Assembly (NCBI RefSeq): GCF_900107965.1
Contig: NZ_FNVU01000002.1
Span: forward strand, 558,001 to 622,000
Source of the DNA: Actinacidiphila yanglinensis
Lineage (GTDB): Bacteria > Actinomycetota > Actinomycetes > Streptomycetales > Streptomycetaceae
Length of the DNA: 64,000 nt
Reading direction: 5' to 3'
Under the pieces are notes generated by a model. It made no database searches, was not told where the DNA came from, and saw only the letters and a list, made by a program, of their open reading frames with translations. The position numbers and the translations under genes were made by a program. Shown here piece after piece: positions 1 to 64,000 of the stretch; position 1 is the stretch's first letter, and each line of letters starts with the position of its first letter.

Positions 1-655
1 CCACCTGCATGATCTTCTGTCCGGCCTGGTCGGGGAAGTAGCGGGCCACCGACTTGACCTTCGGCACCGCGGTGAGGATCGGCGAGACCAGGAAGAAGAA
101 CGGCATCAGGATGCCCAGGCCCAGCATCGGGCTGCGCAGCATCGCCGCGGTGCCCACGCAGAACAGCACGATGAGCGTCATGTACAGCCCGGCGCCGAAC
201 ACCGCGCGGAACACCCCGGGGTCGCCGATCGACGCGTGGTGCGAGCCGAGCAGCGCCTGTCCGAGGAAGAAGGTCAGGAAGCTGGTCACCATGCCGACGA
301 CCAGCGCCAGCAGCCCGGCGACCAGGACCTTCGAGGCATAGAAGTGGCCGCGCTGCGGCACCGCCGCCAGCGAGGTGCGGATCATGCCGGTGCTGTACTC
401 GCTGGAGATCACCAGCACGCCGAAGACGATCAGCGCGAGCTGGCCGAGCGTCATGCCGAAGAAGCTGGTGTTGGTCGGGTCGAAGGTCGCCTTGTCGGAG
501 TCCGACATCGAACTCCACTGGCTGTTGAAGACCGCGCAGATGATCGCGCCGAGCGCGAGAGTGACCAGGAAGGCCAGCGCGAGGGTCCACACGGTGGAGC
601 GCACCGAGCGGATCTTCGTCCACTCCGACTGGAGGACGGCAGAGGTCGCGGCCAT
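1..655 (-). CDS. ABC-2 type transporter permease, C-terminus cut by window edge
   Basis: This is the integral membrane half of an ABC transporter whose ATPase is the preceding gene on the same strand. The visible N-terminus begins MAATSAVLQSEWTKIRSVRS, the usual opening of ABC-2 permeases (a cytoplasmic helix with EWTKIRS). Hydrophobic segments then alternate with loops, including one with the typical ISSEYSTGMIRTSL motif. About 218 residues are visible and the reading frame runs off the left edge, so the last segments are missing. The ATG at 655 follows the ATPase stop (TGA, 657-659) by one base, so the two are co-transcribed and probably translationally coupled. The substrate cannot be read from the sequence; this ABC-2 class commonly exports drugs or lipids. 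The family call is firm, the substrate unknown. Confidence 0.85.
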   Translation of the reverse strand, partial: MAATSAVLQSEWTKIRSVRSTVWTLALAFLVTLALGAIICAVFNSQWSSMSDSDKATFDPTNTSFFGMTLGQLALIVFGVLVISSEYSTGMIRTSLAAVPQRGHFYASKVLVAGLLALVVGMVTSFLTFFLGQALLGSHHASIGDPGVFRAVFGAGLYMTLIVLFCVGTAAMLRSPMLGLGILMPFFFLVSPILTAVPKVKSVARYFPDQAGQKIMQV

Positions 656-656
656 G

Positions 657-1859
657 TCAGCGCCCCTTCTTCTTGCTGTTGTCGCGCCACTGCGCGCCCC
701 ACTCCTGGCCGGCGGGCGGTGCGGGCGGTGCGGGCGGAGCACCCGCCTGGCCGCCCTGGCCCGGCTGCTGCGGCCAGCCCTGCGCGCCCTGCCCCTGCCA
801 GCCCGGCTGACCCTGCGGTGCGCCCTGGCCGGGCGTGTAGGGCGACGGGCCGTACGGCGACGCTCCGTACGGGGAGGGCGCCGCGGGAGCCCCGGGCGCG
901 CCCATTCCCGCCGGCACGGGGGCCCCGGGCCCGCCGGCCGGCGCGGAGCCCATCTGGCCGCCCGCGTGATACTCCACCGACTCGGCGGTGAGCTGCATGA
1001 ACGCTTCCTCCAACGACGCCCGCTGCGGGCTGAGTTCGTGCAGCACCAGCTGATGCTGTGCCGCGAGTTCGCCGAGCGCGGCCGCGTCGCTGTCGGCGAT
1101 CTCGAACGCGCCGTCGCCGGTCTCCACCACGGTGTGGCCGGCGCGGCTCATCACGTCCTTGAACCGCTCCTGCTGCGGGGTGCGCAGCCGGACGAAGGAC
1201 CGCGAGTTCTTCTCGATGAAGTCCGACATCGAGGTGTCCGCCATCAGCCGGCCGCGGCCGATCACGATCAGGTGGTCGGCGGTCAGCGCCATCTCGCTCA
1301 TCAGGTGGCTGGAGACGAAGACGGTCCGGCCCTGGGCGGCCAGGCCCTTCATCAGGTTCCTGATCCAGTGGATGCCCTCGGGGTCGAGGCCGTTGACCGG
1401 CTCGTCGAACATCAGGATCTCCGGGTCGCCGAGCAGCGCCCCCGCGATGCCCAGGCGCTGGCCCATGCCGAGGGAGAAGCCCTTGGAGCGCTTCTTGGCG
1501 ACCGCGCTCAGACCCACCGTCTCCAGCACCTCGTCCACCCGGTGCCGGGGGATGCGGTTGGACTGTGCCATGCACAGCAGGTGGTTGTACGCGGTGCGGC
1601 CGCCGTGGATCGCCTTGGCGTCCAGCAGCGCGCCGATGTACTTCAATGGCTCGCTGAGCTGCGCGTAGTGCTTGCCGTCGATCCGGACATCGCCGCTGGT
1701 CGGGTTGTCCAGACCCAGCAGCATCCGCATCGTCGTGGACTTGCCCGCGCCGTTCGGCCCGAGGAAGCCCGTCACCACGCCGGGGCGCACGGTGAAGGTC
1801 AGATGGTCGACTGCGGTCTTGTCCCCGTACCGCTTGGTGAGCCCCTGCAACTCAATCAT
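657..1859 (-). CDS. ABC transporter ATP-binding protein with Gly/Pro/Gln-rich tail
   Basis: The ATPase subunit that powers the adjacent ABC-2 permease. Walker A is GPNGAGKST at residues 34-42, the signature is the LGMGQRLGIA variant of LSGGQ, Walker B is ILMFDEPVNGLDPEG, and the switch histidine lies in SSHLM. Together these match the DrrA/NatA-like class. The family domain fills about 300 residues. The remaining 100 or so are low complexity, rich in Gly, Pro, Ala, Gln and Tyr with repeated YGxSPY units, and end in a basic DNSKKKGR. Such a tail is not part of the catalytic fold and is probably disordered. The gene is first of two; a stem-loop at 1883-1916 separates it from filP upstream. Confidence 0.92.
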   Translation of the reverse strand: MIELQGLTKRYGDKTAVDHLTFTVRPGVVTGFLGPNGAGKSTTMRMLLGLDNPTSGDVRIDGKHYAQLSEPLKYIGALLDAKAIHGGRTAYNHLLCMAQSNRIPRHRVDEVLETVGLSAVAKKRSKGFSLGMGQRLGIAGALLGDPEILMFDEPVNGLDPEGIHWIRNLMKGLAAQGRTVFVSSHLMSEMALTADHLIVIGRGRLMADTSMSDFIEKNSRSFVRLRTPQQERFKDVMSRAGHTVVETGDGAFEIADSDAAALGELAAQHQLVLHELSPQRASLEEAFMQLTAESVEYHAGGQMGSAPAGGPGAPVPAGMGAPGAPAAPSPYGASPYGPSPYTPGQGAPQGQPGWQGQGAQGWPQQPGQGGQAGAPPAPPAPPAGQEWGAQWRDNSKKKGR

Positions 1860-1882
1860 GGGCCCGAGGCTACTTCAGACGG

Positions 1883-1916
1883 CACAACCCCCGCCCGAGG
1901 AGGGACGGGGGTTGTG
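1883..1916. terminator. stem-loop between filP and the ABC operon
   Basis: The arms CACAACCCCCGCCC (1883-1896) and GGACGGGGGTTGTG (1903-1916) pair with one mismatch around a 6-base loop. It sits directly downstream of the filP stop and upstream of the ATPase gene, so it probably ends filP transcription. No T-run follows on the minus strand, as is common in Streptomyces. Confidence 0.6.
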
Positions 1917-1960
1917 GAAAAAGCTGCCGTCGGCGGTGCCGCCCGGGGTGAAACCGGTGG

Positions 1961-2899
1961 TCAGCGGGACTGCTGGGCCGGAACGCCACGCGAGACCGGC
2001 TCGTCGTCGGCAGGGGAACCCGCCGCGGCGACGGCCGCACCCGTCAGCGTGGCCAGCATCTCGCGCACGTTGGTGAGCTGTGCGTTGATGCTGTCGCGAC
2101 GGTTGGTGAGCGCCGCCAGCTCGCGCTCGGACTCGCTGCGGATCCGGTCGGCCTTGGCGTTCGCGTCCGCGACGATGTCCTCGGACTGCCGCTGCGCGGT
2201 CTCCACGGTCTGGCGGGCACGGCGCTCGGCGTCCGTGCGCAGCTTCTCCGCCTCCAGGCGCAGCTGCTCCGCACGGTGCTCGATCTCCGCCAGCCGCTTC
2301 TCCGCCTTCGCCTGACGGGACGCCAGGTCACGCTCGGACTGCTCGCGCCGCTTGGCGAGGTTGGTCTCGAAGTCCGCAGCGGCCTGGGCGGCCTTGGCGC
2401 GGGTCTCCTCGAACAGCGCGTCGGCCTCCTCACGCTTGGCCGAGGCGTCCTTCTGGGCGTCGGCGCGCAGCTGCGTCGCGTCGCCCTTCGCCTTGTCGAC
2501 GATCCGCGCGCCCTCGTCCTCCGACTTCGCCTTCCGGTCGGAGGCGTAGGACTCGGCATCGCTGCGAACCTGTGCGGCGGCCGACTCGGCCAGCTCGCGG
2601 TGCTGCTCGGCCGCGCGGCGCGCCTCCTCGCGAAGGTCCTTCGCCTCCTCCTCGGCGAGGCGGAGGATCTTCTCCACCCGGGCACCGAGACCGGCGTACG
2701 ACGGCTCGGAGTCGGTGACCTGGGCCTGTGCGTTCTGGGTTTCGAGGTGCAACTCCTCGATGCGCTTCTCCAGCGCGGTGATCCGGGTCAGGGCGCTGTC
2801 ACGGTCGGCGACGAGCTTGGTGATGCGGTCGTCCACCTGACCGCGGTCGTATCCGCGACGCACGAGCTCGAAGCCGAAGGGGGAGGAAGTGTCGCTCAT
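1961..2899 (-). CDS. filP: FilP-like coiled-coil cytoskeletal protein
   Basis: A 312-residue, almost wholly alpha-helical coiled-coil protein. FilP of Streptomyces forms intermediate-filament-like networks near hyphal tips and supports polar growth with DivIVA and Scy; older databases call it cellulose-binding protein. The N-terminus holds a short DivIVA-like segment (SPFGFELVRRGYDRGQVDDRI), followed by long stretches of Ala/Glu/Arg/Lys with heptad or hendecad spacing (for example AEEEAKDLREEARRAAEQ). The C-terminus is a short non-helical Gly/Ala/Pro tail. Length and position directly downstream of scy match the known S. coelicolor pair. An AGGAA ribosome-binding site precedes the ATG. Its own promoter probably lies in the 105-base gap after scy. 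Confidence 0.88.
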   Translation of the reverse strand: MSDTSSPFGFELVRRGYDRGQVDDRITKLVADRDSALTRITALEKRIEELHLETQNAQAQVTDSEPSYAGLGARVEKILRLAEEEAKDLREEARRAAEQHRELAESAAAQVRSDAESYASDRKAKSEDEGARIVDKAKGDATQLRADAQKDASAKREEADALFEETRAKAAQAAADFETNLAKRREQSERDLASRQAKAEKRLAEIEHRAEQLRLEAEKLRTDAERRARQTVETAQRQSEDIVADANAKADRIRSESERELAALTNRRDSINAQLTNVREMLATLTGAAVAAAGSPADDEPVSRGVPAQQSR

Positions 2900-3004
2900 G
2901 GGGTTCCTGTCGATGATTCAGACCGGTGAGGTGATAGGGGGAATCCTAGGGGGCACGGCGGCGTGTCACCGAGCCATTGCGTATTCGGTATGGAGAATGT
3001 CCGC

Positions 3005-6000
3005 TCAATCGAGTGGAGCCTCGTCGGACCGCTTGCCGCTCGTCCGGGTGGCTGGTGCGCCCGCACCGGCAGCCACGGCGCTCTTGCCGGACCCGCTGCC
3101 CGGGGCCTCGAACGACTCCAGCGCCTCCAACACGTCCTGCACGCGCGAGATCTCCGCGTTGATGTCCTCTCTGCGGCGCACCAGGACGTCCAACTCCCTT
3201 CTGCCCTCGGCGACGATGCGCTCCGCCTCGGCCCGTGCCTCCCCCTTGACCCGCTCGGCCTCGCGCTCCGCCTCGGACTTCTTCTGCTCGGCCTCCTTGA
3301 GCAGGCCCTCGACCTTCTTCACGGCGGCGATCCGTACCTTGCTCGCCTCCGACGTCGCGGTGCTCTTGATCTCGGCGGCCTTCGCCTCGGCCTCCCCCAA
3401 CTGCTCGGTCGCGGCGGCCACCAGCTTGTCGACCCGCTCGCCGACCACCTTCATCGCCTCGGCGGCCTCCTTGCGGGCCCGCTCGTGGAGTTCCTCCACC
3501 TCGGACTCCACCCGGCGGCGCAGTTCCGCGGTGCGGTTCCTGGTACTGGTGGCGTCGCTGCGCGCCTCGACCAGCAGCGTATCGGCGTCGGTGCGGGCGC
3601 GTTCCACCATCGTGTGGGAATCGTTGGTCGCCTCGGCGACGATCCGGTTCGCCTCGGACCGGGCCGCGCCCACCATCGCGTCGGCCTGCTGCTCGGCCGC
3701 GGCCTGCGTCGCGACCGCCTCCGCCTGCGCCTTGCCCATCAACTCGTCGGCCTGCTCGGCGGCTTCGCTGCGCCGCTTGTTCGCCGCCTCGCGCGCCTCG
3801 TCCAGGATGCGCTGCGCCTGCGCGCGCGACTCCTCGGCGGTGCGCTCGGCGTCCCCGAGGGCCTCCCGGGCCTGCGCGCCCAGGCGTTCGGCCTCCTCGC
3901 GGGCCTTGCCCACCAACTGGTCGGCCTGGTTCGCCGCGTCGGTGCGCATCCGGTTCGCGTCCTCGCGCGCCCCGGTCCGCAGCCGGTCGGACTCCTCGAT
4001 CGCCTCGCTGACCGTACGGTCGGCCAACGCGCGGGCGGCCTCGGACTCCTCGGCCGCCTCCCGGCGGATCCTGGAGGCGTCCTCACCGGCCCGCTCCCGC
4101 TCGGAGTTGGCGTCGGCGTGCAGCCGGTCCGCCTCGCCCTGCGCCTCGGCGCGCATCCGCTGGGCGGCGTGCTCGGCGGCCGACCGCAGGCCGGTGATCT
4201 CCTCCTCGGCCTCCTGGCGCAGCCCGGCGACCGAGTCGCGCACCTGCTGCGCGGTCGTCTCGGCGCCGCCCACCATCTCCGCGGCCCGCTGCTCGGCCTC
4301 GGCGACCAGCCGCTCCGCCTCGGCGCCGGCGTCCTCCACCCGCTTGCGGGCGGCCGCCAGCAGCTCCTCGCTCTCCCGGCGGGCCTGGGTGCGCTCCTGC
4401 TCGGCCTCGGTGCGGGCCGCGCCCAGCACCTCCTCGGCCTCCCGGCGGCGGCGGGTCGCCTCCTCCTGGGCGGCGCCCAGCGCCTCGGCGGCCTCCACCC
4501 CGATCCGCTCGGCGGCGGCCGCGGCCTCCGCGCGCAGCCGGTCGGCGGTCTCCTGCGCCTCCGTGCGGCGCTGCTCGGCGTCCGCGGCTGCCTCGGCCTG
4601 CAGGCGCACCGCGACGGACTCGCCCTCCGCGCGGCTCTGCGCCGCGTCGGAGGCCGCCTCGTCGCGCAGCCGTACCGCCTCGGCCTCGGCCTGCTCCTGG
4701 AGAGTGCGGATCCGCTCGGCGGTCTCGGTGCGCAGCCGCTCGGACTCCTCGCCGGCCTCGGCGCGGATCCGGTCCGCCTCGGCGGTGGCCTCGCGCAGCG
4801 CCTGCTCGGCGCCGGCGACCCGCGCCTCGGCCTCCTCGCGCAGCCGGACCAGTTCCGCCTCGGCCTCGTCGCGCATCCTGGCGGCGACCTCGCCGGCCTC
4901 CGTCCGCGCCTGCTCGACGGTCTGCTCGGCCGCCTCCTTGGCCGCCTCGGTCTGCCGCTCGGCCTCCGCGTGCAGCTCGTCGGCCTCCGCGCGGGCCTGC
5001 CGCAGCGCCTCCTCGGCCTTGGTGTTCAGCGCGGAGGCCCGCTCCACGGACTCGGTCCGCATCCGCTCGGCCTCGGCGCCCGCGCCCTGGCGGACCTCGT
5101 CGCCGTCGGCCTTCGCCTTGGCCAGCAGCTCCTCGGCCCGGTGCGCGGCCTCCTCGATCTGCTGGACGGCCTCGCGCCGCGCCTCGCCGCGGATCCGCTC
5201 GCCCTCGGCGACGGCGTCGGCCCGCAGCTGCTCGGCCTCGCCGCGCAGCCGCCGGGCCTCCTCCTGGAGCTCGACGGTCCGGGCGCGGTACTCCTCGGTG
5301 TCGTCCTGGGCGGCGCCGCGCAGCTCCTGCGCGGACGCCTCCGCCTCGGCCCGCAGCCGCTCGGCCTCGGCGTCGGCCTCGTGCCGGATCCGCTCGGCCT
5401 CGTCGGCGGCGGCCTTGGTGCTGGACCGGGCGTCCTCGGACGCCTTGGTCAGGATCTCCTCGGCCGACCTGGCGGCCTGCGCGAGCTGCGCCGCCGCGTC
5501 CTCGGTGGCCTTGGCGCGGGCGGTCTCCTGCGCCTCGGTCCTGATCCGCTCGGCCTCGGCGCGGGCGTCGGCGACGGTCTGCTCGGCCTCCGCCTTGGCC
5601 GCCTCGGCCTCCTTGGTGGCCTCGCCGACCATGCGGGCGATCTCGGCGCGGGCGGTCTTGGTGCGCTGCTCGTTCTCGGTCTCGGTGGCCGCCAGGCGCT
5701 TCGCGGCACCCGCCGCGGCCTCCTCGCGCAGCCGCTCGGCCTCGGCACGGGCCTGCCGCAGCGACTCCTCGGCGGCCCTGGCCCGCTCGTCGGCCAGCCG
5801 GGACAGCTCGGTGGCGCGGGTGCGCGCCTCGTCGGACTCGGTGCGGGTGGAGGTACGCAGCTGCTCGGCCTCGGCGGTGGCCTCGGTGGCCTGCGTGGAG
5901 GCGGCGGTCAGCAGCCGCTCGGCGTCGGCACGGGCCCGGCGCAGCAGCTGCTCGGCCTCGGTGCGGGCCGCCTCGGCCTCCGAGGTCAGCCGCTGGCCGG

Positions 6001-6595
6001 TCTGCTCGGCGACCCGGGACGCCTCCGCCCGGGCGGAGGCCAGCGCCGCCTCGGACTCGGTGCGGGTCTCCTCCAGCAGCCGCCGGGCCTGCGACTCGCT
6101 GCGGGCGCGCAGCTGCTCGGCCCAGGCCACGTTCTCGTTGACGTGGGTCTCGACGTTGGCCCGGCGCTCGGCCAGCTCCTCGTCGAGCTGGCGGCGGCGG
6201 GCGATCGCCTCGGCGTGCCAGTCCGACTCGAACCTGGCCTGGTGCTCGGCCTGCTCCTGGAGCAGCCGCTGGGTCTGGGCGCGGGCCTCGCGCAGCTCCC
6301 GCTCGGCGTCGGCGCGGAGCTGGTCGGCCTGGATCTGGGCGTTGCGCAGGAGCTGGTCGGCCTGGTGGCCGATGTTGTCGTAGGCGGGACGGGTGGCGAG
6401 ATTGCGGCGCGCCTCGTGCAGCTTGGCGCGCAGCACCTCGACCTGGTAGCCGAGGTCGTCGGCGTGATCGACCGCCTTGCCGCGCTCGGTACGCAGCCGG
6501 TCCATCTCGGCTTCGAGTCGAGAGAGCTGGTCGTCAGCCCGGTAGCTGTCGTTGCCCCGCACTCCGCGGTCCCATCGGTCTCCTGGCGTACTCAC
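3005..6595 (-). CDS. scy: Scy-like polarisome coiled-coil protein
   Basis: A 1196-residue giant coiled-coil protein. Scy in Streptomyces gathers DivIVA and FilP at hyphal tips and controls the number of growth and branching sites. The first 80 or so residues resemble a DivIVA-like head (DQLSRLEAEMDRLRTERGKA, then DDLGYQVEVLRAKL). The following roughly 1050 residues are a near-continuous Ala/Glu/Arg coiled coil with phrases such as AEAERIRxEA, and the last 35 are an unstructured Gly/Ser/Ala tail ending in DEAPLD. The GTG start at 6595 is the only one ahead of the head domain. It is somewhat shorter than the S. coelicolor protein (about 1326 residues by memory), probably through repeat-number change. 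The periodic sequence also produces long open frames on the opposite strand, which I treat as shadows. Confidence 0.9.
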   Translation of the reverse strand: MSTPGDRWDRGVRGNDSYRADDQLSRLEAEMDRLRTERGKAVDHADDLGYQVEVLRAKLHEARRNLATRPAYDNIGHQADQLLRNAQIQADQLRADAERELREARAQTQRLLQEQAEHQARFESDWHAEAIARRRQLDEELAERRANVETHVNENVAWAEQLRARSESQARRLLEETRTESEAALASARAEASRVAEQTGQRLTSEAEAARTEAEQLLRRARADAERLLTAASTQATEATAEAEQLRTSTRTESDEARTRATELSRLADERARAAEESLRQARAEAERLREEAAAGAAKRLAATETENEQRTKTARAEIARMVGEATKEAEAAKAEAEQTVADARAEAERIRTEAQETARAKATEDAAAQLAQAARSAEEILTKASEDARSSTKAAADEAERIRHEADAEAERLRAEAEASAQELRGAAQDDTEEYRARTVELQEEARRLRGEAEQLRADAVAEGERIRGEARREAVQQIEEAAHRAEELLAKAKADGDEVRQGAGAEAERMRTESVERASALNTKAEEALRQARAEADELHAEAERQTEAAKEAAEQTVEQARTEAGEVAARMRDEAEAELVRLREEAEARVAGAEQALREATAEADRIRAEAGEESERLRTETAERIRTLQEQAEAEAVRLRDEAASDAAQSRAEGESVAVRLQAEAAADAEQRRTEAQETADRLRAEAAAAAERIGVEAAEALGAAQEEATRRRREAEEVLGAARTEAEQERTQARRESEELLAAARKRVEDAGAEAERLVAEAEQRAAEMVGGAETTAQQVRDSVAGLRQEAEEEITGLRSAAEHAAQRMRAEAQGEADRLHADANSERERAGEDASRIRREAAEESEAARALADRTVSEAIEESDRLRTGAREDANRMRTDAANQADQLVGKAREEAERLGAQAREALGDAERTAEESRAQAQRILDEAREAANKRRSEAAEQADELMGKAQAEAVATQAAAEQQADAMVGAARSEANRIVAEATNDSHTMVERARTDADTLLVEARSDATSTRNRTAELRRRVESEVEELHERARKEAAEAMKVVGERVDKLVAAATEQLGEAEAKAAEIKSTATSEASKVRIAAVKKVEGLLKEAEQKKSEAEREAERVKGEARAEAERIVAEGRRELDVLVRRREDINAEISRVQDVLEALESFEAPGSGSGKSAVAAGAGAPATRTSGKRSDEAPLD

Positions 6596-6814
6596 CCGCC
6601 AACCGGGTGAGATTCTCCGTAACTCGGTTTGAGAGAACAGAGCTGTACGAAGAATGGTGTCAGATCAACGTCGCGGAGCGGGAGCGTACCCAGGAGCGTG
6701 CTCCCGGCCGCCCACCCCGGTCGGCCCCGGTCACTCTACCGGGCGGCACCGGGGTTGGGTCAGTGGTCTCGGGCCGGTTCGGCGGTTCCGGGCCGGATCG
6801 CCGCCGCCGCGAAG
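6596..6814 (-). promoter_or_regulatory. scy upstream region with imperfect inverted repeat
   Basis: These 219 bases separate the epimerase stop from the scy start and must carry the scy promoter if scy is not read through. Close to the GTG there is an inverted repeat, AACCGGGT (6601-6608) and ACTCGGTT (6622-6629), with one mismatch and a 13-base spacer. I see no convincing -10/-35 pair. Confidence 0.3.
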
Positions 6815-7264
6815 CTACGCCTCCTCGCCGGCGGAGTGGGCGCCGGGGGCGGAGGTGACCAGCTCGGTGAGCACCCCGTGGCAGTCCTTCGGGTGAAGGA
6901 AGGTGATCCGTGAGCCCGAGGTGCCGCGGCGGGGCTCGTCGTACAGCACCCGCACTCCCTTGCCCCGGATGTCGGCGGAGTCGGTGTCGACATCGCCGGT
7001 GCCGAAGGCGATGTGGTGCACGCCCTCGCCGTTCTTCGCCAGCCACTTGCCCACCGCGGAGTCCTCCCGGGTGGCTTCCAGCAGTTGGAGGTAGGAGGCG
7101 CCGCCGTCGTCGGTGCCGCTGATCCGCAGCATGGCCTCGCGGACGCCCTGTTCCTCGTTCACCTCGCTGTGCTCCACCTCGAAGCCGTACGTGGCACGGT
7201 AGAACTCGACGGTCGCGTCGAGGTCGAAGCAGGCGATCCCGATGTGGTCGATGCGAGTCAGCAT
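6815..7264 (-). CDS. mce: methylmalonyl-CoA epimerase
   Basis: A 149-residue vicinal-oxygen-chelate (glyoxalase-like) enzyme that interconverts (R)- and (S)-methylmalonyl-CoA, linking propionyl-CoA carboxylation with methylmalonyl-CoA mutase. The sequence opens MLTRIDHIGIACFDLDATVE, and the metal ligands are recognisable in RIDHIGIA, GVHHIAFG and the C-terminal HGVLTELV. The frame is open 17 codons further upstream (to 7315), but that extension lacks family similarity, so the ATG at 7264 is preferred. It is divergent from the thiolase gene, and MeaB lies just beyond, which fits a propionate/methylmalonyl-CoA context. Confidence 0.9.
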   Translation of the reverse strand: MLTRIDHIGIACFDLDATVEFYRATYGFEVEHSEVNEEQGVREAMLRISGTDDGGASYLQLLEATREDSAVGKWLAKNGEGVHHIAFGTGDVDTDSADIRGKGVRVLYDEPRRGTSGSRITFLHPKDCHGVLTELVTSAPGAHSAGEEA

Positions 7265-7327
7265 GTACACAGTGCACCGCATGGACGGCTGATCACGCAA
7301 CGTGCGCGCCATCACACGTTCTGCCTC

Positions 7328-7377
7328 GTGACCCTGTCTCTACCGGTCAGTACATTGAAGGCTAACCCTCGTTAACC
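7328..7377 (+). promoter_or_regulatory. thiolase promoter with operator-like palindrome
   Basis: GTGACC (7328-7333) and TACATT (7351-7356) are spaced 17 bases apart and could be -35 and -10 boxes for the thiolase gene. At the expected transcription start lies GGCTAAC-CCTC-GTTAACC (7360-7377), an 18-base palindrome with one mismatch. That position suits a repressor. ACCGGTCAGTA just upstream (7342-7352) resembles half of another symmetric site. Confidence 0.38.
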
Positions 7378-7402
7378 TCTCTTCAGCCGAAGGGGCCGCA
7401 CC

Positions 7403-8614
7403 ATGACAAGTCAGGAAGCCCGCACCTCCGTGATCGTCGCCGGCGCCCGCACCCCGATGGGGCGGCTGCTCGGCAGCCTGCGGTCGTTCTCCGGCGCCGA
7501 CCTGGGCGGTTTCGCCATCAAGGCCGCGCTGGAGCGGTCCGGCGTCACCGGCGACCAGGTGCAGTACGTGATCATGGGGCAGGTGCTCCAGGCCGGCGCC
7601 GGGCAGATCCCGGCCCGGCAGGCGGCCGTCAAGGCCGGCATCCCGATGAACGTCCCGGCGCTCACGGTGAACAAGGTGTGCCTGTCCGGCCTCGACGCGA
7701 TCGCGCTCGCCGACCAGCTGATCCGGGCCGGGGAGTTCGACGTCGTGGTGGCCGGCGGCCAGGAGTCGATGACCAACGCCCCCCACCTGCTGCCCGACTC
7801 CCGCGCGGGCCACAAGTACGGCGCGATCGAGCTGCTCGACTCCATGGCGCACGACGGGCTGACCGACGCGTACGACGAGATCGCGATGGGCGCGTCCACC
7901 GAGCGGCACAACACCCGGCTCGGCATCGAGCGCGCCCCGCAGGACGAGTTCGGCGCGCTGTCGCACCAGCGGGCCGCCGCCGCCCGCAAGAACGGCCTGT
8001 TCGACGCCGAGATCACCCCCGTGGAGATCCCGCAGCGCAAGGGCGACCCGGTGGTCTTCGCGCAGGACGAGGGCATCCGCCCGGACACCACCGTGGAGTC
8101 CCTGGGCCGGCTGCGGCCCGCCTTCCCCGACGCGACCGGCGCCGGCACCATCACCGCCGGCACCTCCTCGCAGATCTCCGACGGGGCCGCCGCGGTCGTC
8201 GTCATGAGCCGCGCCAAGGCGGAGGAGCTGGGCCTGTCCTGGATCGCCGAGATCGGCGCGCACGGCAATGTGGCCGGCCCCGACAACTCCCTCCAGTCCC
8301 AGCCGTCGAACGCGATCAACGACGCGCTGCGCAAGGCCGGGCTGACCGTCGCCGACCTCGACCTCATCGAGATCAACGAGGCGTTCGCCGCGGTCGCCGT
8401 CCAGTCCATGAAGGACCTCGGCGTGACACCGGAAAAGGTGAACGTCAACGGCGGCGCGATCGCCCTCGGTCACCCCATCGGCATGTCCGGCGCCCGTATC
8501 GTGCTGCACCTCGCCCTGGAGCTGAAGCGGCGCGGCGGCGGTACCGGAGCGGCCGCGCTGTGCGGCGGCGGCGGCCAGGGCGACGCCCTGATCGTCCGGG
8601 TGCCGGGCAACTGA
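7403..8614 (+). CDS. acetyl-CoA acetyltransferase (thiolase)
   Basis: A 403-residue thiolase that condenses two acetyl-CoA into acetoacetyl-CoA or cleaves 3-ketoacyl-CoA. The catalytic residues are visible: nucleophile Cys93 in NKVCLSG, His357 in [13 protein letters not shown], and Cys387 in [12 protein letters not shown]. The length is typical of the biosynthetic/degradative thiolase family. The ATG at 7403 has AAGGGG about eight bases upstream. It is divergent from the epimerase gene, and meaB follows 70 bases after the stop on the same strand, so the two may be co-transcribed. The physiological direction cannot be told from sequence; the neighbours suggest short-chain acyl-CoA metabolism. 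Confidence 0.9.
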
Positions 8615-8656
8615 TCAGGCGGAGGGTGCCCGCGGGCGGGCGAGCCCGACGGGCGG

Positions 8657-8684
8657 GCCGGTGTCGAAAGGGAGAACACGCGCA
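8657..8684 (+). repeat. 28-bp dispersed repeat, copy 1
   Basis: These 28 bases occur again, exactly and inverted, at 60117-60144. The core GTGTCGAAAGGGAGAACAC has self-complementary GTGT/ACAC ends. This copy abuts the meaB GTG start and supplies its AAAGGGAGA ribosome-binding site. Weaker similarity extends about 18 bases to the left (GCGAGCC, then GGGCG). Confidence 0.75.
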
Positions 8685-9770
8685 GTGAGCGATGGGAGTG
8701 CCCCCGCCGAGGGCAGGGCGACGGCGAGCGAGCAGGACCGGTCGGCGACGGCCGGTCCGGAAACCTCCGGACCGGGCGCCGCGGGCCGGAGGGGAGCCGG
8801 CCCGCGCAGGGCGCTGGACGTCGGCGCGCTCGTGGAGCAGGCGCGGGAAGGACGGCCGCGCGCGGTGGCGCGGCTGATCTCGCTCGTGGAGGGGGCCTCC
8901 CCGCAGTTGCGCGAGGTGATGGCCGCGCTGGCGCCGCTGACCGGCGGGGCCTATGTCGTCGGGCTGACCGGCTCGCCCGGCGTCGGCAAGTCCACCACGA
9001 CCTCGGCGCTGGTCACGGCGCTGCGCCGGGCCGGCCGCCGGGTCGGCGTGCTGGCCGTCGACCCGTCCTCGCCGTTCTCCGGCGGGGCCCTGCTCGGCGA
9101 CCGGGTCCGGATGTCGGAGCACGCCTCCGACCCGGGCGTCTACATCCGCTCGATGGCCACCCGCGGCCACCTGGGCGGGCTGGCCTGGGCAGCCCCGCAG
9201 GCCATCCGGGTGCTCGACGCCGCGGGGTGCGACGTGGTGCTGGTGGAGACCGTCGGCGTCGGGCAGTCCGAGGTGGAGATCGCCGCGCAGGCCGACACCT
9301 CCGTGGTGCTGCTCGCCCCGGGCATGGGCGACGGCATCCAGGCCGCGAAGGCGGGCATCCTGGAGATCGGCGACGTCTACGTGGTCAACAAGGCCGACCG
9401 CGACGGCGCCGAGGCCACCGCCCGCGAGCTGAACCACATGCTGGGCCTCGGCGAGGCGCGCGCGGCCGGCGACTGGCGGCCCCCGATCGTCAAGACGGTC
9501 GCCGCGCGGGGCGAGGGCGTCGACGAACTGCTCGACGCCCTCGACAAGCACCGCGGCTGGATGGAGGAGCACGGTGTCCTCGCGGAGCGGCGCCGCGCCC
9601 GCGCGGCGGGCGAGATCGAGAACATCGCGCTGACCGCGCTGCGCCGCCGGATCGGCACCCTGCACGGCGACAGCCGGCTGTCCGCCCTCGCCGGGAAGGT
9701 CGCCGCCGGCGCGCTGGACCCGTACGCGGCGGCGGACGAGCTGGTCGCCGGGGTGACCGCCGAGGCGTAG
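8685..9770 (+). CDS. meaB: MeaB-type G-protein chaperone of an acyl-CoA mutase
   Basis: A 361-residue GTPase of the MeaB/ArgK family, which loads and protects the adenosylcobalamin cofactor of methylmalonyl-CoA or isobutyryl-CoA mutases. Domain signs are Walker A GSPGVGKSTTT, a VLAVDPSSPFSGGALLGDRV segment, the ETVGVGQSE switch and the NKAD specificity motif for guanine. The first 45 or so residues are an Ala/Gly/Ser-rich extension absent from shorter family members. The start is set at GTG 8685 because AAAGGGAGA lies nine bases upstream; an in-frame GTG at 8661 lacks such a site. The epimerase lies two genes away and the candidate client IcmA is encoded at 17941. Confidence 0.88.
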   Translation: MSDGSAPAEGRATASEQDRSATAGPETSGPGAAGRRGAGPRRALDVGALVEQAREGRPRAVARLISLVEGASPQLREVMAALAPLTGGAYVVGLTGSPGVGKSTTTSALVTALRRAGRRVGVLAVDPSSPFSGGALLGDRVRMSEHASDPGVYIRSMATRGHLGGLAWAAPQAIRVLDAAGCDVVLVETVGVGQSEVEIAAQADTSVVLLAPGMGDGIQAAKAGILEIGDVYVVNKADRDGAEATARELNHMLGLGEARAAGDWRPPIVKTVAARGEGVDELLDALDKHRGWMEEHGVLAERRRARAAGEIENIALTALRRRIGTLHGDSRLSALAGKVAAGALDPYAAADELVAGVTAEA

Positions 9771-9858
9771 CGGACGACGCCTCGGCGCGAGGGGGCGGGG
9801 GAGCGAGGGCCTGGGGAGGGCGCAACGAACTTGCCGCCCACGCCGGTTGGCGGTCCCG

Positions 9859-11175
9859 CTACGCCAGGCCGCCCTCCGGAGCGGCCGCGCCCGTCGCCAT
9901 ACCGGTCTTGCGCACCGTCCTGAGCACCGCGAGCACGCTGACGGTGCCGACCATGCCGCCGCCGCAGATGACCACGTACGGCGGGACCACCTCGGCCACG
10001 GCGCCGCCGGCCGTCATGCCGATGCCCTGAAGCGTCATCAAACCGGTGCCGAGCAGCGTCATGGCGCGGCCGCGCATCTCCACCGGGACCGCCTGCACGA
10101 ACCAGCGGTCCATGCCGAGCGCGTAGCCGCCGCACAGGCCGGTGGCGACCAGCAGGCCCACCGAGACGGACAGCGAGGGGTGGGCGAGGAACGCGGCCAT
10201 CGGCAGCAGCGAGACGGCCGCCAGCGGCAGCGTGATCCGGTCCCTGGTCTCGGGGCTGAGCAGCGATCCGGCGGCGACCTGGCTGGCGACGGTGCCGGCG
10301 GGCATCGCGGCCAGGAAGATGCCGTAGCCGACCGATCCGGCGCCGGCCGCCGCCGCGAACGGCACCGCGACCCCCTCGGCGATCCCGAAGAACATCGGCG
10401 GCACCCACCACATCAGCAGCAGCGCCCTGATCCGCGGGTGCGCCATCATCCGGCCGCTCGCCGCCAGTGACTCGCGCAGCAGGGCCGCCCCCCGCGTCAC
10501 CCGCGCGGGGCGGTGCACGGTGCCGAACCGCAGCAGCGTCGCCGAGCAGAGGAAGGTGGTGACGGTGACGTAGAGGGTCTCCCGCGGCGTGAGCCAGGCG
10601 ACCACCAGGCCGGCCACGCCGAAGCCGAGGATCTGCGAGGACTGGTTGACGATCCCGATCAGCGAGCGGCCCAGCACGTAGAGGTCGCCCTCCAGGATGT
10701 CCGTCAGGCTCGCTCCCCGGGTCCCCGTGAACAGCGGCGAGATCATGGAGACGCACACCCGCAGGGCGAGGAGCGCGGCGATCGGCATGCCTGGGATCAC
10801 CATCAGGGCGACGCACGCCGCCGACAGCAGGTCGCAGGCGACCAACACCTGCCGGGCGGGGGCGTGGTCGGCGATGCCGGACAGCAACAGCCCGCTCAGC
10901 GCGTACGGCAGGGTGGTGAGCGCGAAGACCAGCGCGGTCAGCAGCGCGGAGCCGGTCTCGCCGTAGACCAGTACGGCCAGGGCGACTTCGCAGAAGACGG
11001 TGCCGAGCATCGACAGGACATGGGCGGCGAATATCGCCCGGAACTCACGGACCGCGAACACCGCGCCGTACCCGGCCCTCTTCGTCTTCTCCCCAGGGGT
11101 GCGGGGAGAATCGTCCGAGCCGGCCTGCGAGGAGGCGTTCTCCCTGCGAGGTGGGTGCTCGCTGTCCGTTGTCAT
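9859..11175 (-). CDS. MFS transporter
   Basis: A 438-residue major-facilitator transporter. About twelve hydrophobic segments can be traced after a 40-residue charged N-terminus, with a motif-A-like loop between TM2 and TM3 (SGLLLSGIADHAPARQVL). It probably exports a small molecule by proton antiport, as in the DHA1 drug-efflux group; the substrate is unknown. An upstream in-frame extension to 11301 would run into the divergent regulator gene, so the ATG at 11175 is used. The neighbour on the opposite strand is an ArsR-type regulator starting 70 bases away, which suggests local control. It converges on meaB with 88 bases between the stops. Confidence 0.87.
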   Translation of the reverse strand: MTTDSEHPPRRENASSQAGSDDSPRTPGEKTKRAGYGAVFAVREFRAIFAAHVLSMLGTVFCEVALAVLVYGETGSALLTALVFALTTLPYALSGLLLSGIADHAPARQVLVACDLLSAACVALMVIPGMPIAALLALRVCVSMISPLFTGTRGASLTDILEGDLYVLGRSLIGIVNQSSQILGFGVAGLVVAWLTPRETLYVTVTTFLCSATLLRFGTVHRPARVTRGAALLRESLAASGRMMAHPRIRALLLMWWVPPMFFGIAEGVAVPFAAAAGAGSVGYGIFLAAMPAGTVASQVAAGSLLSPETRDRITLPLAAVSLLPMAAFLAHPSLSVSVGLLVATGLCGGYALGMDRWFVQAVPVEMRGRAMTLLGTGLMTLQGIGMTAGGAVAEVVPPYVVICGGGMVGTVSVLAVLRTVRKTGMATGAAAPEGGLA

Positions 11176-11250
11176 GACATCACACTGGTGGCACTGGCCC
11201 CACCCGTCGTAGTGTTTCGGCTGGTGCCGAATCTTGGGGGGTGTGATGTC
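11176..11250. promoter_or_regulatory. divergent MFS/ArsR control region with two inverted repeats
   Basis: GACATCACAC (11176-11185), directly next to the MFS start codon, is the exact inverse of GTGTGATGTC (11241-11250), which overlaps the regulator's start codon. Inside lies a tighter palindrome, TTCGGC-TGGT-GCCGAA (11216-11231). Both are plausible operators for the ArsR-type protein, giving autoregulation plus control of the transporter. The repeats are plain in the sequence; binding is inference. Confidence 0.5.
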
Positions 11251-12229
11251 GTTTCGCATGCGATTTGCGGCCGAAGAACTCCTGCGCTGCCGCTTTGCCA
11301 TCTCTCCGCTCCGGGAGACGCAAGGGGCGATCCGGACCCTCTCCCGGCCGGACCGGCACGGCTATCACCTCCAGTGGCTGCGCCAGGCGCGAGCGGCCGC
11401 CGCGGGCCTGGACCTGACCGCGTTCTGGCTGCTCGCTCCGGAGAGCGGGCACGGCCCCGACTTCCTCCACCCCACCCCGACGGTGCCGTTGGCCGCGCTG
11501 GAGGACGAGACCGCAGCGATCCGCGGCACCGATCCGGAGCTCGCCCGCGAGCAGATCGCCGAGGCGCTGACCCAGACGCCGGGCGCGGAGCACACCCGCC
11601 GCGGCCGGGCCATGCTCGCCGACCCGGCCGGCACCGTGCGGCAGCTGGCCGGGAGTTACGAACACGTCTGGTCCGCGCTGCTCGCGCCGCACTGGCCGCG
11701 GTTGCGCGCGGTGCTGGAGGCGGATGTCGCCTACCACGCGCGGCGGCTCGCCGACGGCGGCATGCAGCGGCTGTTCACCGGGTTGCACCCGCTGCTCAGC
11801 TGGTCGGAGGGCGCCCTGACGATCGGCGGCCCGCCGCAGGCGGGGGTGCCGCAGCCGGGCGGGCTGGTGCTGGTGCCCAGCGTCTTCTTCTGGCCCGGGG
11901 CGGCCAGCGCGTTCGACCCGCCGTGGCAGCCGACCGTCGTCTACCCGGCCCGCGGCGTTGGCGGCCTGTGGGCCCGGCCGGAACCGGCGGCGTCCACCGC
12001 GCTGGTGCGGCTGCTGGGCGCCAACCGGGCCGCGATACTCACCGGCCTCGACGCGCCGACCACCACCACGGCCCTCGCCCACCGGCACGAGATGGCGATG
12101 TCGTCGATCTCCGCCCACCTCTCGGTGCTGCGCGACGCGGGACTGCTCAGGTCCCGCCGCTACGGCCACCAGGTCCTCTACGAGCGCACCCCGCTGGGCA
12201 TCGCGATGGCGACCGGCGGCCTGCTCTGA
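11246..12229 (+). CDS. ArsR-family winged-helix regulator with long N-terminal domain
   Basis: A 327-residue protein whose last 75 residues form an ArsR-like winged helix (ANRAAILTGLDAPTTTTALA, then MAMSSISAHLSVLRDAGLL and a wing RRYGHQVLYERTP). The roughly 250-residue N-terminal part resembles the uncharacterised sensor-like region seen in many actinobacterial HTH proteins of this size, and no metal-binding Cys cluster is visible in it. The ATG at 11246 is favoured over an in-frame TTG at 11234 because GGGGGG lies at the right distance. Its position suggests that it represses the divergent MFS gene and possibly itself. Confidence 0.82.
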   Translation: MSFRMRFAAEELLRCRFAISPLRETQGAIRTLSRPDRHGYHLQWLRQARAAAAGLDLTAFWLLAPESGHGPDFLHPTPTVPLAALEDETAAIRGTDPELAREQIAEALTQTPGAEHTRRGRAMLADPAGTVRQLAGSYEHVWSALLAPHWPRLRAVLEADVAYHARRLADGGMQRLFTGLHPLLSWSEGALTIGGPPQAGVPQPGGLVLVPSVFFWPGAASAFDPPWQPTVVYPARGVGGLWARPEPAASTALVRLLGANRAAILTGLDAPTTTTALAHRHEMAMSSISAHLSVLRDAGLLRSRRYGHQVLYERTPLGIAMATGGLL

Positions 12230-12278
12230 TCCTGCGGACTGCTCCGGCTCCGCGCGGGTACGCCCGGCCGGCCGCTGC

Positions 12279-12572
12279 TCAGGGCGCCAGGAACCGCTCG
12301 ACCGTCTCGACCTTCGAGGTCAGCCCGTCCGTCACCGACGGCCGGATGTCCGCCTTGAGCACCAGGGAGACCCGCGGCGCGCGCGCCTCGACGGCGGCCA
12401 CCGCGCGGCGGACGACGTCCATCACCTCGTCCCACTCGCCCTCGATCGAGGTGAACATCGCGTCGGTGCGGTTCGGCAGCCCGGACGCGCGGACCACCCG
12501 CACGGCGTCCGCGACGTACTCCCCGACGTCCTCGCCGACGCCGAGCGGGGTCACGGAGAAGGCGACGATCAT
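12279..12572 (-). CDS. MTH1187/YkoF-type thiamine-binding protein
   Basis: A 97-residue protein of the thiamine-binding/DUF77 family: [20 protein letters not shown] opens a ferredoxin-like fold, followed by the family's [11 protein letters not shown] and SLVLKADIR motifs. Members bind thiamine or a related ligand and form tetramers; the cellular role in actinomycetes is not settled. Its ATG overlaps the stop of the upstream DUF3817 gene by four bases (ATGA), so the two are translated together. It converges on the ArsR gene with 49 bases between stops. Confidence 0.82.
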
Positions 12573-12946
12573 GCGGAGGTCACCGCCTGCGCGTCCGCGC
12601 CGGAGCCGCTCTCGGCCTGCTCCTGGGCCGCCCGTGCCGCCGCGACCGCGGCCTCGCACTCGCGCGCCAGCATCCGCTCCGCGAAGAAGCCGCCGGTGGG
12701 CAGCACCGACAGCACCAGGTACAGCACCGAGCGGCCGAGCGGCCAGCGCGCCCGGTTCCAGGCGTCGGCCCAGAAGAGCACATAGATGATGAAGAGGATG
12801 CCGTGCACCATGCCCATCACGGGCACCGCGTTGAAGTCCGTGGTGCTCTTCAGCACCACGCACACCAGCAGGATCAGGAAGGAGGCCGCCTCCGGGGCGG
12901 AGATCAGGCGCAGCCTGCGCAGGGCGGCGGCGGTCTTGAGTTCCAC
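12569..12946 (-). CDS. DUF3817 integral membrane protein (copy 1)
   Basis: A 125-residue membrane protein of the DUF3817 family. It has about three hydrophobic helices ([52 protein letters not shown]), with the family hallmark WPLGR between the second and third and an ERxLARE end. The C-terminal tail is Ala/Gln/Glu-rich. The function of the family is unknown. The GTG at 12946 is the first start ahead of the conserved helix. It is coupled to the thiamine-binding-type gene by a 4-base overlap. A second family member lies at 17460. Confidence 0.82.
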
Positions 12947-13002
12947 GGGAACCTCGCTGTCGGAACGGTCGTACGGTGGTCGGGCGGTCGTGTGCGACCC
13001 TC

Positions 13003-13020
13003 TTGTGAAGACGATCACAA
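13003..13020. promoter_or_regulatory. CRP-like palindrome
   Basis: TTGTGA-AGACGA-TCACAA is a perfect 6-base inverted repeat containing TGTGA-N6-TCACA, the classical consensus of the Crp family; Streptomyces Crp favours GTG-N6-type symmetric sites. It lies 57 bases upstream of the DUF3817 start and 167 upstream of the DUF2127 start, in the divergent promoter region (12947-13186). Confidence 0.5.
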
Positions 13021-13186
13021 ACTCCTCCCCATTATCACCGGACCGTATCGATGACCGGCGCCGGGGGTCGGCAACCGCCCGCCGGGGGATAACGTCCCCT
13101 TCCACGTACCGCCGCTCGCGTACGGCGCCGCCGCGGCGCAGCACCTTCCGATTCCGCGCCACCACCACCCACGGGGACCGACAGCG

Positions 13187-14044
13187 ATGAGCAGAGACTG
13201 GGACCGCAGGCACTGCGCCAGCAAGGGCCACATCACCTACGCGCCCGACGAGCCGGGGCTGCGCGAGCGGCTCCGGGCGAGCACCGCGGTCGGTCCGGTG
13301 TGGCGCTGCCTGCGCTGCGGGGACTTCGTGCTCGGCGAGCCGCACGGCTCGGGACCGGCCGGCAACGCCCCGCTGGTGCCGCGCGGCCGGGCGCTGCGCG
13401 ACCTGTTCATCCTGCGCTTCCTCGCCGTCGAGCGGGTGCTGCGCGGGGTGCTGGTGATCCTGGCCGCCTGGGCGGTGTGGAAGTTCTCCAACTCCCAGGA
13501 CGCGGTGCGCAAGCTCTTCGAGGACGACCTCACCGTCTTCCGCCCGGTCGCGAACCACTTCGGCTACGACCTGGACCACTCGCCGGTCGTCGACACCATC
13601 CAGAAGACCTTCGACTACAAGAAGTCGACCCTGCACGTGGTGGCCGGCGGCCTGCTGGGCTACGCGCTGATCGAGACGGTCGAGGGCGTCGGGCTGTGGT
13701 TCGGCAAGCGCTGGGCGGAGTACCTCGCGGTCGTGGCCACGGCGGCGTTCCTGCCCATCGAGGTCTACGAACTGACCGAGAAGATGAGCGCGTTCAAGGT
13801 CGGCACCCTCGCGCTGAACGTCGTCGCCGTCCTCTACATCCTCATCGGCAAGCGGCTGTTCGGAATCCGCGGCGGCCACGCCGCGTTCGAGGCGGCGCGG
13901 CGCGGGGAGTCGCTGCTGGAGGTCGAGGCCGCGGCGGGCGTCGCGGACGGCGACGACACTCCCGCCGCGGGCGCCGCCGGTGGTCAGGGCGGCACCAAAG
14001 CCCCGCTTCCGGTCCGGCGCCGCTCATCGGCCGATACCGTGTGA
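13187..14044 (+). CDS. DUF2127 membrane protein with N-terminal Cys/His motif
   Basis: A 285-residue protein. The first 55 residues contain His9/Cys10 and a CLRC pair (WRCLRCGDF), which could form a small zinc ribbon. After that come four hydrophobic segments typical of DUF2127, with the conserved HVVAGGLLGYALIETVEGVG and EYLAVVATAAFLPIEVYEL regions. The C-terminus is an Ala/Gly-rich, probably cytoplasmic tail. Its stop is three bases from the first AIM24 gene, so it leads a four-gene operon. No function is established for the family; linkage to AIM24 suggests a membrane-associated complex. Confidence 0.8.
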   Translation: MSRDWDRRHCASKGHITYAPDEPGLRERLRASTAVGPVWRCLRCGDFVLGEPHGSGPAGNAPLVPRGRALRDLFILRFLAVERVLRGVLVILAAWAVWKFSNSQDAVRKLFEDDLTVFRPVANHFGYDLDHSPVVDTIQKTFDYKKSTLHVVAGGLLGYALIETVEGVGLWFGKRWAEYLAVVATAAFLPIEVYELTEKMSAFKVGTLALNVVAVLYILIGKRLFGIRGGHAAFEAARRGESLLEVEAAAGVADGDDTPAAGAAGGQGGTKAPLPVRRRSSADTV

Positions 14045-14047
14045 TCC

Positions 14048-14686
14048 ATGGCGTTTCTCAGGCTGCAGGGCACCCGCGTGCTCGCCGTCGACCTCGCCGG
14101 GGACGCGGTCAGGGCGAAGAACGGCGCGATGGTCGCCTACGACGGCGAGATGACGTTCAAGAAGATGACCGGCGGCGGCGAGGGCCTGCGCGGCCTGATG
14201 ACCCGCCGCATCACCGGTGAGGCGATGGCCGTGATGGAGGTCAAGGGCCACGGCACCTGCTACTTCGCCGACCGCGCCACCGAGATCAACCTGGTCCGGC
14301 TCGACGGCGAGAAGCTGTTCGTCGAGGCCTCCAACCTGCTCGTCACCGAGACGTCGCTGCGCACCGGCACCACCTTCACCGGGCTGCGCGGCGCCTCCCA
14401 GGGCAACGGGCTGTTCACCACCACCGTGGAGGGCACCGGGCAGGCCGCGATCCTGTCCGACGGCCCCGCGATCGTGCTGCGGGTCACCGCGCAGACGCCG
14501 CTGGTCGTCGACCCGGGCGCGTACGTCGCGCACACCGGCGGCCTGCGGCAGCAGCTCCAGACCGCGGTGGGCTGGCGCACCCTGGTCGGCGAGGGCTCCG
14601 GCGAGAGCTTCCAGATCCGGTTCGAGGGCGACGGCCTGGTCTACGTCCAGCCCAGCGAGCGCATCACGGTCGGGGGTCAGCTCTAG
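14048..14686 (+). CDS. AIM24-family protein 1
   Basis: A 212-residue AIM24 (TRAP-like beta-roll) protein. Characteristic phrases are NGAMVAYDGEMTFKK near the N-terminus, the glycine-rich GLRGLMTRRITGE, FVEASNLLVTE in the middle, and the closing GSGESFQIRFEGDGLVYVQ. There is no signal peptide, so it is cytoplasmic or peripheral. The yeast namesake supports inner-membrane organisation in mitochondria; bacterial roles are not defined. Its TAG stop shares a base with the GTG of the next gene. Similarity to the next gene shows old tandem duplication. Confidence 0.85.
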   Translation: MAFLRLQGTRVLAVDLAGDAVRAKNGAMVAYDGEMTFKKMTGGGEGLRGLMTRRITGEAMAVMEVKGHGTCYFADRATEINLVRLDGEKLFVEASNLLVTETSLRTGTTFTGLRGASQGNGLFTTTVEGTGQAAILSDGPAIVLRVTAQTPLVVDPGAYVAHTGGLRQQLQTAVGWRTLVGEGSGESFQIRFEGDGLVYVQPSERITVGGQL

Positions 14687-15369
14687 TGCCTTTCACCCGG
14701 ATCAACTCCAAGATGATCGAGGCGCAGATCGCGCCGGGGCAGCGGGTGTTCAGCCAGCGCGGGGCGATGCTGGCCTACCGCGGCCCGGTGACCTTCACGC
14801 CCAGCATCACCGGCGGCCAGGGCGGGCTGATGTCGATGATCGGCCGCCGCGTCGCCAACGAGGCGACGCCGCTGATGACCGTGGACGTGCCGGCCGGGCC
14901 CGGCGGCCCCGGACAGACCCCGTCCGGCACGGTGATGTTCGGCCACGGCGGCCACCACATCCACATCGTCGACCTCACCGGCGAGACGCTGTACGTGGAG
15001 GCCGACCGGCTGCTCGCCTTCGAGGGCTCGCTCCGGCAGGGCACGATGTTCATGGGCTCCCAGGGCGGGGTGATGGGCGTGATACGCGGTCAGGCCACCG
15101 GCCAGGGCCTGTTCACCACCACCCTGGCGGGCAAGGGCGCGGTCGCGTTCATGGCGCACGGCGGGGTGATCGAACTCCCGATCGGCCCGCGGGGCCCGGT
15201 GCACGTCGACCCGCAGGCGTACGTCGCGCACCGCGGCGACGTCCGCAACAAGCTCACCACCGCGCTCGGCTGGCGGGAGATGGTCGGCCGCGGTTCGGGC
15301 GAGGCGTTCCAACTGGAGCTGTCCGGCAACGGGATGGTGTACGTGCAGGCGTCGGAGGAGAAGCTGTGA
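14686..15369 (+). CDS. AIM24-family protein 2
   Basis: A 227-residue paralog of the preceding gene. It keeps the same landmarks: QRGAMLAYRGPVTFT, a GGLMSMIGRRVANE glycine loop, ADRLLAFEGSL and the ending GSGEAFQLELSGNGMVYVQ. A Gly/Pro-rich insert (AGPGGPGQTP) and a His-rich stretch (FGHGGHHIHIVDL) in the middle set it apart. The GTG start overlaps the stop of the first gene by one base, and its own stop overlaps the third gene by four, so production is likely stoichiometric. Confidence 0.85.
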   Translation: MPFTRINSKMIEAQIAPGQRVFSQRGAMLAYRGPVTFTPSITGGQGGLMSMIGRRVANEATPLMTVDVPAGPGGPGQTPSGTVMFGHGGHHIHIVDLTGETLYVEADRLLAFEGSLRQGTMFMGSQGGVMGVIRGQATGQGLFTTTLAGKGAVAFMAHGGVIELPIGPRGPVHVDPQAYVAHRGDVRNKLTTALGWREMVGRGSGEAFQLELSGNGMVYVQASEEKL

Positions 15370-16085
15370 GCCATCCGCCCCCACCGTCCGCGCCGCCCAC
15401 GCCGCCGGCCGGTCCGGTGATCCACGACGCGTGGACGCTGCCGTCGAACGACAACGTCAACCCGTACGCCTTCAGCGTGGAACTGGACGGGCAGTGGTTC
15501 CTGCAGAAGGGGAAGATGATCGCCTTCTACGGGCAGGTCGACTTCCAGGGGATCGGCGCGGGCCGGCTGGACCACCTCATCGCCGAGAACTTCCACTCGC
15601 CGATGCACGCCGCGGACTGGGTCGTCGCCCAGGGGCGCGGCAAGATGCTGCTCGCCGACCGGTCGTACGACATCAACTCCTACCGGCTCGACGACGGCAA
15701 CCTCACCATCCGCTCGGGCAACCTGCTCGCCTTCGAGCCGGGCCTGTCGCTGAAGCAGTCGATCATCCCGGGCTTCCTCACCCTCATCGGCACCGGCACG
15801 TTCGTGGCCGCGTCCAACGGCGCCGTGCACTTCGTGGAGCCGCCGATCCGGGTCGACCCGCAGGCGCTGGTCGGCTGGGCCGACTGCCCCTCGCCCTGCC
15901 ACCACTACGACCACGCGTACCTGCGCGGCGTGCTCGGCGGTGTCCGGGCGATGACGGGGATAGGCGGGGCGTCCGGCGAGGAGCACCAGTACGAGTTCGT
16001 CGGCGCCGGGCAGGTGCTGCTCCAGTCCACCGAGTCGGTGCTGGCCGAACGCGCCACCGGGGCGGGCCCGGAGCCCGGTACGTAG
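15366..16085 (+). CDS. AIM24-family protein 3
   Basis: A 239-residue, more divergent third AIM24 protein. It starts with a Pro-rich segment (SHPPPPSAPPTPPAGP). It then shows the family core in LQKGKMIAFYGQVDF, RGKMLLADRSYDINSY, GNLLAFEPGLSLKQ and the final EEHQYEFVGAGQVLLQSTES. The WADCPSPCHHYDH motif near residue 180 places two Cys and two His close together, a possible metal site absent from the other two. The start is GTG at 15366 in a GTGA overlap. The divergence suggests specialisation within a hetero-oligomer; that is inference. Confidence 0.83.
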   Translation: MSHPPPPSAPPTPPAGPVIHDAWTLPSNDNVNPYAFSVELDGQWFLQKGKMIAFYGQVDFQGIGAGRLDHLIAENFHSPMHAADWVVAQGRGKMLLADRSYDINSYRLDDGNLTIRSGNLLAFEPGLSLKQSIIPGFLTLIGTGTFVAASNGAVHFVEPPIRVDPQALVGWADCPSPCHHYDHAYLRGVLGGVRAMTGIGGASGEEHQYEFVGAGQVLLQSTESVLAERATGAGPEPGT

Positions 16086-16222
16086 GACCTCCGTACGGGC
16101 CCGCGCCCCGAATCGGGCCCCACGCCCCGGGTTCCGGCGGAGGCCGTGACCTCGCGCCCGCCGGATCGTTCCGCACGGTGACCACACGGCTACCTTGGCG
16201 ATCCGTCGGGGGTGCAACTCCC

Positions 16223-16235
16223 GGTAGCATGTACC
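16223..16235. promoter_or_regulatory. short inverted repeat at the absC-like start
   Basis: GGTA-GCATG-TACC ends one base before the regulator's ATG at 16237. MarR proteins often repress their own gene through such sites. It is short and could occur by chance. Confidence 0.25.
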
Positions 16236-16236
16236 T

Positions 16237-16719
16237 ATGCAGACCGAGACCGCGGACGACGTCACCACCTGGCTCAACGAGGACGAACAGCGGGCCTGGC
16301 GGATCCACCTGGACGTCAGCCGCCTGCTGATGTACCAACTCGAGCGCGATCTCCAGCCGTTCGGCCTGACGAACAACGACTACGAGATCCTGGTCAACCT
16401 CTCCGAGGCGCCCGAGCGCCGGATGCGGATGAGCGACCTGGCGAAGTCCACTCTCCAGTCGAAGAGCCGGCTGTCCCACCAGATCACCCGGATGGAGAGC
16501 TCCGGCCTGGTTCGCCGGGAGGACTGCGAGTCCGACCGCCGCGGCCTGTACGCGGTCCTCACCGACCAGGGCTGGGAGACCATGAGCCAGGTCGCCCCCC
16601 GCCATGTCGCCTCGGTCCGGGCGCACTTCATCGACCTGCTCACCCCTGAGGCGCTCTGCGCCTACCGGCAGGCCCTCCAGCCGGTCGCCGAGCACCTGCG
16701 GGCCGAGCGCGTCCGCTAG
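16237..16719 (+). CDS. absC: MarR-family regulator, AbsC-like
   Basis: A 160-residue MarR-type winged-helix protein. A dimerisation helix (EQRAWRIHLDVSRLLMYQLE) is followed by the DNA-binding region (MRMSDLAKSTLQSKSRLSHQ) and a wing with the DxxRR signature (CESDRRGLYAVLT). Length and wording resemble AbsC of S. coelicolor, which in the literature influences antibiotic production and coelibactin genes in a zinc-dependent way. The assignment by sequence memory and position is likely but not proven. A GC hairpin overlaps its stop. It stands 151 bases after the AIM24 operon. Confidence 0.78.
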   Translation: MQTETADDVTTWLNEDEQRAWRIHLDVSRLLMYQLERDLQPFGLTNNDYEILVNLSEAPERRMRMSDLAKSTLQSKSRLSHQITRMESSGLVRREDCESDRRGLYAVLTDQGWETMSQVAPRHVASVRAHFIDLLTPEALCAYRQALQPVAEHLRAERVR

Positions 16720-16726
16720 GACGCGC
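16707..16726 (+). terminator. hairpin over the absC-like stop codon
   Basis: GCGCGTCC (16707-16714) and GGACGCGC (16719-16726) form a perfect 8-bp stem with the loop GCTA, which includes part of the TAG stop. No T-run follows. Confidence 0.5.
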
Positions 16727-16861
16727 CGCCAGGGTGTACAGCAGGGCGTACAGCCGGGGCGCGCGGCGCTTTGCCGGCCGCCCTGCCGCCCCGTGACCGC
16801 GCAACCGCCCAGAAAGTGGACGCCTGTGCCCGGCATGTGACCGGCGGGTAGGCTCGGGGCC

Positions 16862-17371
16862 GTGCCAAAGCCGTTGAGCCTGCCCTTCGACCCCATCTCC
16901 CGCGCCGACGAGCTGTGGACGCGGCACTGGGGCGGCGTGCCCTCGATGGCCGCCATCACCTCGATCATGCGCGCGCAGCAGATCCTGCTCGGCCAGGTCG
17001 ACGGGGTCGTCAAGCCCTACGGCCTCACCTTCGCCAGATACGAGGCCCTGGTGCTGCTCACCTTCTCCAAGGAGGGCGAGCTGCCGATGTCCAAGATCGG
17101 CGAGCGGCTGATGGTGCACCCCACGTCCGTCACCAACACCGTCGACCGGCTCGTCACCGCCGGCCTCGTCGACAAGCGCCCCAACCCCAACGACGGCCGT
17201 GGCACGCTGGCCTCGATCACCGCCAAGGGCCGCGAGATCGTGGAGTCCGCGACCCGCGACCTGATGGCGATGGACTTCGGCCTCGGCGTCTACGACCGGG
17301 AGGAGTGCGGCGAGATCTTCGCGCTGCTGCGCCCGCTGCGGATAGCGGCCGGCGACTTCCAGCCGGAGTGA
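16862..17371 (+). CDS. MarR-family regulator
   Basis: A 169-residue MarR winged-helix protein, distinct from the AbsC-like one. The order is an N-terminal dimer helix with ADELWTRHWGGVPSMAAITS, the recognition region LPMSKIGERLMVHPTSVTN, and the wing PNPNDGRGTLASITAKG. It begins with GTG at 16862. It is followed 88 bases later by a DUF3817 gene and then icmA; this MarR-DUF3817-icmA order is, from memory, shared with S. coelicolor. Target and ligand are unknown; its position makes the DUF3817 gene or icmA possible targets. Confidence 0.85.
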   Translation: MPKPLSLPFDPISRADELWTRHWGGVPSMAAITSIMRAQQILLGQVDGVVKPYGLTFARYEALVLLTFSKEGELPMSKIGERLMVHPTSVTNTVDRLVTAGLVDKRPNPNDGRGTLASITAKGREIVESATRDLMAMDFGLGVYDREECGEIFALLRPLRIAAGDFQPE

Positions 17372-17459
17372 CGGCTCTCCCCGGGGGTGCCCCCCGGCCG
17401 TCCCCGGGTGCCCCTGCCCCGGGGTCGGGGGGAGTTTCGGGGCGGTTTACGCTCGTCCC

Positions 17460-17804
17460 ATGAAATCCAGCGTGTTGACCCGCTACCGGGTGATGGCCTA
17501 CGTGACGGGTGTGCTGCTGATCGTGCTCACCCTGTGCGTCATCGCCCAGTACGTGCTCCACCTCGACGGCGCGAGCACCGCTACCGGCATCGTCGGCTTC
17601 GCCCACGGCTGGCTCTACGTGGTGTACCTGATCTTCGCCTTCGACCTGTGCGCCAAGGCGAAGTGGCCGCTCGGCCGGATGGCCTGGGTGCTGCTGGCCG
17701 GCACCGTGCCGACCGCCGCCTTCTTCGTCGAGCGCCGCGTCACCCGCGAGCTCGGCCCGAAGGTGGTCCGCGCCGAGAAGGCCGCCGAGCCGGTCAAGGT
17801 CTGA
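17460..17804 (+). CDS. DUF3817 integral membrane protein (copy 2)
   Basis: A 114-residue membrane protein with three hydrophobic helices, the AKWPLGRMAWVLL motif and an ERRVTRE end, matching the DUF3817 copy at 12569-12946. The N-terminus (MKSSVLTRYRVMAYVTGVLL) serves as the first anchor. Function unknown. It sits between a MarR regulator and icmA, and a stem-loop follows the stop. Confidence 0.82.
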   Translation: MKSSVLTRYRVMAYVTGVLLIVLTLCVIAQYVLHLDGASTATGIVGFAHGWLYVVYLIFAFDLCAKAKWPLGRMAWVLLAGTVPTAAFFVERRVTRELGPKVVRAEKAAEPVKV

Positions 17805-17830
17805 CGGCTTCCTGAATTCCGACCATTTTT

Positions 17831-17864
17831 TCCCTGACCCGGCCGCTCCGCCGCAGGTCAGGGA
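17831..17864 (+). terminator. stem-loop after DUF3817 copy 2
   Basis: TCCCTGACC (17831-17839) and GGTCAGGGA (17856-17864) pair perfectly over a 16-base loop, between the DUF3817 stop and the icmA promoter. Confidence 0.5.
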
Positions 17865-17914
17865 GGTGCGGGGCCGATTCACCCGGGTGGTGAGCCGCGT
17901 CGCATCGACATTTA

Positions 17915-17926
17915 GTTGGACGTCCA
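17915..17926. promoter_or_regulatory. perfect palindrome upstream of icmA
   Basis: TTGGACGTCCAA is a perfect 12-base palindrome. With the flanks (TAG before, GTA after) it becomes an 18-base site with one mismatched pair. It ends 14 bases before the icmA ATG, where a bound repressor would block transcription or translation. Such symmetric GGACGTCC cores are typical of TetR-family operators. No GGAGG-like ribosome-binding site other than the GGGGG touching the ATG is seen. Confidence 0.5.
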
Positions 17927-17940
17927 AGTAAATTTGGGGG

Positions 17941-19641
17941 ATGGACGCCAACGAGATCGAGACAGGCCGCCGGCGCTGGCAGGCGCGCTACGACTCCGCG
18001 CGCACCCGGGACGCCGACTTCACCACCCTTTCCGGCGACCCGGTGCAGCCGGTGTACGGGCCGCCGCCGGGCGCGGACGTGCCCGGTTTCGAGCGCATCG
18101 GCTGGCCGGGTGAGTACCCCTTCACCCGCGGCCTGTACGCGACCGGCTACCGGGGCCGTACCTGGACCATCCGGCAGTTCGCCGGCTTCGGCAACGCCGA
18201 GCAGACCAACGAGCGCTACAAGATGATCCTGGAGGCGGGCGGCGGCGGGCTCTCCGTCGCGTTCGACATGCCGACCCTGATGGGCCGCGACTCCGACGAC
18301 CCCCGCTCGCTCGGCGAGGTCGGCCACTGCGGGGTGGCGATCGACTCCGCCGCCGACATGGAGGTCCTCTTCGGCGGCATCCCGCTGGGCGACGTGACCA
18401 CCTCCATGACGATCTCCGGCCCGGCCGTCCCGGTCTTCTGCATGTACCTGGTCGCCGCCGAGCGCCAGGGCGTCGACCCCGGGGTGCTCAACGGGACGCT
18501 GCAGACCGACATCTTCAAGGAGTACATCGCCCAGAAGGAGTGGCTGTTCGCCCCCGGCCCGCACCTGCGGCTGATCGGCGACCTGATGGAGCACTGCGCG
18601 AGCGCGGTTCCGGCGTACAAGCCGCTGTCGGTCTCCGGATACCACATCCGCGAGGCCGGGTCGACGGCCGCGCAGGAGCTGGCGTTCACCCTCGCGGACG
18701 GCTTCGGCTACGTGGAGCTGGGCCTGTCCCGCGGCCTGGACGTCAACACCTTCGCGCCCGGGCTGTCCTTCTTCTTCGACGCGCACCTGGACTTCTTCGA
18801 GGAGATCGCCAAGTTCCGCGCCGCGCGCCGGATCTGGGCCCGCTGGCTGCGCGACGAGTACGGCGCCACCTCGGAGAAGGCGCAGTGGCTGCGCTTCCAC
18901 ACCCAGACCGCGGGCGTCTCGCTCACCGCCCAGCAGCCGTACAACAACGTGGTGCGCACCGCGGTGGAGGCGCTGTCGGCCGTGCTCGGCGGCACCAACT
19001 CGCTGCACACCAACGCGCTGGACGAGACGCTGGCGCTGCCCAGCGAGCAGGCCGCCGAGATCGCGCTGCGCACGCAGCAGGTGCTGATGGAGGAGACCGG
19101 CGTGGCCAACGTGGCCGACCCGCTCGGCGGTTCCTGGTACGTGGAGGCGCTGACCGACCGGATCGAGGCGGACGCGGAGCGGATCTTCGAGCGGATCCGG
19201 CAGCTGGGGGCGAAGGCGGTGCCCAGCGGCGAGCACCCGGTCGGCCCGATCACCTCGGGCATCCTGCGCGGCATCGAGGACGGCTACTTCACCGGGGAGA
19301 CCGCCGAGTCCGCGTTCCGCTACCAGCAGGCCCTGGAGAAGGGCGAGAAGAAGGTGGTGGGCGTCAACTGCCACACCGGCTCGGTCACCGGTGACCTGGA
19401 GATCCTGCGGGTCAGCCACGAGGTGGAGCGCGAGCAGGTGCGGGTGCTGGCCGACCGGAAGGCGGCCCGGGACGACGCCGCGGTGCGCGCCGCCCTCGAC
19501 GCGATGCTCGCCGCCGCCCGCGACGGGTCCAACATGATCGAGCCGATGCTGACCGCGATCCGGGCGGAGGCCACGCTCGGTGAGGTCTGCGGAGTGCTGC
19601 GCGAGGAGTGGGGTTCCTACACCGAGCCGGCCCGTTTCTGA
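17941..19641 (+). CDS. icmA: isobutyryl-CoA mutase large subunit
   Basis: A 566-residue substrate-binding subunit of the adenosylcobalamin-dependent isobutyryl-CoA mutase, which interconverts isobutyryl-CoA and n-butyryl-CoA and so connects valine breakdown with butyrate units for polyketides. It has the mutase TIM-barrel signature ([20 protein letters not shown], then [17 protein letters not shown]). There is no C-terminal B12 domain; that lies in the separate small subunit IcmB, which is not in this window. The length equals known IcmA (566). The ATG at 17941 touches a GGGGG run. MeaB, its likely chaperone type, is encoded at 8685. Confidence 0.92.
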
Positions 19642-19702
19642 CCCTTCGTCACTCCAACAGACCAACACCCCTTTCCTCGAACCGAGTTGATCACGTGAGG
19701 AG

Positions 19703-19720
19703 ACGGGCGGCAACGCCCGT
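19703..19720 (+). terminator. small hairpin after icmA
   Basis: ACGGGCG-GCAA-CGCCCGT is a perfect 7-bp stem with a tetraloop, 61 bases after the icmA stop and 43 before the DUF397 gene. It may end icmA transcription or serve as leader structure. Confidence 0.4.
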
Positions 19721-19763
19721 AATCTCGTAGGCACGCAACCGGTTTCTCCGAGGAAGGAACGTC

Positions 19764-19940
19764 GTGTCCCTCGAAGCGACCGTCGGTGACGACGGGATGA
19801 TCTACATCCGCGAGACAGAGCGGCCGGAGGTGGTGGCGGTGACCACGCCCGCGAAGTGGGAGGCATTCGTGAAGGGCGTCAAGGCGGGCGAGTTCGACCA
19901 CTTCGTCGCGGGCGTGGAGACGGAGGCGGACGCGGGCTGA
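19764..19940 (+). CDS. small DUF397-domain protein
   Basis: A 58-residue protein starting at GTG 19764, with AGGAAGG (19751-19757) seven bases upstream. The sequence includes GMIYIRETERPEVVAVTTPA and WEAFVKGVKAGEFDHFV, which is the C-terminal half of the DUF397 fold; the usual N-terminal SSYSGG part is missing. In Streptomyces such proteins normally sit beside an XRE-type HTH regulator, as in BldB/WhiJ-like pairs, and act in developmental control. No such partner is adjacent here. The family call is moderate because the protein is so short, but codon use and the ribosome-binding site support a real gene. Confidence 0.72.
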   Translation: MSLEATVGDDGMIYIRETERPEVVAVTTPAKWEAFVKGVKAGEFDHFVAGVETEADAG

Positions 19941-19965
19941 CCGGAGCCGGTCGCCGGCGGCCGGC

Positions 19966-20610
19966 TCAGCAGCCCGGGTTCGCGGTCAGGCCGCCCACCA
20001 GCAGCCGTGCCAGCCGGTCGGCCCACTCCCGGTCGACCGGCTCCGAGCTGACCATCACCCGGTGCAGCACCGTGCCCGCCACCACGTCGAAGATCAGGTC
20101 GTCCCGGGCCGGATCGGCGGTGCCGTCGTCCCCGGGCATCTCGCCGCGCCGTTGCGCCCGGGCCCGGCCGAGCAGCACCAGGTGCTTCTGCCGGTCGACG
20201 ATCGCCTCCCGGATCCGGTCCCGCAGCGCCTCGTCGTGGCCGGCCTCGGCGACCACCGCCATCAGAGCGGTCCGGGTCTCGGGGCGGTCGAGCAGCCCGG
20301 CGAAGCGCAGCACCACGCCCTCGATGTCGGCGTGCAGGCTGCCGCGGTCGGGCAGTTCGAGCTGCTCCTCGAACAGGGCCGCCAGCGTGTCCACCACCAG
20401 CTCGTTCTTGCCCGCCCAGCGGCGGTAGAGCGTGGTCTTCGCGACGCCGGCGCGGGCCGCCACGTCGCCGAGGGTCAGGCCGGCGAAGCCCAACTCCACC
20501 AGTGCCGCACGGGTCGCGTCCAGGATCGCGCGGTCCGCCTCGGCGCTTCGGGGCCGTCCGGTGCGTCTACGGGAACGGGCCGGGGGGGTGGGGGGCATAG
20601 GGCGGACCAT
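19966..20610 (-). CDS. TetR-family transcriptional regulator
   Basis: A 214-residue TetR-type regulator. The HTH occupies residues 20-70 (AILDATRAALVELGFAGLTL, then GDVAARAGVAKTTLYRRWAG), followed by an all-helical ligand domain. An Arg-rich start (RSRRRTGRPRS) precedes the HTH. The ATG at 20610 and another at 20598 are both possible; neither has a clear ribosome-binding site. It is divergent from the thioredoxin-like gene, and a 17-base palindrome lies between them (20688-20704). A second possible target is the palindrome at icmA. The ligand is unknown. Confidence 0.85.
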   Translation of the reverse strand: MVRPMPPTPPARSRRRTGRPRSAEADRAILDATRAALVELGFAGLTLGDVAARAGVAKTTLYRRWAGKNELVVDTLAALFEEQLELPDRGSLHADIEGVVLRFAGLLDRPETRTALMAVVAEAGHDEALRDRIREAIVDRQKHLVLLGRARAQRRGEMPGDDGTADPARDDLIFDVVAGTVLHRVMVSSEPVDREWADRLARLLVGGLTANPGC

Positions 20611-20684
20611 ACCGGCCAGTAGCCGGCGCGGACCGAGTGATCGTTGTCACAGGAACCGCCAGGACGCGGCCGGCCTGCGGCAGT

Positions 20685-20707
20685 TACGCTACGACTCGTA
20701 GCGAAAC
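20685..20707. promoter_or_regulatory. TetR-type palindrome in the divergent region
   Basis: CGCTACG-ACT-CGTAGCG (20688-20704) is a perfect inverted repeat. It extends to TT/AA on either side with one mismatch, giving 23 bases in all. It lies about 75 bases upstream of the TetR start and 175 upstream of the thioredoxin-like start. TTGTCA at 20645-20650 could be a -35 box for the plus strand. It is the strongest operator candidate for the adjacent TetR protein. Confidence 0.55.
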
Positions 20708-20880
20708 CGCGGCCCGTACGGGCCCGCCGACGCGACGACCACACCCGTACGGATGGGGTTCCGTACCGAGCACGTACCGCGGCGCTCCGCCGTCGCGAGG
20801 GGACCGCTCCCCGCGCCCGCAATCCGGCGGGTCCCGGGGTCTGTGCACGCTTTGCTCCGCGAAGGGGGAGGATTGGCCTC

Positions 20881-21852
20881 ATGCAGCCACGGAACATGTC
20901 CATGAGCGGCGTGGTCGACCTCGCCGCGGTGAAGGCGGCCACAGAGGCCAAGGCGAAGGCCGAGCAGGCCCGGGCCCAGCGCCAGGAGGCCGGCCCGGAC
21001 GCCGCCCCCGCCTCCCCGCTCGTCATCGAGGTGACCGAGGCGACCTTTGAGAGCGACGTCCTGGAGCGCTCCGCCGAGGTCCCGGTCGTCATCAGCTTCT
21101 GGGCCGATCAGGCCGAGCAGAGCAAGCAGCTCAACACGGTGCTGGAGCGGCTGGCCGCCCAGTACCGGGGGCGTTTCGTCCTCGCCACGGCCGACGTCTA
21201 CGCCAACCAGATGCTCTTCCAGCAGTTCGGCGTCCAGGGCGTGCCCGCGGTCTTCGCGGTGCTGGCCGGACAGGCGATGCCGCTCTTCCAGGGCGCGGCG
21301 CCCGAGGACCAGATCACCGAGGTGCTCGACCAGGTGATCGCGGTCGCCGAGCAGCGGTTCGGCATCGTCGGGGCCGAGGTCGAACCGGGAGCCGTCGCCG
21401 AGGAGCCGGCCGAACAGCCGCCCCGCCCGGCCACCCCGCAGGAACTCGCGCTGAGCGCCGCCCACGAGGCGCTGGACGCCGGCGACCTGGGCGGCGCCAT
21501 CCAGGCGTACAAGAACGTCCTGTCCGACGAGCCCGCCAACGCCGAGGCGAAACTCGGCCTGGCCCAGGCGGAGTTGCTGGAGCGGGTGGAGGGTGCCGAC
21601 CCGCAGTTGGTGCGGCAGGCGGCGGCCGCCGCGCCCGGCGACATCGACGCCCAGCTCGCCGCGTCCGACCTGGACCTGGTCGGCGGCCACGTCGAGGACG
21701 CGTTCAGCCGGCTGGTGGACACCGTGCGGATCACCGCCGGAGACGACCGGGACCGGGTGCGGTTGCGGCTGCTGGAGCTGTTCGAGGTCATCGGCCCGGA
21801 CGACCCGCGCGTCGCCGCGGCGCGCACCGCGCTGGCCCGGGTGCTCTTCTGA
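20881..21852 (+). CDS. YbbN/CnoX-like thioredoxin-TPR protein without active-site cysteines
   Basis: A 323-residue protein with a thioredoxin fold at about residues 45-155 and TPR-like helices at about 195-320 (ALSAAHEALDAGDLGGAIQA and following). In a normal thioredoxin the motif reads WAxWCGPCK; here it is WADQAEQSK, so the two Cys are Ala78 and Ser81. The cis-proline loop (GVQGVPAVF) is kept. YbbN-type proteins act as holdases or co-chaperones that hand substrates to chaperonins, and some lack redox activity. ATG 20881 is chosen for its strong GGGGGAGG site. The open frame further upstream looks non-coding. Confidence 0.85.
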   Translation: MQPRNMSMSGVVDLAAVKAATEAKAKAEQARAQRQEAGPDAAPASPLVIEVTEATFESDVLERSAEVPVVISFWADQAEQSKQLNTVLERLAAQYRGRFVLATADVYANQMLFQQFGVQGVPAVFAVLAGQAMPLFQGAAPEDQITEVLDQVIAVAEQRFGIVGAEVEPGAVAEEPAEQPPRPATPQELALSAAHEALDAGDLGGAIQAYKNVLSDEPANAEAKLGLAQAELLERVEGADPQLVRQAAAAAPGDIDAQLAASDLDLVGGHVEDAFSRLVDTVRITAGDDRDRVRLRLLELFEVIGPDDPRVAAARTALARVLF

Positions 21853-22469
21853 CGTCGCGCCGGCCTCACCGGGGCCGCACGCACTCAGTGATTTAGCGGC
21901 AGGCGGCCGCACTTTATCAAACCGTGACAATGCGCGGCCGCTGTTACTTCCGGTAGGAAGGCCACCCCCTTTTGCGCGGTGTTGTCCTCCGATGCCGCAT
22001 TCGCTTTCTCGGCGCACGGTGACTCAGCGTCACATTACTGGCTGTTGCGATCATGTTGGTGACTCTCTGCCGTTACCCGCTGGTAACGATGCCCCTTGTG
22101 CACCGGCTCCGAATGGACCACGATCGGCCAAGCTCGGTCCCGTAACTCCAGCCCGGCAGCCAGCCGGTGCGAGGGTGACGGGTCCCCGCCGAGCGGGGTG
22201 CGCGGTGATCGCCGTCGCCCCGGAACAGGGGGGTCTCCGTCCACGGATGGAACCGGATGGAGCCTGTTCCGCAAGGTTGCGCGAGAGCGTGGCCAGTGGT
22301 TGTCGCTCGGGGGTGATCGCCGACGTTCGGACACCGCCGTCCGTGACTCCCCTGGGAGGGACGGCCCCGCCGACCACGGCGCTCTCCTTTCCGAGGACGT
22401 AGCACTTCTCCCATCCCGGGCCGGGCCCGAACGATCCGGCCGGAGATGTACGTCCGAGAAGGAGGAAGT
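21853..22469. other. 617-base intergenic region upstream of the DUF6230 operon
   Basis: I see no convincing gene here. Two GCGGCCGC palindromes (21903-21910 and 21934-21941) can pair into a stem just after the thioredoxin-like gene and may terminate it. Between 21911 and 22090 base composition is noticeably less GC-rich, consistent with promoter DNA. A GGAAC pentamer (22249-22253) and its inverse GTTCC (22266-22270) lie closer to the downstream gene; GGAAC is the -35 core used by ECF sigma factors such as SigE, but no matching -10 is clear. Confidence 0.5.
22071..22088. promoter_or_regulatory. perfect 18-base palindrome upstream of the DUF6230 operon
   Basis: CGTTACC-CGCT-GGTAACG has perfect 7-base arms and a 4-base centre, roughly 380 bases before the DUF6230 start. 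The symmetry and flanking AT-richness suggest an operator. It could instead be a weak terminator, but no gene ends within 200 bases. Confidence 0.45.
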
Positions 22470-23117
22470 ATGGAGTCGCTCGTTCGTGGCGGTACCAGAT
22501 GGCGGCGGTTCGCCGTCGTCATGGTGCCGAGTGTCGCGGCCACGGCCGCGATAGGCGTGGCACTGGCTCAGGGGGCGCTGGCCGCGTCCTTCGCGGTGTC
22601 GGGCCAGGAGTTCAAGGTGCACGCCGACACCCTGAACGGCAGGGGGTTCGTGCAGTACGGCAACGTGGACGTGCAGCACGGCAAGAAGGGGGCCGTCCCG
22701 GTCGCCGTCTCGGCGTTCAAGTCGGCCACCATCACCGGCCTGTGCCAGTCGGTGGTCGTCCCCGCGCCGATCATCGGCGACGTGACGCTGCGGCTCACCG
22801 CCGGCAACAACGGCAAGAAGGTCCAGGCGAGCAATCTCTACATCGACCTGAACCAGCTCAATGCGGATGCGACCTTCTACGACATCAACATCGGTGTCGC
22901 GGCCGGCGACACGGACCCGTCCTACGCGGTGCCCGAGCCCTCGGTCGCGAAGGACGAGGACCACGGTGGCGCCTCGTCGTTCGCGCAGGAGGCCAAGTCG
23001 GCCGTCCTGAAGAACGTCAACCAGACCGCTTGGGCGACCAGCGCCGGCACCTTCAAGCTCGCCGGCCTGAGCATGAGCGTGAAGAAGGGCTCCGGCTCCG
23101 GAGTCGAGTGCTACTAG
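22470..23117 (+). CDS. DUF6230 exported protein (often misnamed cholesterol esterase)
   Basis: A 215-residue protein with an N-terminal membrane segment (FAVVMVPSVAATAAIGVALA) that looks like a signal anchor or Sec signal. It is followed by the family block ASFAVSGQEFKVHADTLNG and GFVQYGNVD. Two Cys, in GLCQSV and near the C-terminus (VECY), could form a disulfide outside the cell. No esterase catalytic triad or GxSxG is visible, so the traditional name is unsupported. The ATG at 22470 has an excellent AAGGAGGA site. It heads a three-gene unit with DUF6114 and a Pro/Thr-rich surface protein. Confidence 0.82.
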   Translation: MESLVRGGTRWRRFAVVMVPSVAATAAIGVALAQGALAASFAVSGQEFKVHADTLNGRGFVQYGNVDVQHGKKGAVPVAVSAFKSATITGLCQSVVVPAPIIGDVTLRLTAGNNGKKVQASNLYIDLNQLNADATFYDINIGVAAGDTDPSYAVPEPSVAKDEDHGGASSFAQEAKSAVLKNVNQTAWATSAGTFKLAGLSMSVKKGSGSGVECY

Positions 23118-23232
23118 GCGACCCGGCGAAAGCCGCGCCTGAGTGGTCACGGGCGAGCCGCGCCCGACGCGGCTCGCCCCGGCCACCGCATTGATCCCCA
23201 TCGCACAAGCCAGTCCCAGGGAGCTGTTTTCG

Positions 23233-23847
23233 ATGAGCGCCGAGTCGACAGGACTGCGTGCCCGGTTCCGCTACGGACGTCTGGCGTTCCGCCACTGGAG
23301 GTGGCAACGCCCGTTCTGGGCAGGATTGCTGACTCTTCTGTCCGGCGTGCCCATCGCGTACTTCCCGTACGCGGACCTCACGCTCGGCCAGCTGACCGTG
23401 CGGATGTCCACCTCCACCGGGTCCGCCTCGCTGATCATCGGCGTCCTGCTGTTCACGCTGGGCCTGACCATGTGGTTCCAGGCCGCCGTACGGATCTTCG
23501 CCGGTGTCGCGTCGATCCTGCTCGCGCTGGTGTCGCTGCCGAAGTCCAACGTCGGCGGCTTCGTGATCGGCTTCCTGCTCGCGCTGCTGGGCGGAGCGCT
23601 CGCGGTGTCCTGGGCGCCCGGCGTCCCGGCGACCGACGACCCGGGCGAGAAGGCCGAGTTGCCGGACGGCGACCCGGCCCCGGCGGGCGAGGACCAGGAC
23701 ACCCCGGCGGCCACCCGCCCCGGCGGGCTGTTCCTGCCGGCGCAGGACCGGGGCGACGACCGGGCACGTCCCGAGGAGCCGGCGCTCGCCGGCGGCCGTC
23801 CCGACGAAGAGACCACCAAGGAGAACGGGAGGCACCGTGCTGGGTGA
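23233..23847 (+). CDS. DUF6114 membrane protein
   Basis: A 204-residue membrane protein. RYGRLAFRHWRWQRPFWAGL precedes about four hydrophobic helices (LLTLLSGVPIAYF, GSASLIIGVLLFTLGLTMWF, IFAGVASILLALVSLP, GFVIGFLLALLGGALAVSW). The last 85 residues are acidic, Pro/Ala-rich and probably disordered. The ATG at 23233 is chosen for its AGGGAG site and the conserved MSAES opening. Its end overlaps the next gene by 11 bases. It is regularly paired with DUF6230 in Streptomyces (from memory); function unknown. Confidence 0.82.
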   Translation: MSAESTGLRARFRYGRLAFRHWRWQRPFWAGLLTLLSGVPIAYFPYADLTLGQLTVRMSTSTGSASLIIGVLLFTLGLTMWFQAAVRIFAGVASILLALVSLPKSNVGGFVIGFLLALLGGALAVSWAPGVPATDDPGEKAELPDGDPAPAGEDQDTPAATRPGGLFLPAQDRGDDRARPEEPALAGGRPDEETTKENGRHRAG

Positions 23848-25138
23848 CGACGCTCAGCCGGCCACGAGCGACGGGCCACGTGTCAGGGCGACCTCGGGGC
23901 CGCGCCACGCGGCTCCGCGCAAGTCGCTGCTGACCAAGCTGCATGTCCCCGCCGGGAAGGCGGTGGCGCTCGCCGCCATGCCCACCGCGGTGCTGATGGG
24001 CATGGGCCTGACCCCGCACCTCGCGCAGGCCGACGAGCCCAAGAACACCTCGTCGCTGGCCCCCGGCGCGTGTGTCGCCCAGCCCGACACGCCGTCCCCG
24101 AGCGCGACGGACGCCAAGAAGGCCGACAAGGACGCGAAGAAGAAGACCGACAAGGGCAGCACGTCCACGAAGGACGCGAAGGACACGCCGACGCCGTCGG
24201 CCAGCCCGCAGGGCGAGGACACGCCCGACCCGTCGGCCAGCCCGTCCTCGGGCGACACGGCCAAGGCGCCCAAGTCCACGGCCACCACCGCCCCGACGCC
24301 GACCCCCAGCCCGACCAAGTCGGTCAACCCGCTGGACCCGCTGGGCCTCGGCAACCTGCTGGGCGACCTGCTCGGCGGAGGCGGCAACTCCTCCCCGACG
24401 CCTTCGCCCACCTCGGCGAGCCCCACCCCGACGCCGACCACGTCCTCGCCCAAGCCCACGCCGACGCCGAGCAGTTCGGGCGACTCGGCGGTCAAGGAGG
24501 CCGGCAAGGCGGCAGGCGACGCGGTCAAGGGCGCCACGGACGACGTCAAGAAGGCCACCAAGGCGCTGTCGGACGCCACCGCGACCCCGAAGCCCTCGGC
24601 CACACCGTCGCCCTCCACAACGGCGGACAGCGGCGATCTCGCGAACGGCTATCCGTGCCCGACGTACGATGCCAAGGCGCTGGACGACGCCAAGCTGGAG
24701 CCGGGTATCCCGCTCCTGCCCGACCAGCCCTGGACGCTGAAGAGCAGCATCCTGACCCTGCACGGCCTGAAGTACGACGGCATCGTCCAGGTGAAGACCG
24801 CCAGCGGTGAGATCAAGGACGTCCTGAAGTTCACCACCACCGGCATCGACATCGGTGACCTGGACCAGTTCGTGGTGGGCCCGAACGGCAAGGGCCACAC
24901 CGAGGTCAAGGCGGCCAAGGGCTCCACGTCCACCATCACCGGTGGCACCACGACCCTCTACACCGAGTCGCTCAGCGGCAACCTCCTCGGCCTGGTGCCG
25001 ATCACCTTCACGCCGAAGGCCCCGCCGCCGCTGACCCTGCCGGAGCTGTTCTTCACCAACGTCACCGTCATCAACGCCGGCCAGTTCGGCGGGAACCTGC
25101 ACATCCCCGGCATGCAGGTGCTGCCCGGCCAGCCCTAG
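23837..25138 (+). CDS. secreted Pro/Thr/Lys-rich surface protein
   Basis: A 433-residue protein. Residues 30-65 form a signal peptide (AVALAAMPTAVLMGMGL, cleavage probably after AQA). Residues 80-270 are a low-complexity linker of Thr, Ser, Pro, Lys and Asp (TPSPSATDAKK, TPTPSPTKS), the type that spans peptidoglycan. The C-terminal 165 residues form a compact globular domain that starts at YPCPTYDAKAL and contains ITGGTTTLYTESLSGNLLGL. No LPXTG or membrane anchor follows, so retention is uncertain. The start is GTG 23837 with ACGGGAGG upstream, overlapping the DUF6114 gene. Repetitive codons make the linker a likely site of length variation between strains. Confidence 0.78.
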   Translation: MLGDDAQPATSDGPRVRATSGPRHAAPRKSLLTKLHVPAGKAVALAAMPTAVLMGMGLTPHLAQADEPKNTSSLAPGACVAQPDTPSPSATDAKKADKDAKKKTDKGSTSTKDAKDTPTPSASPQGEDTPDPSASPSSGDTAKAPKSTATTAPTPTPSPTKSVNPLDPLGLGNLLGDLLGGGGNSSPTPSPTSASPTPTPTTSSPKPTPTPSSSGDSAVKEAGKAAGDAVKGATDDVKKATKALSDATATPKPSATPSPSTTADSGDLANGYPCPTYDAKALDDAKLEPGIPLLPDQPWTLKSSILTLHGLKYDGIVQVKTASGEIKDVLKFTTTGIDIGDLDQFVVGPNGKGHTEVKAAKGSTSTITGGTTTLYTESLSGNLLGLVPITFTPKAPPPLTLPELFFTNVTVINAGQFGGNLHIPGMQVLPGQP

Positions 25139-25200
25139 ACGCCCTGGTGACCGCCGCCCGCGCGGGAGGTGCGAACCGCCGCGCGGGCACGGCGACACGA

Positions 25201-25240
25201 AGCGGCCACGTACCCCCTCCCACAGGGGTACGTGGCCGCT
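25201..25240. terminator. strong bidirectional terminator
   Basis: AGCGGCCACGTACCCC (25201-25216) pairs perfectly with 25225-25240 over an 8-base loop, a 16-bp stem. It lies between two convergent genes, the surface protein (stop 25138) and pyruvate kinase (stop 25263), and should serve both. Confidence 0.85.
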
Positions 25241-25262
25241 GGTCGTCGCGCCGGTCGAGCCG

Positions 25263-26681
25263 TCAGTCCCCGAGGTGGTGCACCCGGACCAGGTTGGTGG
25301 TGCCGGGGACGCCGGGCGGGGAGCCGGCCGTGATGATGACGGTGTCGCCCTTGGCGTACTCCGACAGCTTCAGCATCTCGCGGTCGACCAGCTCCACCAT
25401 CGCGTCGGTGTTGCCGACGTGCTCGACCACGAACGTCTCGACGCCCCAGGTGAGCGCGAGCTGGTTGCGGGTGGCGGGGTCGGTGGTGAAGGCGACCACC
25501 GGCTCGGGCACCCGGTAGCGGGCCAGCCGGCGGGCGGTGTCACCGGACTTGGTGAAGGCCACCAGGGTGCGGGCGTCGAGGAAGTCGGCCAGCTCGGCCG
25601 CCGCGCGGGCCACCGCACCGCCCTGGGTGCGGGGCTTCTTGCCCGGCGCCAGCGGCTGCAGGCCCAGGCACAGCAGCTCCGCCTCGGCCGCCTCCACGAT
25701 CCGGGCCATCGTCTTGACCGTCTCGATCGGGTACTTGCCGACCGAGGACTCGGCCGAGAGCATCACCGCGTCGGCGCCGTCCAGGATGGCGTTGGCCACG
25801 TCGGACGCCTCGGCGCGGGTCGGCCGGGAGTTGGTGATCATCGACTCCATCATCTGGGTCGCCACGATCACCGGCTTGGCGTTGCGGCGGCACAGCTCGA
25901 TCAGCCGCTTCTGCACCACGGGCACCCGCTCCAGCGGGTACTCCACCGCGAGGTCGCCGCGGGCGACCATCACGGCGTCGAACGCCATGACGACGTCCTC
26001 CATGTTCTCCACCGCCTGCGGCTTCTCCACCTTGGCGATGACCGGGACCCGGCGGCCCTCCTCGTCCATCACCCGGTGCACGTCGCGCACGTCCTTGGCA
26101 TCCCGGACGAAGGACAGCGCGACCATGTCGACGCCCATCCGCAGCGCGAACCGCAGGTCCTCGATGTCCTTCTCGGACAGTGCCGGCACGTTCACCGACG
26201 CGCCGGGCAGGTTGATCCCCTTGTGGTCGGAGATCACGCCGCCCTCGACGACCAGCGAGCGGACCCGGGCGCCCTCGACCTCGATGACCCGCAGGGCCAC
26301 GTTGCCGTCGTTGATCAGGATCGGGTCGCCCTGCGAGACGTCGCCGGGCAGGCCCTTGTAGGTGGTGCCGCAGATCGTCCGGTCCCCGGCCACCTCCTCG
26401 GTGGTGATGGTGAACTCGTCGCCCGCCACCAGCTCCACCGGTCCGTCGGCGAACTTGCCCAGACGGATCTTCGGCCCCTGGAGGTCGGCGAGGATGCCGA
26501 CCGCGCGGCCGGTCTCCTCGGCGACCTTGCGCACGCGCTGGAAGCGGCTCTCGTGCTCGGCGTGGCTGCCGTGGCTGAAGTTGAGACGGGCCACGTTCAT
26601 ACCGGCGTCGACCAGCGTTTTCAGCTGGTCGTACGAGTCGACGGCGGGACCCAGGGTGCAGACGATCTTGGCTCGGCGCAT
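25263..26681 (-). CDS. pyk: pyruvate kinase
   Basis: A 472-residue glycolytic enzyme that makes pyruvate and ATP from phosphoenolpyruvate and ADP. Motifs include MRRAKIVCTLGPAVDS at the start, ARLNFSHG, ILADLQGPKIRLG, the active-site region IAKVEKPQAVENM, VARGDLAVEYPLERV and ATQMMESMI. The C-terminal allosteric domain is complete (GDTVIITAGSPPGVPGTTNL). The ATG at 26681 is set by the conserved N-terminus. The 74-base gap to ackA contains TAGGAT (26690-26695 on the minus strand), which could be a -10 box. S. coelicolor has two isoenzymes, and this position fits the one beside ackA-pta. Confidence 0.93.
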   Translation of the reverse strand: MRRAKIVCTLGPAVDSYDQLKTLVDAGMNVARLNFSHGSHAEHESRFQRVRKVAEETGRAVGILADLQGPKIRLGKFADGPVELVAGDEFTITTEEVAGDRTICGTTYKGLPGDVSQGDPILINDGNVALRVIEVEGARVRSLVVEGGVISDHKGINLPGASVNVPALSEKDIEDLRFALRMGVDMVALSFVRDAKDVRDVHRVMDEEGRRVPVIAKVEKPQAVENMEDVVMAFDAVMVARGDLAVEYPLERVPVVQKRLIELCRRNAKPVIVATQMMESMITNSRPTRAEASDVANAILDGADAVMLSAESSVGKYPIETVKTMARIVEAAEAELLCLGLQPLAPGKKPRTQGGAVARAAAELADFLDARTLVAFTKSGDTARRLARYRVPEPVVAFTTDPATRNQLALTWGVETFVVEHVGNTDAMVELVDREMLKLSEYAKGDTVIITAGSPPGVPGTTNLVRVHHLGD

Positions 26682-26755
26682 GGGCGCTATCCTATCGGTT
26701 TGTTCCGCTCCGGAATAATCTGGGACTACGGGGCTGTGCCGGTGGACGGAGTCGC

Positions 26756-27907
26756 TCAACCGCCTGCCAGCCGATAAGTATCCCGGGCGATCTCCCACTC
26801 CTCGTCGGTGGGGACCACCGCGACCGCCACCCGGCTGGAGGCGGCCGAGACCAGCCGGGCGCCCGAGGCGCGCACCGCGTTGTGCACCGGGTCCAGCTCG
26901 ATGCCCAGCGCCTCCAGGTCCCGTACGGCAGCCGCGCGCACCGAGGCGGAGTTCTCCCCGACGCCCGCGGTGAAGGCGATCGCGTCCACCCGGCCCAGCA
27001 CGGCGGTGAACGCGCCGATGTAGCGGCGCAACCGGTGCACGTACACGTCGAACGCCAGCCGGGCATCCGCGTCGCCCTCGCCCATCCGGCGGCCGATCTC
27101 CCGCATGTCGTTGGCGCCGCACAGGCCCAGCAGCCCGGAGCGCTTGTTGAGCAGGGTGTCGATCTCGTCGGCGCTCAGGCCGCCGACCCGCTCCAGGTGG
27201 AAGACCACCCCCGGGTCGATGTCGCCGGAGCGGGTGCCCATCACCAGGCCCTCCAGCGGGGTCAGACCCATCGAGGTGTCCACGCACACCCCGCCCTGGA
27301 CGGCGGAGGCCGAGGCGCCGTTGCCCAGGTGCAGCACGATCACGTTGACGTCGGCGGGCTCCTTGCCGAGCAGCGCGGCGGTGGCCCGGGAGACGTACGC
27401 GTGCGAGGTGCCGTGGAAGCCGTAGCGGCGGATGCCGTACCGGTCGGCGGTGGCGGCGTCGATCGCGTAGCGGGCCGCGGCCTCCGGGAGGGTGGCGTGG
27501 AAGGCGGTGTCGAAGACCGCCACCTGCGGCAGGTCGGGGCGCAGTTCCCGGGCGACCTTGATGCCGGTGATGTTCGCGGGGTTGTGCAGCGGGGCGAGCG
27601 GCACCAGCTCCTCGATCTCGGCGACCACCTCGTCGGTGATCAGCGTCGGCTCGGTGAACCGGGTGCCGCCGTGCACCACCCGGTGCCCCACCGCCGCCAG
27701 TTCGGGCGAGTCCAGGCCGAGGCCCTTGCCGGTGAGGTCGCGGGCGACCTGCCGCAGCGCCTCCGCGTGGTCGGCGACGCCGCCCTCCTCGCCGATCCGC
27801 TCCACGAGGCCGGACGCGAGCCGGGTGCCGTCGGCCATGTCCACCAGCTGGTACTTCACCGACGAGGAGCCGGAGTTGAGCACGAGTACGCGGGTCGCGG
27901 TGGTCAC
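26756..27907 (-). CDS. ackA: acetate kinase
   Basis: A 383-residue enzyme that interconverts acetyl phosphate and acetate with ATP. It opens RVLVLNSGSSSVKYQ, and carries the substrate motif GHRVVHGG, the catalytic Asp/Arg region AVFDTAFH and the adenine-binding GVGENS near the C-terminus. The GTG at 27907 overlaps the pta stop (GTGA). With Pta it forms the standard overflow pathway from acetyl-CoA. Confidence 0.93.
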   Translation of the reverse strand: MTTATRVLVLNSGSSSVKYQLVDMADGTRLASGLVERIGEEGGVADHAEALRQVARDLTGKGLGLDSPELAAVGHRVVHGGTRFTEPTLITDEVVAEIEELVPLAPLHNPANITGIKVARELRPDLPQVAVFDTAFHATLPEAAARYAIDAATADRYGIRRYGFHGTSHAYVSRATAALLGKEPADVNVIVLHLGNGASASAVQGGVCVDTSMGLTPLEGLVMGTRSGDIDPGVVFHLERVGGLSADEIDTLLNKRSGLLGLCGANDMREIGRRMGEGDADARLAFDVYVHRLRRYIGAFTAVLGRVDAIAFTAGVGENSASVRAAAVRDLEALGIELDPVHNAVRASGARLVSAASSRVAVAVVPTDEEWEIARDTYRLAGG

Positions 27908-29985
27908 CTGAGGTCCCCCTGGGCCTGGATCGCGGTGATCGCGACCGTGTTGACGATGTCCTGCACGAGCGCGCCCCGGGACAGGTCGTTCACCGGCTTG
28001 CGCAGGCCCTGCAGGACCGGGCCGACCGCGACCGCGCCGGCCGAGCGCTGGACGGCCTTGTAGGTGTTGTTGCCGGTGTTGAGGTCGGGGAAGATCAGCA
28101 CCGTGGCCTGGCCGGCCACCGCGGACCCCGGCAGCTTGGTGGCGGCGACCACCGGGGAGACCGCCGCGTCGTACTGGATCGGCCCCTCGACCAGCAGGTC
28201 GGGCTGGTGTGCGCGGACCAGGTCGGTGGCGGCCCGCACCTTGTCGACGTCGGCGCCCGAGCCGGAGGTGCCGGTGGAGTACGACAGCATCGCCACCCTC
28301 GGCTGCACGTCGAAGCGCGCCGCGGTGGCCGCCGCCTGGATGGCGATGTCCGCGAGCTGCTCGGCGTCCGGGTCCGGGTTCACCGCGCAGTCGCCGTAGA
28401 CCAGCACCTTGTCGGCCAGGCACATGAAGAACACCGAGGAGACGATGGCCGCGCCCGGCCGGGTCTTGATGATCTCGAAGGCGGGCCGGATCGTGGCGGC
28501 CGTGGAGTGCACCGCGCCCGACACCATGCCGTCGGCCAGGCCCTCCTGCACCATCATCGTGCCGAAGTACGACACGTCGGCGACCATGTCGTACGCCAGC
28601 TCGTAGCTGACGCCCTTGTGCGCGCGGAGCTTGGCGTACAGGGCGGCGAAACGATCCCGCAGCGGCGAGGTGTGCGGGTCGATGATCTGCAGGGCCGGGT
28701 CGTCCAGGCCCACGCCGAGGTCGCCGGCCTTCTTGCGGACCGCGTCCTCCTCGCCGAGCAGCGTCAGGTCGCACACGCCGCGGCGCAGCAGCACCTCCGC
28801 GGCCCGCAGGATGCGTTCCTCGCCGCCCTCCGGCAGCACGATCCGCCGCTTGCGGGACCTGGCCCGCTCCAGCAGCGCGTGCTCGAACATCATCGGGGTG
28901 ACCCGGGCGGACCGCGCCACCGACAGCCGCTCGGTCAGCTCGGCGGTGTCCACGTGCGTCTCGAACAGGCCGAGCGCGGTCTCCGTCTTGCGCGGAGTGC
29001 CCGCCGCCAGCTTGCCCTCCAGGCCGAAGAGTTCGGTCGCGGTGAGGAACGAGCCGGTCGGCACCGCCACCACCGGCGTGCCCGGCGCCAGTCGCCCGGC
29101 CAGCGCCAGGATGTCGGGGCCGGGCTTCTCGTCCAGCGTGAGCAGCACGCCCGCGATCGACGGCGAGCCGGCCGAGTGGGCGGCCAGCGCCCCTATGATC
29201 AGGTCGGCGCGGTCGCCCGGGGTGACCACCACGCACCCGGGGGTCAGCGCCGGCAGGAACGTCGGCAGCATCGCGCCGCCGAAGACGAAGTCCAGCGCGT
29301 CCCTGGCCAGTCCGGCGTCGTCGCCGAGCAGCACCTCCGCGTCCAGGGTCTCCACGATCTGCCGGACCGTCGGGGCCGCCAGCGCGGGCTCGTCCGGCAG
29401 CGCGTACACCGGCACCGGCAGGCTGCGCCGCAACTGCTCGGTCGCCGCGTCGAGCTGCGCCGGGTCCACCCGGTTGGCGACCATCGCGATCACGTCGCAA
29501 CCGAGGTTGGTGTAGGCGTGGTGGGCGTTGCGGACCTCGGCGGCCACCGACTCCGCGCTCTGGTTGCGGCCGCCGATCACCGCCAGCACCGACGCCCCGC
29601 ACTCGTTGGCCAGCCGGGCGTTCACCCCCAGCTCGGCGGGCAGGTTGGTCTCGGCGAAGTCCGAGCCGAGGATCAGTACCGTCTCGTAGCTCGCGGCGAC
29701 CCGCAGGTAGCCCTCGACCAGCCGCGCGGTCAGCGCCGCCTGGCCCTCGTCGGCCTGGAGCGCGGCCGCCTCGGGGTAGCCCATGCCGAAGACCGTCGCC
29801 GGGTCCTGGTCGAGCCGGTAGCGGCTGCGCAGCAACTCGAAGATCCGGTCGGGCGCGTCGTGGACCAGCGGACGGTAGATCCCGACCCGGTCGACCTGCC
29901 GGGTGAGCAACTCCATGATGCCGAGCTCCACGACCTGGCGGCCGTCGCCACGGCCGATGCCCGTGACATAGACGCTGCGCGTCAC
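27904..29985 (-). CDS. pta: phosphate acetyltransferase, long form
   Basis: A 693-residue phosphotransacetylase, the long type with an N-terminal BioD-like P-loop-fold domain (MTRSVYVTGIGRGDGRQVVE), a central DRTGG domain, and the C-terminal catalytic PTA_PTB domain (from about residue 370, RIVLPEGGEERILRAAEVLL onward; LSYSTGTSGSGADVDKV is the active-site loop). It makes acetyl phosphate from acetyl-CoA. The glycine-rich loop of the first domain lacks a clear GxxxxGKT, so nucleotide binding there is doubtful. GTG 29985 has GGAG nine bases upstream; a frame extension to 30171 has no support. It is translationally coupled to ackA. Confidence 0.92.
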   Translation of the reverse strand: MTRSVYVTGIGRGDGRQVVELGIMELLTRQVDRVGIYRPLVHDAPDRIFELLRSRYRLDQDPATVFGMGYPEAAALQADEGQAALTARLVEGYLRVAASYETVLILGSDFAETNLPAELGVNARLANECGASVLAVIGGRNQSAESVAAEVRNAHHAYTNLGCDVIAMVANRVDPAQLDAATEQLRRSLPVPVYALPDEPALAAPTVRQIVETLDAEVLLGDDAGLARDALDFVFGGAMLPTFLPALTPGCVVVTPGDRADLIIGALAAHSAGSPSIAGVLLTLDEKPGPDILALAGRLAPGTPVVAVPTGSFLTATELFGLEGKLAAGTPRKTETALGLFETHVDTAELTERLSVARSARVTPMMFEHALLERARSRKRRIVLPEGGEERILRAAEVLLRRGVCDLTLLGEEDAVRKKAGDLGVGLDDPALQIIDPHTSPLRDRFAALYAKLRAHKGVSYELAYDMVADVSYFGTMMVQEGLADGMVSGAVHSTAATIRPAFEIIKTRPGAAIVSSVFFMCLADKVLVYGDCAVNPDPDAEQLADIAIQAAATAARFDVQPRVAMLSYSTGTSGSGADVDKVRAATDLVRAHQPDLLVEGPIQYDAAVSPVVAATKLPGSAVAGQATVLIFPDLNTGNNTYKAVQRSAGAVAVGPVLQGLRKPVNDLSRGALVQDIVNTVAITAIQAQGDLR

Positions 29986-30257
29986 CCCTGTACTCCGTTT
30001 CTGCCGTCCCCGGGCCGCGGGTCTGCCGTGCCCGTGCGCGGGCCGGCCCCGACCCGCGGGTGAAGGTGCGTACGTGCGTGCGTACCCACATCCGACGCTA
30101 ACGCCCCGACCGGGCGAATGCCCGACGAGGGCGGGGCATGCGGGGGGCGCGTCGGAGGACGATCGGTGCATCGGGGCGTTCGGCCGGCCGGGTGGGCGCG
30201 CTCCGAGGGATACCCCGGGTCCGGCGGACGGTACACGTAGGGTGAGGGGGAGCGGAG

Positions 30258-31271
30258 ATGGAGGGCGGTGCCATGGAGGTATTGGCCACCGGAGTGCAGC
30301 GCGACGAGCGGCCCCTGCTGGAGCGCGCCTTCGCGCCGCGGCACCAGGTCCGCTGCCTGGAGACCACCCTGACCGCCGACACCCTCCCGCTCGCCGCGGG
30401 CTACGAAGCGGTGTCGACCAGCGTCAACGCGGTCCTGGACGCCCCTGCCCTGGAGACGCTGGTGCGCGGCGGCACCCGGCTGATCACCCAGCGTTCCACC
30501 GGGTACAACAACATCGACCTCGCGCACGCCGAGCGGCTGGGCCTGACGGTGGCGCGGGTGGCCGGCTACTCCCCGTACGCGGTCGCGGAGTTCGCGTGGA
30601 CGCTGGCGATGGCGCTCAACCGCCGGATCGTGCGGGCCTCCTCGCGGACCCGCGACTTCGACTTCCGGCTGGACGGGCTGCTCGGCCGCGACTTCCACGG
30701 CCGTACCGCCGGGGTGATCGGCACCGGGCGGATCGGCTCGGCGTTCGCCGCCATCGCCCGCGGCTTCGGCATGCGGCTGCTCGGCTGGGACATCGCGGTC
30801 AGCCCGCAGTGCGAGGAGATGGGGATGGAGTACGTCGAGCTGGACCGGCTGCTGCGCGAGTCCGACCTGGTCAGCCTGCACGTGCCGCTGATGCCCTCCA
30901 CCCACCACCTGCTGGGTGCCCGGCGGCTGGCCGAGCTCAAGGACGACGCGATCGTGATCAACACGAGCCGCGGCGCGCTGATCGACTCCGACGCGCTGGT
31001 GGACACGCTGCGCGAGGGCCGGCTCGGCGGGGTGGGGCTCGACGTCTACGAGGAGGAGGCCGGTGTCTTCTTCTACGACAAGTCGCTGGAGGTGATGACC
31101 GACGACACCCTGGCGCGGCTGATGACCTTCACCCACGTGCTGATCACCTCGCACCAGGCGTACTTCACGGTGGACGCGGTGGAGGAGATCGTCGCGGCGA
31201 CCGTCCGCAATGTGGACGACTACCTCGTCGGGCGGATCACGGAGTGCACGCTGATCCCGAAGTCCCCGTGA
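30258..31271 (+). CDS. D-lactate dehydrogenase-like 2-hydroxyacid dehydrogenase
   Basis: A 337-residue NAD-dependent D-2-hydroxyacid dehydrogenase. The Rossmann motif is GVIGTGRIGSAFA. The catalytic trio is Arg in NTSRGALIDSDAL, Glu in DVYEEEAG and His in TSHQAYFT. The EEAGVFFYDKS stretch and the HQAYFTVDAVEEI end match the fermentative LdhA subgroup rather than glycerate or phosphoglycerate dehydrogenases. ATG 30258 follows GGAG; an ATG at 30273 is also possible. It is divergent from pta, so pyruvate reduction and acetate formation are encoded side by side. Confidence 0.85.
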   Translation: MEGGAMEVLATGVQRDERPLLERAFAPRHQVRCLETTLTADTLPLAAGYEAVSTSVNAVLDAPALETLVRGGTRLITQRSTGYNNIDLAHAERLGLTVARVAGYSPYAVAEFAWTLAMALNRRIVRASSRTRDFDFRLDGLLGRDFHGRTAGVIGTGRIGSAFAAIARGFGMRLLGWDIAVSPQCEEMGMEYVELDRLLRESDLVSLHVPLMPSTHHLLGARRLAELKDDAIVINTSRGALIDSDALVDTLREGRLGGVGLDVYEEEAGVFFYDKSLEVMTDDTLARLMTFTHVLITSHQAYFTVDAVEEIVAATVRNVDDYLVGRITECTLIPKSP

Positions 31272-31362
31272 CGCCGGGGGCCCGGTCCGCCCGGTCCGCC
31301 GGGCGGCGCGGACCCGCACGCGCCACGCGAACCGCTACCCGTATCTCCTGGAGAGATCGCCC

Positions 31363-32388
31363 ATGCGCATCGGAGTGCTCACCGCCGGCGGCGACTGCCC
31401 CGGCCTCAACGCCGTCATCCGGTCGGTCGTGCACCGCGCGCTGACCGGCCACACGGACGAGGTCATCGGTTTCGAGGACGGCTTCGTCGGCCTGCTGGAG
31501 GGCCGCTTCCGCGAACTCGACCTCAACTCCGTCAGCGGCATCCTGGCGCGCGGCGGCACCATCCTGGGCTCGGCCCGGCTGGAGCGGGCCCGGCTGCGCG
31601 AGGCCGCCGACAACGCCGACGAGCTCTGCGCCCAGTACGGCATCGACGTACTGATCCCGATCGGCGGCGAGGGCACCCTGACCGCAGCCCGGATGCTCTC
31701 CGACGCAGGGATGCCGGTGGTGGGGGTGCCCAAGACGATCGACAACGACATCAACGGCACCGACCGCACCTTCGGCTTCGACACCGCGGTCACCGTCGCC
31801 TCCGAGGCGATCGACCGGCTGCAGACCACCGCGGAGTCGCACCAGCGGGTCATGGTGGTGGAGGTCATGGGCCGGCACGCAGGCTGGATCGCGCTGGAGG
31901 CCGGCATGGCCAGCGGCGCGCACGGCATCTGCGTGCCGGAGCGGCCCTTCGACCCGGCCGACCTGGTGGACATGGTCCAGAAGCGCTTCGCCCGCGGCAA
32001 GAAGTTCGCGGTGGTCTGCGTCGCGGAGGGCGCGCACCCGGCCAAGGACACGATGGACTACGGCGTCGGCGCGATCGACAAGTTCGGCCACGAGCGCTTC
32101 ACCGGCATCGGCACCACCCTCGCCCGCGAGCTGGAGGCGCGGCTGGGCAAGGAGGCCCGCCCGGTCATCCTCGGCCACATCCAGCGCGGCGGCGTCCCCA
32201 CCCCCTACGACCGGGTGCTGGCCACCCGTTTCGGCTGGCACGCGGTGGAGGCGGCGCATGCCGGTTCCTTCGGCCACATGACCGCCCTGCACGGCACGCG
32301 GATCGCCATGGTCCCGCTCGCGGACGCCATCACCCACCTCAAGACCGTCCCCGAGGACCGGATGGAAGAGGCCGAATCGGTCTACTGA
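31363..32388 (+). CDS. pfkA: ATP-dependent 6-phosphofructokinase
   Basis: A 341-residue PfkA. The nucleotide loop is LTAGGDCPGLNAV, and GGEGTLTAA carries the glycine (equivalent to Gly104 of E. coli) that marks ATP rather than pyrophosphate use. PKTIDNDINGTDRTFGFDTA holds the catalytic Asp, with Lys where E. coli has Gly, as in the actinobacterial group. MGRHAGWIAL and HIQRGGVPTPYDR bind fructose 6-phosphate. ATG 31363 follows GGAGAGA. It lies 91 bases after the dehydrogenase, same strand, probably with its own or a shared promoter. Confidence 0.93.
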   Translation: MRIGVLTAGGDCPGLNAVIRSVVHRALTGHTDEVIGFEDGFVGLLEGRFRELDLNSVSGILARGGTILGSARLERARLREAADNADELCAQYGIDVLIPIGGEGTLTAARMLSDAGMPVVGVPKTIDNDINGTDRTFGFDTAVTVASEAIDRLQTTAESHQRVMVVEVMGRHAGWIALEAGMASGAHGICVPERPFDPADLVDMVQKRFARGKKFAVVCVAEGAHPAKDTMDYGVGAIDKFGHERFTGIGTTLARELEARLGKEARPVILGHIQRGGVPTPYDRVLATRFGWHAVEAAHAGSFGHMTALHGTRIAMVPLADAITHLKTVPEDRMEEAESVY

Positions 32389-32525
32389 GACATCTCCGGA
32401 GCGGCATTCTGTAAAGTTCGGGCCACATGTCCGGCAGGACTCGTACAACTCTTCGTTACCTTGGGTGGTCTGTTCAGGGTGTTACGAGTGGCAGAAGAAA
32501 GAGTGCAGGGAGAGGTCCGCTCATC

Positions 32526-34205
32526 GTGTTGAAGGCCAGCATCGTCGTTCCCATATACAACGCAGGGGAGTACATAGAGCGCTGCGCTCCGTCGCTGGTC
32601 GGGCAGAGTCTGGGTCCGGACGCGTACGAAGTGATCTACGTGAACGACGGCTCCACGGACGACTCCGCCAAGCGCCTGGACGAGCTGGCCGAGAAGTACC
32701 CGCACGTCCGGGTGTACGCCCAGGAGAACTCGGGCTGGCCCGGCAAGCCGCGCAACGTCGGGGTGCGGATGGCCCGCGGCGAGTACGTCCAGTTCGTCGA
32801 CCAGGACGACGAGATCGCCGGCGACGCGCTGGAGCGCCTGTACGACATGGCGGTCCGCAACGACTCCGACATCGTCTTCGGCAAGACCCGCGGCCACATG
32901 CAGGGCCCGGTGCCGATCTTCCGGCACACCCGGGAGAAGTGCGGCGTGGCCGACGCCGACCTGTTCGACACGCTCACCCCGCACAAGATGTTCCGCCGGC
33001 AGTTCCTGCTGGACAACGGCATCGAGTTCCCCGAGGGCCGGGTCCGCCTGGAGGACCAGCTCTTCCTGGCCCGCGCCTACCCCAAGGCGAAGAACGTCTC
33101 GATCCTCGGCGACGTGCCGACCTACCACTGGCGGCGCCGGGACGACGGCGGCAACAACAGCAGCCGCCCGCCGAAGCCGGAGGACTACTACACGCACGTG
33201 CGCAACGTGGTCCGGGCGATCAAGGAGAACAGCGAGCCCGGCGAGGTGCAGGACCGGATGCTGCGCCGCAGCTACCGGGTCGAGGTCCTGCGCCCGGTCA
33301 CCGAGCCGCGCGCACTCCAGCGCACCGGTGAGCAGCTCGAACGCTACTTCAAGATCGTCCGCGACCTGGTGCTGGCGGAGTTCCCGCCCGGTGTCGGGGC
33401 CGGCTTCCCCGCGATCAACGCGCTGCGCGCGCACCTGCTGGAGCAGAGCAATCTCGACGGCCTGGTGGAGCTGGCCCGCCGCACCAAGGCGATGAAGCTG
33501 CACGTCGAGGTCGGCGCCACGTCCTGGCGGCGCGGCAAACTGCACATTCCGGTCAAGGCGTGGCAACTGCGCCGTGACGGCAAGCCGCTCGCCCTGGTGC
33601 GGCGCGACGGCAAGCTGATGCTCGACCCGGAGTTCATCGACGGCGTGCCGGGCGTCACGGAGTGGGAGGTCAAGGACCCGTTCCTGGCCATGCGCGGCTC
33701 CGTGCTGCTGCGCGACACCGAGCGGCTGGTGTGGTGGTTCGCGGAGAACGACCTCGAGCCCCGGCTCGAACCGCTCGACGGTGACCGGGTGCACGTGGTG
33801 ATGGAGTCCGAGGCCGTCATCGACCCGATGGAGGCCGCGGGCGGCCAGCCGCTGGAGTCCGGGCGGTACGAGATCTGGCTCGACACCCAGGTGCACGGCA
33901 TCGGCCGGCGCCCCCGGCTGACCCTGCCCGGCCGGACCGACCGCAAGGCGCGGGTCCAGGCCGCCCGGTGCAACCGCAAGCTCGCCGTCGGCAAGCCGCG
34001 CCGGCTGGTCGTCGCCCATTGGGGCGGCAAGGACGAGCAGCTCGAACTGCTGGTGGCCGCACCCCAGCGGATACGGCTCGGCCGGGGCATCGCACTGCGG
34101 CTCGCCGCGGACGACCGGGTGCGCACGTCGGTCAAGGGGATGGTCGGGAAGCTGCCGAGCCCGGTGCGGGCGCGGGTGCTGCCCGGAGCGGGCTCCAAGC
34201 GCTGA
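32526..34205 (+). CDS. family 2 glycosyltransferase with large C-terminal domain
   Basis: A 559-residue protein. Residues 1-240 form a GT-A domain: ASIVVPIYNAGEYIERC, nucleotide-binding VIYVNDGSTDDSA, PGKPRNVGVRMARGEYVQFV with the DQDDE metal motif, and an RLEDQLF segment. The last 230 or so residues look like beta-rich repeats (KLHVEVGATSWRRGKLHIPV and similar), resembling the accessory domains of glycosyltransferases that decorate wall polymers. No transmembrane helix is seen. GTG 32526 is chosen because GGGAGAGG lies ten bases upstream; the frame is open to 32427 without support. Substrate unknown; a teichoic-acid-like or wall glycan is plausible. Confidence 0.82.
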   Translation: MLKASIVVPIYNAGEYIERCAPSLVGQSLGPDAYEVIYVNDGSTDDSAKRLDELAEKYPHVRVYAQENSGWPGKPRNVGVRMARGEYVQFVDQDDEIAGDALERLYDMAVRNDSDIVFGKTRGHMQGPVPIFRHTREKCGVADADLFDTLTPHKMFRRQFLLDNGIEFPEGRVRLEDQLFLARAYPKAKNVSILGDVPTYHWRRRDDGGNNSSRPPKPEDYYTHVRNVVRAIKENSEPGEVQDRMLRRSYRVEVLRPVTEPRALQRTGEQLERYFKIVRDLVLAEFPPGVGAGFPAINALRAHLLEQSNLDGLVELARRTKAMKLHVEVGATSWRRGKLHIPVKAWQLRRDGKPLALVRRDGKLMLDPEFIDGVPGVTEWEVKDPFLAMRGSVLLRDTERLVWWFAENDLEPRLEPLDGDRVHVVMESEAVIDPMEAAGGQPLESGRYEIWLDTQVHGIGRRPRLTLPGRTDRKARVQAARCNRKLAVGKPRRLVVAHWGGKDEQLELLVAAPQRIRLGRGIALRLAADDRVRTSVKGMVGKLPSPVRARVLPGAGSKR

Positions 34206-34215
34206 GCCCTGTCGC

Positions 34216-34253
34216 GGGGGTGGGCCGGCGCCGGACGGCACCGGCCCACCCCC
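34216..34253. terminator. bidirectional terminator between glycosyltransferase and glgB
   Basis: GGGGGTGGGCCGG (34216-34228) pairs perfectly with CCGGCCCACCCCC (34241-34253) over 12 bases, between convergent stops at 34205 and 34296. Confidence 0.8.
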
Positions 34254-34295
34254 GCGGCCGCCGGGGCCGATCGCGGCCGAGCGGCTCCCGGGGGC

Positions 34296-36854
34296 CTACT
34301 CCGTCACCGGGCGCAGCCACACCGTGGCGAGCGGCGGGACCGTCACCGCGATGCTGTGGCGGCGGCCGTTCCAGGTGGTCGCCTCGCTCTTGACGTGGCC
34401 GTCGATCCGCACGCCGCTGCCGCCGTAGCGCTCGTCGTCGGTGTTGAGCACCTGCGTCCAGACGCCCTCCGGGCAGCCCACCCGGTAGTCGTGCCGCACC
34501 ACCGGGGAGAAGTTGCTGACGCACATCAGCGGTTGTCCCGCGGTGTCCAGGCGCAGGAAGGACAGCGTGTTGTCCTCGGCGGCGCCGCCGTCGATCCACT
34601 CGAAGCCGCCCGGGTCGGTGTCGCGCTGCCAGAGCGCGGGCGTCGCGGAGTAGACGGCGTTGAGGTCGCGCACCAGGTCCCGCACCCCCCGGTGGTCGCC
34701 GGCCGCGGAGTACGTCTCGTCCACCAGCCACCAGTCCGGACCGTGGTCGTGCGACCACTCCGCGCCCTGGGCGAACTCCTGCCCCATGAAGAGCAGTTGC
34801 TTGCCCGGGTGGGCCCACATGTAGCCGAGGTAGGCGCGGTGGTTGGCGCGCCGCTGCCACCAGTCGCCGGGCATCTTCTCGACCAGCGCGCCCTTGCCGT
34901 GCACCACCTCGTCGTGCGAGATGGGCAGCACGTAGTTCTCGCTGTAGGCGTACACCATCGAGAAGGTCATCTCGTTGTGGTGGTACTTGCGGTGCACCGG
35001 CTCGTGCGCCATGTACTCCAGCGTGTCGTGCATCCAGCCCATGTTCCACTTCAGGCCGAAGCCGAGGCCGCCGAAGCCGGTCGGGCCGACCTGGTGGGTG
35101 GGCCGGGTCACGCCGTCCCACGCGGTGGACTCCTCGGCGATGGTGACCACGCCGGGGCAGCGCCGGTAGACCGTGGCGTTCATCTCCTGGAGGAAGGCCA
35201 CCGCGTCGAGGTTCTCCCGGCCGCCGTAGACGTTGGGCAGCCAGTCGTCGCCCTCGCGGGAGTAGTCGAGGTAGAGCATCGAGGCGACCGCGTCGACCCG
35301 CAGCCCGTCGATGTGGAACTCCTCGCACCAGTACACCGCGTTGGCCACCAGGAAGTTGCGGACCTCGGTGCGCCCGAAGTCGAACTCCAGGGTGCCCCAG
35401 TCCGGGTGCTCCGCGCGGCGCGGGTCCGCCGGCTCGTAGAGCGGCTCGCCGTCGAAGCGGGCCAGCGCCCAGTCGTCCTTGGGGAAGTGCGCCGGCACCC
35501 AGTCCATGATCACGCCGATGCCGGCCCGGTGCAGCGCGTCCACCAGGTACCGGAAGTCGTCCGGCGAGCCCAGCCGCGAGGTCGGGGCGTAGTAGGACGT
35601 GACCTGGTAGCCCCAGGAGCCGCCGAAGGGGTGCTCGGCGACGGGCATCAACTCCACGTGGGTGAAGCCGAGTTCCTGTACGTAGGCGGGCAACTGGTCG
35701 GCCAGCTGCCGGTAGTCGAGGCCGGGCCGCCAGGAGGGCAGGTGCAACTCGTAGACGGACAGCGGTGCGCGGTGCGCCGGGATGTCCCCGCGGTGGGCCA
35801 TCCACTCCTGGTCCTGCCAGCCGTAGGACGACTCCGTGACGATCGAGGCGGTGGCCGGCGGCACTTCGGTGGCGCGGGCCATCGGGTCGGCCTTCATCCC
35901 GCGCGAGCCGTCGGGCCGGGTGATCTCGTACTTGTAGGCGGTGCCGGGGCCGACTCCCGGCACGAACAGCTCCCACACCCCCGAGGAGCCGAGCGACCGC
36001 ATCGGCAGCGCGGCGCCGTCCCAGAAGTTGAAGTCCGCGGCCAGCCGTACCCCGCGGGCGTTGGGCGCCCACACCGCGAAACGGGTGCCGCCGACCCCGC
36101 CGTGCGTCATCGGCTCCGAGCCCAGCACCTTCCACAACTGCTCGTGCCGGCCCTCACCGATCAGGTGCAGGTCCAACTCGCCCAGCGAGGGCAGGAACCG
36201 GTACGGGTCGTCGACCACCGACTCCGCCCCGTCGTACGTCACCGCGAGCCGGTAGTCCGCCGCCTCGGGCAGCACCGCCGAGAACAGGCCGTCGCCCTCC
36301 GGGGTGAGTTCGGTCCGCTCCCCGTCCACGACGACCGCGACGGAGCGGGCGAACGGGCGCAGCGCCCGCACCCGGACTCCGCCGGGCTCCGGGTGGGCCC
36401 CGAGCAACCCGTGCGGGTCGTGGTGCGCGCCGTTCAGCAACCGCCACCGATCGTCCGGGCCCAGCCCGGTCCCCCCGCCCCTGACTTCCGGGGCGCCCCC
36501 GCAGACCGCGTGTGCCGCGGCGCCGCTGCGTTCCGGGGCTCCCCCGGAAGACCCAGGGGCGCGGGGAACTGCGCGACCGGCCCCGATGACGCCGCGGTCC
36601 GCCACCGGCCCGGTGGGGCTGCTCGGCTCGTCCCGGACCACCGGCCCGGTGGGGGTGCTCGGTTCGTCCTGGACCACCGGCCCGGGAGGTACCCCCACGC
36701 GCTCCTTCGGAGCGCCGTTCGGGGCGCCGCCCCGAGTCGGCCCGCCGGACGCGGCGGGATGCGGGGTCGCGGCGTCGTAGCCGCGGGCGGCGGCTTCCGG
36801 AAGAGCGCCATCACCGTGCGACGGCTGGCGCGGGGGCTGTGCGGCGGGGGTCAC
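34296..36854 (-). CDS. glgB: 1,4-alpha-glucan branching enzyme with repeat-rich N-terminus
   Basis: An 852-residue GH13 branching enzyme that adds alpha-1,6 branches to the glucan made by GlgE. The family sequence begins only near residue 125 ([20 protein letters not shown]). It then runs through a CBM48 module to the catalytic barrel, with nucleophile Asp in [12 protein letters not shown], acid Glu in IAEESTAW and Asp in [10 protein letters not shown]. The first 120 residues are Pro/Gly/Ala-rich with two and a half copies of a 12-residue unit (TGPVVxDEPSxP), and they are encoded by Streptomyces-type intergenic repeats (36554-36714). GTG 36854 has GAGGAG upstream, and no later start precedes the conserved part. 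It follows pep2 by 29 bases. Confidence 0.9.
36554..36714. repeat. intergenic-type repeats and 36-bp tandem repeat inside glgB
   Basis: 36554-36584 carries the CAGGGGCGCGGGGAACTGCG family, which from memory is scattered in Streptomyces intergenic regions. 36684-36714 carries GGGAGGTACCCCC followed by the hairpin CGCTCC-TTC-GGAGCG, also an intergenic style. Between them lie two 36-base tandem units. All are in frame with glgB, on the non-coding strand as written. Confidence 0.65.
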
Positions 36855-36883
36855 GGCAAGCACTCCTCGGGGTATGGGCGCCG

Positions 36884-38323
36884 TCAGGGCGTGGTGGAGA
36901 GGCGGGCCAGCGCGGACAACGGGATGGGCAGCCAGGCGGGACGATGCCTCGCCTCGTAACGGGCCTCGTACACCGCCTTGTCGGTCTCGAAGGCCCGTAT
37001 CAGTACGGGCTGTTCGCGCGGGTCGAGGCCGGCGACCCCGGCGTATCCGGCGCAGTAGGCGTCGCGGTGCCGGGCGGCCCAGGGGCCGTTGCCGCTGTGG
37101 TGGGCGGCGTAGTCGAAGGACCGCAGCATGCCCGCGACGTCCTGGACCGGCGGCGCGGGGCGGCGCCGCTCGGCCAGCGGACGGGCCGGCTCGCCCTCGA
37201 AGTCGATCAGCACCCACGCGCCGTCCGGCCCGCGCAGCGTCTGGCCGAGGTGCAGGTCGCCGTGCACCCGCTGGGCGGTGACCACGCCGTCCGACCCGGT
37301 GCCCGCACCGAGTTTGGCGAGGTCGTCGAAGGCCAAGCGGAGCGCGCCGGCGAAGGGGCGCACCGCGGGCACCTCGGCGGCGGCCTCCTCCAGCCGGCGG
37401 GTCATCGCCGCGGCGATACGTTCCAGCGCGCGGCCGTCGAGCCGGTGCACCGGCAGCGCCGCGGCGAGGGCCTGGTGCACCTCGGCGGTGGCCCGGCCCA
37501 GCGCGGCCGCCTCGGCGCGGAAGTCGCCGTCCTCCGCGACGGACGCCAGCGCGAGGGCCCAGCCGTCGGCCGAGCCGGGCAGGAAGCGCTGGAGCACGCC
37601 GAGGGTGGTCGGCTCCCGGCCCCCGGTCGTCGCGCCGCCGGTGTCGCGGTCGGGATCGCCGTCGGTGTCCAGCGCCTCGAACCACGCCACCGGCTCCGCC
37701 ACCCGCTGCGACCCGGCCCGGGCCAGCGCGCGGGACAGCTCCAGATCCGGGTTGGCGCCCGGTGAGACGCGCCGGAAGAGCTTGAGGATGTAGCGGTCGC
37801 CGTACACGACGGAGGTGTTGGACTGCTCCGCGGTCGAGACCCGCGGGGTCAGCCCGGGCGGGAACTCGGCGGTCGGCTCGGTGGTGAAGCGCAGCCCACC
37901 GCTGGTGCCCGGCAGCTTGAGCCGCTCCAGCAGCAGTGCGGCCATTCGGGGGTCGTGCGGGGCGTCGTAGAGCGTCAGCCCGTCGTAGGGGCCGCCGACG
38001 GCCGGGCCGAGGGCGGCGCGCACCAGCGCGGAGGGCAGCAGGGGATGGGCGCCGAGCAGGAGTTGGTAGCAGTCCGGCGGCCGGCCGGGCTGCTCCACGT
38101 CGACCAGGACGTGCAGCAGGCCGAGCGGGCCGAGTCGGCCACCCGGGGGAACCAGTTCGGTGGCGGCCGCCAGCCGGAAGTCGCCGATGGGCAACCCCTT
38201 GCCCGCGAACCAGCGCTGCCGCGGCAGCCATCGGCGCAGCAGGGGGTCGAGGGAGCGAAGCAGCCCCGGCACGAGATCGCGGCCGGTGACGGCGGGGACA
38301 CGGGTCCAGGAGCTGTCCGACAT
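36884..38323 (-). CDS. pep2: maltokinase Pep2
   Basis: A 479-residue maltose kinase that uses ATP to make alpha-maltose 1-phosphate, the substrate of GlgE. Family signs are [20 protein letters not shown] near the N-terminus, the kinase-like phosphate region [19 protein letters not shown], the catalytic loop [11 protein letters not shown] and the metal-binding [11 protein letters not shown] 38323 has AAGGAC seven bases ahead. The gene lies between treS and glgB on the same strand; a stem-loop and direct repeats upstream suggest that it can be transcribed separately from treS. Confidence 0.92.
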
Positions 38324-38490
38324 GACGTCCTTTCCCCGGGGAGTCGCGCATCCTCCGCCGGGTCCAGCGGCGGATGCGCCAGCCTCCCGGATGACGGGTT
38401 CGGGCTGTCCGGCGACACGGGGAGCCTGCCCCGGGCGGGTGACAGGAAACCGCCGTACGGGCTGCTGCGGGTTTCGCTTGATCGTCCCAA

Positions 38491-38511
38491 AGGTGCGGGC
38501 CCCCCGCACCT
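38491..38511 (-). terminator. hairpin between treS and pep2
   Basis: AGGTGCGG-GCCCC-CCGCACCT is a perfect 8-bp stem in the 296-base gap between treS (stop at 38620) and pep2 (start at 38323). It could terminate or attenuate readthrough from treS. Confidence 0.5.
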
Positions 38512-38523
38512 CGGGCGGGTGAA

Positions 38524-38553
38524 CGTAACCTCGCGGAGGGCACCCGTAACCTC
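38524..38553. repeat. two 9-base direct repeats spaced 21 bases
   Basis: CGTAACCTC occurs at 38524-38532 and again at 38545-38553, a spacing of exactly two helical turns. The region lies upstream of pep2 on the minus strand, where the unit reads GAGGTTACG. It may bind an activator or response regulator that contacts one DNA face. Confidence 0.35.
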
Positions 38554-38619
38554 CCGGGTGACGGAACGTTACGCCGGGCGGCCGGTGCAGCGGGGGGCCG
38601 GTTCGCCCGGCCCCCGCCG

Positions 38620-42302
<3,683 letters not shown>

Positions 42303-42907
42303 TTCCTCACCTGACAGCTGGTAGGGGACTGACGCGACGCGTGCGCGGGTGGCCTCGGTGCACGGCGGGTATCCAGGGCCCCGAGGAAAGGGAGCCCCCG
42401 CTACTTTTTAACTGTTCTTGGCCGAACCGGCTCGCCCGCGAGGTCCCTCGCAGAGGGGTTCACCCGGGTGGCCGCCGGTGCGGTGGTGCACATGTCGGAG
42501 CCTGCCCACGCTTCCGGGCGGGAACGCACTCTCTGACGCCGTTTCGGTAGCGCGCGGCGAGTGCGCGCATTCGTGGTGACCGTTCCGCCGACCGGCCGCA
42601 CCCCTTACGCGCACCCGACGCGCCCTGTTCACGCCCCTCAACGCGCCCCCGCGTACGCCTGCGAGTACGCGAACGCCGCCGGAGAGCCGTCCGCACGCCG
42701 TCTCGTTCAAGCCACCAGCATCGCACCCGCCCGCCCCGCCCGCCCACCTCCGCAACCTGCTGCGGAGATCCGCACCGGCCCCCGCCGAACGCGCCCGCGC
42801 GCCGGCGGGGCGCACGTCTGCCTCGGTGAGCCGCCGTTGGTGCGTTTGGCCCCGAAGATCGCGCGCAACGTGCCCGGCCCCCGGCCCGCGGGGCTACGGT
42901 CGAATAC
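42303..42907. other. 605-base divergent region between glgE and glgP
   Basis: No gene is supported; the open frames crossing it lack ribosome-binding sites and family features. A short AT-rich patch (42402-42418, CTTTTTAACTG) about 100 bases upstream of glgE on the minus strand is the likeliest site of the glgE promoter. TACGGT (42895-42900), eight bases before the glgP GTG, could be a -10 box that yields a nearly leaderless glgP message. I see no clear operator. Confidence 0.45.
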
Positions 42908-45529
42908 GTGAAGGCAATCCGTCGATTCACCGTGCGCACCGTCCTGCCGGAACCTCTGCGCCCGCTGGGGGAACTGGCTTCGAACCTCCGCTGGTCGTGG
43001 CACCACGAGACCAGGGACCTCTTCCAGAGCGTCGACCCCGCGGGTTGGCGGGCCGCCCAGGGCGACCCGGTCCGGCTGCTCGGCGCGGTCTCCAAGGAGC
43101 GGCTGGCCGCGCTGGCCGGCGACCGCCGCTTCCTGCGCCGGCTGAACGCCGCCGCCGAGGACCTCGCCGACTACACCGCCGGCCCCCGCTGGTACCAGGA
43201 CCAGAGCGACCTGCCGGCCGCCATCGCCTACTTCTCACCCGAGTTCGGCATCACCTCGGCGCTGCCGCAGTACAGCGGCGGCCTCGGCATCCTCGCCGGT
43301 GACCACCTCAAGGCCGCCAGCGACCTGGGCGTGCCGCTGGTCGGTGTCGGCCTGCTCTACCGGCACGGCTACTTCCGGCAGAGCCTGTCCCGCGAGGGCT
43401 GGCAGCAGGAGCACTACCCCGTCCTCGACCCCAACTCGCTGCCCGTCGGCCCGCTGCGCGAGCCCGACGGCAGCCACGCCCAGGTCACCCTCGCGCTGAC
43501 CGGCGGCCGGACCCTGACCGCGCGGATCTGGAGCGTCCAGGTCGGCCGGGTGCCGCTGCTGCTGCTCGACTCCGACGTCGAGTCCAACCAGCCCGCCGAG
43601 CGCGACGTCACCGACCGGCTCTACGGCGGCGGCAGCGAGCACCGCCTGCTCCAGGAGATGCTGCTGGGCATCGGCGGGGTCCGCGCCGTCCGCGCCTACT
43701 GCCGGATCACCGGCCACCCCGACCCCGAGGTCTTCCACACCAACGAGGGCCACGCCGGCCTGCTCGGCCTGGAGCGGATAAGAGAACTGTCCCACGAAGG
43801 GCTCGACTTCGACGCGGCCCTGGAGGCGGTGCGGGCCGGCACCGTGTTCACCACCCACACCCCGGTCCCGGCCGGCATCGACCGCTTCACCCGGGATCTG
43901 GTCGCCCGTCACCTCGGCGACGGCGGCGAGCTGCCGGGCGTCGACGTCGGCCGCATCCTCGAACTCGGCCGCGAGACCTACCCCGGCGGTGACCCCGACC
44001 TCTTCAACATGGCCGTCATGGGCATGCGGCTGGCCCAGCGGGCCAACGGCGTGTCCACCCTGCACGGCGCGGTCAGCCGGGAGATGTTCGCCGGGCTGTG
44101 GCCCGGCTTCGACCCCGACGACGTGCCGATCACCTCCATCACCAACGGCGTGCACGCCCCGACCTGGGTGGCGCCCGAGGTGCTGCGGCTGGGCGGGCGC
44201 CAGTTCGGCCCCTCGCGCGCCGAGGACGCGCTGATGATCGGTGGCGCCGAGAGCTGGGCGGCGGTCGCCGACGTGCCCGACGCCGCGGTGTGGGAGCTGC
44301 GCCGCACCCTGCGCGAGCAACTGGTCGAGGACGTACGTCGCCGGCTGCGGGCCTCCTGGCGGCAGCGCGGTGCCAATGACGCCGAACTCGGCTGGACCGA
44401 CCACGTCCTCGACCCCGACGTCCTGACCATCGGCTTCGCCCGCCGGGTGCCCTCCTACAAGCGGCTCACCCTGATGCTGCGCGACCAGGAGCGGCTGGCG
44501 GCGATGCTGCTGCATCCCGAGCGGCCGATCCAGATCGTGGTCGCGGGCAAGGCGCACCCGGCCGACGACAGCGGCAAGCGGCTGGTCCAGGAGCTGGTGC
44601 GGTTCACCGACGACCCGCGGGTCAGGCACCGCATCGTCTTCCTGCCGGACTACGACATGCGGATGGCCCGCACCCTCTACCCCGGCTGCGACGTCTGGCT
44701 CAACAACCCGCTGCGCCCGCTGGAGGCCTGCGGCACCTCCGGGATGAAGGCCGCCCTCAACGGCTGCCTCAACCTGTCCGTCCTCGACGGCTGGTGGGAC
44801 GAGTGGTACGACGGCGAGAACGGCTGGGCGATTCCCACCGCCGACGGCGTGGCGGACGAGGACCGGCGCGACGAGCTGGAGGCCGCCGGGCTGTACGACC
44901 TGCTGGAGCAGCAGGTCGCCCCACGCTTCTACGACCAGGGCAGGCACGGCATGCCGCAGCGCTGGATCCAGATGGTCCGGCACACCCTGACCACGCTCGG
45001 CCCCAAGGTGCTCGCCGGGCGGATGGTCCGCGACTACGTCGGGCAGCTCTACGCCCCCGCGGCCCGCTCGCACCGCGCCGTGCAGGGTGAGGACGCCGTC
45101 GAACTCGCCGGGTGGAAGCGGCGGGTGCGGCAGGAGTGGCCGCGGGTCGCGGTCGACCACGTGGAGACGGACTTCGCCGAGGGACCCGGGGAGGGGGTCG
45201 CGGAGATGGGCTCCACCCTGACGCTCCGGGTGCAGGTCGCGCTCGGCGGCCTCGACCCCTCCGAGGTGGACGTCCAGTTGCTGGCCGGGCCGGTGGACAC
45301 CGCCGACCGGCTGCGCGGGCCGGAGGCGATCCCGCTCAAGCCGGTGGCGCGCACGGACGTCGAGGGCCGCTTCACCTACGAGGGCCCGCTCACCCTGGAC
45401 CGGACCGGGCCCTTCGGCTACACGGTGCGGGTACTGCCGGCGCATCCCCTGCTGGCCACCTCGGCCGAGCTGGGGCTGGTGACGTTCCCGCCGGAGGCCG
45501 AGGGCATGACGGCGGGGGTGCTGCGCTAG
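42908..45529 (+). CDS. glgP: alpha-glucan phosphorylase
   Basis: An 873-residue GT35 enzyme that releases glucose 1-phosphate from glycogen-like glucans using pyridoxal phosphate. It is the actinobacterial type: a DUF3417 N-terminal region (LGELASNLRWSWH), then YFSPEFGITSALPQYSGGLG, HTNEGHAG and ITNGVHAPTW. The cofactor region is CGTSGMKAALNGCLNLSVLD, whose Lys binds PLP, followed by GWWDEWYDGENGWAIP. GTG 42908 starts just after a TACGGT box. It is divergent from glgE, so synthesis and breakdown are encoded back to back. Confidence 0.94.
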   Translation: MKAIRRFTVRTVLPEPLRPLGELASNLRWSWHHETRDLFQSVDPAGWRAAQGDPVRLLGAVSKERLAALAGDRRFLRRLNAAAEDLADYTAGPRWYQDQSDLPAAIAYFSPEFGITSALPQYSGGLGILAGDHLKAASDLGVPLVGVGLLYRHGYFRQSLSREGWQQEHYPVLDPNSLPVGPLREPDGSHAQVTLALTGGRTLTARIWSVQVGRVPLLLLDSDVESNQPAERDVTDRLYGGGSEHRLLQEMLLGIGGVRAVRAYCRITGHPDPEVFHTNEGHAGLLGLERIRELSHEGLDFDAALEAVRAGTVFTTHTPVPAGIDRFTRDLVARHLGDGGELPGVDVGRILELGRETYPGGDPDLFNMAVMGMRLAQRANGVSTLHGAVSREMFAGLWPGFDPDDVPITSITNGVHAPTWVAPEVLRLGGRQFGPSRAEDALMIGGAESWAAVADVPDAAVWELRRTLREQLVEDVRRRLRASWRQRGANDAELGWTDHVLDPDVLTIGFARRVPSYKRLTLMLRDQERLAAMLLHPERPIQIVVAGKAHPADDSGKRLVQELVRFTDDPRVRHRIVFLPDYDMRMARTLYPGCDVWLNNPLRPLEACGTSGMKAALNGCLNLSVLDGWWDEWYDGENGWAIPTADGVADEDRRDELEAAGLYDLLEQQVAPRFYDQGRHGMPQRWIQMVRHTLTTLGPKVLAGRMVRDYVGQLYAPAARSHRAVQGEDAVELAGWKRRVRQEWPRVAVDHVETDFAEGPGEGVAEMGSTLTLRVQVALGGLDPSEVDVQLLAGPVDTADRLRGPEAIPLKPVARTDVEGRFTYEGPLTLDRTGPFGYTVRVLPAHPLLATSAELGLVTFPPEAEGMTAGVLR

Positions 45530-45600
45530 TGCCGTGACCGGAAAGGTTCACCGGCTCACGGCGCCCGGCGGCGCCGGGCACGCGTGGCCCGGCAACGGGG

Positions 45601-45631
45601 AGGCCCGCACCGAACTTCTCGGTGCGGGCCT
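45601..45631. terminator. bidirectional terminator between glgP and the cold-shock gene
   Basis: AGGCCCGCACCGA (45601-45613) and its exact complement at 45619-45631 form a 13-bp stem with a 5-base loop, between convergent stops at 45529 and 45669. Confidence 0.85.
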
Positions 45632-45668
45632 CTGGTGAGCCGCTGGGGGTGAAGCGGTGCGGCCGGGC

Positions 45669-45884
45669 TCAGACCGTGCTGTTCACCATGCGGATGTTCT
45701 CCGCCTGCGGGCCCTTGTTGCCCTGGGTGACGTCGAACTCCACTTTCTGACCCTCCAGTAGCTCCCGGTAGCCGGTGGCCATGATGTTGGAGTAGTGGGC
45801 GAAGACGTCGGAGCCGCCGCCGTCCTGCTCGATGAAGCCGAAGCCTTTTTCCGAGTTGAACCACTTCACGGTTCCGGTTGCCAT
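45669..45884 (-). CDS. cold-shock domain protein
   Basis: A 71-residue CspA-type single-stranded nucleic-acid-binding protein: [20 protein letters not shown] with RNP1 (KGFGFIEQD) and RNP2 (DVFAHYSN), closing [13 protein letters not shown]. Such proteins melt RNA structure; several copies exist in Streptomyces. The ATG at 45884 is preferred over one two codons earlier because AGGAG then stands six bases upstream rather than touching the start. The 5' region holds a palindrome at 45903-45924 that may be an operator or RNA hairpin. Confidence 0.93.
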
Positions 45885-45902
45885 ATCCATCTCCTACGGG
45901 TG

Positions 45903-45924
45903 GTGCGGGTTTCCAAAACCGCAC
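45903..45924 (-). promoter_or_regulatory. inverted repeat in the cold-shock gene leader
   Basis: GTGCGGGTTT-CC-AAAACCGCAC is a 22-base inverted repeat with one mismatch, 19 bases upstream of the cold-shock ATG. As RNA it would fold next to the ribosome-binding site, which could give temperature-dependent translation; as DNA it could be an operator. Confidence 0.4.
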
Positions 45925-46089
45925 TGTACGGAATCGGGCACCGAGGGATGATCACCCCACACCGGAGGAAAATGGCAAGAGTCGTTCCGGCTGACGGCCA
46001 ATCAGATGACCCCGCAGCCGCTGCGGCCCGGGAATCCGGGGTCGGATTACCGCCAGACCCGGACGGCCGCGCTCGGCAGGATCAGGCGC

Positions 46090-46845
46090 ATGGAGCACAC
46101 GCAGACCACACAACTGGCGGGCACGGCGGCCCTCGTCACCGGCGGCAGCCGCGGCATCGGGCGGGCGGTCGCCCTCGCCCTCGCGGGTGCCGGGGCCGAC
46201 GTCGCGCTGACCTACCGCGCGGACGAGGGCGCCGCCAAGGACGTCGCGGAGCGGATCCGCGGGATGGGCCGCACCGCCCTGGCGATCCAGGCGGACGCCG
46301 CCGACCCGCAGGCCCCCGCCGCGGCCGTCGACCGCGCGGCCGAGGCACTCGGCCGGCTCGACATCCTCGTCAGCAACGCGGCGGTCTACCCGACCGGGCC
46401 GATCGAGGACTTCGACGCGGACGCGTTCGACCGGATCGTCGCGGCCAACGTGCGCGGTCCCTATCTGGCCGCCCGTGCCGCCCTCGCCCACCTGCCCCGC
46501 GGCGGGCGCATCATCGCCATCGGCAGCAACGTCGCCGACCGGACCCCCTTCCCCGGGCTGACCCTCTACGCGCTCACCAAGACCGCCCTGGTCGGCCTCA
46601 CCAAGGGCCTGGCCCGCGACCTCGGCCCGCGCGGCATCACCGTCAACCTCGTCCACCCCGGCGCCACGGACACCGACGCCAACCCGGCGGACGGGCCGTT
46701 CGCCCCGACCGTCCGCGGCCTGACCGCTCTCGACCGCTACGCCGATCCGGCCGAGATCGCGGCCACCGTCGTCCACCTCGCCTCGCCGGCCGCCTCCTAC
46801 ACCACCGGCGCCGCGATCCACGTCGACGGCGGGTTCACCGTCTGA
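46090..46845 (+). CDS. short-chain dehydrogenase/reductase
   Basis: A 251-residue classical SDR. NAD(P) binding is at AALVTGGSRGIGRAVAL, with LVSNAAVYPTGPIEDF in place of the NNAG motif. The catalytic Ser lies in AIGSNVADR and Tyr/Lys in LYALTKTAL (YxxxK). The end GAAIHVDGGFTV is typical. An Arg in the region after strand 2 (TYRADEGAAKD) favours NADP. ATG 46090 is preferred; the frame is open to 46006 without family similarity. It is divergent from the cold-shock gene. Substrate unknown. Confidence 0.88.
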   Translation: MEHTQTTQLAGTAALVTGGSRGIGRAVALALAGAGADVALTYRADEGAAKDVAERIRGMGRTALAIQADAADPQAPAAAVDRAAEALGRLDILVSNAAVYPTGPIEDFDADAFDRIVAANVRGPYLAARAALAHLPRGGRIIAIGSNVADRTPFPGLTLYALTKTALVGLTKGLARDLGPRGITVNLVHPGATDTDANPADGPFAPTVRGLTALDRYADPAEIAATVVHLASPAASYTTGAAIHVDGGFTV

Positions 46846-46982
46846 CCGCGGCCGGCGGTCGCCGCGTACGAGCCCGACCCGCCTGACCTGGGGCGCGGGG
46901 CCGGGGGCCGGGCGGGCGTCGGGCCCACAGTCGGCCGGAAAACCGGATGAGCGTTGTCACAGGGTGGGCCTAGTGTCGACAA

Positions 46983-48812
46983 GTGACCTCTCCCACCAGC
47001 GACACGACCGCGCCCGACAGCCCGCACCGATCCACCGTCCACTCGCTGGTGAGACTGTGGCCCTATGTCAGACCGGTGCGGGTGAGACTCGCGGTCTCCG
47101 CGGTCGTCGCGGTGGCCGCGTCCTGCATGTCGCTGTTCATCCCGCTGGTGCTGAAGTGGATGGTCGACGGGCCGGTCCAGGACCGCGACCCGGGCGGGGT
47201 CTGGCTCGGCGGCGGGCTGGTGCTGCTGCTCGGGCTGCTGGAAGCCGGCCTGTTCGGGGTCCGCCGCTGGCTGGTGGCCCGCCCGCTGGCCGGCGTCGAG
47301 GCGGCCATGCGCAAGGACCTCTACGAGCACTTGCAGCGCCTGCCGGTCGACTTCCACGACCGGTGGGCGTCCGGCCAGCTGCTCTCGCGGGCCACCATGG
47401 ACCTCCAGATCCTCCGGATGTTCCTCGCCTTTCCGCTGGTGTTCCTGGTCGTCAACGGGGCCACGATCCTGATCGGCTTCGCGATCCTCTTCACCCAGGC
47501 GTGGCTGCTCGGGCTGGTCCTGCTCGCCCCGGCCGTCCCGCTGATGATCCTCTGCTCGTACTTCGAGACCAGCTACGCGCTGGCCGCCCGGCGGGCCCAG
47601 GACCAGGCCGGCGACCTGGCCACCCTCGTCGAGGAGTCGGTGCTCGGCATCCGGATCATCAAGGCGTTCGGCCGGCACCGCAGCCAGGCGAACGCCTTCC
47701 GGCGGCAGACCCGCGAGCTGTGGGACACCGAGATCCACAAGGCGCGGCTGCTGTCCAACATCTGGGCGGTCATCATGACGCTGCCCGAGATCGCGATCGG
47801 TGCGGCCCTGGTGATCGGGTCGCTCCAGGTCGCCGACCACAAGCTGTCGGCGGGCACGCTCGTCGCCTTCCTGTCCACCGCGCTCGCGCTGCGCTGGCCG
47901 GTGGAGTCGATCGGCTTCCTGCTCGCGATGAGCAACGAGTCGGCCACCGCCGCCGACCGCTACTTCGAGGTCAGGGACACCCCGGTGGTGTCCGACACCG
48001 ACGGCACCGGCGCGGGCGCGCGCCCCGATGGCATCCGGCTGGAGGGCGTGCGCTTCCGCTATCCCGACGCCCCGCCGCACACTGCCGAACTGCTGCGCGG
48101 CATCGACCTGCACATCCGTCCCGGCGAGACGATGGCGCTGGTGGGCGCCACCGGCTGCGGCAAGACCAGCCTCACCGCGCTGCTGCCCCGGCTGCACCGC
48201 GCCACCGGCGGCCGGATCACCCTGGACGGCGTCGACACCGCCGAACTGAGCGGCGACCGGCTGCGCGAGCTGGTGGCCGTCGCCTTCGAGGAGCCGACCC
48301 TCTTCTCCGCCTCCGTGCGGGAGAACGTCGCGATGGGCGCGGGCCCGGCCGGGGCCGGCGAGGAGGACGTGCGGCGGGCGCTGGCCGTCGCGCAGTGCGA
48401 CTTCGTCGACGCGCTGCCGCAGGGTCTCGACACCCAGGTCGGCGAGCAGGGGCTGAGCCTCTCGGGCGGGCAGCGGCAACGGCTCGCGCTGGCCCGGGCG
48501 GTGGTCGGCCGCCCGCAGTTCCTCGTGCTGGACGACCCGCTGTCCGCGCTCGACGTGCACACCGAGGCGCTGGTCGAGGCGGCGCTGCGCGAGGTCCTGC
48601 GGGACACCACCGCGCTCGTCGTCGCCCACCGCCCCTCGACCGTCATGCTCGCCGACCGCGTCGCCCTCCTCGCCGACGGCCGGATCGCCGCCGTCGGCAG
48701 CCACGCCGACCTGCTGCGCGACAGCGCCGAGTACCGCTACCTGATGTCGGGCGGTACACCGGAGCACGACGACGACGCACTCTCCGCGCTCGAAGGGAGC
48801 GACGCCCGATGA
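46983..48812 (+). CDS. ABC exporter subunit A (degenerate catalytic site)
   Basis: A 609-residue half-transporter: six transmembrane helices in residues 20-330, then an ATPase domain. Walker A is VGATGCGKTSL and the signature LSGGQRQRLALARA. Walker B reads FLVLDDPLSALD, so the catalytic Glu is Asp, the hallmark of the degenerate site in heterodimeric exporters. The switch is AHRPST. It starts with GTG 46983 after TAGTGT (46971-46976), a possible -10. The ATGA overlap with the next gene ensures equal expression. Likely a drug or lipid exporter in the plasma membrane. Confidence 0.92.
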   Translation: MTSPTSDTTAPDSPHRSTVHSLVRLWPYVRPVRVRLAVSAVVAVAASCMSLFIPLVLKWMVDGPVQDRDPGGVWLGGGLVLLLGLLEAGLFGVRRWLVARPLAGVEAAMRKDLYEHLQRLPVDFHDRWASGQLLSRATMDLQILRMFLAFPLVFLVVNGATILIGFAILFTQAWLLGLVLLAPAVPLMILCSYFETSYALAARRAQDQAGDLATLVEESVLGIRIIKAFGRHRSQANAFRRQTRELWDTEIHKARLLSNIWAVIMTLPEIAIGAALVIGSLQVADHKLSAGTLVAFLSTALALRWPVESIGFLLAMSNESATAADRYFEVRDTPVVSDTDGTGAGARPDGIRLEGVRFRYPDAPPHTAELLRGIDLHIRPGETMALVGATGCGKTSLTALLPRLHRATGGRITLDGVDTAELSGDRLRELVAVAFEEPTLFSASVRENVAMGAGPAGAGEEDVRRALAVAQCDFVDALPQGLDTQVGEQGLSLSGGQRQRLALARAVVGRPQFLVLDDPLSALDVHTEALVEAALREVLRDTTALVVAHRPSTVMLADRVALLADGRIAAVGSHADLLRDSAEYRYLMSGGTPEHDDDALSALEGSDAR

Positions 48813-50770
48813 CCTCCTCGGCCGCCACCGAGACCGGGGCGACCCCGGACACCCCGGATACCCCGGAACCCGGGGACTCCCCGGCCCCCGCGGACGCCCA
48901 CCCGGCCGGCTCGGACACGGACACCGGCGCGGCCCCCGGCACGGGCAGCGGCTCCGGTACGGGCGCGGGTGCCGTCGTGGACCCGTTCGACCGGGACATC
49001 CTGCCCGCGCCGCGCAACGCCCAACTCCTGCTGCTGCGCTCGCTGCTGCGGCCGCACGCGCGGCGGGTGTGGACCGCCGCGATCTACCTGCTGGTGCAGC
49101 AGGCCGCGGTCCAGGTCGGGCCGCTGCTGGTCGCGTACGCCATCGACCACGCCATCCCCGCGGTGCGCGACGGCCGGCACGGCGCGCTGATCGCCGTGGC
49201 CTGCGGCTACATCGGCTGCGGTATCGCCTCCGGCGTGCTGCAGCGGGTGTTCATCAGGATCGCCGCCCGGGTCAGCCAGGACGTGCTGGTCGACCTGCGC
49301 GGGCGGATCTTCCGGCACGCGCAGACACTGAGCCTCGACTTCCACGAGCGCTACACCTCCGGGCGCCTGATCGCCCGCGCCACCTCCGACGTCGAGTCGA
49401 TCCGCGAGCTGCTCAACGACGGCCTCGACGAGCTCATCGAGGTGGTGCTCTCCGGCATCTACATCACCGCCCTGCTGCTCTTCCTGGACTGGAAACTCGG
49501 CCTGCTCACGCTGGTGTCGTACGGCCCGCTCTACCTCGCGATCCGCAGCTACCAGGGGCGCGCCGTCGAGGCGTACCGCCGGCGCTCCACCGCGATCGCC
49601 GCGGTCATCGTGAAGTTCACCGAGACGATGAACGGCATCCGCCCGGTCAAGGCGTTCCGCCGCGAGCAGCCCAACGACGAGGCGTTCGCCGAGCTGAACG
49701 CCCGGCACTACCGCGCCAACGGCGACGCGATCCTGGAGATGGCCCGCTACGTGGTCTGGTCCCGGCTGATCGCCAACATCACCATCGCCGGGATCGTGCT
49801 GTGGGGCGCCTACCGGGTGGCCGGCGGCGGGATGGCGCTCGGCGTGCTCGCCGCGTTCGTGCTCTACCTGCGGCGGCTGTACGACCCGATCGACCGGCTC
49901 GGGATGTTCCTCAACTCCTACCAGTCCGCCGCCGCGTCGCTGGAGAAGATCGCCGGGCTGCTCGCGCAGGCGCCGACCGTGCCCGAGCCCGAGCAGCCGG
50001 TGCCGCTGCCCGCCCGCGGCGAGGGCGTGCTGCCCGGCCGCGAGGTCGTCTTCGACGAGGTGCGGTTCGCCTACCGCACCGGCGGCGAGGTGCTGCCCAC
50101 CTTCGACCTGCGCATCCCCGCCGGGCAGATCGTCGCCGTGGTCGGTGCGACCGGCGCGGGCAAGTCCACGCTGGCGAAACTGCTGGCGCGCTTCTACGAC
50201 CCGACCGACGGCCGGGTGCTGCTGGACGGCGTCACCCTGTGCGACCTCGGCCGCGACGACCTGCGCCGGGGCGTGGTCATGGTCACCCAGGAGGCGTTCC
50301 TCTTCTCCGGCACCGTCGCGGAGAACATCACCATCGGGCGGCCCGACGCCACCCGCGAGGAGGTCGAGGCCGCGGCGAAGGCGATCGGCGCGCACGACTT
50401 CATCACGGCCCTGCCCGACGGCTACGACACCGACGTCCGCAAGCGCGGCGGCCGGATCTCCGCCGGGCAGCGCCAGCTCGTCGCGTTCGCCCGCGCCCTC
50501 CTCGCCGACCCGGCCGTGCTCATCCTCGACGAGGCGACCTCCTCCCTCGACGTCCCGGGCGAGCAGGCCGTCCAGCACGCCATGGACACGGTGCTGCGCG
50601 GCCGCACCGCGGTGATCATCGCGCACCGCCTCTCCACCGTCGAGATCGCCGACCGCGTCCTGGTCATGCGCGCGGGCCGGGTGATCGAGGACGGCACGCC
50701 CGCCGAACTCATCGCCGACGACGGCCACTTCGCCGGGCTCCACCAGGCCTGGCAGGACAGCCTGGTGTAG
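48809..50770 (+). CDS. ABC exporter subunit B (canonical Walker B)
   Basis: A 653-residue half-transporter. A 55-residue N-terminal tail rich in Thr, Pro, Gly and Asp precedes the six-helix membrane domain. The ATPase shows Walker A VGATGAGKSTLAK, a variant signature ISAGQRQ and a full Walker B VLILDEATSSLD with the catalytic Glu, then AHRLST. Paired with the Asp-containing partner it gives one active and one degenerate site. The disordered tail is absent from subunit A and is unlike known domains. Confidence 0.92.
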   Translation: MTSSAATETGATPDTPDTPEPGDSPAPADAHPAGSDTDTGAAPGTGSGSGTGAGAVVDPFDRDILPAPRNAQLLLLRSLLRPHARRVWTAAIYLLVQQAAVQVGPLLVAYAIDHAIPAVRDGRHGALIAVACGYIGCGIASGVLQRVFIRIAARVSQDVLVDLRGRIFRHAQTLSLDFHERYTSGRLIARATSDVESIRELLNDGLDELIEVVLSGIYITALLLFLDWKLGLLTLVSYGPLYLAIRSYQGRAVEAYRRRSTAIAAVIVKFTETMNGIRPVKAFRREQPNDEAFAELNARHYRANGDAILEMARYVVWSRLIANITIAGIVLWGAYRVAGGGMALGVLAAFVLYLRRLYDPIDRLGMFLNSYQSAAASLEKIAGLLAQAPTVPEPEQPVPLPARGEGVLPGREVVFDEVRFAYRTGGEVLPTFDLRIPAGQIVAVVGATGAGKSTLAKLLARFYDPTDGRVLLDGVTLCDLGRDDLRRGVVMVTQEAFLFSGTVAENITIGRPDATREEVEAAAKAIGAHDFITALPDGYDTDVRKRGGRISAGQRQLVAFARALLADPAVLILDEATSSLDVPGEQAVQHAMDTVLRGRTAVIIAHRLSTVEIADRVLVMRAGRVIEDGTPAELIADDGHFAGLHQAWQDSLV

Positions 50771-50786
50771 GGCGGTCGACGCGGCG

Positions 50787-50823
50787 GGGCCCGGACCGTC
50801 CGGTGGGAGGACGGTCCGGGCCC
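50787..50823. terminator. strong bidirectional terminator
   Basis: GGGCCCGGACCGTCC (50787-50801) pairs perfectly with 50809-50823 over a 7-base loop; outer bases extend the stem with a bulge. It separates the ABC operon (stop 50770) from the convergent BNR-protein gene (stop 50913). Confidence 0.85.
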
Positions 50824-50912
50824 GCGGCGTCACCCGATCAGAGCCGCAGAGCGGCCCATCGGTGCCACCTCACCGGTGCGGGGCCTCCGACAACGGCGCC
50901 CACGACCGGCGT

Positions 50913-53525
50913 TCACGAGCGGGGCAGGGCGATGGAGTACAGGCCGCGGCCGTGCGTGGCGGCGTAGATCCGCCCGTCCGGCCCGGACTTGAGCTGGAGT
51001 ACGGCGACGGCCGGGAGCTTCCCGACGCGTTGCCACCCGGTGCGGTGCGGCGCCCGGTAGACCACGCCGAGGTCGGTGGCCAAGGCGAGTCCGCCGCCGG
51101 GCAGGGCCAGCAGGGAGTCGGCGGGCACGTCCGGCAGGTTCGCCGAGATGTCCTTCCAGGTGGTGCCGCCGTCGGTCGACTCGAAGACGTGGCCCGTGCC
51201 GGCGCCGGGGCCGTCGGTCCAGTGCCGGGAGAAGCCGTTGACCGCGAGGTAGACGTGGTTGGCGTTCGCCGGGTCGATGGCGAGTCCGGACAGGTAGCGG
51301 TTCGGCACGCTGCCGTCGGCTCCGGTGGCGGGCAGCGCCACCTGGTGCCATCCGGTGCCGTCGGCGTTGCCGACCGCGATGCCGCGGGTGAAGCCCTGGC
51401 TGTCGCACGGGCCGCACCAGGCCGCGTAGACCTTGCCGCCCTGCGCGGCCAGGGCGGTGGCCACATGGCCGGTGCCCAGGTCGAAGGCGTCGGTCCACTC
51501 GTCCCCGCTGCGGATGGCGTAGCCGTGCGTCTGCACCCACACGTGCTGGCCGCCGGCCACCCAGGTGTCGCTGTCGCGGGTGTCGGTGGTCAGGGGGGCG
51601 GTGAACCGGGCGGCCCCGGTCGCGTTGTCCGGCGGGGCCACGTCGTAGCTGGTGATCCTGGACGGGTCGTCCACCCACGAACCGTCGTTGACCGCGCAGT
51701 TCTGGGTGACGTTGACCGCCAGGTAGACGTACTCCTGCGCGATGTCGCAGCCGTCGGCGGGATCGGTGAGGGTGTCGCCGCCGTCGCCGCCGAAGTTGGA
51801 GCCCATCACCTTGTCGCCGGGACGCAGAATGGACTGGCCGTTGTCCTGGAGGCCGCCGTTGATCGCCAGGCCGTGACCGGACGGGTCGGCGCCTACGCCC
51901 ACGGAGTAGTACTGGAGGGTGTCGATGGTGCCGTCGTTGGTCGACACCCAGTCGGTGGCGTGGCCGTCCGCGTCCTGGCTGCCGTTCAGCGGCCGCTTGT
52001 ACACCCCGCCGTCGTCGCCGACGTAGACGAAGGGGGCGCCGTGGTAGCTGCCGACCGCGACCGCGTGCTGGTCGGGGTGCGTGGTCGGGTTGCAGTCACC
52101 GGTCTGCCGGGACGGGTCGATGCTCCAGCACGGGAAGCCGAAGTTCCAGTACGGGCCCACGGCGGACCAGTTGGCGCCGCCGTCCTTGGTCTCGAAGACC
52201 TCCTCCAGGCCGGCGTAGACGTGGTCGGGGTCGGTCGGGTCGACCTGGAGGAACTCGTTGTACCAGGTCTGCGTGCCGGGCGGGTCCAGCGCGGAGCCGG
52301 AGTCGGCGAGCTGGTCGGCGTCGGCGATGCGGGTCCACGGTCCGAAGGGGTCACCGGATCGGGAGACGTAGATCCCGTCCAGGTTGGTCTCCGCGCCGCT
52401 GCTGAGCGCCTCGGGCGACTGGTTGATCGCGTAGTAGCGGGAGCCGTCCGCGGACCGGGCGAAGGTCACGTTGCCCACGTCCTCCGGGTCCGTGGGCAGG
52501 TCGCCCAGCGAACCCACCTTCGTCCAGGCGCCGTTCTTCTTCGCGTAGAAGCCGTTGTAGGTGTCGCCGCTGCGCCATCCGACGGCCAGCAGGACCTTCG
52601 AGGGGTTCTTCGGGTCGATCGCCACGTCGTTGGTGATGTTCTTGTAGGGCGCGGCGGGGTCGTTCGCCAGCGGACCGCCCGGCAGGTAGGCCGGGTTGGG
52701 CGCGTACTGGAGCTTCCACGGGCCGCGCAGGTCTGTGGTGGAGTGGCTCCACACGCCCTCGCTGGTCGCGGCCCACACGGTGCCGCCGCCGAACCGCAGG
52801 GTGTGGATGGTGGTGGAGTCCAGCTCGCTGCCGCCGACCCGGTCGTACGCGCTGAAGGTGCCGGAGTGCGGGTGCGTCAGGACGTACACGCCGCTGCCGA
52901 GGTAGGCGTCCGCGTTCGTCGTGGCCTCGCCGGTGCCCAGCCAGAGCCGGCCCGTGCCGTCCAGCGCGAGGGCGCCGGTGGACTGGGTGGGCAGCTGGTC
53001 GCTGATCGGCGTCCAGTGGCCGCCCCCGGTGGCCGAGCGCCAGACACCGCCGCCCGCGCTGCCCTCGTAGACGTAGCCGTCGTCGTCGGCGGCCAGCGCG
53101 GCGGTCCGGCCGGTCACCAGGCCCGAGCCGCCGCTGGAGTTGGAGTCGTAGTCGCGGTAGCGCGGGTCGTCGGAGTCGTACGGCAGGCCGGTCAGGTGCT
53201 TCCAACTGCCGCCGGTGCCGGTCAGCTTGGTGAGGTCGTTCCAGGCGGAGCCGAAGGCGCCGGGCGCGACGGTGCCCGGCGAGGTGCGGGCCTCGGCGAA
53301 CTGGGCCGCGCCCTCGGAGATCTCGTCGGACTCCTCGCCGCCGTCGTCGTCACCGCCACCGCCGTCCCCGTCGTCGGCGGGCGAGGCGGTGACCTTCGCG
53401 TCGAACGACCGCGGGTGGGCGGTCGGGTGGCCGGGCGCGGCACTGGCCGGCAGCGCGAACAGTGCGGCCACCGCGGTGACGGCTGAGATCGTCAGCCAGC
53501 GTCTCCTGCGGTTCGGAACGTTCAC
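50913..53525 (-). CDS. secreted BNR/sialidase-like beta-propeller protein
   Basis: An 870-residue exported protein. A signal peptide covers residues 1-29 (RRRWLTISAVTAVAALFALP, cleavage near ASA). Residues 48-70 are an acidic Gly/Asp/Glu linker. The rest is a beta-propeller fold with repeated Asp-box motifs such as SATGGGHWTPIS, ETKDGGANWSAV and ESTDGGTTWKDI, as in sialidases and photosynthesis-stability-factor-type proteins. No complete sialidase Arg triad can be assigned by eye, so the common label glycosyl hydrolase is unproven. It is a single gene, followed by a shared terminator and preceded by a 112-base gap with the palindrome CCTCGCGCGAGG (53597-53608). Confidence 0.82.
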   Translation of the reverse strand: MNVPNRRRRWLTISAVTAVAALFALPASAAPGHPTAHPRSFDAKVTASPADDGDGGGGDDDGGEESDEISEGAAQFAEARTSPGTVAPGAFGSAWNDLTKLTGTGGSWKHLTGLPYDSDDPRYRDYDSNSSGGSGLVTGRTAALAADDDGYVYEGSAGGGVWRSATGGGHWTPISDQLPTQSTGALALDGTGRLWLGTGEATTNADAYLGSGVYVLTHPHSGTFSAYDRVGGSELDSTTIHTLRFGGGTVWAATSEGVWSHSTTDLRGPWKLQYAPNPAYLPGGPLANDPAAPYKNITNDVAIDPKNPSKVLLAVGWRSGDTYNGFYAKKNGAWTKVGSLGDLPTDPEDVGNVTFARSADGSRYYAINQSPEALSSGAETNLDGIYVSRSGDPFGPWTRIADADQLADSGSALDPPGTQTWYNEFLQVDPTDPDHVYAGLEEVFETKDGGANWSAVGPYWNFGFPCWSIDPSRQTGDCNPTTHPDQHAVAVGSYHGAPFVYVGDDGGVYKRPLNGSQDADGHATDWVSTNDGTIDTLQYYSVGVGADPSGHGLAINGGLQDNGQSILRPGDKVMGSNFGGDGGDTLTDPADGCDIAQEYVYLAVNVTQNCAVNDGSWVDDPSRITSYDVAPPDNATGAARFTAPLTTDTRDSDTWVAGGQHVWVQTHGYAIRSGDEWTDAFDLGTGHVATALAAQGGKVYAAWCGPCDSQGFTRGIAVGNADGTGWHQVALPATGADGSVPNRYLSGLAIDPANANHVYLAVNGFSRHWTDGPGAGTGHVFESTDGGTTWKDISANLPDVPADSLLALPGGGLALATDLGVVYRAPHRTGWQRVGKLPAVAVLQLKSGPDGRIYAATHGRGLYSIALPRS

Positions 53526-53637
53526 ATGTCCTCCCCTGAACGGAACGGATGGTGCTCCTGGGCACCAGACCTGATCACGGGGAGCGGCGAACTGACCCTC
53601 GCGCGAGGTGATTTGGTGAAATCTTGACGAGTTCGTG

Positions 53638-54915
53638 TCAGTGCGGCGTGGCCGACTTGGCGCGCCCCAGGGTGCGGACCGGGCGGATGGACAGCAGGGT
53701 GGCGGCGACGATCAGGGGGACCACACCGCCGGCCAGCAGCACGTGGCGGGCGCCGAACGCGGTGGACGCGGGGCCGGCCAGGGCCTGGCCGACCGGGACC
53801 ATGGCGATGGAGCCGGCCACCTCGTAGGCGTGGATGCGGTTGAGGATGTCACCGGGTACCTGGGTCTGCACGCTGGTGGCCCAGTTGACGCCCCAGTACG
53901 CCGAACTCGCCCCGGCCGCCAGCACGCAGCAGGCGATCGCCCACACCGGCAGGCCGAGCCCGACCGAGGTCGGCATCAGCGCGGTGCCGAACAGCGCCAT
54001 CGAGCCGGCCCGCAGCGGGCGGGCCGCCCGTACCCGCATCGCGCACACCGCGCCGACCGCGGTGCCCGCCCCGAGCGCGGAGTTGACCAGGCCGTACGCG
54101 CCCGCGCCGTGCGCCGGGATGATCTGGGCGGCGGCCAGCGGGGTGTAGGGCCCGATGGTGCACACCATATAGAGCATCCACACCAGGATCACCGACCACA
54201 TCCAGGTGCGGGCGAGGAACTCCCGCCAGCCCTCGGCCAGATCGGCCCGGAAGGTCGAGGCCGCCGCCGCCAGCCGCGGCGGCAGCGCCGGCAGCCGCAG
54301 CGAGATCAGGCACAACGCGCTGGTGAGGTAGGTCGACGCGTGGACGGCGAACACCACGCCGGTGGAGGTGAAGCCGATCAGCACACCGGCGAGCGCGGGC
54401 CCGATCAGCGAGGCGATCGACTCGGCGGTGCGGGTCGCGCCGTTGGCGCCCTGCACGTCGGTCGACACCCGCACGATGGTGCTGGCCACCCCGGGCTGGA
54501 ACATCGCCGCACAGGTGCCGTTGACCACCGCGATGACGGCCATCTCCCACAGCCGGACCTGGTGGGTGGTGAACAGCACGGCCGCGGTGGACTGCGAGCA
54601 GACCCGGACCAGGTCGGCGCCGATCATCAGCCGGCGGGCGTCGAACCGGTCGGCGAACACCCCGCCGAAGACCACGAATCCGGCGAAGCAGGCGGTGGAC
54701 GCGGCCATCACCAGGCCGATGTCGCCGGCCGAGTAGCCGTATCCCAGCAGCCCGGCCGACAGCGCGACGGGCAGCATCGTGTCGCCGAGCATCGCGACCG
54801 CGCGGGCGCTGAAGAAGAACCGGAAGTTGGCCGACCACAGCCCGCCGGCCGGCGGACGTGGCGAAGGCCCCGAAACGGCGCGCGCGGCTTCGGGGCCGGA
54901 GTGCGGAGAGCTCAC
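53638..54915 (-). CDS. MFS transporter (enterobactin-exporter-like)
   Basis: A 425-residue MFS protein with about twelve helices. FRFFFSARAVAMLGDTMLPV opens TM1, VFGGVFADRFDARRLMIGAD is motif A, and the second half has the STAFGARHVLLAGG loop. The arrangement resembles the MFS_3/EntS group, which includes siderophore and macrolide exporters. The start is GTG 54915; no typical ribosome-binding site is present beyond an adjacent GGCGGGG. A perfect palindrome lies twelve bases upstream (54927-54941), so it is probably repressor-controlled, by an unlinked regulator since none is adjacent. Confidence 0.85.
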   Translation of the reverse strand: MSSPHSGPEAARAVSGPSPRPPAGGLWSANFRFFFSARAVAMLGDTMLPVALSAGLLGYGYSAGDIGLVMAASTACFAGFVVFGGVFADRFDARRLMIGADLVRVCSQSTAAVLFTTHQVRLWEMAVIAVVNGTCAAMFQPGVASTIVRVSTDVQGANGATRTAESIASLIGPALAGVLIGFTSTGVVFAVHASTYLTSALCLISLRLPALPPRLAAAASTFRADLAEGWREFLARTWMWSVILVWMLYMVCTIGPYTPLAAAQIIPAHGAGAYGLVNSALGAGTAVGAVCAMRVRAARPLRAGSMALFGTALMPTSVGLGLPVWAIACCVLAAGASSAYWGVNWATSVQTQVPGDILNRIHAYEVAGSIAMVPVGQALAGPASTAFGARHVLLAGGVVPLIVAATLLSIRPVRTLGRAKSATPH

Positions 54916-54926
54916 CCCGCCAATAT

Positions 54927-54941
54927 GGACTGGACCAGTCC
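54927..54941. promoter_or_regulatory. operator-like palindrome at the MFS start
   Basis: GGACTGG-A-CCAGTCC has perfect 7-base arms around one base and ends 11 bases before the MFS GTG on the minus strand, within the expected promoter or transcription start. The form suits a TetR-, MarR- or GntR-type repressor. Confidence 0.5.
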
Positions 54942-55011
54942 GAAGGTCCACAGGGTTCTGACCTGCGAGACGGAGGTAACGCCCCGGCCCGGCGGGCTGC
55001 TTCCCCCGCAC

Positions 55012-57441
<2,430 letters not shown>

Positions 57442-57601
57442 GTGTCTGCCTCCCACGGCTCCGGCACGGATTCCGGCGCTGCCAGGCGTCCCGTGCCCGG
57501 CGGCCGACCGTGTCCCTGGAAGGAGTGTTCCCCTCAGGGGTGGCCCGTCACCCCGATGCCGCCCCGCAGTCACCAACCCGGCGCCGGGTCGTTGACCTTG
57601 C

Positions 57602-58558
57602 GTGACAGGTCTGGTGACGCGCGCACAGCGCGCAACGAAGGGCCCGGTCGCGGTGCTCGCCGCGGCGGTGGCGGCGCTGGCGGTGCTGACCGCCGGATGC
57701 GGCTCGGGCGGCGGTTCCGACGACAAGGGGAAGATGTCGGCGAGTCCGGGGCCGTCGACGACACCGCCGACGTTCATCGGGGTGTTCTCCCCGGAGAGGG
57801 GGACGACCGTCGGCACCGGGATGATCATCTCCCTGGACTTCACCCGGCCGATCGCCGACCGGGCCGCCGTCGAGCGCGGGATCAGCGTGACCAGCGTGCC
57901 GCCGGTCGAGGTGACCGGGCACTGGTTCGGCGACGAGCGGATCGACCTGCGCCCGGCCCGGTTCTGGCGGCCGGGCACCCGGGTCACCCTGCACCTGCGG
58001 CTGCGCGGGGTGCGGGGCGCGCCGGGGGTGCGCGGCACCCAGTCCAAGGACGTGTCGTTCTCCATCGGGCGCGACCAGCGCAGCACCGTGGACGTGGCCG
58101 ACCACATCATGACCGTGGTCCGCGACGGCCACCTGCTGCGCCGGCTGCCGATCTCGGCGGGCAGCGCCCGGCACACCACGTACAACGGGATCATGATGAT
58201 CTCCGAGAAGTACGCGGTGACCCGGATGAACGGCAGCACCGTGGGCTTCGGCGGGGAGTACGACATCCCGGACGTGCCGCACGCGATGCGGCTGACCAGC
58301 TCCGGCACCTTCGTGCACGGCAACTACTGGTCGCCGCCGCAGGTGTTCGGCACCGAGAACGTCAGCCATGGCTGCGTCGGGCTCCAGGACCGCAAGGGCG
58401 GGGGCGCGGACACGCCCGCCGGGTGGTTCTACGGCGAGTCCCTCATCGGTGACACCGTCGACGTGGTGAACTCCCCGGACCGCACGGTCGCCCCGGACAA
58501 CGGGATGAGCGGGTGGAACCTGACCTGGCCGGAGTGGACCGCGGGCTCCGCGCTCTGA
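57602..58558 (+). CDS. L,D-transpeptidase lipoprotein 1 (one Ig-like domain)
   Basis: A 318-residue lipoprotein transpeptidase that makes 3-3 cross-links in peptidoglycan, acting on the outer face of the membrane. The lipobox is LTAGC with Cys33. One Ig-like domain (FIGVFSPERGTTVGTGMIIS and following) is followed by the YkuD domain, with HTTYNGIMMISEKY, the His of FVHGNYW and the catalytic SHGCVGL. Compared with the gene at 58799 it lacks the first Ig-like domain. GTG 57602 or 57614 could be the start; both keep the signal peptide. Confidence 0.9.
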   Translation: MTGLVTRAQRATKGPVAVLAAAVAALAVLTAGCGSGGGSDDKGKMSASPGPSTTPPTFIGVFSPERGTTVGTGMIISLDFTRPIADRAAVERGISVTSVPPVEVTGHWFGDERIDLRPARFWRPGTRVTLHLRLRGVRGAPGVRGTQSKDVSFSIGRDQRSTVDVADHIMTVVRDGHLLRRLPISAGSARHTTYNGIMMISEKYAVTRMNGSTVGFGGEYDIPDVPHAMRLTSSGTFVHGNYWSPPQVFGTENVSHGCVGLQDRKGGGADTPAGWFYGESLIGDTVDVVNSPDRTVAPDNGMSGWNLTWPEWTAGSAL

Positions 58559-58667
58559 GCGGTGCCCCCTCGTACGGCAGGTCGAAACGTCACTCCGGCG
58601 GCGGCGGATCCGTACAGGTGACCGCCTGTGCTCGCGCGGCTGAACCGGGCGTTGAGAGGAAGCGACT

Positions 58668-58723
58668 TCCGGGTAGACACCCGGACAGCACTTGGGACGG
58701 AACGGTGACAATTCCGTGGCATC
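58668..58723 (+). promoter_or_regulatory. palindrome and possible SigE-type promoter before the second L,D-transpeptidase
   Basis: TCCGGGT-AGAC-ACCCGGA (58668-58685) has perfect 7-base arms and may terminate the first transpeptidase gene or bind a regulator. GGAAC at 58699-58703 is followed 18 bases later by TC (58722-58723), loosely like the -35/-10 of SigE, which governs envelope stress in Streptomyces. ACGGAA and TTCCGT (58697-58702, 58712-58717) also form an inverted repeat over it. Confidence 0.3.
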
Positions 58724-58798
58724 AGCTCGGGGTCCATATGGTTGTCTTGCGCTGGCAGGGGGACTTCGGGTGTTTCGCGCGGTAGGGGAGTAGGGACG

Positions 58799-60040
58799 TT
58801 GAAGCCGATAGGGGTGGCGTCGCGTGCCAGACGGCATGCGGCCGCGGCGCTGGTGCTCGGGGCGATGATGCTGGCGGTGACCGCGTGCGGTCCCGACGGC
58901 GGCGGCAGCAAGGCCGCGAGTTCCGGCAGCGACGGCAAGGGCGGGGGTGCGTCGACCAGCGCACCGGACACGACCGTCTCGAAGGCCGTCGTCGACATCT
59001 CGCCCAAGGACGGGGCGAGCAACGTCGCCACGACCGGGGCGCTCAAGGTGTCGACCACGGGTGGCAAGTTGTCCTCGGTGACCGTGAAGGACGACAAGGG
59101 CCACGCGGTGGACGGCAGCATCACCTCCGACGGCCTGGGCTGGGCGCCGTCGGGGCATCTGAACACCTCCACCGAGTACACGGTGGACGCAGCCGCGAAG
59201 GACTCCGCGGGCCGCGAGTCCGACAAGCACGCGACCTTCACCACCATCGTGCCGAAGGACACCTTCATCGGGTTCTTCACGCCGGAGGACGGTTCCACCG
59301 TCGGCGTCGGCATGGAGGTGTACCTCAACTTCAACCGGCCGATCACCGACAAGAAGGCGGTCGAGGCCGGGCTGAGCGTCACCGCGTCGCCGTCCGTGCC
59401 GATCGCGGGCCACTGGAACGGCGACACCCAGCTGTTCTTCCGCCCGCAGGACTACTGGGCGGCCGGCACCAAGGTCACCCTCAAGCTGAACCTCGACGGG
59501 GTGGAGGGCGCGCCCGGCGTCTACGGCAAGCAGGACAAGTCGGTGCACTTCACCGTGGCCCGCCGCCAGGTCAGCGTGGTGGACGCGGCCAAGCACACCA
59601 TGACCGTCTACCGCGACAACAAGGCGATCCGCACCATCCCGATCTCCTCCGGCGCCCCGGCGCACACCACGTACAACGGCAAGATGGTGATCTCGGAGAA
59701 GTACATCAAGACCCGGATGAACGGTGACACGGTCGGCTTCGGCGGGGAGTACGACATCCCGGACGTGCCGCACGCGATGCGGCTGACCAACTCCGGCACC
59801 TTCATCCACGGCAACTACTGGGCGGCGACCTCCGTCTTCGGCCACAGCAACACCAGTCACGGCTGCGTCGGCCTGCACGACGTGCGCGGCGCCGGCGACT
59901 CGAGCACCCCGGCCGCCTGGTTCTACAACAACTCGATCATCGGGGACGTGGTCCAGGTGACCAACTCCCACGACAAGACGGTCCAGTGGTGGAACGGCCT
60001 CAACGGCTGGAACATGCCCTGGAGCCAGTGGACTGCCTGA
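58799..60040 (+). CDS. L,D-transpeptidase lipoprotein 2 (two Ig-like domains)
   Basis: A 413-residue lipoprotein L,D-transpeptidase. Lipobox VTAC with Cys30; residues 31-55 are a Gly/Ser/Lys linker. A first Ig-like domain (about 58-150, VVDISPKDGASNVATTGALK) and a second (about 155-255, FIGFFTPEDGSTVGVGMEVY) precede the YkuD catalytic domain with HGNYWAA and SHGCVGLHD. The TTG start at 58799 has GGGGAGTAGGG upstream, and no better start fits ahead of the signal peptide. High similarity to the preceding gene shows tandem duplication. Confidence 0.92.
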   Translation: MKPIGVASRARRHAAAALVLGAMMLAVTACGPDGGGSKAASSGSDGKGGGASTSAPDTTVSKAVVDISPKDGASNVATTGALKVSTTGGKLSSVTVKDDKGHAVDGSITSDGLGWAPSGHLNTSTEYTVDAAAKDSAGRESDKHATFTTIVPKDTFIGFFTPEDGSTVGVGMEVYLNFNRPITDKKAVEAGLSVTASPSVPIAGHWNGDTQLFFRPQDYWAAGTKVTLKLNLDGVEGAPGVYGKQDKSVHFTVARRQVSVVDAAKHTMTVYRDNKAIRTIPISSGAPAHTTYNGKMVISEKYIKTRMNGDTVGFGGEYDIPDVPHAMRLTNSGTFIHGNYWAATSVFGHSNTSHGCVGLHDVRGAGDSSTPAAWFYNNSIIGDVVQVTNSHDKTVQWWNGLNGWNMPWSQWTA

Positions 60041-60116
60041 TTGTGTTCGCTCGCCTCCGGGCGCTTTGACCCGGTGTCGACGGTCGATCATGCTCAGTCC
60101 CTCCTTCGTCGGGGCT

Positions 60117-60144
60117 TGCGCGTGTTCTCCCTTTCGACACCGGC
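60117..60144 (-). repeat. 28-bp dispersed repeat, copy 2 (inverted)
   Basis: Exact inverse of 8657-8684, in the 204-base gap between the second transpeptidase gene and enoyl-CoA hydratase. Read on the minus strand it is followed by GAAGGAGGG and an ATG at 60091, but that frame is antisense to the transpeptidase gene. Confidence 0.75.
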
Positions 60145-60195
60145 GCGCCCTTTGGCTCGCTCACCGTGGTTGGCCCTCGGAACCGGCTGATGTCG

Positions 60196-60226
60196 CGGCC
60201 CGTCCCCCTTCGTCGGGGGCGGGCCG
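60196..60226. terminator. hairpin upstream of enoyl-CoA hydratase
   Basis: CGGCCCG-T-CCCCC and GGGGGC-GGGCCG pair around TTCGTC with one bulge. It may terminate transcription from the transpeptidase gene. TACGCT (60233-60238) just after it could be the -10 of the hydratase gene. Confidence 0.5.
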
Positions 60227-60244
60227 TCGTCGTACGCTCCGGTC

Positions 60245-61021
60245 ATGACTGAGACCGCAGTGACCCTCGATGTCGACGACGGTGTCGGCACCATCCGGCT
60301 GGACCGGCCGCCGATGAACGCGCTGGACGCGGCGATGCAGGATCTGCTCAAGGAACTGGCCGAGCAGGCCGCCGCGCGGGCGGACGTGCGGGCGGTGGTG
60401 GTCTGGGGCGGCCCGAAGGTGTTCGCGGCGGGTGCGGACATCAAGGAGATGCGGGCCATGTCCTACCAGGACATGGTGGACCGCTCGCGGGGCCTGCAGG
60501 ACGCCTTCACCGCGGTGGCCCGCATCCCCAAGCCGGTGGTGGCGGCCGTCAACGGGTACGCGCTGGGTGGCGGTTGCGAGCTGGCCCTGTGCGCGGACAT
60601 CCGGATCGCCGCGGAAAACGCCAGGTTGGGCCAGCCGGAGATCCTGCTCGGGCTGATCCCGGGCGCCGGCGGCACCCAGCGGCTGGCCCGGCTCATCGGC
60701 CCGTCCCGCGCCAAGGACCTGATCTTCACCGGCCGGACCGTGGACGCGGCCGAGGCGCACACCCTCGGCCTGGTCGACCGGGTGGTCCCCGCCGAGGAGG
60801 TCCATGCCCAGGCGCTGGCCTGGGCCCGGCAGCTGGCCCGCGGTCCGGCGTACGCGCTGCGGGCCGCGAAGGAGGCGGTGGACGCTGGCCTCGACACCGA
60901 CCTGACCAGCGGACTCACCCTCGAACGCACCCTGTTCGCCGGGCTGTTCGCGACCGCCGACCGCGAGGAGGGCATGCGCAGCTTCGTCGAGAACGGCCCG
61001 GGCAAGGCGGAGTTCGCCTGA
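60245..61021 (+). CDS. enoyl-CoA hydratase/isomerase family protein
   Basis: A 258-residue crotonase-fold enzyme that hydrates 2-enoyl-CoA in beta-oxidation. The oxyanion-hole regions are FAAGADIKEM and ALGGGCELALCADI. The catalytic Glu pair is in GGGCELAL (first) and GQPEILLGLIPGAGGT (second), so true hydratase activity is likely. ATG 60245 fits the family start. It is a single gene; the neighbours give no clear pathway beyond general fatty-acid breakdown. Confidence 0.9.
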   Translation: MTETAVTLDVDDGVGTIRLDRPPMNALDAAMQDLLKELAEQAAARADVRAVVVWGGPKVFAAGADIKEMRAMSYQDMVDRSRGLQDAFTAVARIPKPVVAAVNGYALGGGCELALCADIRIAAENARLGQPEILLGLIPGAGGTQRLARLIGPSRAKDLIFTGRTVDAAEAHTLGLVDRVVPAEEVHAQALAWARQLARGPAYALRAAKEAVDAGLDTDLTSGLTLERTLFAGLFATADREEGMRSFVENGPGKAEFA

Positions 61022-61102
61022 CCCGCCCGCGGGGTGACGCCGGTTCAGATGAATTCCCGGGGTTACCCGGCGAAGCCGTCCCGTTACGGCCATGATGAAG
61101 GC

Positions 61103-61636
61103 ATGGCGGGACGGGGTGGCGCGGAACGGCCGCGACAGGTGGAGCACGTCGCGGGGACGGCTTCGTTCCCGGACGCGGACGACCCCGGTGAGGCCGACGA
61201 CCCCGACGACGCAGCCGACGCGGCGGCGAAGGCGCTGGAGCTGCTGGGCGACCCCTCGATCGAGGAGGTCCGCCTCACCTCCCGCCCCGAGTCGGCCTCC
61301 GCCGCCCGCCGGCTGTCGCTGTCGGTGGTGCGGAAGTGGGGCCTGCCGCACCTCGCCGACACCGTGGAACTGCTGGTCTCGGAGCTGGTCGGCAACGCGG
61401 TGCGGCACACCGGCGCGCGGACGTTCGGACTGCGGATGCACCGGCGGCGCGGCTGGGTGCGGGTGGAGGTGCGCGACCCGTCGCGGGGGCTGCCCTGCCT
61501 CATGCCGGTGCGGGAGCTGGACACCAGCGGGCGCGGGCTCTTCCTGGTGGACAAGCTCTCCGACCGCTGGGGCGTCGATCTCCAGCCGCGCGGCAAGACC
61601 ACGTGGTTCGAGCTGCGGGTGATCGACCGGATCTGA
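61103..61636 (+). CDS. stand-alone HATPase-domain regulator (RsbW/anti-sigma-like)
   Basis: A 177-residue protein. The first 60 residues are Asp/Ala-rich (DADDPGEADDPDDAADAA). The remaining part is an HATPase_c_2 domain with the N-box SELVGNAVRHT, the VEVRDPSRGLP segment in place of the usual DxGxG box, and GRGLFLVDKLSDRWG. Streptomyces encodes dozens of such proteins, some of which are anti-sigma kinases. No sigma or anti-anti-sigma gene is adjacent, so the partner is unknown. ATG 61103 is chosen over an upstream frame start at 61034. Confidence 0.83.
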   Translation: MAGRGGAERPRQVEHVAGTASFPDADDPGEADDPDDAADAAAKALELLGDPSIEEVRLTSRPESASAARRLSLSVVRKWGLPHLADTVELLVSELVGNAVRHTGARTFGLRMHRRRGWVRVEVRDPSRGLPCLMPVRELDTSGRGLFLVDKLSDRWGVDLQPRGKTTWFELRVIDRI

Positions 61637-62094
61637 GGAGGATCGGGAAAAGTGGGGCCGGAAGAGGAAGAGGCCCTCCGCGCGTCGGGGGGGATGACAG
61701 CGGAAGGGCCTCTTCAACATCGCCGCGAAGCAGGGGGGGTGTTCCGCGGCGTCCGGGGAACGGCCGAGCTCGGGTCTTCGGCGGCCGTTGCTCTCGACTC
61801 TCGCACGGTTCGGGGTGCGAGGGCAAGTTCGGGAAGCGTGTCTCTCGCCACAAACCGGGCATATTACTTGACGATGCAAGGGTGACATGTGCCACCGCCT
61901 TGTAAATGATGGCTAAAATCTCTCATTACCTTTTCATATAGAGAATGCTTATGTGACTGGTGGGATCCTGTCAGGGTCCACCCTGAGACGAGGGTGGGGT
62001 ATGCCCCCGGACGAGTTGGGGGATGAGCCGGATGGGCCGCACCACGCCGCCGCGAGAGAGTCGGGGGGTCGGTCGGCAACATGAGGAGAACCCC
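61637..62094. other. 458-base intergenic region with AT-rich island
   Basis: 61667-61715 holds a terminator-type stem. 61861-61960 is only 40% GC by direct count against about 73% around it, and likely carries promoter elements for the GtrA-like gene. It contains CATATAG and TAAAAT runs and a near-palindrome GGTGACATGTGCCACC (61880-61895, 12 of 16 symmetric positions). No gene is supported here. Confidence 0.55.
61667..61715 (+). terminator. stem-loop after the HATPase gene
   Basis: GAAGAGGCCCTCCGC (61667-61681) pairs with GCGGAAGGGCCTCTTC (61700-61715), one bulged A, over an 18-base loop, starting 31 bases after the stop codon. Confidence 0.7.
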
Positions 62095-62703
62095 GTGGCA
62101 GGCACCATGACAGCAACCGCGACAGGCGGCGGCAGCGCGGCGGCACGCGCCGTTCCGGCCTTCGTCCGGTTCGTCGTCTTCGGCGGCGGGGTCACCCTGC
62201 TGGGCAGCGGCGCGCTGCTGCTGATCGGCGATCGCGCACCGGTCGCCGCCGCCAACGCGGTCGTCACCGTCGTCACCACCCTGCTCGCCACCGAACTGCA
62301 CACCCGCTTCACCTTCCGGCGCGGCCGGGCGAGTTGGAGCGACCACTGCGCGAGCGGGCTGACCGTCCTGCTGTCGTACCTCTTCACCACCGGCGCGCTG
62401 ATCGGCTACGACGCGTGCCACACCGGCGGCGGCGCCCTGGTGCGGCAGGGCGTCTACCTCGCCGCCTCCGGGGCCGCCGGGATCGCCCGCTTCCTGCTGC
62501 TGCGTTACGTCTTCGCCCGCACCCGCCGCGTTCCCCGCGCTCAGTCGCCGGCCGCGCGCAGGGTGCGCACCGCGTGGGCCGGGCGGGCCGCGGCGGCCGC
62601 CGTGCCGTTCTCCCGGGCCGCCCGCGCGCTGCGCACCCCGCTTCCCGCGCCGGGCCGCGGACCCGAGCCGGTGTCCTTCACCGGGCCCGTCGCGTCCGCC
62701 TGA
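62095..62703 (+). CDS. GtrA-family membrane protein
   Basis: A 202-residue protein with four hydrophobic helices (FVRFVVFGGGVTLLGSGALL, AANAVVTVVTTLLATELHT, LTVLLSYLFTTGALIGY, GVYLAASGAAGIARFLLLRY). TRFTFRR between helices 2 and 3 and the LRYVFART end match GtrA, a family linked to lipid-carried sugar transfer for cell-surface glycans. The last 55 residues are an Ala/Arg/Pro-rich tail that overlaps the 3' end of the convergent LuxR-type gene by 163 bases. GTG 62095 has GAGGAGAA upstream. Confidence 0.75.
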   Translation: MAGTMTATATGGGSAAARAVPAFVRFVVFGGGVTLLGSGALLLIGDRAPVAAANAVVTVVTTLLATELHTRFTFRRGRASWSDHCASGLTVLLSYLFTTGALIGYDACHTGGGALVRQGVYLAASGAAGIARFLLLRYVFARTRRVPRAQSPAARRVRTAWAGRAAAAAVPFSRAARALRTPLPAPGRGPEPVSFTGPVASA

Positions 62704-64000
62704 GCCGGGATCGCCGCCCCGAGGCCCGGGGCCAGGTCAGCGCCGTGGGCCATGGCCGCGGCCTCCCCGCGCGAGCCCGCGCCGAGCTTGCCCAGGATGT
62801 TGGCGACGTGGAACTTCACCGTCGACTCGCTGATGTGCAGCTCCGCCGCGATGTGGCGGTTGCGCCGGCCGAGCGCCAGTTGCTCCAGCACTTCCCGCTC
62901 CCTGGGGTGCAGCGACGCCAGCGCGTCCTTCGTCCCCGGCGGCCCGCCGGCGGGCGCCGCGACCGGCGGGTCCAGCGGCACCGTCAGCGTCACCGCGGTG
63001 CCCCAGCCGGGCAGCGCGTCCACCTCGACCCCGCCGTCCAGCGCGGCCAGCCGGTCCGGCACCCGGTGCGACTCCAGCGCGTCCAGCCCCAGCAGCCCGG
63101 GGCCGTCGTCGCGCACCACCGCCCGCAGCCTCTCCTGCTCCAGGGCCCAGCCCACGTGCAGCCGGGCCGGCTCCTCGCCCTGCTCCAGCATCGCCAGCAC
63201 CGCGCCGCGCACCGCGGCCCGCGCGGCGTGCGCCACGTCCGCCGGCAGCGTCCGCCGCGAACCGGGCGGGCGCAGGTCCAGGGCGACCGGGCTGTAGCGC
63301 AGCAGCGCCCGCAACTCGTCGGTGAGCCGGCCGAACGCCGCGTCCGCCGGCTCCTCGCTCATCGTGCGGTCCAGCTCCAGCCCCGCCCTGGTCTCCACCA
63401 GCGCCGCCACCGCGAGGTCCACCGCCGCCCGCCGGGCCGTACGGTCGTCCAGCGACGGCGCGCGCAGGGCGCCGAGGATCGCCGACAGCGCGCTGGCGTG
63501 CGTGTCCGTCAACTCCGCGATGGCCCGCGCCCGCGCGCCGGCCGCCGCCCGGGAACTGGCCGTCGTCACCGGTCCCGCCTCCGCGGTGAGCCGCCGGGTG
63601 TGGGTCATCACCACGTCCCACAGCGCCTGGGTCACCGCCGCCGCGTCCTCCTCCAGCGGTTCGTCCGAGGCGCGCACCACCGCGAGCAGCGAGAGCACGT
63701 GCGTGCCCGGCACCACCACCGCCACCGCGAGCACCGGCCGCCGCCCACCGGCGAGTTCCGCCTCGCCGAGCCACGGCGTCCCCACCGTCACCCGCTCCGC
63801 CAGCCGCCCCAGCTCGGCCGCGGTGATCCGGCCGGTCAGCTCGGCGTTCCCGGCGAACTGCGTCGGCGTGAAGGCGCACACGCTGGCCAGCCGGGCCAGG
63901 CCCACATGCGGCACGACGTCCGCCAGCGCCTCCGACAGCCGGTCCATGGTGTCGGGGAGCGGCGCGGACATCACCGTCAGCGCGCGGGCCAGCGCGTCCT
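62541..64000 (-). CDS. LuxR-type regulator fused to a degenerate histidine-kinase core, N-terminus cut by window edge
   Basis: At least 477 residues. The N-terminal half looks like a sensor/GAF-type domain. In the middle, ARAIAELTDTHASALSAIL aligns with the HisKA_3 helix of NarL-type kinases (ELHDxLxxxLS), but the phosphorylated His is Thr (ELTD). An ATPase-like domain follows, with RAVVRDDGPGLLG and GWGTAVTLTVPL as G1 and G2 boxes. The C-terminus is a LuxR/GerE HTH (LHPREREVLEQLALGRRNRH, then HISESTVKFHVANILGKLG) with an 80-residue basic Ala-rich tail. A GTG/ATG pair at 63974/63971 could start the gene. The frame stays open with plausible helical sequence (DALARALTV) to the edge, so it may begin outside. 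Confidence 0.8.
   Translation of the reverse strand, partial: DALARALTVMSAPLPDTMDRLSEALADVVPHVGLARLASVCAFTPTQFAGNAELTGRITAAELGRLAERVTVGTPWLGEAELAGGRRPVLAVAVVVPGTHVLSLLAVVRASDEPLEEDAAAVTQALWDVVMTHTRRLTAEAGPVTTASSRAAAGARARAIAELTDTHASALSAILGALRAPSLDDRTARRAAVDLAVAALVETRAGLELDRTMSEEPADAAFGRLTDELRALLRYSPVALDLRPPGSRRTLPADVAHAARAAVRGAVLAMLEQGEEPARLHVGWALEQERLRAVVRDDGPGLLGLDALESHRVPDRLAALDGGVEVDALPGWGTAVTLTVPLDPPVAAPAGGPPGTKDALASLHPREREVLEQLALGRRNRHIAAELHISESTVKFHVANILGKLGAGSRGEAAAMAHGADLAPGLGAAIPAQADATGPVKDTGSGPRPGAGSGVRSARAARENGTAAAAARPAHAVRTLRAAGD

Follow-up and report, generated by a model that had tools for sequence, protein, structure and literature searches.

The closest described relatives of the locus presented here are eukaryotic AIM24 proteins and two bacterial AIM24 structures. 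In plants, an AIM24 domain is found in PAWH1 and PAWH2 of the Hrd1 ERAD complex, and these proteins were described to contain three repeats whose likeness to TRAP was noted in the same work; a homology model based on the templates 1YOX and 1PG6 arranged PAWH as an AIM24 homotrimer, a ring whose flat face lies on the membrane (PMC6677890). Yeast Aim24 has been reported as a firmly bound inner-membrane protein which is found at about 400 kDa and is required for the integrity of membrane complexes, namely MICOS (PMC3975624). The fungal protein IDC4 combines its AIM24 domain with a Pro-rich N-terminus and was proposed to act as a cytosolic scaffold (PMC6162560). For bacteria, a 2019 paper still listed the physiological function of any AIM24 protein as unknown (PMC6677890). 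Our locus has the AIM24 domain in common with these systems and, in one of its proteins, the Pro-rich start of IDC4, but it differs from each of them. PAWH1 and PAWH2 are two eukaryotic paralogs with a predicted C-terminal membrane helix and Hrd1 as the stabilised protein, yeast Aim24 is mitochondrial and the sole AIM24 protein of S. cerevisiae (PMC6162560), and IDC4 is encoded by a single gene in a signalling context. The entries 1YOX (PA3696) and 1PG6 (SpyM3_0169) hold one AIM24 chain type each, whereas three diverged AIM24 proteins, which may be partners, are encoded side by side in Actinacidiphila yanglinensis.

In the window, a stretch of 64,000 nucleotides, four genes on the forward strand follow each other head to tail in the order D-A-B-C, with junctions of +3, -1 and -4 bases. 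D (13187..14044) encodes a DUF2127 membrane protein (PF09900, 145.6 bits at a cut-off of 24.3), and A (14048..14686), B (14686..15369) and C (15366..16085) encode AIM24 paralogs which all exceed the curated PF01987 cut-off of 25.7 bits (128.1, 124.5 and 42.2 bits, respectively). B carries a His-rich patch, and the divergent C has a Pro-rich start and a GWADCPSPCHHYD loop. The three AIM24 proteins stay below the NCBIfam cut-off of 96.6 bits for TIGR00266 (A 53.0 and B 39.2 bits, C without a match). None of the four proteins matches a PADLOC anti-phage model at E up to 0.01, and a defence system was therefore rejected. Upstream, a small DUF3817 membrane protein is encoded divergently on the reverse strand (12569..12946; GTG start at 12946-12944, read by eye), and an operator-like palindrome, TTGTGA-N6-TCACAA, lies at 13003..13020 between this gene and D/A. 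In 63 of the 80 named loci the gene directly before A matches DUF3817a, as does the gene before D in all 15 loci that contain D, and an ortholog of the divergent neighbour (L138) reaches 91.1 bits for DUF3817. Downstream, the MarR-family gene at 16237..16719 (forward strand) matches PDB 3ZMD. Open reading frames and Pfam searches agree with a preliminary description of this DNA, which had listed the DUF2127 gene with three AIM24 genes and their tight junctions, the AbsC-like gene behind them and, as private features, the His patch of B and the Pro-rich start and CPSPCHH cluster of C, all of which are present in the translations. The arrangement is more than chance, as different families share the gene order and the A-B and B-C overlaps are found again in named relatives.

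Our genome scan found loci in at least 547 relatives. The three AIM24 genes travel together. A, B and C occur in this order in all 32 C-bearing genomes of a class sample of 246 (21 family members and 11 from elsewhere in the class) and in 78 of the 80 named loci, the remaining two being cut by a contig end; the trio part of the co-occurrence survey called for by the preliminary description was thus positive. C is present in 34 of 35 genomes of the window's genus. In a large sister genus, which is presumably Streptomyces, as the largest genus of the family, 20 of the 21 genomes sampled have it. The only sampled family members without C (G231 and G449) also lack A and B. Both genomes retain another three-gene AIM24 cluster. 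The overlap of -1 between A and B recurs in 58 of 78 named relatives and that of -4 between B and C in 74 of 79. Among 108 class genomes, AIM24 clusters comprise 27 threes and one pair, all others being single genes, although the trios derive from about two ancestral events and the 27 threes are not 27 independent cases. An AIM24 pair is found in G242, an extra gene or a long gap occurs within the trio in some relatives (L175 and L154), and a genome from a different class (G130) has four consecutive AIM24 genes (A, B, C, C), which means that three is not absolute as a cluster number.

These counts support the view that A, B and C form a fixed genetic unit, as a hetero-oligomer would require. 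Their joint conservation could also mean that the products act in one pathway without contact. Alternatively, A, B and C might form three separate homo-oligomers, each with its own client, which share an operon through one stress response. The low identity of C to A and B (25-31%) and of A to B (40-47%) and the private features on each of them would fit such independence, but the joint absence of all three is not expected for loosely linked proteins, the overlaps are conserved and AIM24 pairs are nearly absent. Furthermore, the six trio clades of our tree include none of 58 single AIM24 genes, i.e. none is a lone trio member. We therefore regard separate homo-oligomers as possible but rather unlikely.

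The same genome carries one single AIM24 gene and a second trio (L008, 3311-6482), which consists of a TerD-AIM24 fusion (T1) followed by two AIM24 genes (T2 and T3), with a Pro-rich region between TerD and AIM24. Like A-B-C, this trio has three AIM24 domains in a row, which are kept as T1-T2-T3 in genomes of two families (f1 and f69). Unlike A-B-C, in which no TerD domain is found, it bears one fused to T1, and its clades are separate from those of A, B and C, each of which has a clade of its own. Grouping A or B with any one of T1, T2 and T3 was rejected by all six AU tests (p-AU 0.0105-0.0308, uncorrected), which disfavours a single ancestral trio as the source of both. The TerD-linked trio hence seems to represent a separate triplication, a conclusion that is moderately shown, as clade support comes from SH-aLRT values of a quick tree and from the six uncorrected AU tests near 0.03. 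C lies on a long branch, for which treekit warned of long branches meeting, and its placement is unsure.

Structure models and profile comparisons allowed us to show the fold and the internal repeats of AIM24. The single-chain model of A aligns with 1YOX and 1PG6 at Z 19.9 and 19.6, and that of C, also single-chain, matches 1PG6 and 1YOX best (Foldseek E 1.1e-8 for 1PG6 and 8.7e-6), so that both models have the fold of these structures; the C model is weak in the Cys/His loop, with block means of pLDDT of 53-61. Comparing thirds of the A3 profile with hhalign revealed three internal repeats in congruent register (p 2.7e-4, 2.1e-4 and 6.4e-3, at hhalign probabilities of only 41.5, 45.6 and 5.9). 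Among the matches listed by VIA-align there was no TRAP structure, which excludes nothing. Because of the three internal repeats and the published trimeric-ring modelling on bacterial AIM24 structures, we read the trio as a 1:1:1 ring scaffold. An AIM24 chain of three TRAP-like repeats would assemble with two others into a closed ring, as modelled in print. In genomes with a single gene the ring would be a homotrimer, whereas here the three ring positions would be assigned to three genes that are no longer separated, and the overlapping stop and start codons would couple the synthesis of A, B and C and keep it equal. The ring is predicted to be cytoplasmic because, in a simple hydropathy scan, A and B lack membrane helices and C has one borderline stretch, which is mostly strand and loop in its model. 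As thought for eukaryotic AIM24, it would probably lie flat on the membrane as a scaffold which holds or stabilises membrane protein complexes. C would be the special subunit, as it has a Pro-rich tail and may bind zinc through a Cys/His loop. In those Streptomycetaceae that have DUF2127 in one transcription unit with the trio, it may act as a dock for the ring. We consider a heterotrimer of A, B and C rather probable and its function as a membrane scaffold tentative, while the explanation as a whole, with the three proteins as obligate subunits of one ring, is an even bet.

The preliminary description had gone further and proposed a complex of fixed stoichiometry in which D holds the ABC ring at the membrane. 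Within the window's genus the link is indeed strong, as D is present in 34 of 35 genomes, lies within 3 kb of C in 33 of 35 and is followed by A and B in 29 of the 30 loci read. Four hydrophobic segments are present in D. Of the 80 named loci, 15 have D next to the trio, and in nine of these 15 it is separated from A by 0-6 bases. Outside such genera, however, co-occurrence is absent, the outcome which the preliminary description had named as an argument against a complex. Among the 246 class genomes, C occurs in 32, DUF2127 in 62 and both in 10, compared to 8.1 expected (Fisher p 0.39). DUF2127 adjoins the trio in none of the 20 C-bearing genomes of the presumed Streptomyces genus, being 24-33 kb off in five, on another contig in one and absent from 14, and all 11 C-bearing genomes of other class families have ABC without an adjacent D. 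Even in the window's genus, one genome has D without ABC (G231) and another ABC without D (G205), so that D and ABC can part; in three other places examined, D stands beside unrelated enzyme or transporter genes. The co-occurrence count and these two genomes rule out an obligate partnership. Of the DUF2127-anchored hetero-oligomer, the fixed unit of A, B and C has held up, whereas the anchor, which co-occurs at chance level, has not. DUF2127 is an optional neighbour of the trio and would not be needed for the ring; a four-subunit complex is very improbable, and a role of DUF2127 as a membrane dock for the ring is hardly more promising. In addition, D has an N-terminal zinc-ribbon-like Cys/His set (C10, H15, C41 and C44) which is absent from the preliminary description and is kept in all 30 alignment rows that cover these positions, whereas another 15 rows have gaps there.

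The gene downstream of C raises the question of a link to zinc. Its product matches 3ZMD at E 1.7e-67 (229.4 bits), followed by 3ZPL, which we take to be SCO3205, at 127.3 bits; 4B8X is, we assume, SCO5413. As 3ZMD is AbsC/SCO5405 (PMC3737563), sequence identifies the gene as its ortholog. AbsC acts in zinc-dependent regulation (PMC9739823, PMC3737563), and its gene stands behind A-B-C in 77 of the 80 named loci. The trio could accordingly be imagined to buffer metal or to serve as a sensor platform in connection with AbsC, C being the zinc subunit through C174, C178, H180 and H183, together with H77, H81 and H207. An eight-position set in C indeed reads HHCCHHHH in 50 of 65 sequences (C174 in 63, C178 in 54 and H180 in 63), but the eight regions read from other families mostly have Ser in place of C178 and a variable H183, none of them showed an absC-family gene next to ABC, and the shared loss of Cys/His positions mostly reflects one lineage split. 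In B, the patch residues H87, H90 and H91 are present in 54, 52 and 57 of 63 sequences. Moreover, TTCAAC is found upstream of absC in 50 of 79 loci but before the first gene of the operon in only two of 80, and shared control of absC and the trio was therefore not seen. This pattern also led us to reject AbsC as a regulator that acts on ABC via its own motif, and absC is probably transcribed from its own promoter. The exact SCO3205 consensus TTnAAnnnTCAA was found neither upstream of absC (0/79) nor upstream of the first operon gene (0/80). The palindrome at 13003..13020, the only exact copy in the genome, matches at 11 or more of 12 positions in 77 of 78 family loci, while no more than nine positions match when each region is shuffled once; Crp would be the first candidate for its regulator. 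A scan of 12900-16900 for sigma-70 promoters and terminators found nothing, which says little for Streptomyces promoters. Overall, a zinc-linked module appears unlikely, and the Cys/His cluster of C is mostly family-specific and might, with some doubt, be a zinc site.

In S. coelicolor, the trio presumably corresponds to SCO5406-SCO5408, tags which we infer from absC being SCO5405. No published role for these genes was found in the literature searched by locus tag, and AIM24 appeared together with Streptomyces only in the context of tellurite resistance. The presence of C in 20 of 21 genomes of the presumed Streptomyces genus suggests that a deletion in a laboratory strain should be feasible, and the trio adjoins a regulator of zinc-dependent antibiotic production. 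A far-reaching joint reading, which we regard as a long shot, is that an AIM24 homotrimer became an obligate heterotrimer of three genes on two or more occasions in Actinomycetota, once beside absC and once with a fused TerD domain, following a “rule of three”, and that ABC forms an asymmetric, ring-shaped scaffold at the membrane which, with zinc held by C, connects the state of the envelope to zinc and antibiotic control by AbsC in Streptomyces. Should A, B and C indeed form a heterotrimeric ring, this would provide a defined complex to purify and a prediction for the whole AIM24 family, namely that the number of genes in a cluster reflects the positions of the ring.

Our comparison of loci from many genomes showed that the three AIM24 paralogs form a conserved unit and that DUF2127 is optional to it. 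In the genome studied here (9.59 Mb), the DUF2127 gene D (13187-14044) and the AIM24 genes A (14048-14686), B (14686-15369) and C (15366-16085) all lie on the forward strand at the positions first described, with junctions of +3 (D-A), -1 (A-B) and -4 (B-C) bases; the families were assigned by domain match, which for C reached only 42.2 bits. In an even draw of 246 genomes of the class, C was found in 32, namely 21 of the 22 sampled members of the Streptomycetaceae and 11 genomes from other families, and A and B precede C in all 32 of these loci, every one of which was read. A scan of named genomes, limited to the best 80 of at least 547 relatives of C and thus to nearest relatives rather than a random sample, revealed the trio whole and in order in 78 of 80 loci, a contig end falling inside the other two (L188 and L221), and the order A-B-C followed by the MarR-family gene absC in 77 of the 80. 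Among these best 80, the stop codon of A shares one base with the start codon of B in 58 of 78 loci, and B and C overlap by four bases in 74 of 79. Since a few relatives carry wide gaps within the trio (L175, and L154, where a gene is predicted between B and C), such overlap is usual and not obligatory. Four AIM24 genes in a row occur in G130, a genome from another class (L151, 5404-7952), and were placed in the tree as A, B, C and C. All AIM24 genes were checked in G231 (four genes) and G449 (three genes), the two members of the family in the samples that lack C. None lies at the ABC site of G231, and each genome retains a three-gene cluster that, by spacing and scores, matches a second, TerD-linked trio. 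The preliminary description had proposed a hetero-oligomeric complex of A, B and C anchored by DUF2127; as far as the three AIM24 proteins are concerned, the ordered unit and its conserved overlaps strengthen this idea.

The anchoring role of DUF2127 lost ground. Among the 246 class genomes, DUF2127 occurs in 62 and together with C in 10, where 8.1 are expected by chance (Fisher p 0.39, kinship ignored). Of these ten genomes, D and C are adjacent in that of the window, lie 24-33 kb apart on the same contig in five genomes of a large sister genus, presumably Streptomyces (G368, G378, G406, G423 and G440), and are found on separate contigs in G182, G310, G354 and G405. The distance in the five genomes hints at an old regional link or at relocation. 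In the three other genomes inspected, the gene next to D encodes an MFS transporter (G182), a member of the enolase superfamily (G038) or a PrpD-like protein (G096). Within the window's genus, for which 35 genomes were sampled, C and D are each present in 34 and by coordinates lie at most 3 kb apart in 33, G205 carrying C without D and G231 D without C; D is followed by A and B in 29 of the 30 D loci read there, the window genome counted. Among the best 80 of at least 547 named relatives, D stands ahead of A in 15, eight of them bearing the name Streptomyces and the rest Actinacidiphila, Kitasatospora, Streptacidiphilus or Streptantibioticus, and the spacing between D and A is less strict than within the trio (0-6 bases in nine of these loci).

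AIM24 genes tend to occur singly or in threes. A family search in 108 class genomes gave matches in 52, of which 30 have one gene each and 22 two or more; coordinates transcribed by hand from the latter yielded 28 singles, 27 threes and one pair. Among 198 genomes of the phylum, partly the same as the class genomes, 75 had a match, and a scan of the list by eye showed threes and the row of four in G130 and no adjacent pair. The TerD-linked trio T1-T2-T3 of the window's genome (L008, 3311-6482; contig C25, about 261.3-264.5 kb) begins with a gene in which TerD is fused to AIM24 through a Pro-rich linker and is preceded by a gene for a YgjP/SprT-like metallopeptidase. In a tree of 135 AIM24 domains, which took in 12 of 14 ABC trios, all 13 TerD-type trios and 58 singles, A, B, C, T1, T2 and T3 each formed one group (SH-aLRT 93, 99, 100, 98, 100 and 99, respectively), and none of the 58 singles fell within any of the six. 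Support in a 93-row tree was 82 for A, 99 for B, 96-99 for T1-T3 and 100 for C together with two G130 rows. As all six AU tests, run on a quick 44-row tree, rejected a grouping of A or B with T1, T2 or T3 (p 0.0105-0.0308, uncorrected), separate triplications are the most likely origin of the two trios. The abundance of threes reflects about two old events retained in many descendants and not a large number of independent ones.

Comparison of the thirds of the A/B/C profile indicated three internal AIM24 repeats in one consistent register (p 2.7e-4, 2.1e-4 and 6.4e-3), with modest tool probabilities. The same three repeats, each likened to TRAP, were described in 2019 in PMC6677890, where plant AIM24 proteins, with 1YOX/1PG6 as templates, were modelled as a flat-faced homotrimeric ring. 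The predicted structure of A (mean pLDDT 77.3) matched 1YOX and 1PG6 with Z scores of 19.9 and 19.6, the following row reaching 2.4. It contains four low-confidence stretches (residues 42-59, 112-121, 174-185 and the C-terminus), the first three at comparable places in the repeats and Gly-rich with hydrophobic and basic residues. These three may lie on one side of the protein and contact a membrane or a partner. Given the published ring model, the conservation of the unit, its overlaps and the rule of three, the simplest reading is that the three genes would provide the three ring positions. Within a known family, the trio is a new and probably heteromeric variant.

The Cys and His residues of C vary in conservation. 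Among 65 distinct C sequences, C174 and H180 are each present in 63, H179 in 60, H183 in 55 and C178 in 54, and 50 carry the complete set H77/H81/C174/C178/H179/H180/H183/H207. In most C sequences from other families, the set has decayed to Ser, Tyr, Gln, Arg and others within a retained GWAD-P-P frame, and other AIM24 proteins read VAH in place of the loop. From these alignments, a zinc site of C is possible within the family, and an ancestral one is not supported. The His patch of B (H87 in 54, H90 in 52, H91 in 57 and H93 in 34 of 63) is likewise largely confined to the family. Near this patch, the window's B (14686-15369) has extra residues that are absent from the ten other rows compared; judged from its length, B of G224 (L058) seems to share them. 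In D, C10, H15, C41 and C44 are present in all 30 rows reaching those positions; since DUF2127 proteins from other actinomycetes show the same Cys/His pattern, it belongs to this type of protein and not to the operon.

Upstream, the palindrome TTGTGA-N6-TCACAA (13003-13020) separates D from a DUF3817 membrane protein gene on the reverse strand (12569-12946). Of 78 family loci, 77 carry it with no more than one mismatch in its 12 defined positions, compared with at most nine matching positions in one shuffle per region, and of nine ABC loci from other families a single one has it, with 11 matches; in the genome, it is the sole exact copy besides six one-mismatch sites. Its sequence fits the shape GTG-N8-CAC given for Crp/GlxR sites (PMC10033298). 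Because it lies about 57 bases from the start of the DUF3817 gene and 167 from D, it may serve the former rather than the trio. The only family locus that lacks the palindrome upstream of A, that of Streptomyces sp. CNH099 (L213, 4251-9063), has no absC beside C either, a single coincidence. C is followed in turn by the AbsC ortholog, a second MarR gene (best match 4B8X), a second DUF3817 gene (17460-17804) and methylmalonyl-CoA mutase, so that one DUF3817 gene lies ahead of the trio and the other ahead of the mutase. A TTCAAC element upstream of absC resembles half of a site described for the related SCO3205, and for this reason absC probably has its own promoter.

Yeast Aim24 is said, after Deckers et al. 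in 2014, to stabilise respiratory supercomplexes. The yeast protein is described as firmly bound to the inner membrane with no usual transmembrane helix, and as running at about 400 kDa, with MICOS integrity depending on it (PMC3975624). In plants, the Hrd1 complex is stabilised by PAWHs (PMC6677890), and a role as cytosolic scaffold was proposed for the fungal protein IDC4, whose N-terminus is Pro-rich (PMC6162560). TerD neighbourhoods of bacterial AIM24 have been remarked on in PMC5822837, with reference to Anantharaman et al. (2012). By analogy with this literature, the ABC trio might act as a membrane-side scaffold, a reading that we put forward tentatively and with more doubt than confidence. 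The function of the trio is now open to direct testing.
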